From positions 8,246,168 through 8,310,167 of the forward strand of contig OZ038531.1 of assembly GCA_964036665.1 (NCBI GenBank): DNA of 64,000 nucleotides, in the 5' to 3' direction. This DNA is from Gordius sp. MW1 (lineage: Eukaryota; Nematomorpha; Gordioida; Gordea; Gordiidae). The notes beneath the pieces were generated by a model that worked only from the letters and a program-made list of their open reading frames with translations, was not told the origin of the DNA and made no database searches. Below, piece after piece: positions 1 through 64,000 of the stretch; the first letter of the stretch is position 1; each line of letters begins with the position of its first letter. The position numbers and the translations under genes were made by a program.

Positions 1-1947
1 AAAAGCAATAATAAATATAGCATCGTTACTGGTAGGAATAAGGGTTCATTACACATATATAGTTTTATAGCATATACTTTTACATTATATTATAATGTAG
101 GACCCTTATTATGCCCCAAAAACTCTATTATTTTCTTTTCAAATAATTCCGCCACAACATATTTTAAAAGCTTATATTGTGTAGTTCAAAACAATATGAA
201 AATTCAGTGGATTAGAGTCCACTTGCCAACCCTACTTTTATAATATGAAAGGTAATGCAAATGGCAAAGAAATGCATAATGTAATTTAAGACTTGAAAAT
301 TTTTAAGGTGTACCATGATTTCAGGCTTAACAAATTCTTGGTAGTCTCAAGATTTAATGTAATGCATTTGAAAGCAATAGTTTGGCAGGCAGGTCGCTGG
401 GGTCCTCTAAAAACCTTTAGCCGTTGTAGTCAAATTTATATAATTATTTTGATTAATTTACCACAGATGCAAAATATTATCATCGGGGAGGAGGATTCTA
501 GGAATATTTACTACTTAATAAAATTTCATCTTAAATCTGTGTGTTTATATTATATTAATGCATAGCGTAGCCAGGATTGCCTCATGGGGGGGGGGTTTCC
601 AAAAAAATTTCCCCTAATGGTACTATTAAACAAAAATTTATTAAGCCTATATACAGTAGTGACGAAGGTAGGACTATCTAATTAAGGGGGGGGGGGGGGG
701 GTAAATTATGTGTCAAAGAATTTCGATTATATTAAAATTATATAAATTCAAAATCTACGATGGGTTTTTTGGTCAAAAATGCGTTAATAATATGTTCAGA
801 GACGCAAATAGCTAAGGGCTCTTTCCAATTTTTCTGTTTGCGCTAATTAGGGCCATTGTTTAGACTAAACACATGCATTGACATTTTAAGCTTAAAATTC
901 CCACCAGAAACAATAACTGTCCCGCCCGCCCCGCTGTAAAATTTGGCTTGTATCAGCATCTTCCTCGTTTAATTTAGAGGTTGAGATAGTTTTTTAGAGA
1001 AGGAATTGAGAATTAAATTACTTCTTATAGGACATAAATTATTTGTATAGATAATGTTATATTAAAATTAAATATCTAATTAAATAAGATAATATATTAT
1101 TTCTATATGCGCAACACACACAAGACTCCTATTAATATTTTTCCGTATAATTTAAAAAAAAACCAATTTTTTTGTCAATGGGGTGGGGAGGTTCCAACCC
1201 GAAAACCCCCCTTCCCTACGCTACTGATACGTCTCCATATCTAGCTTATTTTACTATGCCTTTTAAACCTTCTAAAATTATAACTTGTAAACACGTTTTA
1301 AATTTTTACTAATACCCATACTTTATTTTGGTAATATTACTACAATTTTTACGCTAATCTACCTAACCGATTGTTACAAATAATATTTTACACTAAACAC
1401 AGGCTTTCAGCTCAATGCAAATTTCGTGCTTGTATGAAATTATAAATTTTTTAATAAATCATAATGCTATTGCCTTTCTGTCAAAGACCGCATATTTATT
1501 TTCAAATTCAAGAGCTTAACAACTTTTGAGGTGGATTTCTCTTGGTCATTTCAAGGTTGATGAAATAAACTGAGCATAAACCATTTAAAGAGTGGCAATT
1601 CAAAGTAATAAATAGACTGGCGCAATAAAATCTTAATCCATGACACTATCTCCTTAATTTCATCAAATACGGCTATTTCACTCGCAAGTACATCGACATT
1701 TTGAATTTGTTAGAGGTGATTTTGAAGAAGGCCGAAGATTCGGCATCAATTTTCATTTTAATTTAGCATAAACACGCGTAACACATGAATGAATTTGACG
1801 CTTCTCTATTGCCTTTAGAGTCTGCCTGTGATAAAGCTCAATTAAGACATAAAAAATAATATTAACTATATGCATTTTATATTTAGAATATATTATTGAG
1901 AGTTGAAAGGTTGTGAGTAAGGGTTTTGATGTAGCTAAAGTTATATA
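1..1947. other. AT-rich spacer, no gene seen
   Basis: No open frame here has splice signals or a recognisable domain. The stretch is AT-rich with G-runs near 588, 685 and 1180. The only structure seen is a degraded inverted-repeat element at about 561-1226. Confidence 0.6.
561..1226. repeat. Degraded element with GTAGCC-type ends
   Basis: The left end (CATAGCGTAGCCAGGATTG) resembles the CATGGGCGTAGCCA ends of the small transposon family seen elsewhere in the window. The right end (CCCTACGCTACTG) is a decayed inverse. Long G-runs just inside the left end and C-runs near the right end match the family. It is longer than the 130-170 bp of the other copies and no target duplication is visible, so boundaries are approximate. 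Confidence 0.35.
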
Positions 1948-2857
1948 GGGGAGACCGGGGCTAGTCGTAGCCCGGGGTTACTATTATCTTTCTATTTATT
2001 TTTAAAAAAAATAATGATATTAAATCAAAATTTAAACCATATGTGTATTTTTCCATAAGGCATATGTGAAAAAAATTTTGTTTAAAAAAAATAAAATTTA
2101 AAATTTTTATTGCGAAAAAACAATTTTTCGGGGCTATTAGTAGTCTTGACAAAATTTTTTATTTTGCACATAAAATTTTTTTGGCTGAATATTTTAAATT
2201 GATTTAACTTTTATCTTATAAATGGAAATTTTTTATATAAAAACCGTCTAATGATTAAATTTTTAATGCAATATAACATCTTAAATTATTAATTGTTTAT
2301 GAAAATAGGGGTCGGGCTCGGGCTAGTTGAAGAGGGGCTATTGCTAGCCATTTTTTTTTGTTTCTTACAAATGACAAGATTTAAAAAACCAAAAATTTTG
2401 TTTAATAATTTAACTTAGTGTTATTTGGAATAGAAATAGACTATGATTATACATTACAAAACGACTAAAAGTTTTTTTCCATTGCTAAATCCGTCTTTTA
2501 AGTGTTCTTAAGTCCGATTGTCATCTTGACCCTTTTTTATTTTGTTTCATATAAAATACAACCATAATACATTTGCATTTTCTACATTTTTTATAACGAA
2601 ACATCTTTTTATTGATTTGTGTTAGTATAGATTAATAAAAAGTGAAAACGTTAGAGTTTATCTATCGGCTATGACTAGCCCCGGGCATTCTTAAAATTTC
2701 TTGGATTTTTGTTTTTTTAAACTTAATTTGTGAGAAAAATTTTTCCCTTTAGTAGAAAATAGAAATAGACCTTAAAAATATATTCCAACAAAAAAATTGG
2801 AAAAATAATTTTTAGTTTTTTTAAAACGCGATTTAATTTTTTATGGCTGGTCTCCCC
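1948..2857. mobile_element. Non-autonomous DNA transposon with GGGGAGACC ends at TA
   Basis: The left end reads GGGGAGACC preceded by TA. The right end reads GGTCTCCCC followed by TA. This gives a short terminal inverted repeat of about 9-11 bp with a TA duplication, as in Tc1/mariner-type elements. GC-rich GGGCTAGT/TAGCCC motifs recur inside near 1958-1976, 2309-2350 and 2670-2690 in both orientations. There is no coding capacity. It is not assigned to a known family. Confidence 0.5.
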
Positions 2858-2999
2858 TACATTTGTTTTATTAATTGCTATGTTCTCGCGGAGTTTTTGT
2901 GTGTGATTTTAATTATCACTAACGCTTCGCAAAAAGATGAACGAATTAATATCACGTAAATTTCTTCCAAACTTATTGAAATAGATCCTTCCCTGATCC

Positions 3000-3440
3000 T
3001 TATTTCGGAAACCCGCAAAGCTCAGCCCGACCCGCTGCCCGACCTTGCCAAACCGACCCACGGGCCGGGTCAGGCATCTGTTGCAATTTTAATGTTTGGG
3101 AGGGCCCGGGTGGACAACTTAACAAGATTCGGGCAATTCAGGCTTAATGAGATGTTTTAAATAATGTAGTAATTGCTTCGTGTGTTATTTTGTCACTTTT
3201 TTATTTGATTGTATTATATTTATAAGTCTTACTTCTCATCCAAAAATATCGAGAATAATTAAGAATATTTGGAAGATTTATCAAAATTAGTATTTAATAG
3301 ATTATCATTTAGGCGGGACAGTTCAAGAAGCTTTAATGATTTAGGCATGGTGGGGCGAACACTAAAATGGGTTGGGGCGGGCAATTGAATTATAAAATCG
3401 GGCGGGTTCGGGTAGCAAATTGGAATAAAGGTGACCTCTG
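3000..3440 (-). repeat. GC-rich hAT-like element, degraded copy
   Basis: It is homologous in inverted orientation to the intact element at 43716-44640. Shared features are a CCCGCTGCCCG stretch, an ACGGGCCGGG stretch and a GATTCGGGCAATTC stretch. The right end GTGACCTCTG corresponds to the CAGAGGTCAG terminus of the family. The left terminus is decayed and its position is approximate. Confidence 0.55.
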
Positions 3441-5039
3441 CCTTCTTTAAATTATGTATATGGCAACAAAAGCAATGCAAAGAGAAATAGATCTAATTTT
3501 TGTTTCAAAGCTTTATACAGGGAATTTCGTATTTTGAAAACTTGCGTCCAAGTATCCTTTTTGTATATGTATAAAACCAAGATCGACTGGGTTTTATTAT
3601 AGGTTTGTTTTAACAGCCTAGAGCTCAAATTTTATTTTCAATGATACACTCTCGAGTGCAACAAAGTTTTTTAAAGTTTGACTAATTAGGGTAAAAGCAT
3701 TTTTTAAAGTTGTGAATAAACGTCTTCAACTAATCGTTATTGACCTGCTTTATTGTCAGCTCAGTACCTGTTTATATTATACAATAAACGAGATATAGTT
3801 ATGTAATACCAATCCTTTGAATAATATAGAATTTGTGTTAAATAATGGTAATGATGTCGATAATTAAAAAAAAAATTACAAGTGAGGTGAATTACAAATA
3901 AGGAGGTAAATTATAAATGAACAAATGACGAGGTAAATTAGAAAGAGTAGGCAAACAAATGAAGGTCTTTTCTTTTTCCTCACTTTATTATTTACCTTGC
4001 ATCCAGTATCACAATTTATTAAAATAATTTTTTGGGAAGATCACCGACTTAGAAAGATCTGCAAAATTGATATTTGATGCGAATTTCATGAGACTAAAAC
4101 CTTTCTAAACATAAATAGTTAATATAAAGCTGTTATAATTGAGATTGCTTTAATTAAATTTGATGAACCTGCTTGAAGATGTAAATTTAATTGATCAAAC
4201 TTGCTCTGTTAAACAGAATAACACAACTCAGCCTAATTTAATCATTTGTTTTGTAAGTTTTGTAAACATCTAAAATACTAAATAACATTTTGACATTCCA
4301 CCAAAATTAAGAATTAAAAAAATGACACGCCATCGCCTCTCTAGAATTATTTTCCCCTCTCCGCCACTGATTTGACCCCGATCCCTGTGGAAGGCGATAT
4401 CGGACACTTTGAAATTTCTGATAAAAATCATAGCTAATGATAGCGATAATGAGAAGATAATGAATGAGCTCTCAATGCAATCCGTACTTTAAAATTTTTG
4501 GAGTTAGAAAATTAATTGTTTAGTAAATTTCTAAGGTGTTAATAACATGTATTTAATGATACAGAAGATTTATTTGGTATATTCAAATCAAATATAATTT
4601 GATACGATTCACACGCACTGCACTGTACTAGTAGCTCCGATATTAATTTATGAGAAAAAAAATGAATAATTTGGCGCTTGATTAAAAAAAATATCTGAAT
4701 ATAAGTTTCAATCTGAAAAAGACTTGGCCTTTATGAAATGCTTTGCAGTGAAATGTCTTAAATTGAAATATGAGACGAGTTGAAATTTTTAAAAAATTGT
4801 TTTTGAACCTACCCTTTATATATCCACAAAAATAAGAATCTTGGAAAATTTGTCTGTTTGGACCAGTTTAGAGGAAGATATTTACATATCTCTTGATCTT
4901 GTTTCTACGCATACCATTATGTTGAAAAAATCATCCTAAACCTCCCAAAACATTTTGACATTCTTGGGAGACAACCATAGATGTAAAAAGAATTGAAATA
5001 TAAATTTAAATTTCGTTGAGCGTTAAATGTATCTATGGT
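3441..5039. other. AT-rich spacer, nothing recognised
   Basis: No gene, RNA or bounded repeat was recognised in this stretch. Short open frames here have no domain signature. Confidence 0.5.
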
Positions 5040-5187
5040 CATGGGCGTTGCCAGCATTGGAATTGAGGGGGGAAATAATGATTTAGGGAGGGCAAAATCG
5101 TCATTTTTTAGAATTTTAGCCCTGACATTAATAAATTTAAACAATTAGATTTAGAGGGGAAAAAGTCCCCCCTCGGCTAAGTTCTTG
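5040..5187. mobile_element. Small hAT-like MITE (GTAGCC family), decayed right end
   Basis: The left end CATGGGCGTTGCCA matches the family terminus; the right end is diverged. The flanks are TCTATGGT at 5032-5039 and TTTATGGT at 5188-5195, a 7-of-8 match for an 8-bp target duplication. The element is non-coding. Confidence 0.7.
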
Positions 5188-5455
5188 TTTATGGTTGTAT
5201 TGCTTTGCTTCTCACACAAACTTACTCTTTTAAAAAGGAAGCATATAATAATTCTATTTCGATTTCCTTTAACTTTTTATAACGATAGGGTGAACTTTAT
5301 GCTAAAAAATTAGAAATGTAACCCATTTTAGAAAGTCAGCCATTTACCATTGAGTTTAGGGAGTGGCCCCGTTATGTTTAATTCCGCCACAATTTTTATT
5401 AAAATATCTTTGTTGACTCACACTTAGCGTTTATAAGAAACTACCACATTACACT

Positions 5456-5625
5456 CATGGGCGTAGCCAAGGGGGGCAGGGGCAGGGAGGGGCGGCTGCC
5501 CCCCTCTAAATCCAAAAATTTGTTGAAATTTCTTACAATTATGGCTAAAATTGAAAAAAATTATCATTTTGCCCCTCCCTAAATCGTTATTGCCCCCTCT
5601 AATCCCAATGCTGGCTACGCCCATG
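5456..5625. mobile_element. Small hAT-like MITE (GTAGCC family), intact
   Basis: The 170-bp element starts CATGGGCGTAGCCA and ends TGGCTACGCCCATG, a perfect terminal inverted repeat of at least 14 bp. It is flanked by a perfect 8-bp target duplication, ATTACACT, at 5448-5455 and 5626-5633. It has no coding capacity. The 8-bp duplication is the hallmark of hAT transposase. This is the best-preserved copy in the window. Confidence 0.88.
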
Positions 5626-5633
5626 ATTACACT

Positions 5634-7055
5634 TAAAGAGGAAATGGCTTACACAATCTTTTAAGCATCTCCATATCAAAATTAAGTTTGGTAATAAAAT
5701 CAATAAAACACAGATTCATTTCATAAGATATAAACATTTAGGTAATTATGAGTTATTCAATTTATCCATTAAAATCTTAAAGTAAAATATAAATGCATTT
5801 TTAATACCATATCTGGATTAAACTTAAACCGTCGTATTCAATAAGTTGGGTGATTTTTTAATGCCGCAATCAAATGACCAACTCTAAATGCAATGCTTGC
5901 TAACTGCTTAGCTAAGAGGGAATGTAGAAAATGAACAAACCATTCCTAAATTGATATTAATTAATTTATTTATTTTTTAATAGCTTTTATACACAACGTT
6001 AACAGAGACTTTCGTTATTAAGATAGTCAAAATTAATGCTATTATATTTAATAAGCCTAAATTATTAACGAGAATCATTATTATTGATCCAGTAAGATAT
6101 CGTAGTATATATTGATTTCTAAGAAATCATTTATAATTCGTTTTTAATACAATCCAACCCCCTTTTTCGGGAAATAAAAAAATCCAACTCATCATTTATT
6201 TATTAGCTTAAGTTTATACAGGTATATAATATTAAATGGTATATATTTATACAAAAGCATTGTTGATATTAAACACCATATAATATATTGCATCCTCCTC
6301 AAGTATATCTCATTTTTATTAATATAATTAGAACCCACTAAAAATCAGGACTAGGTCTGTGACCTGTTATATAATAAGTTAAACATCTTCATATGAGTAG
6401 TTACTTATATCAATGATTTCCGAAAAATAATTAATATTATAGTTACAACATATTAAATAATTAAGATTTTATTTGTAATTGTTACGACGCGATTATGTAA
6501 ACAATTCGATTACCGAGTCAGATTGCACACATAACATATTGCATTTAATTTTTGTTCCTCGTAAAGTGATGCTCCTGCTAATAAATCTATTAAAAACATA
6601 TTGCATGTTCGAGCGAGGCGCTCTTTTGAGTAAATAATAACAAAAATTATATAATCAAATCTTTCCGTGGTTTAGATTCAATATAAAAGAAAATATGTAG
6701 ATATAAATTGAGGGACAATTATAAAATTTGATTAAACTATTTATAAGTTATATTTACAATTGATTATTTAATTAATTCCGGTTCTGTTAATATTTGAAGA
6801 TAATAATAACTCCATTTAGGAGTACTGCAATTAACTTAAAAGTTTATCAGCGCCATCTTGAGGCAATTTTAATTAGAGACTAATTTGACTATAAATATCA
6901 CTAGGTATCTTTTTTAGCATGTGACTCGAAATGATATAAGACATATAACGTTATCGCTCTTATTCGAGCTCATCAGTATGCCATAGAAAGGCTGTGCAAG
7001 CGATAAATGTAATACATCTATTAGTTAATAATAGCGCAATGTTATATGAAAAAAT
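5634..7055. other. AT-rich spacer, nothing recognised
   Basis: Very AT-rich sequence with no gene or bounded repeat recognised, running up to the left end of the RTE element. Confidence 0.5.
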
Positions 7056-10000
7056 TAACACTACCTACGACGGTCCCAAGTCCGTGTGCAAAAAGTGGAG
7101 GGTTGGCGTCAGGTCGGAAACCGGTTATAAAATCCAACTCCAAAATTATGATAGTTTTAAACAATATTTTACAAGAAAAGGCTAGGGCGTCCTCCACAAA
7201 CGACGCGCACTGCATACCTGGCCCGTGCAATGTGAAAAATACACTAGGGTTACTGCCCAACTCACAACGAAGGCGGTTAAAAAAATTAGTTGTTGAAAGA
7301 ATGCGAATAACGTGCTGGAATGTGGGAAACCTGACGGAAAAGAGCATCGAGGTCGCACAAATGCTAAAAAGAAGAAAGGTACACATCGCCTGCCTACAAG
7401 AGACGAGGTGGAACGGAACGAAAGCTCCGGAATTAGGAGAAGGATACAAGCTTTCCTACAGTGGGTCACCAAATCGTAGAAACGGGGTCGGTATCGTCCT
7501 AAGCGAATCGTTCAAGGACAAGGTCGTGGAAGTCAAGCGTTGTTCCGACAGGCTAATGTGGGTGACGATTGCACAAGGGGGCCTCCTAACCGTTATGTGC
7601 GCATATACTTCCCAAATTGGGTGTATGGAATCAGAGAAAGACATATTCTTCGATTCATTGGAAAAGGAAATACAAGTAATCCGACAGGAAGAAAGGCTAA
7701 TTATTGGGGCCGATTTCAACGCTCACGTAGGAAAAGATCGCCTTGGGTATGAACGCAATCATGGAGGCTATGGGCATGGTCTGAAGAACAAAGAAGGGGA
7801 AAAACTTCTCCAATTATCTCAAGCATATGACATGGCGATCGTTAACACCTATTTTCAAAAACGTGAATATCATATTGTGACCTATAGAAGTGGGAAGCAT
7901 TTTAGTCAAATTGACTATTTGCTTATACGACGAAGGAACTTATGGAGCATCAAGAATTGCAAAGTAATACCGGGAGAAGAAATCGCCAGACAACATCGTC
8001 CCCTTGTTATGGATCTTGACAGAATAATATTTCCCAAAAGAAGAAAGGTCTATAAGCCTCGAATTCGATACGCAAGGCTAAAGGATACGTCGACAAACGA
8101 AAAATACCATCAAAAAGCGTCCTCACTCTTGGGTGCAAGGAAGTTGCAAAGGGACGTAGACGACAAATGGGAGACGCTATCTAAGGAAATAAAGAAAACA
8201 GCGATTCGTGTTCTAGGACAGACCAAAGGAGGCAAAGCTATGAATAGGGCACTATGGTGGTGGGATCAATCGGTTAGGGATTTCATCGAAAGAAAGAAAA
8301 TTCTATATAGACGGTGGCATAAATCAAAGAAGTCGGAGGATTATCAAGAGTATAGGGACGCAAAGAGGGCCACAATAAAGGCCGTTGCAATAGCGAAGAA
8401 TGCCGCCTACACCGAGATGGCAAACAAACTGGATTATAAAGGGGGCGATAGGCTTATGTACAAATTGGCCAAAAGGGAGAAGAGAAGCCGCGATGTCGGA
8501 GTTCTTAAAATAATCAAAGATGTGAAGGGTCAAACCTTATTCAAGCCGAAGGAAGTGATGGAAAGGTGGAAAAGATATTTTAAAATCCTTATGAATATTG
8601 CAAATGACAAGGATTTCCTTCCCGAAATTGAGCCAAATATAAGTATGGTTGAACACTTTCAGGAGGATGAAGTTAGGGCACAAATGAACAAGATGCAAAA
8701 AGAAAAAGCAAATTGCCCCGATGGAATACCTATGGAAGCATTGCTCGGATGTCGTGAAGAAGGAGTCACCACACCATGACGAACCTCCTTAACAAGATCT
8801 TGGTAGAAGAGCGAATTCCTAATCAATGGAGAGCAAGCACGATTATACCCATATTTAAAGGCAAAGGAGACCCTCAAGACTGTGGCAATTACAAAGGTAT
8901 CAAGCTAACTTGCCACTCCTTGAAACTTATGGAAAGGATCTTAGTAACAAGGCTGAAAAACGAGGTGAAAATATCGGCTAACCAATTCGGATTTGTGGCC
9001 GGCAAATCCACAATCGACCCAATCTTCGCACTAAGGCAAATGATGGATAAGTATGGTGAAAAGAAGAAAGACCTACATATGGTCTTTATCGACTTGGAGA
9101 AAGCTTATGACACGGTCCCCCGCGATTTAATATGGTGGTGCCTGAGAAAACAAAATATCCCTGACGCATATATACGGCTTCTGAAAAATATTTATGAAGA
9201 CTCAAACTCTTGCGTTAGGACGACAGTTGGAGACTCTAAATCTTTTCGGGTTAAAATTGGATTACATCAAGGATCTGCTTTAAGTCCCTTTTTATTTAAT
9301 ATAATTATAGACACGATAACGAGGGACAGTCAAAAGCCATCGCCATAGTGTATGCTATATGCCGATGATATAGTACTATGCGAGGGAACAAGGGAGAAAG
9401 TATTTGAAGATACCGAAAGTGGTCAAAGCGCTTAACTGGATATGGGTTAAAGGTAAACGATGGAAAAACGGTATACATGGAAATGAACGGTACAAGTAGC
9501 CCATCGCTAGATGACCCTCTAAAGTACCCAAAAGTAGACAGGTATACAAACCTCGGCTCGATGCTACATCAAGAGAGAGGTTGGGCAACGGAGGTCAATG
9601 CCCGCAAGGATGGCTTAATGGCGAAGTATATCCGGTGTAATGTGCGACAAGAAAATGCCAATATAGTTGAAGAGCAAAGCTTACAAATCCATCGTAAGAC
9701 CGGTAAAACTTTATGGAAGTGAAACATGGGCATTAAACACCACGGAAGGAAAGCTATTACAAGCCACAGAGATGAGAATGATACGTTGGAGCTTGGGGTA
9801 TACTAAGCTCGACCATATGAAGAATGACTTTCTCATGACAAAAATGGGTATTCAACCTATGGGGGACATGATTAACAAAAATCGGCTAAGGTGGTATGGG
9901 CATATAGTAAGAAGAGACACGAATGACGTAAATTGAATAGTACGGGACATGGAGGTACCGGGCAAGAGAGGAAGAGGACGACCCCGTGTCACGTGGAAAG

Positions 10001-10116
10001 GGCAAGTTGATAAAGTAATGAAAACAAAAGAGATTAGTCAAGATATGCAACTTACCCGGTCAAGATGGAAGAAACTCATCAAAACAAACCCCACGACTGT
10101 GGGACCAAATAACTGA
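7046..10116 (+). pseudogene. RTE endonuclease-reverse transcriptase, broken
   Basis: This polyprotein nicks target DNA and reverse-transcribes the element RNA. Endonuclease motifs are seen in order: TCWNVGNLTE after a Met at 7301, the catalytic CLQETRWNG, GADFNAHVG, QIDYLLIRR and RQHRPLVMDL. The reverse transcriptase follows, with FKGKGDPQDCGNYKGI, FIDLEKAYDTVPRD (first catalytic Asp), GLHQGSALSPFLFN and the YADD box at 9358-9369. The C-terminal WYGHIVRR-type stretch is also present. Breaks are a frameshift near 8770, a stop at 9346-9348 where the family normally has Trp, further frameshifts between 9440 and 9670, and a stop near 9934. In databases such proteins are often mislabelled craniofacial development protein 2-like. 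This copy is not functional. Confidence 0.93.
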
Positions 10117-10129
10117 TAAAGAAGAAAAA
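7056..10129 (+). mobile_element. RTE-type non-LTR retrotransposon, near full length
   Basis: The element is about 3.07 kb and carries an apurinic endonuclease domain followed by a reverse transcriptase. Its ends were set by comparison with the inverted copy at 29301-31701: both start at AACACTACCT and end in an ATAAAGAAGAAA tail. RTE elements typically end in a short A-rich or simple-repeat tail rather than long poly(A), which fits. No clear target duplication was found. It is richer in G and C than its flanks, which marks it off as an insertion. Confidence 0.9.
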
Positions 10130-11185
10130 GAATATATGCAGAAAATTAATTATTTAAGATTTCCATCATCGTTATTTAATTGGTAGAAGTTAAGTTTTAA
10201 TCCGTCTTTGTATGGTTTCTATTAATTGTTTGTGTATTACAAAATATTTTTAAGTCTGTTATATACATAAACTAATATTAGTCTATATTTAAATAACATG
10301 TTCAGCTAAATAATTTATTTATAGCGTCCTTATTAGATTATAATGTCTAATAGAGATATGCATTCATTTTTAATGGTATACTTTAATTAATTAATTAATT
10401 AGATTAAATTTAATTGCCATTCTTTTGTATTATCTCAAAGTAATGGTTGAATAGTATAAAAACACTCATGGTACATAGAAAATTATAGCATCGAGAGCGA
10501 AACCTTAAAATCGGTGAGGTGTTCCTTTTTAAACAAAACGTTTTTCATAAGAAACTGCAAACCAACTTATTAAATTAATTACGAGTATCCTGATCCTGAT
10601 AGCTAATATATTTTATCGATAAAAGCAATTTCATATTGCAATACCCTTTATTAGATGACCTGGAGACTAATGGAGTACGTTACAAAAGGTATTCTATTTC
10701 AATTATCATCATATAATCCATAGATAGACTAAACGATGTGAAAAAGGCTATTGATTTTTGAATAATGTGGTAGAAGACGTAGACCGTTAAAAGGGATTTG
10801 CTATTAATTGCTATTAATAGACAAAAATTAGCTGCTACGCCCAACATTGTCTAATGCTATGGCAGATCATCTAAGTTAGCACTTTATTTATTTTTTTATT
10901 TTTTAAGAAGTCACTTAGGAGGGCTTTAACTGATATTGCCCTTTTAAAAGAATACCTTTTAGCCGAGCAAGATTAGTTTCTTCTACTCTTTCCATTAATA
11001 ATTCATGACAAATTTTATTTCACAATCTAGCGCGGGCATTTTGCACCTTATATTCGTCACTTTTAGATGTCATCAGTCTCGTTCTATACATCGTTCAGGG
11101 TCTAAATACTTTAAAAAATCCTCTAGTACGCATTAACGTTCGTCCTATATATACACATGAGAATTGATAAAATACTTCAAAATAT
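10130..11185. other. AT-rich spacer upstream of peptide-precursor gene
   Basis: No coding or repeat structure was recognised. This is the 5' flank of the gene starting at 11186. The promoter cannot be placed with confidence. Confidence 0.45.
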
Positions 11186-14100
11186 ATGATGTCTTGCAAG
11201 TTTTATAGGATAAAGAGACTTATTTTAATTATTCCAGTTATCATAATGACGGAGCTGTGCCATGGGGGGATTGTGAGATGTGAAAAATACTTTGTAGCCT
11301 CACAATCGGGTATTCTAAGCAGCAGGACAAACACTACCAAATTACCTCAATTAGGAAATCATTTAGGTAACGGAATAAATTTCGAAAAAATGTCATTAAT
11401 TTGTCTTAAACACTATTAAAAAATAAACATTTAACATATATTTAAAGGATCCGATCACTTACGCCTAGATAATTCATATTTCTTCAAATTAAAATTAATA
11501 TAAATATACATTGATATTATTGCATATTAGAAAGGTATATTGACAAAATTCCCCAGAATAATTAATTCATAGGGTATTTTGATAATTCCACTTATTGCAT
11601 CTAAACTTATCATCAATGTTATTAATCGCCTCAGGACAGTTACAAAATTAATTATGTATTTTAATTAATCCATATAATAAACTCGGTTTTATTAATCAAA
11701 CAATAAATTTGTTTTAGCTTAGATACTCATTGATTAACACTGAACTTATCTAAAGGAGTAATGTCTAAAATTAATTATTTAAATATATATTTACAAATAA
11801 TCACATAAATATTTTGTTTTCGTTAAAGTTAAATTCTTATTTAACCCTAAGCTCATTAATATGCGATTTAAATAGTAGTTTCGTTTTTTGAAATGTCAAT
11901 ACTGATTTATCATAGCAATAAACTTGTATCTTATAAATAAATGATCAATAAATTGTAAATTTAGTAACTGTGACTAATTTATTCATTCGAATACCAAATC
12001 CTTAGTACTACTCTCTTTTTATTCGCATATTAGTGATTAAATAAGTAATAAGAAAATTTTTAAATTTATTATGCATTTCAACCTTCTGGGTAAAGATTTA
12101 AATAATTCTCTACAAAATATATTTAAATAAAATGAATAATTAGGTGTTTTTGTAATTATGCACAAAAAATGTCTAAGCTATTGGTTTGTTTCACTTCTTC
12201 CCTACATGTATTTGGCCCAAAAGTCGTGAGGTTCGCTTCAGAGACAATAAAATTCAGGCCAGGCCTGTGAACCCCGTCTTAAATTTGGATTCTTGAGCGC
12301 GCCCGAACTGGGGCCATAACAAGATTCCAGCAATTCGGGCTTAATGAATTTATAGTGTGTATTGTACTTTTTTATTTGATTGTATAATATTCATTAATTT
12401 TTTTTTAATGATTATATTTTTTATTAAATGGTTTACAAAAAATTACATTCACGACTAAAAAAAATAAAAACGCGCTATGACTAAACGGATGGCATTGATC
12501 CGTGTATGGAAATCATGTTGGATTTAACGATTTCCATTGTGATCCTTTGCCTGAATTGCCTAATCATAAAAAACGGGAATTAATTAAAAATTTCTTTGCA
12601 AAATAACGAAATTACTGCTATCAAGCATTTCGGGCAGCCCAAATGATTCAGGATGATCAGGGGCAGATGGGTTAGGGCGGGCACGGGCCGGCAATTTAGC
12701 TATTAAATAAGACCGGGCCAGGTTCAGACAGAATGACTCAAACAAAGCTTTTCTTGGATTTGTTTTGATAAATTTTTTATATCTTGATCGAGTACGGGAG
12801 ATGTTGGCAATTATCTTCTTAGTTTATAACTTTGTTTACTCGTCCTTTCCAGTTCCACAAAATACGAGGTCGTCCTTTTCCTCTCTTCCCCAGCACCTCT
12901 AAAATACATTTTAATTTACCTCATTCGTCTCCTTATTTTATGACCATACTACGTTAGTCGATTATCGTTTATCAAGTCGGCCACAAACGTACCTTTTTTA
13001 AATAAACAATATAATTAAATTGTCAACTTTTAGGCTTTCGTGTCTAACTCTTTGATAAAAGGTAGGGAATTTTTTATTAGCAATTATATTATTAGTTTGA
13101 AATAACATTATGTATATATTTTTGTTATTATAATTAATTGCAATAAATATGATTAAGTATCTGTATTCATTAACGACTTCACGCAGGTTTAATCAATAAA
13201 TTATTTAAATTGATGCATATTTTATAATGAGTCTCTATCTTTATATCTTCCAATGGCATGGAGATATGAATCTATAACAGTAGTTATCAATTTTATGGCC
13301 TGCACATTAATACTGCTAAAACCTTTTTACAACTTATAAAATGATTAATAATTAACTACACATTAGAAACAATGACGATGTTTGATAAATATTATGCCAT
13401 AAACTCAAGTAATTATACGATACAGATAACATTGCCTCTCCTAATTTTTTTAAGATAATGAGGACGCTTTGCAAATATGCTAATATCGAGATTACAATAA
13501 TTGGATTTTTAATTACTTTTTTCGTGAGCTTTGTTCTTAAAACTTAAAGTAACTTTCATAAGGCCTACCTATTAATTAAAATAATAATTTCATCTTAATC
13601 TCTTATCTAATCATTTCCAGATAATTATAAGTGCACCTTTTAAAAGTTTTTACATTATGCAGTTGAGTGTATAAAGTAGCTGCCGTTTCTAACTATGTGA
13701 CGTATACAGGGCATTTATAATATAGACTGGGTAAAATGCATAACTTAAATTTCATTTAAAAAAGATGAAACCATTATATAATTCATTTCCCATGAGAGCT
13801 GATTATCAATATTACCTAATTAAATATATATATCTTATACCAACTGTAAAGATTACCTTTTTATTATCACATTTTAATATGAAAAATTTAATATTTTGGT
13901 CTTGTTAACCCACTACTTAACTTTGCCATGCCAAATATTTTAATTTATAATTATGCAATTTTAGCAACTTTGTTTGTAAACAATAGTGTTGTAAAAACGG
14001 CTGGATTTTGTTTGGTCTACCTTTGGTTTTAGTAGAATAAACATAAACAAGCCAAAGATCTTTCGTCTGTTTTTCTTTGTCGCATGACTAGACTAAAGTT

Positions 14101-14682
14101 GAAGGTTTTTAGGTCAAACCTTTAGGTTTAGTCTGTTTATGGGATGTCGACTAAAACCAAAGTTCGACCAAACAAAACGCAGCTGTTTTCACAACAATAG
14201 TAAACAACTTTATCAATATTCATACAGGCGACGTCAATTTAATAACGACAAGTAATAAAGCAAAACTAGCCGAGCCTAATAAAGACGTTTTATCACGAAG
14301 AAAACGAGAAGATCAAAGTGATCCGTTAGAGTATTCTTCGGACATTTCGGAGTATGAGCAGGATTATGAAAAGGACACATTTTCAGATCAAAATAAGGAT
14401 AAATCCATGGATTTATCCAACGCATTTAAATGGTTTCCAAGGCTTGGTTTATATAATAAGAGAGCAAGCGCTATGGGATTATCAAATGTGGATTGTCAGT
14501 ATACCAGAGAAAATTTACGAAGACTATTGGAAACTTTGGTGTCCGCTCGTAAGGCGGGTGACATAAATGGACTAATCGATTTATGTGGTCGTCGTACGAG
14601 GGCAGGATACCTCAAAACTGATATACGATTTTCGGGAAAAAAGAGAAATATGTTTAAAACAGAGATGAACGATTATTATTAA
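11186..14682 (+). CDS. Putative secreted peptide-hormone precursor, two exons
   Basis: Model: exon 1 at 11186-11366 and exon 2 at 14228-14682, joined in phase 1 (donor TTAG|GTAACG, acceptor TTCATACAG|GC), giving 211 residues. Residues 1-27 form a signal peptide: a basic start, then the hydrophobic core LILIIPVIIM and a likely cut after CHG. Exon 2 has a convertase site RRKR (84-87) followed by an acidic spacer of 50 residues up to KR (138-139). Next comes a 41-residue segment (140-180) with two Cys at 150 and 180, ending Gly-Arg-Arg. A 13-residue segment (184-196) follows, ending Gly-Lys-Lys-Arg. Gly before dibasic sites is the standard C-terminal amidation signal. The tail is NMFKTEMNDYY. 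I do not recognise the family. The 41-residue length with an amphipathic, Leu/Arg-rich middle recalls CRF/DH44-like hormones, but no diagnostic residues match. A start at the second Met is equally possible. Confidence 0.62.
12239..12737 (-). repeat. GC-rich hAT-like element, degraded, in intron
   Basis: It shares the GATTC..GCAATTCGGGCTTAATGA stretch and GGGCCGG-type blocks with the elements at 3000-3440 and 43716-44640. A CAGAGAC-like left terminus is present. The ends are decayed and approximate. It lies in the single intron of the peptide-precursor model. Confidence 0.5.
13986..14197. mobile_element. TA-site MITE with GTGTTGTAAAAACGGCTGG end
   Basis: The 212-bp element has terminal inverted repeats of about 30 bp with a few mismatches, including a shared TTTTGTTTGGTC block. 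TA flanks both ends (13984-13985 and 14198-14199), as expected of Tc1/mariner-type non-autonomous elements. Related copies lie at 49279-49435, 50434-50576 and 52402-52555. This copy ends only 30 nt before exon 2 of the peptide-precursor gene. Confidence 0.8.
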
Positions 14683-16498
14683 ATTTCTTTATCATACCAT
14701 TTAAATTTTATACGTGCTTATACTTAGAAATCGTATGTGTTTAACCCTTAATCGTTAAGTGTATCATTTTTTAAGACGTTTATATAAAAACTAGCATTAT
14801 TTTTGGAACATTGGTTTTAACCGTGCCACAATGGGTATAATTTGTTTCAAGCATTTCACTTAGTTTATAATTTGGATTTTATTAGGGTTGGGTCTGACTA
14901 TACATTAGGTGGCAAACATTGTAACCATGTTTAAAGTTGTTGAATAAATCTTATATAACCAATTAAAAATTGCATTTAAATCATTTTTAGCTTTAAACGC
15001 CATATTTAATAAAATTTTTTAGCATAACGATACAAATTAAGCACGGAACACTGGCTCGCAAACAACTCATCCATTATTCTTTGGATTTTAATTTTCTTTC
15101 CAAAATGTATTTTAAAGCCCCCATGTTGATTACAAAACCCACTCTCTCTATCTCGATGCGATCATTAAGTGAAAAATGTTTGCTTAGATGCAACACTTTG
15201 TTCTACCAGATAGGTAAATAAGAAATGGGAATTTTTAAGAGATGTTTGAGAGGGCAATCAATACTCTCGTTAGTGACATTTTGCTTCGTTTAAAGTGATA
15301 AACACCGCTACACAATTTTCTCTTTTATGAATATTTGTTACAAAGTATTGCTTATAGCTGGCTCAACTGTGTGTCAATTGGTGGCTATACACGCAAAATA
15401 ACTTTGCTCTTTTGAGACAAATTAATCATATATTTTTGTAAAATCTGAGGGGTGCTCATCAAGTGCTAGTCCTATCGATGCAAATAATTCGTAATAGGGC
15501 GTTTTCCAAATATAGGCTTTAATAATTTCCTTGAACAATATTTGCTCCGTGTGCAGTTGCATTTTAATAAAACAAAATTATTTTATGTTGCTTTTTAATA
15601 AATCGATCATAAGTTGTTGGGTGGGCGCATTCAGTATTAGCGTTTCGCCAGGTTTTAGGAACTCATAATAATCATACCTTCCACATCCCATTTAACAAAT
15701 TGTCCAGATTCTTCGTTTCTCACGTCAGAATCTCCATTTTTGAATTTTTTAACCATTCAAAGTACCATGCATATCCTGACCATAAACTTCGACAAGCATT
15801 ATTCTGTCGTTTTTTTAAAAAGATATAAATCTTAAGTTCTTCGCTAATCGCAGTATTTAGCCATAAATGGGACATGTTTTAGGCGCCACCAAAGTGGTTT
15901 GAATAACTAGGTAAGTACATCAAAGGCCAGGGACATCAAGGAACGAATTCCGGTTTATATTTATATACCTGGTACTAGTGGCGTTCTAGAAACCCGATTG
16001 TTTAACATATTGTTTGATGGGTATTAAAATACGATATTCAATTACATTTTTTCTAGACAATTGCTAGTCAGACCCGTATTTAGGATTTTTGTTATATAAG
16101 TTAAGAGGCCGACCATAATGCCCTTGCTTATATTTGATAATCGTGTCAAAAACACAAAACATATAACAAGTCTTACCAAAACATACATTTAAATTTTTTA
16201 TTAAATTATGTAACTAAAAACGACGCGTTTTATAAAATCGTATTTTAAATGTATAAATACGTTCCACAACTCAAGTACGAGCAATTTCATTCGCGACATT
16301 AAAAAAAAGTCTTAATGAAAAAAGTATGAAAATGTATTAATAAATATCCATTATATACAAAATATTAATTTAATTACTACAATGAATCTATATATAACTA
16401 TAACATTTATAAAAATGCTTATATATATCAAAATTGAGACTTTAAAAGTATTGACAATAAAAAAATAAAGATATGGTTTAAGGGAATATATAGGCGGA
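14683..16498. other. Intergenic, between convergent genes
   Basis: This separates the 3' ends of the peptide-precursor gene (+) and the hexosaminidase gene (-). An AATAAA on the + strand at 14943-14948 could serve the peptide gene. Nothing else was recognised. Confidence 0.45.
16197..16202 (-). terminator. Candidate poly(A) signal for hexosaminidase
   Basis: AATAAA on the minus strand, about 300 nt beyond the stop codon at 16499. In AT-rich DNA this hexamer is frequent, so use is uncertain. Confidence 0.3.
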
Positions 16499-19400
16499 TC
16501 AAGCAAGTTCGCTCTGGCAATACCCAGGCCCCAAAATTGGTTGAGCAGGAATACCAAGTCTATAATTGGAGAAATAATATACATGAGAACTCTATATATT
16601 ATTTAGGAATATCATATAATCTAGAATGAATTATATTTTAAAAACCAAACAAATTTAATTGAAATATCAAGTAGTACATGGTGATTGTACAATGGAACAA
16701 AAGAATTTACTTAATCATTCGACATCTCTGTTCTTGGAGACGAGATGCAGCTTCAGTCGCGTTATCATAGTAATTTGGACTCCACAATCTTTCAGCCACC
16801 GCCGATGCTCTCGGCCTTTAATATAAAAATTACAAAAAAAAATTTTTATAGCTTATAATCTGTTACCATAAAAAACAGTATTCTCATAGCATATAAATGA
16901 TTAAAATGCAATTCGTCAAATAAAAGTATGCATTAATATACCATCCTTAGCAACATAGTTAAAAGAATTATCACATATTTTTTTAGTTTCATATTACAAG
17001 ATAAAAACTTATTTCCCATCTAAATATTAGTCATTGACACACAATTAACTTTAAAGGGGGACATTAGGAATACTTATTAAAACAATATAAAATAAACAAA
17101 AAATATTAATAAAATTATTTTAAAAACCATATGAGAAACTAAATATAATTAATGGTATAAAATTATCGAGAAGTAGCTTAAATACCACAAGCGGCTCAAT
17201 AGGTTTGTTGCGTCCACGTATTCACCCCACAAACAAGCTTCCCCTCCAAGAATCAAGCTTTGTTCATCGTCGGTTACTAATTAAAACGTCGAAAGGCGGT
17301 GTTAATATTTTATTCAGCAATTATTTGTAGGCAGAACCTCGCTCAAAAAATGTGTAAGGTTCTAAAATACCTTTAAAAGTAGCACAAAGTTTGATAATTC
17401 ATATTAAACAAAAAAAACACTAAATAAAATGAAAATCCAGTTAGAATTAGGCCATACTATATTTGTAGGCTAAAGGTGAAAAACTTTAAAATATGTATTA
17501 CATTTCAATAGAATAGAGAGATTGTTTACCCTAAAAATAATAATATTTAAATAGCATCTTTTTTGAAAATAAAATGAAATATTAGCGCGAGTCTTATAAA
17601 AAGCTATGCCCTGGGTAATTAAGAGTGTTCAGTTACTTTATAAGTTTTGAACTCGGGCAAAAACTAATCAAGTCATTTCAATTACAATTGAGTCCGTCTA
17701 GCGGTTCGGTTAAATAATACGTCTTCCAGTCTGCCCCGTACGATATGTAATCTAGGTACCACGGCGAAGATAGTATAACTGAATGACCGGATTTGACAAC
17801 TTTGCGAATCTCCTTCGTCCAATCCACTCTTTTCCAAATGTGAACAGTGGCGTCCGGCCCAAGCTAAATCGTCATAGATTGCCCACACAAAACATTAACT
17901 TTCACTTATCAAAAACATTTTAAAGGCAAATTTGCAAAATCCTCAATTAAAAGTGACTATATAGCCCCTTTCCAGAAAATTAAGCTCAACATTCTATAAT
18001 AACAAATGTCTCCGAATTAAATGAAGTTAAAGGTATAAAAAATGGCTTGTTGGTCAAATTAAGGATGTTATTTTGTAGACCAGTGTGATTATAAAGATCG
18101 CAGTTTTCTAAAATATTTCCAGACGTGTATTTTATGAAAAAAGTTTGTAAAAATAAATTGATGTACCTTGAGTCCATTGTCGAATATTTCTTGCCACACA
18201 ACATATCGCCTACTGTGATCTTTGTTCCGGAGCATGGACATGAGCCGGTTTATGTAATAGTTTTCTAACAAGGCGAAACTATTGTTCCAATTCTGCTCCC
18301 GCATAAATTTTTGTATCGCCGGATTCGAGGCCCTAAGATTCAACATATTAAAAAAAATTATAAGTTTATCATGTAATTTTAGATTTAGAGTTTAATGGGT
18401 TTATCCGTTTTAACGAGTCTTTAATTTCACCCCTTGAACAAATAACTTTCAGAACTATACTAATTGCTTAAAAAGGAATTCCCATTAATGTTCTGCAACC
18501 TAGCAGAACAAAAGTATACTTAAAAACATATCACTCCTTATATAAATATTGGATCTTATCAAAACTTATGATATGCTATTACATAATTGCTTAAATATTT
18601 TAAAAGGTAATACCCCGCATGTTATATCACATTTTTAAGAGGGGTTAGCCATAACCATAAGGGGGTTTATTATAGCAACAAGACCATTCTAGCTTAGACT
18701 GAGACAACTTTGAATCTTTTAAAAAGTTAAACGACGAATAAACACATTCCTAAACACTTGGCAACGTGAATAAGAGATGGAGGCAAGATCAAAGGAAGCC
18801 TGAATTCATCACATGTGACAAGATATACATTTCTATGCCAAGCTTTTAAAATCCCTTTGAAAATTCAATTTATGTGCACTGAAATCCTTCACGCGGCTCA
18901 TTTACTTTGAAATTTAAAGCCAAGGCAACCTATCCAATTACGTATATTTTAAATCTCATGACGTGCAACTCAATTTTTTTCGCAGAAAATGGCATTTATT
19001 TAATTCAAAAAATAAAAACTCCCAACTTAGAAAAGTTAATGTGGTCGGATGTGTTTTTGGCTAAAGGTCGAGCCATTTTAAGTCTTCTTTGATGTATGAG
19101 TTATTAAGCTACTAAGTCAATTTAGAAAATTAAGATAAATCATCCAACTTGAGAAAATTATGAGTAATTAAGTAACACAAAAAAGTGGACCCATTTAGTA
19201 GGCTTTTCATATTTATCACTTACTCTTAATTTGCGGCAGGCTATAACCTATTTATAAACAATGACATTAGAAAGTGGGTTTTATTAATAATCTCATAGCA
19301 TTGATATATAAAGTGGGAGGAAAAGGGCCTCTAAATTTCGGGCCAAACATTTCTGATATAATTGAATTATCATAAAAACAAATAAAACACCTATGGGCGT

Positions 19401-22400
19401 AGCCAGGATTGGAATTAGAGGGGGACAATAATGATTTATGAAGGGGCAAATGATCATTTTTTAAAATTTTAGCCATAATTTTAATAAATTTCATCAAATT
19501 TTTGATTTAAAAGGGGGCAGCCGCCCCTCCCTTAGCTACGCCCATGAAAAGACCTATGTATAAAAATTTTAAAATAGCCGTTTATCACCATTTATAAGCG
19601 GTATAAAAGTGAGAATATTATAAGCTTAACCAAATATTTTCAGATCCTATGTTTAAAGCAAAACTTTATATTTCACATAAAAGCCCGTTAAAATTGAGTG
19701 ATAAAAAAGACAGGTTACCAGCAACTAAAGATAACTTCGTCGCCGCCCAAATGCAGGTAAGATTCTGGGAACCTTCGGAAAATTTCGTCAAAAAATTTGT
19801 CGAGAAATTGGTAAGTAGTGTTGGCGATGGGATTGATGGGACCACTCAGGGATTCAGCTACGAATTTATTCCTGTGATCTTTGTGGTAGCAAGTTGTGAG
19901 AAGTTCGGGATGCCCTTCGCCCCAAGACAAGGTGTGTCCTAGGTGTCGATTCAATGTTTAGATAATACACTAATCATTTATCATTTTTAAAAAAATACAT
20001 GTTTTGTTAATATGAAAGAAAGAAATAAAAAAAAGTTAATAATCATAAATATTTGGAAAACATTCCGCTATTGCTATTGAATTATATTTAAAGATGGTAA
20101 TGTCGATTTTCTGTCTTATAAAATAACGAATCGCGATTATCATGGGATAGTAAAGAAATTTGTTTCCCTATTTTTTTTTAAAATAATTTCTAGGGCTTGG
20201 GGGGCCAACGGTTGTGAGGTGGTTGTCGCAATGGGACAAAAAATTATAGTATTAATATGGGTTAATTAAAACGCGTTATATTTGAACATTTTGATTATTG
20301 AAGTAGGTAAATAAATATCTTAGTGTATCCCAGCTCAAAAGTAGATTACTAGAAGGGACTTTATTGAGAACGCATGCATCTCTAATTCTTTTAGCCGTAA
20401 AGTACTCATAGAATGAGTTCTCACATCGTTTATAAAAATATCATTCAATGCTGAAAATTAAATTTATAAAAGACTGACCATAACACAGGTCGAATGAGGT
20501 TTTTGAAGACATTTAATTTTAAGCCGTTTTCTTGACAACAAAAAGGAAGTTCCTAAATTTCGACAATTATTATCAAAAATAAATTTTAGTTGTGGTTACA
20601 ACCTAAATACATTATCTTAAATCATAACTAAAAATCCGTATAGAAACTTGATCAAGCAAAAAACTCAAAATATAATCTTCAATTAATCGCACATTATAAA
20701 GATTTAACAGTCAGTCCCAGGTCAAAATTTACCAACAAAGGTTAAAAGCCAGTGTAGTATACTTTTTTTAAAGCTAATAAAGGATCATTTGTAAATCATT
20801 TTATATTGATTCATGCTATCATTACAATTATTTTGCAGGTCCCCCCTAGGCAAGTGTAGTTAGAAGCGCGATAATTTATAAAGAGCTTATTGATAGCGAT
20901 CAATCAAGCAAGACAAAACAGCCCCGAAAGAGTGTATTCATTTGCAAATAAATGCAAAATAAATTTATCTCCACACAAACACACACCCCCCCCCCGCCCA
21001 TGCACATGCTATCATGAATTGGATAGGCCGAGCTAATTACTATCTAATTGTAGCAAATAAGGGGGAGGGGCGCGCAGGTGTTACAATAAAAATAGAAAAA
21101 CACTAAAAAGGACGTGTATTAATATCAAAGAGGGCGATATCATATCATATCGATACATGATGATGTAACATAAATATAAATTGCTTTAGATTAGGGGGGT
21201 GGGCAAAAGTCTCAATTTAATTGGGGGCAATACGATAATTTGTACAAACTTTAATAATCACGATTTCGATATAAAAGATTTTTAAATTTAAAGGGGGGGG
21301 GCACCTGCCCCTATTGAACCCCCACCCTCCCCTGGCTAAGCTCATAAAAATAAATGCCCCAATTAAGAAAAAACTCTACGATCTGCGCGAGCCTAAGGTG
21401 GACAATTAGATGGCAAGACTCAACAAAAACATATATACATTGTCACGCTGTGTTAGTGTTAAACAAAACATTACGTCATACAAGACCAATGTTTATTAGT
21501 GTGTCACTCACTAACTTTTAAATTAATTTTAAAGTTTAGCGCGGAAAAATAACATTAAGTCAACCAATTAATATCATATTTTGTTTTTAAAAAATGTGTC
21601 AAATTTCGAGATTAATCAAGCATAAATTACAGCAATGAGCAACAACTGACCTGGGGTATCGAATTCCATCATCACTCTAATGCCTCGGTATCGGGCTTCT
21701 TCCAACACATTTTTCACATCGTGAGTAGTATAGTAATGGTCATTGCTGTAAGCACCCTGGAAAAATAATTAAGCTTACATGAGTTCCTACACACTAATCA
21801 AATTAGAGAACTGCACGGGTGACCCGAACCCCGACCAAACCCCGAAGTCGAGTTCGGGTTGAAAAAAAGTGACTTTACAAGTCTCTAAATCAAATTTGTT
21901 TCCAATAGTGAGGTTTTTCAATATGCGCACTTGAGCAACGAAAAACTGCAAATTTTTTACCACTCCTTTCGCAATACAAATTAAATCGTAAGCGATATCG
22001 ATTGAAATCACGTTTTAATGAGCGGATATTTGAAAAAAGCTACCTAAAAGTTATGTTAATTTCATTAACATTGTTTAGTAAAATAAAATAGGCTCAAGTT
22101 TATGCATATAGTTAGATTATTCAAGTTTACGTTTTTACAGTTATGATTAAGACACTTTTCAAAGATTTATAGTTGGTCCAAAAAACAGTAGGCGCCAAAG
22201 ACCCTAAGGCCTTTTTACTCCACCCCAAATATCATTTTAAAATTACCAAAACAAATTTGACCCTTGGTATATGATTAAATTTCTATTTCTCAGGCAAAAT
22301 AATGAACAGAGTCAATTGGTTGGCACTTAACAAAAATATTTTAACAAATCCTACATCAATGATCCTTCTAATATTAAACATCTCGAATGAGGTTAAGTCA

Positions 22401-24347
22401 AAATCAGGCCTGCAGTATTTTATAAATTGCACTTAAATAGAAACTCATACAATAAAAATCAAAAATAAAGTATTTAATAAAACAAACAAATAATTTTAAA
22501 AGTAAAGGGGAAAAACCTTCTGGCTCAAGTCTGGATAGGCTTCGCTGAAGAAGGGAAAAGATTGGTCATCTACTATGTGCCAATGGAAAACGTTCATTTT
22601 GTTCTGAGCCATTGCCTCCTAAAGGAATCACCGAAAAACAAAAAGGTGAAACTAAGAACTATTAAAACAATTGAAAACAATAACATTTATTTCTAATTAA
22701 AAAAGTAATTTAAATTTCTCTCACACATATGTTTTGGTGTTATGTGATCAAAGCTATTTCAATAATCTTTTAACCATATGTTGGTTAATTAATATGTTTA
22801 TTTTAGGTTCGTTAAACTAACACAAAAGGTACAAATTAAAAGATAAATCATCACAATTTTGCATGCTATTGTATCTTCATGAAGTAAAAAGCTACCATCC
22901 AAACTTTGTTTTTCAAACAAAAAAATGGTTAGTCGACTTAAGAAAAAAATGAGCAAAAAACCTAATTTGTTATTTATATAAAACAATTTTTAGTATTAAC
23001 AAATTAGACAATGATAAACCTTTAACAGTTTTAGATAGTAACATAGGATGCCCTAAGTTATTTAAAATAATTAATATAAAGGGATATTATTAAAAAATCT
23101 ATATCAGCCTATTTTTATGACAATTTAAAGCAGGATTTAATAAATCAACGAGCATTCCTACGTAAAATTTAGTAGAAAATAAACTCAAAATAAAATATAA
23201 AGTCATACTTAATAGTAATATTATGGCAGAACCAATAGCCTATAATTGATTTAAGTTTCAAACTATACTAAATGATATCTTGCAGTGACTATGTGTAATA
23301 TAACTTTTTCATTTTATTGACTTTATCTTGAATACACAAACATAAGGATTGCAAAATCCAAAAACTTAGGTGCTTTTATAATTTTGACTTATAAATAAAC
23401 AAAAAACAAAATGTATATTAGAATCACCAAAAAAAGCAGTTCCTTTAAGTATTAGATATTGTGTGCCTTTGTTAAGCTCTTTATCCAGCATTAAATATTA
23501 AAATTTCAATTTGTTAATTTAAAATCAAATAAATAAACAAAATTTACCAAATTTTGTATAATGACAGATGGTTGCAAAAAATGTCTAGATGTATCAAGCA
23601 AAATTCCTCTGTGTGGGTACCTAGGGCTATCAACAACATCAGTGACATTCATCATGAAACTACCACGATTATCATCCCAATGCAAAAGATGAGTAACAGT
23701 TTCAAGAGCTCTAATCACACCCCATACGGCTTCAGCTTTGATTGTTATTATACCATAATCATTCACTGTAAAATTATCTAAATACGCAAATGTATTTGTT
23801 ATTATGAGTACTAAGTGTTTTTATAAAATTAATGGGAAAACATTTATTAATTTGTTTAACCAACCAATAGCATTTATACTCAACTAAATAAAATGTTTTC
23901 ATTTGGCACATTTATATTGTGTAAAAATTAAAGTAATAAAAAAATATTATAAGGAAAAGATAGTCACTTACAAGCCTCATTCATATTTGCATGAGGCCAA
24001 TCTTCACATATAGAATATTCCATTTTTATAATGGTAAAATCTTCACCCTGAACATAATCCACCCTATTTGTTAAAATTCTGTCACCAGCCAAACGATATA
24101 TGTTAGTCAAAATTCTTTTTACAGCTAATTCAAGCACTTCACAATATAATGAATTGTGAACACTTATAGAATGGGGGTTAACAACAATAAATTGTTCAAC
24201 GCTTTCCATGTATAAAGGTGTTGGCCAGGGTTGACCACCTGTGCCAGGAATAGGATGATTATATATGGCTTTGAAATCATCGGCATATAATTCATAGGAT
24301 AAATTAAGGAAGAGCGATAAAAACGTTATAAATATCAAAAGTAGCAT
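16499..24347 (-). CDS. HEXA: Beta-hexosaminidase (GH20), ten exons, complete
   Basis: The enzyme removes terminal N-acetylhexosamine from glycans and glycolipids in lysosomes or outside the cell. Exons on the minus strand: 24347-23972, 23765-23548, 22618-22517, 21756-21651, 19938-19719, 18332-18167, 17863-17686, 17276-17186, 16815-16711, 16559-16499. All junctions are GT/AG and keep phase, giving 540 residues (human HEXA has 529, HEXB 556). A signal peptide ([20 protein letters not shown]) starts the protein. The N-terminal domain has GQPWPTP. The barrel shows [46 protein letters not shown], the catalytic HLGGDEV (Asp334-Glu335), [21 protein letters not shown] and [13 protein letters not shown]. 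Asn-X-Ser/Thr sites include NVT, NTT, NNS and NAT. The ORF seems to stop after RCRMIK, but a donor overlaps that stop and a 61-nt last exon adds the family-typical GIPAQP..GPGYC end. Whether it acts like the alpha or beta subunit cannot be told. Confidence 0.95.
19392..19546. mobile_element. Small hAT-like MITE (GTAGCC family) in hexosaminidase intron 5
   Basis: The ends are TATGGGCGTAGCCA and TAGCTACGCCCATG. The flanks AAAACACC (19384-19391) and AAAAGACC (19547-19554) match in 7 of 8 positions. It is 155 bp, non-coding. Confidence 0.82.
21190..21347. repeat. Decayed GTAGCC-family copy in hexosaminidase intron 4
   Basis: GGGGGGTGGGCAAAAG at the left and CCTGGCTAAGCTCAT at the right, with G-rich and C-rich inner blocks, resemble the family. 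The termini are too worn for an exact end or target duplication. Confidence 0.45.
21804..21887. mobile_element. 84-bp micro-MITE with perfect 8-bp target duplication
   Basis: It starts TAGAGAACTGC and ends GTCTCTA, and is flanked on both sides by AATCAAAT (21796-21803 and 21888-21895). TAGAG/CTCTA ends with an 8-bp duplication fit hAT transposition. Inside are GACCCGAACCCCGACC and GTTCGGGTTG blocks and an AGTGACTTTACAAG stretch shared with 28110-28245. It lies in hexosaminidase intron 3, about 47 nt upstream of exon 4 on the transcribed strand. Confidence 0.82.
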
Positions 24348-24402
24348 CGTAAAATTTAAAATAAGTTTAAATAACACAGTTCACGCGTTTAAGACATTTG
24401 CC

Positions 24403-24408
24403 TTTATA
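24403..24408 (-). promoter_or_regulatory. TATA-like box of hexosaminidase
   Basis: TATAAA followed by GG on the minus strand, 56-61 nt upstream of the start codon at 24347. This spacing would put initiation near 24375 with a very short 5' leader. The assignment is inference from position and sequence. Confidence 0.5.
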
Positions 24409-24437
24409 CTACATGAATGACCATCTCGCCGGAACTA

Positions 24438-25729
24438 TTAGGTTGAGGAAAAAGTTCGTAGAGTTTTTATGAAAGTCTTTTATTTAACGATTATTTATTG
24501 TTATAACAATAACTTATTCAATAATATATTCGCCGTTGCTGTTTACGACCTCCTCCCACCTTTTGACCAATTTTTCAATGCCATTACGCCAAAAATCGAC
24601 CGGTCTGGTATCGAAGAAGTCGTTGAGCCATTTTTTAAGGCTTTCTACATTGTCCAAGGTAACGCCCCTCATATGGTTCGAGAGAGAGCGGAAAAGATGG
24701 TAATCCGTAGGCGCAAGGTCCGGAGAATATGGTGGATGCTGAAGGACCTCCCATTCGAGCTCTTGGAGTGCGGCTTTTACGACTTGAGCAACATAGGGCC
24801 TTGCGTTGTCGTGAAGGAGTATGGTCTGGCCTTGTCGATGGGGTCTTTTGAGTCGAATAGCCTCATTCACGCGGTGTAGCTGGGATATATAGAGCTCCTT
24901 GTTGACCGTGGCATTCCTTTCCAGAATTTCCCAATCCCGAATGCCCTCCCACTCCCACCAAACGCAGATCATGGTCTTTTTTGGATGAAGGTCAGGCTTG
25001 AACCTCGGCTTTGTAGTCGCTCCAGGAGCCACTAACTCCTTTCTTTGCCTCAAATTTAGGTACAAACACCATTTCTCATCTCCCGTCACGATTCGGTACA
25101 AAAAGCGCTGTTTATGACCGCGGGTTGCTCGATGACGGGCGAGATGTTGAGAAGCAATTTGAAGGCGATTTTCTTTGTGGGTTTCGTTAAGCTCGTGAGG
25201 GATTTAAGATCCCAATTTTTTGGCAAATCCCATCGAATGAAGATGATTTAGGATGGTTTTCTGATCGACCTTCATTATTTCCGCCAATTCACGACTTGTT
25301 TGGCGACCGTCCTCCTTCAAAAGTGCTCTGAGACACTCTTCGTCGAATTCCCAGGGTCTTCCGCTACGACTTGTCAGCGATGTCAAAATCACCATTTTTG
25401 AACTTTGCGAACCATTTTTGTGCTGTAGACCCAACTATGACACCTTGTCCGTATACTTTACAAATGTCTCGGGCTGTTTCAGCAGCGTTTTGACCACGAT
25501 GTAAAGCGAAGAATAGCAGGTGTCGAAAATGTTAATTTTTACCGTTTGGATACTCCATTTTGACGTCGCGAAAGTTATAAAAAACTTAATTTCTTAAAAT
25601 CACTATTGGCACAATTCTGTAGAGGGGAAAGAGTTCTACTTAAAGAATATTATATAATTCATCAGAGCAAAAAATCGATAAAATATTGCAGCATGTGTTG
25701 CACCCTACCGAACTTTCTCCTCAACCCAA
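24438..25729 (-). mobile_element. Mariner (DD34D) transposon, full length, inactive
   Basis: The terminal inverted repeats are TTAGGTTGAGGAAAAAGTTC at the left and, read inward from the right, TTGGGTTGAGGAGAAAGTTC. A TA duplication flanks them at 24436-24437 and 25730-25731. The length of 1,292 bp is normal for mariner. The single transposase gene reads on the minus strand. The insertion lies immediately upstream of the hexosaminidase core promoter. Confidence 0.95.
24514..25558 (-). pseudogene. Mariner transposase, broken in the N-terminal half
   Basis: The enzyme cuts and pastes the element at TA sites. The Met is at 25558. The N-terminal helix-turn-helix region is recognisable (GQNAAETARDI, WFAKFKNGDFDI, then SGRPWEFDEE). 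The catalytic half (24514-25101) is a single open frame of 195 residues. It has TGDEKW, HDNARPY and YSPDLAPTDYHLF, with Asp98 and Asp133 of that frame separated by exactly 34 residues, hence DD34D. A stop codon near residue 9 and frame changes between 25385 and 25100 break the N-terminal half. The catalytic triad itself is intact. Confidence 0.93.
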
Positions 25730-25731
25730 TA

Positions 25732-27115
25732 TAATGCACAACACTAAAGATAATGACAGTAGTGTTATTCATATGATCTTACCCACAACTCAAAAGCAAA
25801 CATTTAAAGTCTATGAACCTTACTTTGCAGCTAAATCTGATCCATATTATTAGAAAAGGCAAAAATTGTCATACACAGAAATATGGAGGAAAAATGTTTT
25901 ACAAAGAGCAATAAAACAAGCTTTGATCTATAAATTAATAAGCTCGGGAACTATGTTTAAGGGGTAAGATGAATCATACAGATTACCAAGAAATTATTCT
26001 AAGTTTCTTAAGACCTTAAATATTTACGTAAAGTCGTAAACGCGCTTAAAGTGACATCACTACTTATCTGCACTGATAACACCATAGATGTAACTTTATC
26101 TACTATCTATCTAAAATCAAATCAATTTCTGGATTAATTTGATCAGTTAGATAATATCCATAAAACTATGTTTTCTACTATCTTGCCTAACTTGAAAATC
26201 TTTTATTTTCAGTAGCGTTGGGGGGGGGGGGGGTTTCGTGTTAGAACCCCCCCCCCCCATGGTCAAATTAAATTAAATTATTTTTTAAATTATACGAAAA
26301 AAATCAATTCTATTAATATGAGTATTGTTAATGTTGCGCATTGTCATGTATCCACGACAAACTCTAAAAAAGGGAACACTCCATTTAAGGAATGGTAGGC
26401 TATGGATCGTTAATTGGCTTCGAAAAGCGAGCGAAGGACGGAGGAAGGTTACCGAAGATAGGGTTAGTAGAGAAATAGAGCAAGGATACCAAAACAAGCC
26501 TATAAATCACGACTTGACCCGAAATAAGTGGCAGAGAAAGGCAAGGATACAACAAGACCTGGTAGTAAATAACGAATTGGCCTAAGATACGTTGCGGAGA
26601 CCTCGAACTGTCATTCGAAGATTCCAAGATTCTTGGAAGTTAAGGGCCATCCATCAAAAGTTGGCACGGAAAAATTTTTGAAAAAGTAAAGAAGTTTCAA
26701 GGATAAAAATACAAGCCAAGAAAATCGAACCTATAAAAGCCCCATGGAAACCGATACTCCGGAGAACTAGAAAGTTTCCCACTTGAACCAGTTTTCTCCC
26801 CTTTTTATCGCTAGAAATTATATTCCCGCACTATTATCATTGTACTGTAATTCGTTTCGTGGTTACAGAGTTACATACACCTATCGTTGTTATTTGAAGC
26901 GAAAGTGGCTAAATAAATTATTTGAAAATTGATATTAAAGGTGCTAAGGAAGAATAAAGGATAAAGGTTCCGTCAGCCCCAGTACTTCTCCCATTTTCCG
27001 AGATAAAACACTTCTCATTTCCCCGAGAACTTAACACGCTTATAGAAAAAAAAATTATTTTAATTAATTTGATATTTAATTTTAGATGAAATCTATTAAT
27101 TCTAACACTACTTAT
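25732..27115. other. Spacer with unclassified moderately GC stretch
   Basis: A G-run and C-run pair at 26219-26262 forms a near-perfect inverted repeat. About 26330-26990 is less AT-rich than its surroundings and may be an old repeat, but no domain, terminal repeat or tRNA-primer site was identified. No gene is called. Confidence 0.4.
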
Positions 27116-27420
27116 CAGAGGTCAGATTTGCTTGGAATTTTATGCCTGAACTCGGCCCGGTTTAATTTTTTAACCTCATTGCCCGCCCGAGCCCGCCCGA
27201 ACCCTTCTAGGTGTCCGTCCGGACCAGCCCAAAACATTAGAGCTGCCCGAAATGCCAGGCCCAAAATATTAAATTTGCCTGTTAGGCCCAAAATTTTGTG
27301 ATCTCACATTCTTTCAACACTATTAAAAAATAAGCATTAAATTAATGGCGTATATAAAACAAATAGCAATATTTAATTATCCCGGGCAAAATCTAATTTC
27401 CTATATTAATTGAAAGTCGG
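27116..27420 (+). repeat. GC-rich hAT-like element, left part
   Basis: It starts CAGAGGTCAGATTTG and continues with CCCGCCCGAGCCCGCCCG blocks, then an AT-rich part (AAATAAGCATTAAA). This parallels the element at 43716-44640 from about 43909 on. The right end was not found. Confidence 0.6.
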
Positions 27421-29300
27421 ATGATTTTTCCAAATGTAACTTTTAATCTTTAATTTTAATCCTAATAGGTCAAAAAACGTAGTATTTATCTTCTAAAATC
27501 TTTAGCTAGAGTTTATTTAAAATATTGTTATCATTGGCAAAACCACTCTAGGTCACAATATTTTAATATATTAATGATAGAAACATGTTAGAACGTTTAC
27601 AAAACATATAACAGCAAAATATTAATTAAATGCAGTCGATGTTTATGAAAATATTTGTGTCGCAATTTTTTAATTAAGTTTAAAGTATACATATTTTATA
27701 AATAATCTTACAATAAACAAAATTAGACTCCTCTTTTGGGTTAACCCGTATTTTACAAACATGATAAAAAATTAGAGTTTTTTAAAATGATCAAATTTTC
27801 TCCTTTCATTTCCGCACAGTATTGCCACTTAGCCTCAAAATCAAAATTTCTTGATAATACAGATAGACACATTTTAATTTAGCAAAAGTTTAAGAATATT
27901 TGCATTTTAGTTTTGTGCCTACTGAAGATAATGAATGGCTTGTTAAGAGAGATACTTTGAGTGAAATATACCAAAAAACTTTCCAAAATTAGTATCTTTT
28001 TCTAATGCTTTCACTTCTGACAAACATGTTTTAAAATGTTGTTAAATCTGTTGTTTTTGGGGAGATAATATTTTTTTGCCATAAAGTTAAGTTAATTTTA
28101 CATCGATAACTAATACTTTTGGGTCGGGTCGGGCTCTGGTTAAAAAATTTAAAACACTTTTAGGTCGGATCGAGTTCGGTTTAAAATGCTTTTTGGTCGG
28201 GTCAGGTTCGGTTTGAAAAAAGTGACTTTGCAGGGCTCTATCACAAAGTCATTTGTGACGAGTATTATACCCATCCGTTAAATAATAAAATACATAAGAT
28301 ACAAAAAACCAATTATTGCAAAACATTGGGGTGTATGTTTTGAAACGTTATTATTAAAAATGATGTAATCCAGGTTACTGAGAAAAATTTATATTCGCTA
28401 GAAATAGGGAAAAACAGGTTTTTATATAAGAATGTGATTCTGAAAGTTTGTAGGTAAAATTTATATATTTAAATAAAAATAATAAATATGATAATTCAAA
28501 TCTAATTAATTATAGTTGCTCATTTACCTCTTACGAAACACTGGGGGATATACCACTAGTTTGATTTTAATCATTTAGCGTTTTTAAGTTCTTTCACTGT
28601 TATAAGTGGAGAAATCTTATACTTTTTACATTTTGCTGTCTTTCGATCATTTTTGATTTTGTGACGAAGTGTTACTCCGTGAGTGGTTACTTTGTTTGCA
28701 AGCCTTGAGAACTTTAATATCAACTAATTAAATGGCTTATCGACAAAGCAGTTGGGCGGTTGGTTCCACCTCACCATCAGCATAATTTTACAAATCTGCT
28801 CAAACTTTTAGCTATTACTATTAATTTTCGCTACATAATACACAAAATACCCCTCTAAATTATTCGCCGTATTTAAACCTTTACAATAAATCTCTGCTAT
28901 TTTAAAGACTTATTAAAATTGTAATTTTTTATTAGAAAACAACCTCTCGGACCGATCAATAACTTTATAGCGTGCAAAACAATTATAAATATTTCATGAT
29001 TGTATATAAGTTTTTGATGTTAAATCCTATTTTGGTATTTAAGCTATAAGAGATTGCAAATTTTTGTTTAACTAAATCCTAAATTTTACTTTTTAAAACG
29101 TCCCCGCTTACCATTTGTAACTTTAACTCAACTGGCATAAGTTCTAATCGAGCTTAATAAATAAGTTTTAAATGTTTAAAATTGATCTACAATTTTATAC
29201 AACTCCTATAACTAGTGTACTATAATAAAAACCATTTATCAAAGAAATGTATTTATAACAGCCTATCTTTGATTCTTATGGATATTTTTTGGTAATACGC
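27421..29300. other. AT-rich spacer with one GC-rich repeat fragment
   Basis: No gene was recognised. A repeat fragment at 28110-28245 is listed separately. Confidence 0.45.
28110..28245. repeat. Fragment with GGTCGGGTCGGG blocks and AAGTGACTTTGCAGGGCTCT end
   Basis: Three spaced copies of a GGTCGG..GTTCGGTTT block are followed by AAGTGACTTTGCAGGGCTCT. The end matches the right half of the 84-bp element at 21804-21887 and reads as a hAT-type terminus (AGAGCCCTGC inverted). The other end was not identified. Confidence 0.5.
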
Positions 29301-31701
29301 TTTCTTCTTCTTTATTAAGTATTTTGTTCCACAGCTGTGGGGGTTGTTCCTGATAGGTTTCTTCCATCATGATGGGGTAAGTGCCATGTCTTGACTAATT
29401 TCCTTTGTTTTCATAACTTTATCGACCTGCCTTTTCCACGTGACACGAGGTCGTCCTCTTCCTCTATTCCGCGGTACTTCCATGTCTGGTACTTTCGATT
29501 ACTTAATTTGACTCCCTTCTTAATATATACCCATACTACTTAGCCGATTTTAATCATGTCCGCCAAAAGTTGAATACCCAATTTCGTCATGAGAATGTCA
29601 TTCGTCATATGGTCGAGCTTAGTATACCCCAAGCTCCATCATATCATTCACATCTCCGTGGCTTGTAATTGCTAATATTCTGTGGTATTTAATGCCCATA
29701 TTTCACTTCCATAAATTAACACTGGTCTTACAATGGATTTGTAAGCTTTGCTCTTCAATTATATTGGCATTTTCTTGGCGCACATTACACCGGATATACT
29801 TCGCCATTTAAGCTCTGTTGCGCAACCTCCCTCTCGATGTAACATCGAGCCGAGGTATGTAAACCTGGCCATTTAAGCTCTGTTGCGCAACCTCCCTCTC
29901 GATGTAACATCGAGCCGAGGTATGTAAACCTGTTTACTTTTGGGTACTTTAGAATTTAATCTAGAGATGGGGTGCCTGGCCTGTAACGTTCATCTCCATG
30001 TATAACTTTTTTCGGTCGTTGACCTTTAAACACTTTTCGGGCTTGTTCGAATACTTTCTCCTTTGCCTCTGCGCATAGTACTATATCATCGTTATATAGC
30101 ATACACCATGGCGATGAATTTTGAATGTCCTTCGTTATCGATATTTATATTATATAAAAAGTGACTTAAATCAGATCCTTGATTTAATTTAATTTCAACA
30201 TGAAAAGGTTTAGAGTCTCCAACTGTCGTCCTAACGCGCGAATTTGAAACTTCCTAAATATTTTTGATAAGCTTCATATATGCGTCAGATATTTTATTTT
30301 TTCAAATACCACCATATTATCGCGAGGGACCGTGCCATAGGCTTTTTCCTAGTTGATAAAGATCATCTGTAGGTCTTTTCTCTTTCACCATATTTATCCA
30401 TCATTTGTCTTAGGGAATAATTGGGTCGATTGTAGATTAGCCGGCCACAAATCCAAATTGGTTTATCGATATTTTCTCCTCGTTTTTCAGCCTTGTTACC
30501 AAGACCCCTTCCATAAGCTTAAAGGAGTGGCAAGTTAGCTTGATACTTCTGTAATTGCCACAGTCTTGAGGGTCTCCTTTGCCTTTAAATAAGGGTTTAA
30601 TTGTGCTTGCTCTCCATTGATTAATAATTTGCTCTTCTACCATATCTTGTTAAAAAGATCGCCATGGTGGTGACTCCTTCTTGACGGCATCGAGCAAAGC
30701 TTCCATAGGTATTCCATCTGAATCATTAGCTTTTCCCTTTTCCATCTTGTTCATTCGTGTCTTAACTTCCTCCTCCTGAAATTCGACACTTATGTTTGGC
30801 TCAATATCGGGAAGGGAATCGTTGTCATTTTTCCACCTTTCGTTTATTTCCTTTCTGCTTGAATAAGGTTTGACCCTTCTCGTTTTTGACTATTTTAAGG
30901 ATGCCAATATCGAGACTTTTCTTATCCTTTATTTTGGCCAATATGTACATAAGCCAGTCACCCCCTTTACGCATGCTTGGGATACTTGGAGAAGTTTTTC
31001 CCCTTCTTTGTTCTTCAGACCATGCCCATGGCTCCATGATTTTTTTCATACCCAAGGGGATCTTTCCCTAAGTGGTCGTTAAAATCTCAACAGTTAACCT
31101 TTCTTTGTGCAATATTCCTTGTATTTCCTTATCCAATGAATCGAATGATTCTCTTTCTCTGATTTCATACACCCAATTTGGGGAGCATACGCGCTCATAA
31201 CGGTTTGGAGGCCCCCTTGATCTGCAACCTGTCAGAACAACGCTTGACATCCACCACCATGTCCTTGAACGATTCACTTGGGACATTACCGACCCCGTTT
31301 TGACGATTTGGTGACCAATATAGAATAGTTTGTATCCTCCCCTAACTCCCGAGCTTTGGTTCCGTTCCACCCTGTTTCTTGTATGCAGGCGATTTGCCCC
31401 TTTGTTCTTTTTAGCATTTGTCCTCCCTCGGTGCACTTTCCCGTCAACATTCCTGCACGATCGCATACTTTCACAACTAATCTCCTTAATCGCCTTCGTT
31501 GTACCTCGGGCAGTAACCATAATATATTCTTCACATTGCACGTGCACGGTATGCAGTGCGCGTCGTTTATGGAGGGCGCCCTAGCTTTCTGTTGCAAAGT
31601 TTTATGTGAAACTATCACGATTTTGAAGTTGGTTTTTATAGCCGGTTTCCGACCTGACGCCCTCCATTTTTTACTACTTGGGACCATGGTAGGTAGTGTT
31701 A
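29301..31701 (-). mobile_element. RTE-type retrotransposon, second copy, decayed
   Basis: It is the same family as 7056-10129 in the opposite orientation. The endonuclease half (31068-31701) retains QETGWNGTKARELG and NDAHCIPCTCNVKN. The reverse-transcriptase half (about 30640-30440) retains QWRASTIKPLFKGKGDPQDC and LKNEEKISINQFGFVAG. It is about 0.65 kb shorter than the + copy, with many stops, frameshifts and deletions. The YADD region can be traced near 30085-30110. It carries a 65-bp tandem duplication at 29803-29932. Confidence 0.92.
29803..29932. repeat. Perfect 65-bp tandem duplication
   Basis: Units 29803-29867 and 29868-29932 are identical over all 65 bases. Both lie inside the RTE copy. 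Identity within otherwise heavily decayed sequence points to a recent event or an assembly artefact. Confidence 0.95.
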
Positions 31702-33142
31702 GTAAATTATAATACTGCTTGGTATTAATCCATTTAATAAAAAATGATCTTTTATGATAACATTCTATTGAAATAACACATATCATGAATCTTATGGAAG
31801 AAATCATTTGTTCAACTTATAATTTACACTGGATGGAATAAATTCATAATTATACTAAGCGATAAATTATGTTAATAGTAATCGCCCCCCATACTTAGAA
31901 AACCACCTCTCTCTTTTTGACTTTTGGCAGATTTCTTTAATATAGGTTTTTTACACCGAAAAGGTAAACTGTTTTGTAGTTTGTAAATGAATGCCCTTCG
32001 CTTTGGACACAATAGCGTATCCAATTCATAAAATTTCGTGTCACGGTGTTTGTAATTTAACTCCTCCGAAACAAACGTGATATTTAATTAATTCATGGAC
32101 ATAGCATGGATTAGTGGGGGGGGGCATATATCTTTTATAATATTTTTTTGCTCTCTGAATGATACTTGGGCTCCACTAAAGACATGCAGTAGTGGCCTGA
32201 AGCCCGGCCCGGGCTCGATAATTTATGATTTATGCCCGGTACTTTAATTTCATAGGCTCTAAAATCCCGACCCCTACATACAGCAGCAAGTAGTCTTAAA
32301 CTGTGTTAAAAACAATATAACATATTAAAAAAAAATAGATCAAGGAAGAAACCTACTTCTTATAGCTAAAAAGATTAAAAAGTTATTATATAAGGATAAA
32401 TTGATAAAACTAAACCTGTCTAGTCATTTGTGTTTTGAACTAAGATGGCTGTCTTAAAATGCTTGAGGCAATGATATTTGTGAAATAAAAATAGTAAATG
32501 AAGACTCGACGTCGACACTTATCTCAAAAGAATAAGATGAACAAATTGTTCAGGCTTTAATTACCTTTTCAAAAGTTTTTAATATTGCCAGTTATGAGAT
32601 GGGTAGAAAAAGATTTAAAAATGACTCTGAATTTGGTAGTTTTAAATTATTATAAATAGGAGAAACATTTAGGAATTTTTTTACTAAAAAGAGGGAATGG
32701 AAATGCCTCGCTTCTAGATGTCCAAAAATTTTTACGGTCTAAGTTATTTTAGACATTTGACATAAAATATCAAATTTCCTATGCTCTCAGTTTAAACGCA
32801 TTAAAATTTTAACACAGATTAGAAAAAATTTAGTTTTTGATGATGAGGTGAATAATCACAAATAAATTGATAATATTGCAAAGCCTATGCTTGGTCAGTT
32901 CAAGATAAATATGTAATATTTTTAAAGTTCATTTATAATTTTATATTTTTAATTGATGCGTCAAATTATATTCATTAAAAAACTTTAAGAAAAATATGTT
33001 TTGTCAGGATCATTTTAAGATTTCTATAATTATTGAAATTCCGAGCCATATTTAAATATGTAAAAATTTGGGCTCAGTTTAGGCTCTTATTATTTTAACA
33101 AAAATCGTAAGCTTGATATGAATTATAAAAATTACGCTCCTG
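31702..33142. other. AT-rich spacer, nothing recognised
   Basis: No gene was recognised. A CATGGACATAGCATGG stretch with a following G-run at 32096-32125 and a GCCCGGCCCGGGC block near 32200 look like repeat fragments but have no clear ends. Confidence 0.45.
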
Positions 33143-33304
33143 CCCATCTGGCGAAATCCCGATGTGGCGAATTTTCTAATAATTTGTTAATATTAGGCAA
33201 ATAATAATCTATAGTTAATCTAAAGTTAAGCTACATAGTCAAAATCGCTTAAGTGAGAATTTCTGGGCCTTAATTTAAAAAAAATTCTCATTTAAGCGAT
33301 TTTT
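33143..33304. repeat. Short element sharing ends with the Tigger locus
   Basis: The left end CCCATCTGGCGAAAT is the exact inverse of ATTTCGCCAGATGGG at 43661-43675. The right part has a near-perfect inverted repeat (33241-33262 against 33283-33304) around AAAATCGCTTAA. It is followed by TTTTTAGCACTTATAC, which resembles TTTTTATCACTTATAC at about 43266. A small non-autonomous relative of the Tigger-like element is likely. Confidence 0.5.
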
Positions 33305-34214
33305 AGCACTTATACGATTAATTTCATTATTTATTTAATTTATGAAGAGTTTTGCACTCGTGCTATATTTATGAAGCTATAGATTCCAAAAATTAATATC
33401 CGTAACATATAATTTATGTATATATACATAAATTATTTAGATAAAGTTAATATTTTAAGCATACTTAACTTTATGCACTTTTAATGCAAATCAGCAACAG
33501 CTGACATGTGTTGCATACATTTTAAATTTATAAATTTTCTAAAATTTACTATTTTAATAGATTCATATACAACACATTCAACAATTGGAGACATCTAAAT
33601 TTGTGGGGCAAATTTTGAATTTAAATGGACTCGATTGAAAACATGGGATTCTCCACGAAAAACAAATGGGCCCAAATATAAGCTTTTACAAGAAGGAAAT
33701 ATGGGAGTTTCACACAATAGTTTTAACTACCTCCGAAATATATTCAACATCAATGCTAAAACATTATCCGATGGATATCCTATCCCCCCTATTATTCTTT
33801 GCTTATTATTACCATACTCTGAAAACCTTTTATCAAGCTGGAGTTTAATTATCATATCAACAAATTTTTATTATTACTTTCCTATCCTCAAATAATTTTG
33901 ATGGATCTTTAAAAATTCTGAATCTTATTCCCCTGGGTTGTTAAGCTTTACTCTTTGGAACATATTATTTCTAATATTTTATGTGGTTTGTCGGCTGTCC
34001 CGGATTCATCATAATATTTAAATGACCACTTTAAAAAGAGGATTTAGCCTGGGATGGCAAAGAAGGGATCATCAAAACAGCTAATTCCTAGACAATCAAA
34101 ACCATGACAAATAAGACAATAATATTTCAACTACAATATTAATATTTTTTTAAATATATTTATTGATAATTAATAGTGATAAATTTTCTATGCCTCATTA
34201 ACTTAAATTAGGAT
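33305..34214. other. AT-rich spacer, nothing recognised
   Basis: Short open frames at 33635-33895 have no recognisable domain, signal sequence or splice context. No gene is called. Confidence 0.4.
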
Positions 34215-35340
34215 AACAGTTTAACTATCTTTTAAGACAAGGAAACTTGGTATAGTTTGTTTGTACGTTTTGCTGAAACTTACCCATCTTACCATATTTC
34301 TTATAATGCATGTATATCAGTTTAACTACTGGTCTTTATAAGTCAAGGGAACCTGGTATAGTTTGTTGTACCTTTGCCAAAACTTAACATATTTCTTATA
34401 ATGCATGTATGATAGCAAAAACCTTAGATAACTTTCTACTACCCAGCACATGCCACCATAAATCTTTAAGAATAGTGAGGGGGTGACCTTGAATACTACC
34501 CATAATAAACTTTACAGCAAGCATCCTAAGAATTTTATGGCTTTATCATTTGTGTGCTTTCACTTCTATTTAGCTTATATCCCCTGATATTCTCGCATTG
34601 CAGCATATCTCTTATATAATGCATTAATCACTCTATATTTATAAATGCATACCACATGTCTAGATAAAATATGTAAAATAAGTTGGTTTGGGTGAAGAGG
34701 AGAAGGTTTCCAAAATATCAATTTATGTTAACTATACATCATGAATTGCATGTAATTTTTTTGACATTAGGCAACATTTGATAGCTCCGTTAATATTTTT
34801 TGGCTTTGTTGAAGAGGAGAAGGTTTTTCAAAATATCGATTTATGTTAACTATACACCATTTGCACAAAATGGTTTGACATTAGGCAACAGTCGAGAGCT
34901 TCGTTACTATTTTTGCGTCATATTATACTTACTTAGCTTAAATCCCCAATCTTATAAGGTTTGCCAACTAGCATTTCTCATTATACGCACCATCGATAAA
35001 AAAAGCCTGCAAAACGATATTTCACAATTAAAAAATAGAAAAAACTTTGGAATATACGCCAATAATCGATTTTTATGTTAGCTTTATACCATGACATGAA
35101 TTGCATGAATTAGTTTGGCATTAGGCATCATTTGATAGCTTCGTTATTATTTTTGTGCCACATTATACTTAGCTTATATCCCCAATTTTATAAGGTTTGC
35201 CAACTAGCATTTCTCATTATACACACATATAATTTTATCTCATCTATTAGCATGGATAAAAAAAGCCTGCAAATCGATATTTGACAAATAAAAAATAGAA
35301 AAAACTTTGGAATATACGTCAATGACATGCTTAAATGATA
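34215..35340. repeat. Local tandem duplications
   Basis: A unit of about 100 bp repeats at 34218-34312 and 34319-34408 (ACCTGGTATAGTTTGTTG and CTTATAATGCATGTAT are shared). A second, longer unit recurs from about 34696, 34812 and 35060, sharing GAGGAGAAGGTTT, TTTGATAGCT.CGTTA, AAGGTTTGCCAACTAGCATT and AAAAAAAGCCTGCAAA. Copies differ by indels and substitutions. No coding function is seen. Confidence 0.7.
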
Positions 35341-36611
35341 TGATTAATTTAATAATAACAGATCTGCTACTGAATAGTTGAATCTTAGCTTTCGTTTTTA
35401 AACTGAGCAGGAAGTTTGAAATAAATGCAGAATATATTATTAAGTCTTGTGGGCGCGTTGAAAATTTAAATATTTGTTAGAAACAACGAAAAAAATGATG
35501 AAAGGCTTTAATTCAGGCTATTACTTCACATTTTTATATTCAAGTTTTTTGGGGGAAAAATACTTGAAATTTTTAAATGTTGGTGGTTAATGGCATCTTG
35601 CTATGCAAGTTATGGGTCGAGCTCCTAGTCAAATCTTAATGCACACTTACAGATTATTTCAATTCATTTGTGACATAAATAAATTCAGTCGAGGGAATAA
35701 ATTTGGAGTTAATCCTTTCGCGATGAGAAGAGTATTGAATATCATATTAGAATATGAAATTATTAAAATTCAAACTTCGAGCCCAAATGAATGCCTAACG
35801 AATTCGAATCCCTGCTTGAGAAATATTGAAAGCTATTTTAGAGAAAATTAATTATGTAGACATTTAGGAAGATACTGTTTGAATAATTTAGACAGAGGTC
35901 AATATATTTTACAATCCTTAATTGTAAATTTTTGAACGATCAGCGCTGTATTAGGTAGGAGACATCACTACTGGATATTTTTCCAAAAGATTTTCAACTT
36001 ATTTTTACTTTTATGAACCCAACTAAAGCATACCAAATACTAAAATATTTTTGAATACATACACACAGATTATATTGAATACAAATTGGAAAATATAAAT
36101 CATATAAATTCTAAAGCTTGAACACCCTGCTTCAAAATACCCCCCCCCCTGAATAATGACATTAGCTATTATTCCAAATCATAGTATATGAACTCTAACT
36201 AGATGAGCAACTTACTCCCAGTTCTTCCTATACAACAACCAATCCTCCTGAAGGAATTCTCTCATATCATGTCATGTCCCACCATGTTATATCAATAAAC
36301 GGATTTAAGGGAAGGCATTGCAACAAACATTTGGCTTACAACATCCGTTGACCTATTTATTCAGGACAATAAGACAATCATACATAGAATGTCAGACCTC
36401 CAAGTTAACATTAACAAAATGCTATGAATCGTATGTCAAATCTTTATCCGGCAATGATGAATCTATATCATGTATTATAAATAAATCTTTGTTTTGTACT
36501 TGTCTTATATTTGCATATCTTAGATTAATACTAAAAATGGTTTCTTCACATTTGAAATAAAACTAAACAATGGACAAAAATTACTGTGATAAGTTTATTT
36601 AAATATACAAA
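35341..36611. other. AT-rich spacer, nothing recognised
   Basis: Open frames at 35603-35851 and 36318-36560 have no recognised domain and no supporting splice structure. No gene is called. Confidence 0.4.
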
Positions 36612-36900
36612 TTATTTAGTAAAATATTGTGTTATAAGTTGCTGATGATTTTCACATATGACTTTTTTGGTATTAAAAGCAAAAGTGCTTTTTCTTCCAG
36701 CTTTGTAAAATAAACCTGTTTCATCACAAATGTAAATATTATCTGGATCATAAGATTCAAGAAACTGAGGTAATACTTTTTCTCTCCAATATGAAGCTGT
36801 AACAAAATCAGCACTACCCATTTCATTATTTGTAGAGTACATAGCAATTGATATTGTTCCTGGTACGGAATCTCTGTATCCAACTAGAATCTGGAATGCC
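36612..36900 (-). pseudogene. Tigger/pogo (CENP-B-like) transposase fragment, DDE part
   Basis: On the minus strand the frame reads through DFVTASYWREKVLPQFLE and NIYICDETGLFYKAGRKS. This is the start of the DDE endonuclease domain of Tigger/Jerky-type transposases, where the Asp of the DETGL box is the first catalytic residue. Only about 90 residues remain of a protein normally near 500. It may be the continuation of the N-terminal piece at 43003-43204, with the intervening 6 kb being later insertions. Confidence 0.75.
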
Positions 36901-37247
36901 TAAGATTATTATTTAAAAAATATAAATTTGTTCAAAAAGGCTAATTAAAAATTATAATAAAAACTTGATCATTGATGATAAAAATATTAATTTAAAAAAT
37001 TTACCTTCATTAAAATGATTTGAAAAAGATTTAGCCTTTGTAAGAAGCAAAGGACCATTAATTGCACGTTGTTACATAAAAATAAATATTAAACATAAGT
37101 CCACATACAATGCAACAATCACCTTTTTCATACACATATTATCCTTAAAATGTTCAGAGGTCTTTTTTATAAAACTAATATCTATATAATTTATATATAT
37201 CTTAATAATGGTTCACCAAATGCTTTAATTCCTAAAATAAGTTAAAA
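36901..37247. other. Flank or 5' leader of the retrotransposon
   Basis: AT-rich sequence between the Tigger fragment and the retrotransposon start codon. The true 5' end of the retrotransposon is probably within it but was not found. Confidence 0.4.
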
Positions 37248-40126
37248 ATGGTTTCAACTAAATCCTTTTGTTGTACATGCAAAAAACTTATTAGCCTCAA
37301 AAAAAATAACTGTTTTATAATACATGGCCACCCTTCTGCTCGTTGTATCTCCTCTGGGAAATTCCCACCTGCTAGCCCTCTTATTCCACCTCTTGCCTCC
37401 ATAATAGAGGATGCTCCTCATAATGCCCCTTGCTCGTCCAACTCAGATACTCAATCCTTAGACAGCCCCATTATTACCACTTCTTTGGACTATTCCTGGA
37501 GTGATTCTTTTTTAGCCTTAACCTTCCCCAATACTATTTCAAGAATCCCTAGGGGAGCTCGCCCGGCTTCTCAACAGTTTTTAATCAACCTTATAACTTC
37601 CATAACAAACTCTCCCTCAAATCTTACTAACTGGGATAAACTTTTCAGGCTTACCTTTCACACCTTATATGTAAGAGGACCCAACGCAGAAAATCTGTCC
37701 AAACATATTAAAGACTCCTTTTTAAATTTCAATATTGATAATAGTTTTAAAAATACCCCCCAGCACAAACAATCCCCAAACTCCTCCACTGCCAAGCAAA
37801 CTGCTAAACTAATTTCTAAAAAAATTGAGAACTTTAACCCCAAAAGTGCTCTAAGAATATTTTATGACAATGACTCAATTGCTCCTTACTCCCTTGATTC
37901 ATACCAACAACTCAAATCTAAACATCCCCCATCCTCATCGGCAAATCGACTCCCTACCTCAGCCTCTTACATAAAACTAGACTCATCCGACATTCGGGAA
38001 GCCATCAATTCCTTTCCCATCGACTCTGCAGCAGGCCTTGATGGTTTCCGCCCTATTTATTTACAAGACCTGATTAACCTCCAAAATGTGAGCGCTGCAA
38101 TTTTACTCAACTCTATAACGTCCCTATGCAATTTAATTGTCAACGGTAATATTCCTACCGAAATACTCCCTATATTGTTCGGCGCTAAACTCATCGCTAT
38201 CAAAAAACCTGATAATTCGGTGAGACCCATTGCTATTGGCAGTGTTTTTCGACGTATAATATCAAAACTCATTTGTAAGACAATCAAATCCAGTTTAAGC
38301 GACAAGTTAATTCCTCATCAATTAGGATTTGGGGTTAAAGGCGGCTGTGAGGCTGCCAGTCACGCTGCGCGGATAAGTCTAAAACAAATTCCCTCCAATC
38401 ACTGCATGGTTAAACTGGACTTTGCCAATGCTTTTAATAATATTCGCCGAGAAACGATAATAAATACCTTCATTGATGAGTTTCCAAAGTTTTCAAATTA
38501 CATCAGTTTAAGTTACGGTTGTATATCAAAACTAAAGTTTGGGGACTTTTTAATTGATTCGGCAGAAGGTATTCAACAGGGAGACCCCCTAGGTCCACCT
38601 CTGTTTTGTCTTGGGATCAAAAATTTAACTGAATCCCTCTCAAACCAATGCTCATTATCATTAAACGTCTGGTACCTGGACGATGCTACCTTATGCGGCC
38701 CTCCTGAAGAAATTTCCAAGGCCATTCTTTTAATCCAACATTATGAAATCTCCCTAAACTTGAGATTGAATATCTCTAAATGCGAGATATATCAGTGCCC
38801 GGATACCAACAAATTTCCCATTTTTAAGCCCTTTTTAAAAGTTGAATTGATGAGTTTTACTCATCTAGGCTCTCCAATAGGTGGGCAAATCGCCTTAAAA
38901 GAATTTTTACATAGCCACTTATCAACTCTTACATCGAAGATGGATATTCTTAATACCCTCCCCAAACACCACGCATTTTATATCATTAAAAACTATTTTA
39001 ACATCTCAAAAATTCAACACTGCTTCCGGTCCTCTTCAGCCTTTTTATTGCCCGAGATTTTAAAAAGCTACGATAGCTTTATGAAGAATGCTTTAGAAGC
39101 AATTCTTAATATCAAATTCAGCACTTCCTCGTGGCTCCAAGCATCTTTACCTACTAAAGCTGGCGGCTTGGGCATACGCCCAGCTACCTCAATTTCGTTA
39201 GCTGCGTTTATCTCTTCTTATAAATCTGCCCAAGGATTGATCGACCGTTTAATCACAACAAATGAGGATCCGTCGTTTGCAGAAGCCCTAGACGTCTGGT
39301 CAGCCAACGTCAACCCAGGGACCCCCTTCCCCATAACCTCTAGACAAAAGGATTGGGATGCTGGCCTCGTATCGCGCTCCGTTGATTACCTCTTATCGAG
39401 TTGCGACGCCCGCCAGCACTTCAACCTTAAATCTTTAGTTTTTGACGGATCGGGTCACGAGTGGCTTGAAGCTTATCCTAGCTCACTTTCTGGATTGATG
39501 TTGGAGGACCCAGAGCTAGCATACGCCATCGCCCTCAGACTAGGAATTCCCTATTCAAAGGAATATTCCTGCCGCAACTGCTCCCAGAGCATAGACATTT
39601 ATGCAAGGCATCCCCTACACTCTTTACAATAAATTTAAATACATAAGGCACGAAAAGGTGAATAGCCTTATCCAAGCCGCTTTTAAAAAAGCCAACATTC
39701 CCTCCGTTTTAGAGCCGTCAGACCCTTCGTTGGAGGGAAGGATGCGACCAGACGGCTCTACCCTTATCCCTTGGCAAAATGGTCTACCCCTTTAAATGGG
39801 ATTTCACCTGCATAGACATTTTCGCCCCCTCTAACCAAAACTACAACGCTTTGACTCTCGCCGAACACCGCAAAACGGTTAAATACCAGGCCCTCCTACC
39901 ATCTAATATTTTTACCCCTATCGTTGCCTCGTGTTCTGGGACTTTTGGTCCGGCCGCCATTAAGCTTTTTAAGGAAATCAGCCGTCGCTGCCCGCCCTCT
40001 AAATATTCCACTAATTTTTTACTTAAACAAAAAATTGGTATTTTTATAGCTAAGTACAATTTTAAATCCCTGGCCGACAGTTGGCCACTTTTACAAGATG
40101 ACACATGCGACATTTTTGAATCATAA
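37248..40126 (+). pseudogene. Retrotransposon polyprotein: zinc finger, RT, restriction-like endonuclease
   Basis: The main frame (37248-39632) is 794 residues. Residues 8-33 form a Cys/His cluster (C8, C9, C11, H26, H28, C33), as in the DNA-binding finger of R2-like proteins. RT motifs are AAGLDGFRPIYLQDL, RPIAIGSVFRR, MVKLDFANAFNN (Asp391), GIQQGDPLGPPLFC and WYLDD (Asp478-Asp479). A CRNC motif near the end begins the zinc knuckle. Reading continues in two other frames. 39601-39795 has MRPDGSTLIPW. 39779-40126 has KWDFTCIDIF and HRKTVKYQALL. Together these give a PD..D..K-Y pattern of a restriction-like endonuclease. One frameshift lies near 39620 and one in the T-run near 39790; no stop interrupts the main frame, so the copy is young but probably dead. 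Confidence 0.88.
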
Positions 40127-40234
40127 TATTTTTATTTTGTTTTACATCCGCTATATTTTTCGAATTTTGACACTTCGTTTTTATAATGTTCTTACGTTCA
40201 AATAAACAATATATACATTTAAAAAAAAAAAAAA
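37248..40234 (+). mobile_element. Non-LTR retrotransposon of the restriction-like-endonuclease group
   Basis: It carries a zinc-finger plus reverse transcriptase plus restriction-like endonuclease polyprotein. It ends with AATAAA at 40201-40206 and a 14-nt A-run at 40221-40234, the mark of reverse transcription of a polyadenylated RNA. The codons are markedly richer in C than the surrounding DNA. Elements of this broad group (R2, R4, NeSL, HERO and relatives) often insert at specific repeated sites, and here a tandem array follows the tail. No certain target duplication was found. Confidence 0.87.
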
Positions 40235-40302
40235 TTTCAGAGAACCATTTTAGAAGGGCTTGTTCTGTCTTTATATATTGTGCTATTTAAATTAAATAAT
40301 TT

Positions 40303-41815
40303 TAATTGCTATGCAATTTATGGGATCGTTTTTTGGTGTCCGTCCGTCGTCCGTCGTCCGTTACCCTCCCTATCTATTTGCATTGGGTATATTAGGTTAT
40401 CGCTTTTTTTAACTTAATGGATGAGAAAGAGGTGCCCCACCCCTCATCTCTATCTCCCTCGCTGTGTTATTTTTTGAATTAATGCATAAGAGGTGCCCCA
40501 CCCCTCATCTCTATCTCTCTCGGTGTGTTATATATAAGATTTGTTAAATTATCTATTATATAATAAACATAAATAAAAGTTGTTTACTTTTAATTGCTAT
40601 GCAATTTAACTAGTTATATAATAAACATAAATAAAAGTTGTTTACTTTTAATTGCTATGCAATTTAACTAGTTTTGGTTATATAATAAATATAGATAAAA
40701 GTTGTTTACTTTTAATGCTATGCAATTTAACTAGTTATAAATAAACATAAATAAAAGTTGTTTACTTTTTAATTGCTATGCAATTTAACTAGTTTTGGGG
40801 TTGGAATCCCGGAGTTTTTTTTGACTCTTATGATTGTTCTTGTTACTATCATTGATAATAAGAATTTTTGGCCGTCCGCTGGCTGCTGACCAATGAAAAA
40901 AATGACCATTGGCCAAAATGTGAATCGAAATGATTTTTTTCGTTTTTTTTGACTATTATGATTGTTCCTGTTTCTACCATTGCTATTATGACTTTTTGGC
41001 CGTCCGCTGGCTGCTGACCAATGTTATATAATAAACATAAATAAAAGTTGTTTACTTTTAATTGCTATGCAATTTAACTAGTTTTTGGGTTAGAATCCCG
41101 GAGTTTTTTTTGACTTTTATGATTGTTCTTGTTACTATCATTGATAATAAGACTTTTTGGCCGTCCGTTGGCTGCTGACCAATGAAAAAAATGACCATTG
41201 GCCAAAATGTGAATCCGAGTTTATTTTTTCGTTTTTTTTTTGACTATTATGATTGTTCCTGTTACTACCATTGCTATTATGACTTTTTGGCCGTCCGCTG
41301 GCTCCTGACCGATGGAAAAAAATGACCATTGGCCAAAATGTGAATCGAAATTATTTTTTTCGTTTTTTTGACTATTATGATTGTTCCTGTTCCTACCATT
41401 GCTATTATGACTTTTTGGCCGTCCGCTGGCTGCTGACCAATGGAAAAAAATGACCATTGGCCAAAATGTGATTCGAAAATTTTTTTTTCGTTTTTTTTAC
41501 TCTTGTGAATTTATATCCACTTTTACCGTGTGCTGGCTGCTGACCAATGGAAAAAAATGACCATTGGCCAAAATGTGAATCCGAGTTTATTTTTTCGTTT
41601 TTTTTTGACTATTATGATTGTTCCTGTTACTACCATTGCTATTATGACTTTTTGGCCGTCCGCTGGCTCCTGACCGATGGAAAAAATGACCATTGGCCAA
41701 AATGTGATTCGAAAATTTTTTTTTCGTTTTTTTTTGACTTATGAATTTATAACCACTTTTACCGTGTCCTGGCTGCTTACCAATGAAAAAAAATGACCAT
41801 TGGCCAAATTTTATA
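40303..41815. repeat. Tandem array of two interleaved repeat units
   Basis: Unit A is about 60 bp, contains TTAATTGCTATGCAATTTAA followed by CTAGTT, and occurs at about 40555, 40613, 40677, 40734 and 41024. Unit B is about 120-130 bp, centres on CTGGCTGCTGACCAATGG and GACCATTGGCCAAAATGTGA, and appears about seven times between 40860 and 41815. A 40-bp GTGCCCCACCCCTCATCTC unit is duplicated at about 40431 and 40492. CCAATGG..CCATTGG within unit B can form a hairpin. Isolated fragments lie at 42660-42720 and 48540-48600. Confidence 0.85.
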
Positions 41816-42522
41816 TATAACCTAAAAATTTATTATAGATGGTCTAACAGACAGCCAACTATGTAATATATATTTTTAACCTTATAAATGCATATATATT
41901 TTTTTATTGGGTTAATATATTTCATTTAATTAGATTGTGATTTCATAGAAAACCTAAAAAGTAATATTTAAAAAAATAATATAGGTATTAGATTCTAATT
42001 TACGATAAAATATATCGATAGAAACTAACACAAAATTCGAAACCTCCTTCAAAGGTATAAGCATAGCCCGTTATTTCTAATTAAATTGAATCTACTATTA
42101 AACTCAAACACGAATTGTACTTTATTAGATGGCGCGCGTAAGTTTATATAATTAGTAAAATTTTTCTACGTGTCATAGATATTACACCGCGTGTGGCAGG
42201 GAAATGTCCGATATTTTTAAAATGAAAAGGTATTTTAGGAATCTGAAAAGGTTATTTTACCCCCGGCCGCCCTGGGCACCTACGGGTAAAGTTTCGAGCG
42301 AATCGGGCTGGTAGTTTAAGAATTTAGCCCTTTTTTAAAACTAAAAAAAACTTTTTTTTTAATTTTTTTTTTACATTAAATTAATATTTTGTTTTTGTTA
42401 ATAGTTGTGTTTTATGTTTAGAAAATCAATATATTTCGTCGGTCAGTAGCCAGCGGACGGTCAAAAAGTCATATTAATTTCATCATCTATATAAATAACA
42501 TAATAACTTCTACTATTTTAAA
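41816..42522. other. Spacer, unclassified repeat fragments
   Basis: No gene was recognised. A GTAGCCAGCGGACGG stretch at about 42446 is the inverse of the unit B core. A GC-rich block around 42260-42325 is unclassified. Confidence 0.4.
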
Positions 42523-42596
42523 GCCAGCATGGTATAGTGGTTATAGCGCAGGCTTGTGAACTGGAGGTGTGGGGTTCAAGTCAGGGAGGGGACAAA
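42523..42596 (+). ncRNA. tRNA-like sequence (pseudo-tRNA or SINE head)
   Basis: It has a box A-like GGTATAGTGGTTATAGC at 42531 and box B-like GGTTCAAGTC at 42573, correctly spaced for Pol III, followed by a T-run at 42597-42607. The 3' end does not pair with the 5' GCCAGCA to form an acceptor stem and the anticodon stem is weak. A working tRNA is therefore unlikely. Confidence 0.45.
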
Positions 42597-42609
42597 TTTT
42601 TTTTTTTAA

Positions 42610-43002
42610 TTTTTTTAAATTAAATTAATATTTGTTCATGTTAATACCAATGATAATATGAATTTTTGACCGTCCGCTGGCTACTGACCAATAAAAAAAT
42701 GACCATTGGCCAAATAAATCGAAATTTTTTTTCGTTTTGGAATTGGTTAACATTGATAATTACCCTATGTCCTCCCCTACAAGGGCCTATAACTAATTAA
42801 CTCATTATTTTGCATCTAATACCCCCTATAGGCATTCTCGCCCCTTCCCACCTTTCTCGCCCATAAATTGCATAGCAAATATGCTACGTTTATACGGAGT
42901 ATAGAAGAGTTCCCCCTTCCCCTCTTCCCTTCCCCTACTCCCCTTCCCTTCTCCCCCTTCCCACGAGGGCCGAAGGCCCGAGTTTTGTATTTATACAAAC
43001 AA
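42610..43002. other. Pyrimidine-rich insert sequence
   Basis: The strand is rich in C and T around 42900-42965 (CCCCTTCCC runs) and contains the AAATTGCATAGCAAAT motif at about 42865. It also has a GAGGGCCGAAGGCCC palindrome at about 42964. It interrupts the Tigger-like frame at about 43002, so it marks one edge of the material inserted there. Confidence 0.4.
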
Positions 43003-43204
43003 TATTACTTTTTCTTTGTCTTTTTTTATTGAGAGATATGTTATTAGAAGCAGTTGTTTTCAAATCGGTAGCATTTTTGCATATACGGTATATTGTTCCT
43101 AATCCCACATTGTAATTTTTGGCTAAAGTTAATTTACTGGTAAGTTTGGCTTCTTCTATAATTTTCAACTTTTCATGATAAGTTAAATTTTTTTTCATTC
43201 TCAC
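43003..43204 (-). pseudogene. Tigger/pogo transposase N-terminal DNA-binding piece
   Basis: The frame begins MRMKKNLTYHEKLKIIEE and continues through TLAKNYNVGLGTIYRICKNA. This is a CENP-B/pogo-type helix-turn-helix that binds the element ends. The homologous part stops after about 67 residues at a junction near 43002. Upstream (43205-43675) are terminal-repeat-like sequences. It is probably the start of the same element as 36612-36900. Confidence 0.72.
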
Positions 43205-43675
43205 TTAACCACATATTATCAAGTATAAAAATAATAAAATACCTTTAAAATTCCTAGTAATGCGATTTTTATCACTTATACAACTCACTTATAAATATAT
43301 TTTGCGCAAAATTTAAACGATGTGTTCAAAATATCGCGGTTATTTAATATTTATAAATATTACCATTTATCCGATTCTAACTTATACAATTTCGACTTAT
43401 AATATTGACACTAATTTTTGACTTTTTTCTGTCAGGAATATAAATAATTATGTTTTGCAATTATCTTTTACAAATTATATATCATTGGTACATACATACA
43501 TACACTTAGATTAAATTTTGTATAGGTTAGGGTTAGGGTTACTATATATTGCAATTATAACAAAAATAATATATATTGTATATATAAATCATATATTCTA
43601 GATATATATAATAAAAAAGCACACTTTTTTGCAACTTTCATGACTTTTCGCCAGCTGTAAATTTCGCCAGATGGG
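43205..43675. other. 5' end region of the Tigger-like element
   Basis: It contains TTTTTATCACTTATAC (about 43266) and ATTTCGCCAGATGGG (43661-43675), both shared with the short element at 33143-33304. This suggests element-end sequences. No coding sequence is present. Confidence 0.45.
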
Positions 43676-43715
43676 TTGGATTCAAAAATTAACTTAGAAG
43701 TTAGATAATAAGAAT

Positions 43716-44640
43716 CAGAGGTCAGATTTGTTAGAATTTTTCAGCCCGAACCCGGCCCGGCCCGATTTTATAATTAATCTGCCCGCCCGAGCCCGCCCGA
43801 ACCCATCTAAGTGTCCGCCCGGGCCCGCCCGAATCGTTAAAGCTGCCCGAATTGCCCGGCCCGAAATATTAAATTTGCCCGTTAGTCCCGAATTTGTGAG
43901 GTCGCAAACAGAGGTCGGATTTGTTAAAATTTTTCTGCCCAAACCCGGCCCGGTCTAAATTTTTAAATAAATTCCCCGCCTGAACCCTTCTAAGTGTCCG
44001 CTCAGCCATGCCCAAACCATTAGAGCTGCCCGGCCTTATTAATAAAATTTGCCCGTTAGACTAGAAATTATCCAATCCCAAAATCTTTTAACCACTATTA
44101 CAAAATAAGCATTAAATAATGGCATATTGATCAGAACAAAGATGACAATATTTTATTATTCATAATTATTATGTAAAAATAACAAATCGTCGACAATTTC
44201 CGGGGATAATCTTGATATTTATTTTAATATATGTTTTTTGATACGTCATTTTATTCTTTTATAATATAATATGAAAATTAAAAATTTTTGATCTTGAGAT
44301 AAACCAGTTAAACTAATTTATTCGAAATAAAATAAAATTTATTTCTGAAGAAGTTAAAATTAGGATTTAGGACATTATATAAACGTACGATAAGATTTAA
44401 GCGATAGAAAAAAATCGAGTCAAATTTATTATGGCCCAAAATTGTTTATAAGCGAATTTTTCTTTTTTCGAGGAAAATCAATTTGATAAAATTTTTGGCA
44501 TGCCCGAATTGCCCGAATCTTATAAGCGTGCCCGGCCGGGCCCGTCCGAAAAGTAAAACTTAAGACAGTTGCCCGGCCCGGCCCGTGGGCCGGGCCGGGC
44601 GGGCCGGGCAGCGGGCCGGGCCGGGCATTTCTGACCTCTG
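43716..44640 (+). mobile_element. GC-rich hAT-like non-autonomous transposon with perfect 8-bp duplication
   Basis: The ends are CAGAGGTCAGATTTG and, inverted, CAGAGGTCAGAAATG. A perfect ATAAGAAT flanks both sides (43708-43715 and 44641-44648). CAGAGG-type ends with 8-bp duplications fit the hAT superfamily. Both ends are strings of CCCGGCCCG-like blocks while the middle (44090-44470) is AT-rich. A second copy of the left terminus starts at about 43909 inside it, so it is either internally duplicated or nested. It has no transposase. Confidence 0.85.
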
Positions 44641-44648
44641 ATAAGAAT

Positions 44649-45657
44649 GATATCATTCTAGAATACTCGGCGAAAATGTTCAGACTTTACACAGTCTTTT
44701 CCTTCACCAACTTTCTATGAACCTTTTTTTAAACACAGAATTTATGCCATCATACTATTCATAAAAATTAATTAAGCAAACAATATTTCTCTAAAAATAT
44801 AACTTACATGATTTGCAAATAAAATACATAATGTCCATTAAACATGTAATTTGGTCGTGGAAATAAATGAGTGATTACACAAACGCAATTAATAATCTCA
44901 TGATGATATTCAATTTCAATAATAAATTATTTTGTGCTAGTGAGTTTTACATTGATTAATGTTAAGTTTATTGGGAGGCACAAGACAAAACCTTTTCCAT
45001 TTTAAAGTTATTTGCTTTGAAATTTTTTTCCCCATTTCGGGGAGGGAGCGCCCCTCCCCCTACGTCCATGCATATAAAATTCCTTAGATATATACTGCTG
45101 ATATAAAAAACCCTAAATTAAACTCGATTAAGTGGCTCTTTGATTGTACACAATGCATCATTTTATTTTAAACCCAGCTTGTTTAACGTGAGAACATGAC
45201 AAAATGTTTACTTATCTATGAGCAGCAGTACTTTATAAAATATATTAATGATTATGGTTTAAAAGAACTATTAAATTTAGGGGTTAGAAGGTTATAAAGT
45301 TATCTAATCATGTTATGCCTATCAATCTTCTATTTTTCACTCACGATGAATCTATTGAATATTTGGGCTATATGTTTGTTACGAATTGGATGGCACTTTG
45401 AATTACATATATAATGTGATGTGAATAAGCTTTACTTTTAATCATCAAAAAGGTTCAGACTTATTATTGGTTAACTTTAGCTTCAAATATATATTTATTA
45501 ATTGTAATTTATATAGACTGAAATTAATTTTCTGACAATTTTTTCATAGTTATAGAAGTTTTATGCTTATAATTATATTTGGATTATAGAGATACTAAAA
45601 GTATAAAATGATTCATTTATTTATTATTTCTAGACTAATCAAAAACAAATAACTTTC
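44649..45657. other. 5' flank of DENND1
   Basis: No coding sequence was recognised. A splice acceptor-like TTATTATTTCTAG ends at 45633, 24 nt before the first ATG, so a 5' untranslated or short coding exon may exist upstream. A C-rich remnant of the GTAGCC family lies near 45040-45070. Confidence 0.4.
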
Positions 45658-48600
45658 ATGCTTAATCTTTCAAAATCCTCTTCAAGAATTAAAGACTTTA
45701 ATGGATCTCACATATTTGAAAATGTTATATGCTATGATTGTAACCAACTTGAATCACCCACTTTGCAATGGCTTTTTCCTCCACACCTAGATGATAAATT
45801 GAAAACTATTATTCCTGAATTTGCTCTTCCTGTGCCCCATTCAAGTTATTCACCAAAGCACAATGGTTTTATTGATTATACCAAATCATCTTCCAATACT
45901 CAAGATCTACAGATTCCTTATACATATCATGCATTTGCCTTAACCACTGATGAATGTGGACATTTACTTTTTGGTTTCTGCCATATGAGCCATAATGTAC
46001 TTCTTGTGATTTTAAGCTATCGTCCATGGTACACCCCTTTTTATAAACTTTTGACACAATTATCAGGCTCTTTCATTGAAGGATCATTTGATAATGATAG
46101 TTATTCATTTTTAACAAAAATATACCAACATCCTTATAAAGTTTTGGATGGTGAAAATGACAAAGAATACAATCAAATCAGAGAAGGGAAGTTTAGTTTT
46201 ATATATAAAAACCCTGATCTTCTTGATAACCCCCTATCAGATGGGGTTCCTGCTATTATACCAAGTATATATATAATACACTAAATTATTATTAAATAAA
46301 AGTTGAATTTATAAGGAACGGCTAAATTATAATTATTATTATGAGAACTGTATGTTATTAACATTTATACATTCATCAATTCTGTATTTCTTCTTTTAAA
46401 AATTTAATTAGGTCTTTAAATGAACATGGCTTTTATTTTAATTTTAATTTTGCAAAATTCATAATATTTTTATATAGTAGCTTTTATTTTACTAATTTGG
46501 GTGGATCTCACAAAACCACACTCATGCTAAATTTAAATATTCTCTATGAAATATTTTATAGTTTTAGGTATAAAATGGGCTAGGTGGACTTGTTTATATA
46601 AAATAATTGCACACCACTAAACTTAAATTTTAATTTGGATACACTAGGAGATATTTCAACAATTTGCTTTATTATAATTATAAAGAAGTTAATGTTTTTA
46701 TAGTTGGTTTAAGATTCATTTTTGAACTTGCTGAAATTATATAAAGTTATTTTGGCCTGATGAAAGACAAAGCCCTAGTTTGAGTCTATAACTTTGACTG
46801 ACATTAGGAAATCTCCTTATTATAATTTTCAATAAATTAAAAAATACCTTTTAATATTTTTAGTTATGTTTCACCTAACTTGTTTTTTTTTAAATTTATG
46901 ACACAGTACAAACATTTTTAAAAGGGATTTTTAATAAAGCAATTTTTATTTTGCTAATTGATAAAAATAAGAATCTTTTCAATTAGATGATAAGAAAATG
47001 GTAAGATAAATATTTGCACTATGTACTGGCATTTCCTAGAGTATAATTTGTGGTGGTATTACTTGTTAAACATACAATTTATCAGCAGATTAGAAAATTT
47101 TTATAAGTTAAAATTATAGAATTTCCCTTTTTTTAAATAATTTTAAAGCAAGTAAAATGGAAATGATGATATGAGAATAAAAAGATTAATATCTATATTT
47201 ATTATTTTAAGGATTTTAATTTTAACTTGGGCCTGCTCATAATCAATATAAAATACTGGGGCCCGGTTGATAATTTTTATTTAGTAAGGGGTTGATGCAA
47301 AGGCTAATTCTGGGAAACTTGGAAATCTTCTAATGTTCTCATTGCAAAAGGCGTCTTTACTGAATTTAATGCAAAACTTCACTGTTTGTTAGTCAATTAT
47401 ATCATTACTTTTTGGGTATGCTCAAAATTTTTGATCAAGGATATTCATCCCACTTTGATGAAATAACAATTATTTGCTAGAATTTATTCAATAATTGTCA
47501 TGTTAAATGTGTATAAACAATGCAAAGTTTTATATAATCAGCGTTTCTTTTTTTGGGGGGGGGGGGCAATGCTCACCCGGATTCTCCTAATACCCTCCCC
47601 CTTAAATTTGAAGAAAAAATCATAATTATTGATATTAGCCGCCCTCAAGCGAGGTTCTTGAAAGCAACCCCGTTAGTTATATAGCTTATAAGGCTTATAT
47701 TTTTTACTTATCCCCTAGGATTACATACATTAAATTTTTCAAAAAATCTGGGCATTTAAGCAACATATATTAATTGTTTTTATAAATCAATATATAATAC
47801 TTGTAACATCCCTACTACTTACAGCTAATCGTCAATTCACTGAGCTCTACAATTGCCTGAGCTCAAGCAATCTAATCACGGCCTGGACATCCATGCTCTA
47901 CGAAAGGCGGGTCATCCTAGTGTCCAGTAAATTGAATAGACTATCCTCCGTAGCCCTTTCCCTCCTTTACCTTCTCTTCCCCCTGCAATGGCAACACATC
48001 TTCATACCCATCCTACCGCAAAAGCTCATAGAAACCGTGGCTGCCCCCATCCCCTTCCTTATAGGTAAAGCCTCTCAAATCTCGAAATTTATTTATGTAA
48101 ATTTGTTTTGTGAAAATAAACTTTTTAACCCCCCCCCCCCAAAAAAAAAAAATTTTTTTTTTATGTCGGGTGTTAAATTTTATTTTAATTGCTACGCAAT
48201 TTATGGACTCGCTTTTCGTGGTCTTGTCTTGAGTGAGTGAGTGAGTGAGTGATGGTGTCCAATTTTTAGTTCTTGCGTAATCGCCGTGGAAACTTCTAGT
48301 AATGGCTGTGGACTTATGCCACTGTAAATGACTTTTATTTTGCTTTCGCAAATAGACTAGCTCATGACCGCTGGTTAGCTTTAATTTTTTGACCTCGCCC
48401 GAGCTCAAATTCCATTATTGTCGCAATCTTAATTCTATATTTGCTGCTTTGTGAATTATTGTTTTTTCTTTTTGTTATTAACCTAAATTTTGCATTGATA
48501 ATATATTGATCTTGTTGATAAGATTAAACATAGAGGCATATTGGCCGTCTGTTGGCTACTGACCAATGGAAAAAATGACCACTGAAATTTTTTTCGTTTT

Positions 48601-51600
48601 TTAAATATTTGGCCCTCATGTATTTAGACTCTTTTTTAATAAAAACTATTAGATTCCATTATTATTATAGGCAAGGGCGTAGCCAGGATTGGATCTAGAA
48701 GGGGACACTTATGATTTGGGGAGGGGCAAAATGACGATTTTTTGAAATTTTTTTAAGGGGGCAGCCGCCCCTCCTTGCCCCCCCTCGGCTACGCCCATGT
48801 AAGTAAGGTTATATATGAATCGAATCTTCGTTTATCATTCTAGGCCCTCGGGGCAATGCGAATACATTTTGCCATCCTTTGAAAATTAATATTTGTATCG
48901 CAAACAAGTTTTATCAATTTATAGCATGATAATTAAAAATTAGCTTTTGCTCTTGATGGTTTAGTCGCCTCCAGGTGATATATCGAAAAATATGAGCTTG
49001 TGTACCTAACAAAAAATCCTTTTGTTATTTCCTAAGGCTCCGAATTGATATTATAATCATCTTTTTGTATGCATCTTCAATACTAATATCTTTTGTCCTG
49101 ATACAAAATAGGCTTTAATTTAAGTTTTAAGGTTAAATTAATGATATTGAAATTGTTTTTCTATTTGATTAGATTCATTATTAATACATGTAAACTTCGG
49201 TGCAAAACGTAAATCTATCGTCTGCGAATTATGTGATTTTTATTAAACACGCCCTATCGCTCGAATATTTTTAACGTCTCTGGTTTTTGTTGGGTTCTGG
49301 TCTTTTTTTCAAATTTCGACTAAGCTTAGAGGTCGATTCTGAAAAACAGACCAAAAAAACTTGGATCTCTTTTTATGTTTAGTCTACCAAAACCAAAGGG
49401 CGATCAAACAAAACCCAGCCGTTTTTACAAAACACTAGTAGTTAACGTCAAATATACCAAAAACAAATACAAATTTAGTTTATAAAATTTTGCCCTCCCA
49501 TAGTAAAACTAAATTTATGTTTTTCTAACCAACCATTAACCCCAGTGAAAATTAGGAGTAAATTAGATATTTTTGTTTGCTCGTCTACGACTTGGCATAC
49601 CTTTTTGGCTGAACCCCGCTTTCAAACTTCTTCGACTGATTGCCTTGCCACTGTTTGCATGTAGCACGCACTCAGAAACGATCCTTTTACCAGCTATTCC
49701 CCCAGCAAAATAAAATCTCACCTACACGTTATAAGCTTTAAAGTATAAACTGCGTTTAGCTAAACCTCGGGAAAACTACACCAAAATAAATTGACTTGCG
49801 CCGGTTATTCTTAAGTTTATTGATGTTGCAACGTTCAGATATAACCGTTTGAACCCAAACTTCGCCTCAACTAGGGCCGTAATAATTTTTTTTCATTATC
49901 TTCCGGCCCGGTCTATGATTTTATTAAAATGGATCTTATCATGGGCGTGGCCAAGATTGAAACTAGAGGGGCGCAATAAAGATTTAGGGAGGGGAAAAAT
50001 GATAATTTTTTAAAATTTAAGCCTTAATTACACAAATATTTCGAGGTTTTTTAGATTTAGAGGGGGCAGCTGCCCCCCCCCCTCCTGGCTGCCCCAATTA
50101 GACTTAAAACAAATTAAAAAGTCAAACAATTAACTTAAAAGTAAAAATATCTATTACTAAGGGTAATGGTTCTGCCAATCGCAGATTTCTAATATATCCA
50201 ATTTTTTGCCCTATCAATTGCTTTTTTAACTTCGAGTTGACCGGACCTTACATACCTCTCCTGGCAAAAATCTTTATATTATCACAATACATCTCGAATG
50301 AATTAATTTAAGATCACATTAATGCCAATATTTACAATTATAATTTTTATAGCCACTTTGAACTCGTATAAATGTTAAAAAAGATCGAGCTAATTGCAGC
50401 AGAAAGTTTATTAGCTATTATTCATTAATATGCACGTGTGGTCTGTTTTTTAAATTTTGAATAAGCCTACAGGTAGACTAAGAAAAACAGGCCAAAAAAC
50501 CTTTGGTGTGGCTGGTTATGTTTGGTCGACCAAAACCAAAGAGCGACTAAACAAAACCCAGGTCTTTTTACCACACTAGTTTGTTTATACAATGTGTTTT
50601 TGTATTAAAACACAAAAATGTTATAAAATTCAACAATTTTAATAGAACCTTATCATGCCTTTTTTCGAGATTTGACCTAAAACTTTTGCTCCATGACCTA
50701 AGATTCGGTTTTTTTTCCTAAACAGATTAAACTAAGATTTTTGGCAAGTTTTTCTAGATAGAGGCTCCTTCCTGTTTTTAACCTCGATCGGCGAGATGAT
50801 TAGATTCGCTTTTATGCCTGCATGCGACACTTAGAACCCCATGCCAACAAAATTTAAATGAAATTTGACCTCATTTGCTTATTTTTGAGTTTATATTGAT
50901 GTCACTTTAAAATGTTTGCCAACGCAATGAGCCTATTTTTATATTAAATTGCGAGTCATTTTTAATATTTTTTATAATCTAAGTAACGCTTGTTCATAAC
51001 TTTTAAGAAAGATTTTTAGACTGGCTCGATAAAAAGTCCTTTTTAAATTTGCAATAATATTTATCGGAAGGCTCGATGAGAAGATTTGGTATGTATGGCT
51101 ATATGGATGCTCAAAAATTTTTAAATTAAAAATTAAATACTTTATTAGATGTAAAACCGCTTTAAATTATTTTAAATAAATTTAAATTTTGCGCTCGCCC
51201 CACTTCTTTGATGTTGGCGCTAAACAATTTAATAGCCGCATGACGTTTTTTTTCCTCGAAACAAAATCCAGAGGCGAGAAAGTCTTTTATGATAATCCTC
51301 GAAGGCCAAATGTTTTATCTTCAAATTGCATTTAATTAAATATTAATTTGATCATGCTAAAACGTTATGGGAATGTGAACCAATATTTTAATCTTTTTAC
51401 ACCCCTCCATCAAAATCCACAAATTATGAATTAAAGAATTGTAGAAATTTTGTTATTGAAACGCCTTTCTGTTGCATTTCGATTGACAATCTTTTTGGTT
51501 GAAATTTTGTGGGTGCGGTTTTGAAACACTAAGCCGTTTATTTTGGGGAGAATTGGGGGGGGGGGGGTGGTGTATTATTTATGTAAATAATCAAAGTAAC

Positions 51601-54600
51601 TCGTCTATATGCGAAAGCAAAATAAAAGTTTCCATAGCCTTTATATTAAAAAATAGCAAGTTGGATAGGACGGACTATTATAGGTAAAGTCTAAGGGCCT
51701 GTCTTAATATCGGCTTTTGCTGCGCAGCAAAAATCGTCGTACCGGTTATAACATAGCCGTGTCTTAACTTCAAATTCAAAGCAGAGCAGATTAGCATTTC
51801 AGACGCATAACATAACAGCGATTTCGTGAGATGCAAAATTTTTCCTAAGCTTAAATGTTGTAAGTTTTTAAATTTTTAAGAATCAGCAAGGTTGTTATTT
51901 AATCTCAAGAGTTGAGATAAACAAAAAACATTTTTGACTATAAAAAAACAAAATATCAATAATTACAGCGGAGTTTGACCCATGTAAATGAATCTATTTA
52001 GACAGAGATAAATACGCGCGATTTGAATCTGAATCCGATATTAAGACAAGCCCTAAGGCGTATAAAGTTTGAAAAGACCATTTGAAGTTTGGGATCGGGG
52101 ATCTCTTTACCACCCGAGCCACTTCCATCTTTAATTTTAAGTGTTATCCCATTAGGGTCTCGTCTCGTCTTGTCTTGTCCTATCCAAATTGTTGGTTCAT
52201 AATGAAAAATTACATAATTCTGGTGTTTGATATATTTTTTATACGTGCTTGCTTGAAAAATGAACGCATTTACATTATGCCGATATTTACACTAATAGCT
52301 TGATAAACTCTTATGTATTCGCGCATATAAATTGTTGCTGTAAACAAACTTCATCTTGAAAATCGTCGTAAATTTTATGTGGCGATGGATTGTATTGGTT
52401 AGTGTTGTAAAACGCTGGGTTTTGTTTGTTTGACTTTTAGTTTTAGCCGACTAAGCATAACCAACAACCAAAGGTTTTAATCTGTTTTTTTTTATCAGCA
52501 AAACCGTTAGTTTACGTTTAGTCGATTAAGCGAAACCCAGCCGTTTTTACAACACTAGTAGGTCAATAATCATTGACTTTAAAACTTGTAACAACCCATT
52601 CTAATTATTATAATAAAAATTTAGCAGAATTCATTTCACATAAAAGAGGCAATTGAATGAACGTGACGCTAAAAATTTAACTTATTTAGAAATTATTTTA
52701 TATTTCTATACCTCTATTTTAATTCTAAAGGGCTCAAGTTATGATAAAATCCGATGTGATTTGTACTTTTATATTAAAATAGATATATAATGCATAGCCG
52801 TTACCATTATAAGCAACAATTCCAAATCATCTATAATTAAGTTTTTCAGATGGATGTCAAAATGTTGTGAATTGACCAATCTATTTGTTTATGTGTCGTA
52901 GGCTTACCCCGGCACGTATATGAATCGACGGAATTCGCACAGTCAACTAGGCACTTACTCAATGATTGTGCCGGCGAAAATGTCGTAACAATAGTGGATT
53001 TAGACTCTGATCGGTGCACTTTTTACGACGCAAACCTTCAAAATCCAAGCCAACATCAGGGTCCAACCTGTAATCAAGTTCCCGCCTTCGTTATCGCTAA
53101 CTTAAAAAAACGATTGTTGCCCAAATTTAGCTCACCCTCTGCCACAGTTTTGCCCGGGAGCATTCATATAGGAGAAGCCTTCTTGCTGGCTATGGTCGAC
53201 CTCGTGGGAGATTATAGGTAGTAGAGATTTTAACGAATAAGTTAAGTTGTATTTTAATTGTGCCAATTCGTCAGGGTTTTTAATTAATATTTTCGTTTAA
53301 AATAAACTCAGAAATGTTCGATTCATTTGGTTTTAGGTAAGAAAGTGGGAGGAAAACAATGTTTAGGGCTAACCCATTCTCCAGGGGAAAAATTTTATCT
53401 TGCTTCTTCCCTCAGTATACTATAATTTTAAAATGCCCTTTTTCCTGTTTATGAAACCTAAAATTTTGGAACTACTTCCCTTAATCCGACGAGGCCATTG
53501 CCAACTTTCCACTTAAGTTTTAGATTTGTTTTTTTATCAATAAGGTTAATTAATTATTTCATTTTAGTTGCAATCGACTGAGTTGTATTGTCCACTGGAG
53601 ATCAGTCAGGTCCGTATGATTTTTTAGCCTGCCAAACAGAAGTCTAAAACTATTTTTAAGTTTAGTTTTACACAAAATCAAGTAAATAGAGTTAATACTT
53701 TTTTATAATTTCTAGAAATGGATTGGCTTTCGAACCTGGAACCGAAATTAGCTTCCAACCAGATACTTTGCTCCGCGCTTGTAGACCAAGTGCGAGAACC
53801 TGCTTGGAACAAATCCTGAAAACGCAAATGTTCGAACAAGTAGCGCCCGCTAGTGTTTTTTTTGCTTGTTTGCTGTTTTAGGTTTCATTATTAAAGTGTA
53901 GTAAAAATGTCAAGTTTTTCAAATGCGAGTGACTAAATATTTAAGAATATTTAGGAATTTTTTAATGAAATAAGTTTGGGTATTTGAACTTATTTACCAA
54001 TTAATTTGCTTTTAAAATTAAATCCTGATTTGAAAAACGTTGTGCCGTTTTATAGACTTTGCTAATTATTTTTTGTATTGAATTAGGTTTATATTCGATC
54101 TTAATGATGGATCCGAGTAAATTCCTATAATCCAGCATGGCAATCGAAGGATTTTAAACTCGAAATATATAAACGTCGTTTAATTGAAATTGATTTTGTC
54201 AACTTTTCATTTACCTAAACAACAATCTATTTTTTAATGAATTAATTTCTCTAATCACCTAGTTTATCAGCGAACGCTTGCAACTTCTAAATTCTGGATA
54301 CGGGTTCGACGACGTGTTCGAGCGAGAAGTCAATATAGGGGAGACGGAGAATAACAAATTTTCACAAATGCAGAAGTACAAGGATTGGTTGGGATACATG
54401 AAGGTTAAATTCGATTGAAATTTTGTGTAAATTTCATAATTATTATTGTCATGTTTGTACATATATGAAAGATGAATGATTTAATTTTGAAATCAATTAA
54501 TGAATTGGTAGAAAGGAGTTTTTGGTTTTTTAATACGTTTGGAAGGTACTAAATCAAAAATTGAAGCTAAATCTTTCGCCTTATTAAGAAGAATTTGATA

Positions 54601-57600
54601 GTGATCCTCATTTCTAATATCATTTAAAGTTAATATTAGGCAATTAACCGTTGAAATTGCTTTTATTAAACAAATATTTGGGCTTTATATTATAATTAAA
54701 AGTTATATTTAAAAACAAATAATTATAATCTTCATATTTTTTCTTAATTATGATAAAATAAAATGGCTTTCTGGGCCCAGGGGCCCAAGATTTTTCCCTT
54801 GGGGGGGGGGGGGGGGGTTCATGGGGCCCGCTAGCTACGCCACTGTTTGAGATATTATTTCTGTTTTAGACCTTAAATGGGAGTTTAGTAGAAATTATTG
54901 TTCAACCTTATTTTCAACAATTATAATTTATTTTAAGACTCTTTATGGATGTCGATTTTAGAAATAAACATTAAGCTAAGTTGTTTTTTATAAATAAAAT
55001 ATGCTTGAGGGAATGATGATTAATTATAAAATCTATTTCATTGCATGTTTTATGGCAGAGCGAGGGAGATTTTTACTTGAAAAGTTTGAAAAATCGAACT
55101 AGCACCACCTCCGTTACGCTCCTCAAAAACGTCCCAACCCTGGACTGGGCCTATTCTAACATGAAGAGCAAAGGAAAATCGGCCTACAATATGGTTCGAC
55201 TCTTGAAACCCTTCAACAATAATGCATCATCGTCTCAGACCGCTAAAAAAGCGCGTGAAATTTTGCCAGAAAAGGTAGGGAACAAAGCAAATAACCATAA
55301 ATATTTGATATTTGCTGGCTTGCTAAACCCCTCCCACAAGACATTTTTTGCTCGCCTTAACATCCTCGGATTCTTAATACGGTTTTGGTTATAATATACA
55401 TACGTCCATAACATAAAAAGTATTGGCCCAATAGTTAAAATTTTCAGAAAGTATATAATATATGAGGCCCACAGCCTCACGGCCTCACCAAAAATTATCC
55501 AAATCTGAGATGGTCGTTCGAAAGCGTTTTAATTTGTCTTGAAAATTGCCCATGTAATTAGTCAGAATTTGAATTAATTCAGGGTTGGCGTTTTGCTAGA
55601 GGGATGAGCTTTTGAGTCTTTCGACTTTTAACCTAGATCTTATTATAGGCATGGAAAAGAGGTGAAACAAAGTGTTATCTTTTAGTAATTAAATAGTAGC
55701 GATAATAATTATTGCGTGGCGTGCAATTCAATTTAATAAATGCGATAATTAAAATCTTTTACCCCCTTTATCTGATTTCTAAACAATTGCACACCATGTG
55801 TTTTCATTATTTAGCGTCATCTCCAACAAAGCCAATTTAAAGGCCTTAATGGTTGGTAGTATGCTCTACTCCTCTTATTATAATATATCTTTTTTTGGAT
55901 AACTTTTAAACATATAACTATTAATGAGTTAAGTAGGTATAATCTGCCATAAACTATCAGTTGTAACATCATTTAACATAACCATTATATTTTTATACTT
56001 ACACACAAATTAGGGGACCGAGTTTTACTGCGATTTCATCCAAAACGACCTGACACCTAACGGTCAAAATGGAATTATTGGGCATTCAGCGACTCAGCCC
56101 AAAAGGTCAGGAGTTGTGCGAAACTTTTCGAAAGCAGTTGCCGAATCTAAATCATTACCCTATAATTGGAAATCGGGTCGACATTCGTTGGGGCCCAACG
56201 ACATATACGGTGGGACATCTAAAGAATCGTCAACGTTTGAGAAGTGATAATTTTGATACTAATTTTTAAAGTTGTTTTTGTTAAGGGGCTTTGGGGCTTA
56301 GTGGTATAGGTTTTGTCTTTAAATCAAGAGCTCGCGGTTCAAATCCCGCTCACGGCACTTTTTTTTCAAAAGATGTAAAAATCACATCGACAACACTAGT
56401 GATGTGTATTAGCGCGTCTTAATAGACTTACGCTGTTTAAAGGAGAAAACCATCATCATCAAAACAGTCTATCGTGAGAAGCGCATTCCTAGCGTAAAGT
56501 TCCTTTTTCATTAAGAATCCCCTCCCCTATGGTCATAAATCCTATATAAAATTACTATAGGTTAAACGTCGTTGATTTTATAGCACCACCACACGTGCCG
56601 TATTTTCAAACCACACAAAACCTAACCTATTTTAGCATTTTACATTATTATTATCACGGCTGTTATTTATGCCTGTTGGCAATTACAAGATGTGAAATTT
56701 GGGACACTAATTCATAAAGTGTGTAATATATAGCGCAGATATTTAGCTTTTTTATCATGGACTTAATTGAACAAGTTTAAAATAATATATATATATATTC
56801 CCCTATTATCTACTCAAAACTCTATGAAAACATAATATATTACTTGTACATTTAAATTCTTAAAAAGAAGAGGAGACTATAGCTTATATAGTATGGCTAT
56901 TTATGCGCACCATAATATCACTCTAGTAAGCCCGTTGGCACCCCCCCCCCCGGCACGCCCCTTACATCACTAATCAACACCGCTGTCAGGCCTGGATAGC
57001 CGAGCCTCACCCTTCATCCAATCCCTAAAAAACTGACCATCAAGTGTGACAAACAGCCATAGAGAAAGTTGTTTTGTTAGTTTTTGTCCCTCCATATTAA
57101 TATCTGCACTTAAATATGGCCGGTTTTAATATCCAGTGGAAAGCAAAGCAACTCTATCTATAGAGGCGCCTTTATTAATTTACATTGAAATCTAAATTCT
57201 GTCTAACCTGGCGTGGGGTTGGTATTAAATTTCTAAGGGCACTATTTAAGAAATGATTTGGATATCTACTTTTTCCTATAAGCCTCACTTTCTCCCTTTA
57301 GAAGCGATTTTTGTATAAATTGGGGTTGGGTCAGGATTTTAATCTTGGTCATGTTGTTCTAAAATTTGGTTTCAAAAATGTGATTTGATTTTTTGATTTT
57401 TTTAACATACAAACTATGTATACTGTCTGATGAGGACGAACTTGAACCAATAAAGTTGAGCACTATAATAATGTTGGTCTGATCGGGGCGGGCACACGTT
57501 TGGAATTATGGAATCTAACTTACATATTTTTTCTTCTATTTCTTTTGTATATTTTTTAACTAACCGCGTACTCGTGTAAAGACATTAATCAGTGGGACTA

Positions 57601-60129
57601 TAGTATCAAAGGCTGTTTTTGTTGTAAAATAAAATGCCGCTTTGACAAAAACGACTTTGAGTATCTCATTTAGGTCATGCGACATTATTGAGATGCCACA
57701 AATTTTTTAAGCGACCTCAAGCACTGAAACAACATTCACCTGACATTTTAATTTTTAGCTTATTTGAAATTTAATATTTCACAAAAATACTAAGATATCT
57801 CATTTTTACTACCGTTTGATGAACTAGCTCGAGTAATAATTTCGGGGCTAGGTTTCGTTTGATTAATGATAATAATAATTACTTGCTTTATTATTTCCGC
57901 ATGTTGATACATTTCTCTTATAAGTCTTTACGAATTTTGAGCTATTGACTTAGGAAAGTTACTATTTGGATAAAGATTTTTGTTAAAGAATATGTATATA
58001 ATTATTAATTGCATTAATATCACCCTAAAATATTATTTGTCTTGAAAGCCAAATTTATTTTGTGTCACAATTGCAATTATAAGTAAATCGTAAATGAGAT
58101 GGATGCCTGCTTAAGATTTAAAGGGGGGGGGGGTCACGACATATTTAATTTCCAAGTAAATTTTTTGGTGCGGGAAATTATAAGCCTTTAAAAATATAAC
58201 GGGTTAAACTATATTACAGTTTCACCCTGAGGGGTAAGAAGAGTGAGTGCCTTCCTCCTACGCATCATTTTACAAACAAAATATGTATGTGGGGTCGGTG
58301 AAAGGAATTGTAAACTCTTTGACCCGATTACTTCATATCTTTATCTTTCTTTTGTATGTCAAACTCATTTAACCTTATTCGCTCCACTACTACTGGAATA
58401 TTGGTTAAGACTGTTTTTTTAGTTGATAAAATTATATATATATTGTTTTTAAATGATATAAATGTTTGGACATTGAGAGTTGTATTCTAGAGATGTACTA
58501 ATAATGGCACAATTTTTGATATTTCATTTTTGTCCCATTCCATTTTTTCATAAATTGGTATTTTGATTTTTTAATAAATAAGCCTTTTAATAAGTTTCGC
58601 AAACAACACATTTATGTGGGATGTATATGGGCATTATTGCACGGGCATAGCCAGGATCTTGAATAAAAAGGGGAAAAATTTAAGGAGACGATAAGTTTTT
58701 ATTTTTGATAATTAATCTTTAACATGGGCGTGCAGCCAGGTTTTGAATTAGGGGGGGGGGGGGGGGCAAAACGTTTAAATGTTCAATTAGGGAGGGGCAA
58801 AACATAATTTTTTTTAATTTTTAAGGGTTTTTGCATTCAAATTTTCTTTTTCGTCATTCAGGGGGGGGGCCTGGCTACGTACATGATCTCTAATATCATT
58901 TAAGGGACAAAAGTGGAGAGTGCTGCTCCCCCCTAGGGCATGCACTCTACCATGTTTATGATTATTATGTAAGACGAGCGACATGCCATTTAATAATATA
59001 TCCGGCTTGCGGTCATTTTAGTCCCTTCCGAAGATCATGAAATTACTTAATGTCTTCAGCCATCAAAGTATAATTACTGCCACCTTCGCCTCAAAAAGTT
59101 TTCCACTGAAGTTTATTTTGCTGCTAAAAGTAATTTATTTTATAATGAGGAACCTATTTATTTATAAGAGAGGGGGATATATATTAGCTATAAAGTTTGC
59201 AAAGGTATTACGAGGTTTTTTATAGTCCCTTTTTTACTTGAGCTCATTGTTCATTTACTAATGATTTTTGCGATATAAAAGCACCAGCTATTTTTTATCT
59301 CTTTATTCTTTAGCCTTGAGTGATAATGATGGGGGAGAAGAAGAAATCTTTAGGAATGATACTATTTTCTATACGTCCATGTGCATTCAATTAGGAACAC
59401 TCCCGATTACGGAGTATACACATCTTTTTTTATACCCCGTACCCGCATTTTGACTAATGCGTTTTTCGTGGAATTTCTCCCTCTCTTCACATCTCAAATG
59501 CACGTCGTCACTAGTAGGCGTAACAACACTACTCATGCGCGCGTTTCAATAAAAGCACCTTTTTCCACGCCACAGTTTTGCGCTTAATTGCTAAAGCACT
59601 TTTTACCGTAGGGGGAGATAGGTAGGGGGAAACATGCCTATGATGCCAAAGGTAGGCTAAAATAAGATCTTTTCACTTCTTATCATGGGCATAGCCAAGG
59701 GAGGGGGGGGGGAGGGTAAGGGAGGGCGGCTGCCCCCCTCTAAATCTAGATTTTGTTAAAATTTATTAAAATTATGACTAAAATTTGGAAAATTATCATT
59801 TGCCCCCCCCTCCCCCTCTAATCCCAAAGCTGGCTACGACCATACTTTTTATCCTACCGCCCGCCCCTTTGCCAACTAGCATGATTCCACTATTTAGAGG
59901 GGCACGCGTTTCGCCTTCAATTATTCCCCTTACTTTTGCATACATCACCTCTCGTTCATTTTCCACCTGTTTGCACCCTTACCTCCCCCTCTCTTTGTTT
60001 GTACATTGCGCTTGCGCTTTATGGAGGTGGAGGGGCCAGGAGACAGGCAACATGCATTGTTATGCTATCACATCACTTTCTTCTCCGCAGCATTGCACAC
60101 TCGGTTGCTTCGCTTAGCATTATCGTCAC

Positions 60130-60167
<38 letters not shown>

Positions 60168-61860
60168 AATTACTCAGAATTACCGAGCCCGCCTCACTCA
60201 ATGTTATATTAAATTTATCTTCACGAGCAACCACGAATTATTCTTTGCGTTGTCAATAAATACAGTGCTCGCTTATTATTTCTATATCTCGACGGGTCAC
60301 CTCGCTCCTAATATTCGATCGATTTTTATTCGCCTCACCGCAATATCATAGCGCGATCTCACACCTTAGCTGGACATTGCGAGATTATCATTCCCGAGCA
60401 GATTAATCTTTTACCCTTCCCTACACGAGTTCTAGCTTTATATTTTCTCATTTTCCGTACCCGGATATTGCTAAGGGGTAACGAGCCCGAGGTAAGATAA
60501 CAAGTCGCTGTAAAACTGCTTACTTACCCTCAATTTTTTCATTTTTTGCGCTTTTCAAACGCAGTCACCCTGTGTTATTTGATACCGATATTTGATTTAC
60601 ATTTATATCACAAATCGTCGATTGGAGAACGGTTTTCTCCTAAGCCCCTGGCTATTTATAATTATGCTGCTCGCGTTTACAACTTATGTTTGCACAAGGT
60701 ATTAATCAACTCTAACACGGGAGACTGATTCCGTTTGTACCTAATTTGGCTTAGTTTAGCAGCAAATAAATTCTTTTCAGTTATTCCATCCTACTTCATT
60801 TTTTCTATTTGCATTCAAATAGTAAACGCGAAAACGGCATGGTTTTAATTCCCCAAGATACTCCTGACAGACAAATGGGCCTCGATCGAGATCCGCATTT
60901 ACCTTCAAATCAAAATTTTGCGAATGGGACGAATCAGGTAGTTATTAGTTATTCTAAATATGTTTGCTGTTTGTTGAATTACTTTCGCAAGTTTTAGTAA
61001 ATATGCCTTACTAAATTATACTTAGTTCTATTATTGTTTAATATAAAAATGTTGAATGAAATTTAGACGGTTAATCTCCATGCGTTATAAAATTAGATAG
61101 AAAACGTTTTATGCTATATTAGTTAAGACACATAAAATTGAGTTGATATATTTTGACATTCAAAAATAGTTGCATGTGTATACTTTTTAAATTTATAAAA
61201 TATCGCCAAAATCATAAAACACTTCAATTTTCACTAAACTATGAGTTTGGCATAGCAAAGTTTGAGCCATCTTATACCTATTGTTAGCTTTAACGTATAT
61301 CCAATTAAACTGGTCAACTTATTTTGAAATAAGTGTTATTTTTTAATGCATATTCTTTTATGAATTTAAATTGGTAGCCACGTGTTAATGGATCTAACGC
61401 TTGCAACGGTCTCCCTAAATTACCCTCTCCACAAAACAAGCCACGACGTAGGCATTGTCGTAAAGCCGTAGCTCAATCGCTCATAGACTTAGACTCCACG
61501 CCCAGCGGACCTGATTTGGGCCGATTAGCTGCTGATCGGCTACTCGAAGAATTTGGGAATATCGATTTTAACGATTATAAAGATTCCCCCAATGCAAACA
61601 ACGTTCACTGCCTACCCAACATAACAAGATTTGCGCAAAATGGAATTTACCAAAATTCTTCTAATCCCACTCCCAAACCTTCCCTCAATGGCTATAACCC
61701 TGTACCTGTAACGGGACGACTCAATGGTTTGGCTAATGGACACTCGACTGAAGCGAATTCAACGGTCCCCAAGGATTATTTAACGACATTGCTTCCAAAT
61801 CATAGAATAGGACCCTCCCAAGCAAAGCAATACCAGCAGAGCTGGGAAACTTTTGATTGA
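45658..61860 (+). CDS. DENND1: DENND1 (connecdenn), nine exons
   Basis: DENND1 proteins activate Rab35 by nucleotide exchange and link it to clathrin/AP-2 endocytosis. Exons: 45658-46264, 47825-48064, 52902-53217, 53716-53839, 54263-54403, 55059-55274, 56014-56243, 60823-60937, 61378-61860. All junctions are GT/AG and in phase, giving 823 residues (human DENND1B and C are near 775-801). uDENN: SSRIKDFNGSHIFENVI, LFPPHLDDKLKTIIPEFALP, FGFCHM, ILSYRPWYTPFYKLL. DENN: SMLYERRVILVSSKLNRLSS (226 on), WQHIFIPILPQKLIE, APIPFLIG. dDENN: FLLAMVDLVGDYRN, then LQLLNSGYGFDDVFERE. The C-terminal tail is unstructured, with a clathrin box LIDLD (698-702) and a final WETFD (819-823). The start is uncertain because an acceptor-like site lies just upstream. 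Introns 2 and 7, over 4.5 kb each, are full of small transposons. Confidence 0.93.
48231..48252 (+). repeat. (GAGT)n microsatellite
   Basis: Five GAGT units in DENND1 intron 2, just after a TTAATTGCTACGCAATTTATGG stretch that resembles the motif of the 40.3-41.8 kb array. Confidence 0.8.
48672..48799. mobile_element. Small hAT-like MITE (GTAGCC family) in DENND1 intron 2
   Basis: The ends are CAAGGGCGTAGCCAGGATTGG and CTCGGCTACGCCCATG. It is 128 bp and internally shortened. No good target duplication is visible. Confidence 0.72.
49279..49435. mobile_element. TA-site MITE copy, left end worn
   Basis: The right end AAACCCAGCCGTTTTTAC and the ACCAAAACCAAAGG block match the copies at 13986 and 52402. 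The left terminus is decayed; its coordinate is approximate. Confidence 0.6.
49940..50095. mobile_element. Small hAT-like MITE (GTAGCC family) in DENND1 intron 2
   Basis: The left end is CATGGGCGTGGCCAAGATTG and the right end is a worn CCTGGCTGCCCCAATT. Inner blocks AGAGGGGGCAGCTGCCCCC match the other copies. The right end is approximate. Confidence 0.68.
50434..50576. mobile_element. TA-site MITE copy, decayed
   Basis: GGTCGACCAAAACCAAAGAG and AAACAAAACCCAGGTC followed by ACCACACTA match the family. The left end is worn and approximate. Confidence 0.55.
52402..52555. mobile_element. TA-site MITE, well preserved, in DENND1 intron 2
   Basis: Left GTGTTGTAAAACGCTGGGTT and right AACCCAGCCGTTTTTACAAC form a terminal inverted repeat of about 20 bp. 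TA flanks at 52400-52401 and 52556-52557. It is 154 bp, non-coding. Confidence 0.8.
56284..56463 (+). ncRNA. tRNA-like SINE or pseudo-tRNA in DENND1 intron 7
   Basis: Box A-like GGCTTAGTGG at 56295-56304 and a perfect box B GGTTCAAATCC at 56336-56346 give an internal Pol III promoter. The sequence then ends CTCACGGCA like a tRNA 3' end, with a T-run at 56359-56366. Arm pairing is poor, so it is not a normal tRNA. About 85 bp further downstream is a (CAT)n tail at 56451-56460, which would suit a SINE mobilised by an RTE-type element. If the T-run terminates transcription, only the first part is a unit. Confidence 0.45.
58723..58885. mobile_element. Small hAT-like MITE (GTAGCC family) in DENND1 intron 7
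   Basis: The ends are CATGGGCGTGCAGCCAGG and CCTGGCTACGTACATG. The flanks ATCTTTAA (58715-58722) and ATCTCTAA (58886-58893) match in 7 of 8 positions. It contains long G-runs. A more decayed relative starts near 58639. Confidence 0.8.
59684..59844. mobile_element. Small hAT-like MITE (GTAGCC family) in DENND1 intron 7
   Basis: The ends are CATGGGCATAGCCA and TGGCTACGACCATA. The flanks CTTCTTAT (59676-59683) and CTTTTTAT (59845-59852) match in 7 of 8 positions. It is 161 bp. Confidence 0.82.
60131..60165. repeat. Poly(C) tract of 35
   Basis: A run of 35 C within a stretch (59400-60720) that is less AT-rich than the rest of intron 7. Length in such runs is unreliable in assemblies. Open frames across it encode polyproline and are not genes. 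Confidence 0.9.
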
Positions 61861-61866
61861 AATAAA
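61861..61866 (+). terminator. Poly(A) signal abutting DENND1 stop codon
   Basis: AATAAA starts at the base after the TGA. A second AATAAA at 62108-62113 gives a more usual 3' UTR of about 270 nt. Which is used cannot be told. Confidence 0.4.
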
Positions 61867-62808
61867 CGACTGATCTTTTAAATATATATATATAACAATT
61901 ATAGAGTATATTGTAGTTGAAATCTACGCAAATTTATCTGAAGGGATAAGCTGATTTGTTTTTCTATCAACCTTTTGCATTATATTTCATTTTATTCGCT
62001 TTAATTTAATCGTGTGGTTTGCTTTACACGTGCAACCTTTTATAGAGATATTCTTTTACAAAATTTGTAATATATAATATATACATACATATTGTTAAAT
62101 ATATTGAAATAAAATAGTTATTATACACTCATCTTGTTTAAATCTTATAGATCAATATTTGTAAATTTTGATTAATTGTTTTTAAATATATTTCAGACAT
62201 TTAAACAAATGATATTCTTACACTGAGCTAAAACGTTATTAGAATGTTTGCAAAATCTTGTTTTATAGGCGAAAGAATTCTAAAACCCGCTCCGACCAAA
62301 AAATTTAATTGAGCTTAGAATAAAATATCTAATCTAAAAATTTTATACTTTTACTCTTGCCACTTTTTGTTTGTTTTAAGATCGATCATGCTTCTCAATG
62401 GTACAATTTAAAGGAATTAAAACAATAATGTTAAACGTCCCCCAGGAGGAAAAAGATAATTTTATTAAAAATTGGTACTTTATGTAATATTACACAATAT
62501 TCAATTTAAATGTCTCGACGAATCTTATACAACACAAGGTAATGGAAAACTAAAGAGCTTTTTAAATCAAATTAATATTCTGATAATATTAACTAAGCTG
62601 TATAATATTAAACATATCGATAGCAATAAAAGTTAAAAAAGCATTTTGGGTGAAAAACACAAGATCCTTACATTTGGATAAAAAACAGCTTAAAATGTAA
62701 AAGGCAGTTATAATTTTAACTACACTTGGCCCATCTCATCATTTTCACGATATTTACTAAAGGCTCTTAACCATTTTAATCGTGGCTGTTATTATATCAT
62801 TGGATAAT
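61867..62808. other. AT-rich 3' flank of DENND1
   Basis: Likely 3' UTR up to about 62130, then AT-rich sequence in which nothing was recognised. Confidence 0.45.
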
Positions 62809-63162
62809 CAGAGGTCAGATTTGTATAAATTTTTCTGTCCGACCCCGGCCGGATCCCAAACCTCTCTAAGTTCCCGGCCATGCCCAAATCATTAGAGCTG
62901 CCCGGCCATAATAATCTTTTACATTTTTGTCATGTTTTCCAATTTTTTAATTGCTATGCAATCTATTTTTAATTTAATTTTCATTTTTTTTGGACAAGTA
63001 CTACGATGAATAAGTATTATACACAATCAAATAAAAAATGGCAATCTAATACACGAAATAATAATACACTTTATAAAAGAATCTCATTAAGCTTGAATCA
63101 TGTTATGCTGCCAGCCCGAAAATCTAATTTCAGCGGGCCGGATCGGGCTTTTCTGGTCTCTG
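62809..63162 (+). mobile_element. GC-rich hAT-like element, short copy
   Basis: It begins CAGAGGTCAGATTTG and ends TTCTGGTCTCTG, matching the termini of 43716-44640. CCCGGCC blocks are reduced. Flanks TGGATAAT and ATATAAAT agree at only about half the positions. A TTAATTGCTATGCAAT motif lies inside at about 62947. Confidence 0.65.
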
Positions 63163-63620
63163 ATATAAATGTAAATCAGAATTTATTCTAATTTATGTTG
63201 TTAACTTAGTCAATTAATTGTTTATAATCTTTACATTGCACTCCCCCAATTTTCATCTAAATTACATGATAACTTATCTCTAGATAGAGCAACACATATT
63301 TCTTAGCCAAAGTGTGTATTACTGCTCTCCACGTCTTTTAACCCCTAATTGTTAACGTACCTAAAAAAATAAGAATCACTGATCAAATAAAATGACATAA
63401 AAATTATTCACATTTAAAGAAATTAGTCTCAACACCAAACATCGACGCTTTTTATTATTTTAAAATAAATAAATCATTTTTTAAATCTATAACAATCTGG
63501 ATGGAAATCAATAATTTTTAGGTAATACATAATAAGCATAAGTTATAATGCTAAATTAACCAGACCCCAATTATTCCCTAAAAAGTATGCTTTTGAAAGA
63601 ATATAGATGCAAAAAAGGTG
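63163..63620. other. AT-rich spacer, nothing recognised
   Basis: Probable 3' UTR and flank of the minus-strand gene at the right edge. No other structure was recognised. Confidence 0.4.
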
Positions 63621-63998
63621 TTATAATGGAGTTATTTTAGTGTGAAGTGTGGAATAAGTCGTCGTTTCCTTGACATCATTATCCCCAGATAAGCTAGTTT
63701 GATTCTCATTTTTAGCTGCTGGACATTCAATTTTCTCGCGTTTGGAATTAACATCGATATCATTATATTCATTTTCCCTATGAACACGTTGCTTAATTTC
63801 ACCATCATTATGAAATGATAATGCCCGACTAAACAGATGCTGTAACTTGTTTTGCGAATTATTATCATTACATGGTGCCTGTTGTTTAGAAGGGTTGTTA
63901 ATTATCCAATTACAAGAATTAACTCCCTCTCTGTATTTTATGAGCGGACACCTCAGGGTTGAATAATCATAATTTTGGTTCAGGGTATGATAGGAATA
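63621..63998 (-). CDS. C-terminal 125 codons of an unidentified protein, runs off the window
   Basis: Reading the minus strand from the window edge, one frame stays open for 126 codons to a TAA at 63621. That is unusual in DNA this AT-rich. The product is polar and rich in Asn, Asp and Lys (for example NNPSKQQAPCNDNNSQNK, KLQHLFSRALSFHNDGE, SLSGDNDVKETTT) and ends TKITPL. It contains no membrane segment or recognised motif. An internal Met at 63868 in another frame is a shadow. The exon start lies beyond the window or at an unmarked acceptor. It may be a disordered tail of a larger protein; the identity is unknown. Confidence 0.5.
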   Translation of the reverse strand, partial: YSYHTLNQNYDYSTLRCPLIKYREGVNSCNWIINNPSKQQAPCNDNNSQNKLQHLFSRALSFHNDGEIKQRVHRENEYNDIDVNSKREKIECPAAKNENQTSLSGDNDVKETTTYSTLHTKITPL

Positions 63999-64000
63999 AC

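Follow-up and report, generated by a model that had tools for sequence, protein, structure and literature searches.

The window, a stretch of 64,000 nucleotides, contains a predicted two-exon gene whose product is laid out as a secreted peptide precursor (Table 1). A sequence-only reading had proposed that a signal-peptide exon and a dibasic-rich exon could be joined here in matching phase; the coordinates, the GT and AG sites, the phase and the 211-residue product all check. The splice junctions read TTTAG/GTAACG at the donor and TTCATACAG/GCGACG at the acceptor, in phase 1 on both sides, and the joined coding sequence comprises 636 nt (211 amino acids plus stop). The RRKR, KR, GRR and GKKR processing sites and the acidic spacer are all present in the product. 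GRR occupies residues 181–183, immediately past Cys180, and 11 residues follow GKKR. A short upstream open reading frame (10 codons, 11157–11189) overlaps the start of the gene.

Table 1. Positions of the window gene, its paralog and the neighbouring features of the window
Feature	Location	Strand	Remarks
Exon 1: signal peptide MMSCKFYRIKRLILIIPVIIMTELCHG and N-terminal propeptide	11186-11366	+	60 codons plus 1 nt
Intron, phase 1	11367-14227	+	GTAACG...CATACAG
Exon 2: acidic spacer, cleavage sites, C-x29-C-G domain, C-terminal peptide, stop TAA	14228-14682	+	
RRKR cleavage site	14296-14307	+	residues 84-87
KR cleavage site	14458-14463	+	residues 138-139; 10 residues ahead of the domain's first Cys
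C-x29-C-G domain, CQYTRENLRRLLETLVSARKAGDINGLIDLCG	14494-14589	+	residues 150-181; gapless conservation in paralog
GRRTR, basic site ahead of peptide	14587-14601	+	
Predicted mature peptide AGYLKTDIRFS	14602-14634	+	residues 186-196; predicted to be amidated from the next Gly
GKKR, amidation and cleavage signal	14635-14646	+	residues 197-200
A[AT]TAAA poly(A) signal	14943-14948	+	first past the stop
Paralog, two exons	G000:C5:15600639-15600753 + 15601871-15602256		same build as the window gene; product 166 aa
Paralog signal-peptide exon (MRTYILILSLFLYIALG...)	L002:72-186		phase-1 donor GTAACG
Paralog second exon	L002:1304-1689		acceptor TTTTTCAG
Inverted-repeat element	13984-14199		intronic; arms 73 nt, 78% complementary
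LINE-like element	7025-9348	+	endonuclease and reverse transcriptase domains, two overlapping frames
GH20 hexosaminidase exons	19715-19957 and 23506-23820	-	E 2.6e-15 and weak, respectively
Transposase_1 frame, 229 aa	24514-25203	-	adjoins the GH20 hexosaminidase exons
Open frame with reverse transcriptase domain, 798 aa	37236-39632	+	strongly negative GC skew
Frame with CENP-B N-terminal DNA-binding domain, 89 aa	42935-43204	-	E 1.3e-7
DENN-domain gene	45634-48240	+	DENN E 5.4e-28; uDENN below its cut-off

The N-terminus of the product combines a basic n-region with a core of strong hydrophobicity (best 11-residue mean Kyte–Doolittle value 3.08). It was called a signal peptide by a home-made rule, not by SignalP, and its exact cleavage point is approximate; the rule is passed by 8 of the 129 ATG-initiated open reading frames of at least 40 codons that the whole window contains, a set of 129 that includes exon 1. 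Exon 2 lies within a 175-residue stop-to-stop frame, the longest between 10000 and 24000, and its length is reached in 1 of 200 mononucleotide shuffles. The general features of a neuropeptide precursor are found together: a signal peptide (by the rule just described), dibasic sites, an amidation glycine and no recognised enzyme domain. The inverted-repeat element in the intron belongs to a MITE-like family, with 2291 first-look candidates genome-wide, 40 scored and 96 matching pieces.

A protein search with the exon 2 product against all 211.8 Mb of the genome returned two places at E ≤0.001, namely the gene itself and G000:C5:15602068-15602256 (E = 1.7e-4). The second lies on the same contig, 7.3 Mb away, and the reciprocal search from it, at E up to 10, recovered the same pair only (E = 5.2e-4). 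A composite query run against the genome at E up to 10 found no third member of the family. The order of parts is common to both genes: a signal exon, a phase-1 intron that begins with GTAACG, and one second exon; the spliced product of the paralog has 166 residues. The two proteins share an ungapped block of 48 residues, 15 of them identical; their alignment scores 102, where shuffles average 31 (z = 13; 0 of 5000 paralog shuffles scored as high). In each, a KR shortly precedes the first cysteine, the C-x29-C-G domain follows, and the tail ends in K.D[IL]RF[SL]G, without gaps throughout. Within the 48 shared codons, 28, 18 and 32 sites differ at codon positions 1, 2 and 3, which is the pattern expected of a protein-coding frame.

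Chance open reading frames or a decayed copy, and hence a gene that is not used, might be suspected from the non-optimal donor GTAACG and from the inverted-repeat element, which ends 28 nt ahead of exon 2. The intact frame, the conserved paralog, the greatest conservation at second codon positions and the presence of a poly(A) signal all argue the other way, and this explanation is very improbable. The existence of a diverged second copy on the same chromosome makes the gene look real; it probably functions as a neuropeptide gene and has one paralog. A transposon, which the sequence-only reading had named as an alternative, is refuted, and so is a retroelement: the gene occurs in two places only in 212 Mb, with an intact frame, and matches no Pfam family.

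Pfam searches with both proteins gave only weak, meaningless matches, and no family fits; among PDB sequences, searched with the window exon 2 product only, the best match had E = 0.1. NCBIfam, a library of bacteria and archaea, likewise gave weak, meaningless matches only. Scanning with the two-row alignment of the paralogs yielded 43 viral and 41 bacterial pattern stretches, none confirmed, from non-animal collections that are uninformative on distribution. An AlphaFold2 model of the exon 2 product alone, from a single sequence, places helices at residues 71–82, 94–109 and 113–125 of that product, with a mean pLDDT of 43 that is too poor for use.

The likeness to known peptides was assessed by scoring 38 consensus peptides against both proteins. 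The RFLamide consensus was taken from PMC7179676 and set against 37 rivals; trissin and HanSolin bring the number to 40. Tested on each protein separately, the RFLamide consensus reached p = 0.0039 and 0.016; the product of these values, 6.2e-5, was the best of the 38, the next being ETH (4.6e-3) and AstCC (5.9e-3). In a joint test, the columns of the 48-residue block were shuffled as aligned units, which preserves the relatedness of the copies. RFLamide was again first, now of 40 (p = 1.8e-4), and the next best among the 38 had p = 0.069; trissin and HanSolin, scored in the joint test only, gave 0.85 and 0.98. When the RFLamide consensus was scanned jointly, the peak of 45 fell exactly at the C-terminal, and last, of 36 offsets, and the second offset reached 8. 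Identities to the consensus are A2, T7, I9, R10 and F11 in the window gene and S3, R10, F11 and L12 in the paralog; the likeness concerns some 13 positions, judged against a single published consensus. The sequence-only reading could place the product in no peptide-hormone family, but its C-terminus fits RFLamide.

RFLamide is a recently described peptide, known from a 2018 report cited through PMC6585902 and found since then in Polyneoptera, beetles and stink bugs. In the passages on RFLamide of the literature searched, it is reported in insects only and as absent in one shrimp study; it is also reported absent from two bark beetles, red palm weevil transcriptomes, the pea aphid and Drosophila. 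As described in PMC7179676, the precursors of Polyneoptera have 122–211 residues, and the amidated peptide is always C-terminal, after RKR or RRR. The putative ancestral peptide of this group is PASAIFTNIRFL-NH2, mostly of 12 residues, and two orders have acquired two additional residues, with loss of the amidation site (PMC7179676).

The present genes resemble these precursors in having a single predicted amidated peptide at the C-terminal end, after a basic site in the window gene, and their products of 211 and 166 residues are within the range given in PMC7179676. The RFLamide consensus ends in ...TNIRFL-NH2, to which KTDIRFS-NH2 corresponds in the window gene and, in the paralog, KPDLRFL-NH2; the predicted peptides have 11 (or 13) and 12 residues, respectively, next to the usual 12. 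The terminal Arg-Phe-Leu-amide is nevertheless altered, the window gene reading DIRFSGKKR, with Ser for Leu, and the paralog DLRFLG-stop. Where RFLamide is preceded by RKR or RRR, the window gene has RRTR and the paralog KEK; moreover, there are two genes here, and the host is probably not an insect. Because the last residue differs, strict membership is not claimed. The window gene appears to be RFLamide-like, the comparison with insects being one of peptide consensus only, and would add a variant to a kind of peptide already known, not found a kind of its own. The tail of the paralog is GKEK-WISLVKPDLRFL-G-stop, with nothing beyond the Gly, and is best read as keeping RFL, with weaker cleavage sites than those of the window gene.

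Neither the DNA patterns nor the composite query brought out a clearer RFLamide at any other place in the genome. A loose DNA pattern for RFLG is too loose, with 340 matches against 171 in a backward control. The tighter pattern of [ND]IRFLG plus two basic codons gave 2 matches against 5 in the control, so that no canonical motif of this form is seen in the genome, with the proviso that a copy interrupted by an intron would escape the pattern. A pattern for CCHamide-1 had no match in the genome. Among the literature matches listed for IRFL strings, only PMC7179676 is relevant, and full-text searches for RFSamide, IRFSG and DLRFLG returned no neuropeptide, judged by title and the start of the abstract.

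It might be argued that the two genes form a lineage-specific, undescribed neuropeptide family, with the C-x29-C-G domain as the real hormone and the RFLamide likeness a convergent short amidated tail. That domain indeed lies in the stretch best conserved between the copies and is without a Pfam match in both proteins or a PDB match in the window exon 2 product, and the window peptide ends in RFS, not RFL. Convergence would nevertheless have to account for a match that peaks exactly at the expected place in both copies and for the retention of RFL in the paralog, and we consider it unlikely.

A second family comes to mind from the order KR, peptide, GRR and C-terminal extension in the window gene, which agrees with the description of iPTH (PXXXamide) in PMC7224569; iPTH was compared by description only. 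In a relative of iPTH, the cysteine domain would be the mature peptide. At residues 7–8 counted from KR, where PMC7224569 has the Ser-Asp pair (its alignment positions 7–8), the window gene carries Ser-Asn; the paralog has Lys-Arg for this pair, the comparison being by residue count and not by alignment; the Pro at −4, mildly conserved in that description, is absent here, and GRR is missing from the paralog. The window domain also has two cysteines, which go unmentioned for the iPTH peptide in the passages of PMC7224569 drawn on here. Such a relationship is very improbable.

The spacer of the window gene contains FKWFPRLG, a string reminiscent of the PRL-type peptides pyrokinin, tryptopyrokinin and ETH. 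In the window protein alone it gives p = 0.005 for ETH, 0.0115 for tryptopyrokinin and 0.047 for pyrokinin. It differs from such peptides, however, in that its Gly is not immediately followed by a basic site (GLYNKR), and it is not kept in the paralog (ETH p = 0.92, tryptopyrokinin p = 0.87).

The reading that we favour, and regard as likely, is that the locus holds a neuropeptide gene of two exons, related to RFLamide but diverged from it, with one homologous gene of the same build. The secreted precursor that the window gene probably encodes would yield a small nerve hormone similar to RFLamide. That the product is a secreted prohormone, as the sequence-only reading had it, is well supported. 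Of the two amidated peptides also predicted there, the paralog preserves the one at the C-terminus but not the one that would end in an amidated Cys ahead of GRR, since after the second cysteine of the domain the paralog has CGKEK where the window gene has Cys-GRR.

If general prohormone processing is a guide, the precursor would enter the regulated secretory pathway, and prohormone convertases would cut at RRKR, KR, RRTR and KKR. Trimming by carboxypeptidase and conversion of the Gly to an amide would then release AGYLKTDIRFS-NH2 or, as a possible alternative, a mature form extended by TR, TRAGYLKTDIRFS-NH2. The released peptide may serve as a neuromodulator or hormone, most likely with a class A GPCR as its receptor. 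One disulfide loop would probably be formed by the C-x29-C-G stretch, which might be a second peptide or a piece concerned with folding and sorting. From the paralog, WISLVKPDLRFL-NH2 would be formed if the weak KEK site were cut, the C-terminal Gly being followed by the stop.

A broader proposal, which we advance tentatively and with some doubt, is that RFLamide signalling is older than insects. The genome would then hold two diverged RFLamide genes, one that has drifted to an RFS-amide while its strong cleavage sites persist and the other with RFL retained and its dibasic sites lost, both encoding a conserved, disulfide-looped C-x29-C-G peptide that is possibly a second undescribed hormone. 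If this is true, a diverged and duplicated form outside insects would date the RFLamide system to early arthropods. The conserved precursor domain would then provide a query for searches elsewhere, and the two natural peptide variants could be used in finding the receptor. A gene that had been judged unplaceable from raw sequence could be placed through its own paralog.

Several features elsewhere in the genome may be recorded. The mitochondrial contig (G000:C12; L037, L038) has 14,798 bp and carries a short tandem array ahead of cox1. With genes named by eye, cox2 directly follows cox1, nad4L-nad4-trnH-nad5-trnF share the strand of cox1 whereas nad2 has the opposite strand, and the gene order resembles the arthropod ground plan after block inversions. 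According to PMC3176236, most hexapods and crustaceans have trnL2 between cox1 and cox2, the exceptions being 9 of 60 crustaceans and a few insects, and the two genes are adjacent in 8 of 8 myriapods and 46 of 53 chelicerates, and also in Protura. COI-like copies, probable numts, are numerous in the large contigs G000:C1, C3, C4, C5 and C8, four on C4 being equal in score.

A genome search found no Hemocyanin_M domain, which is no proof of absence. EcR-like ligand-binding exons occur in two clusters of three pieces each (G000:C2:22235142-22246395 and C8:21426666-21431681), suggesting two diverged EcR-like genes. Six of the seven matches to an insect-type EcR query are 44–64% identical; the seventh, at 25%, is probably another receptor. 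The joined EcR pieces match best to 2nxx (181.9 bits, as against 134 for LXR-beta). For pieces of muscle myosin the score is 464.9 bits with 3jbh, which we take to be tarantula, against 451.3 and 441.8 for 8u95 and 7kog, presumably from insects, a small margin. Arginine kinase gave no separation between groups. Taken together, these features lean towards a chelicerate or myriapod host, with a proturan or a rearranged pancrustacean as further possibilities. A phosphagen kinase query gives three matches at L046 (G000:C1:19275000-19281500), two of them within one 951-residue open frame that is perhaps a multi-domain arginine kinase.
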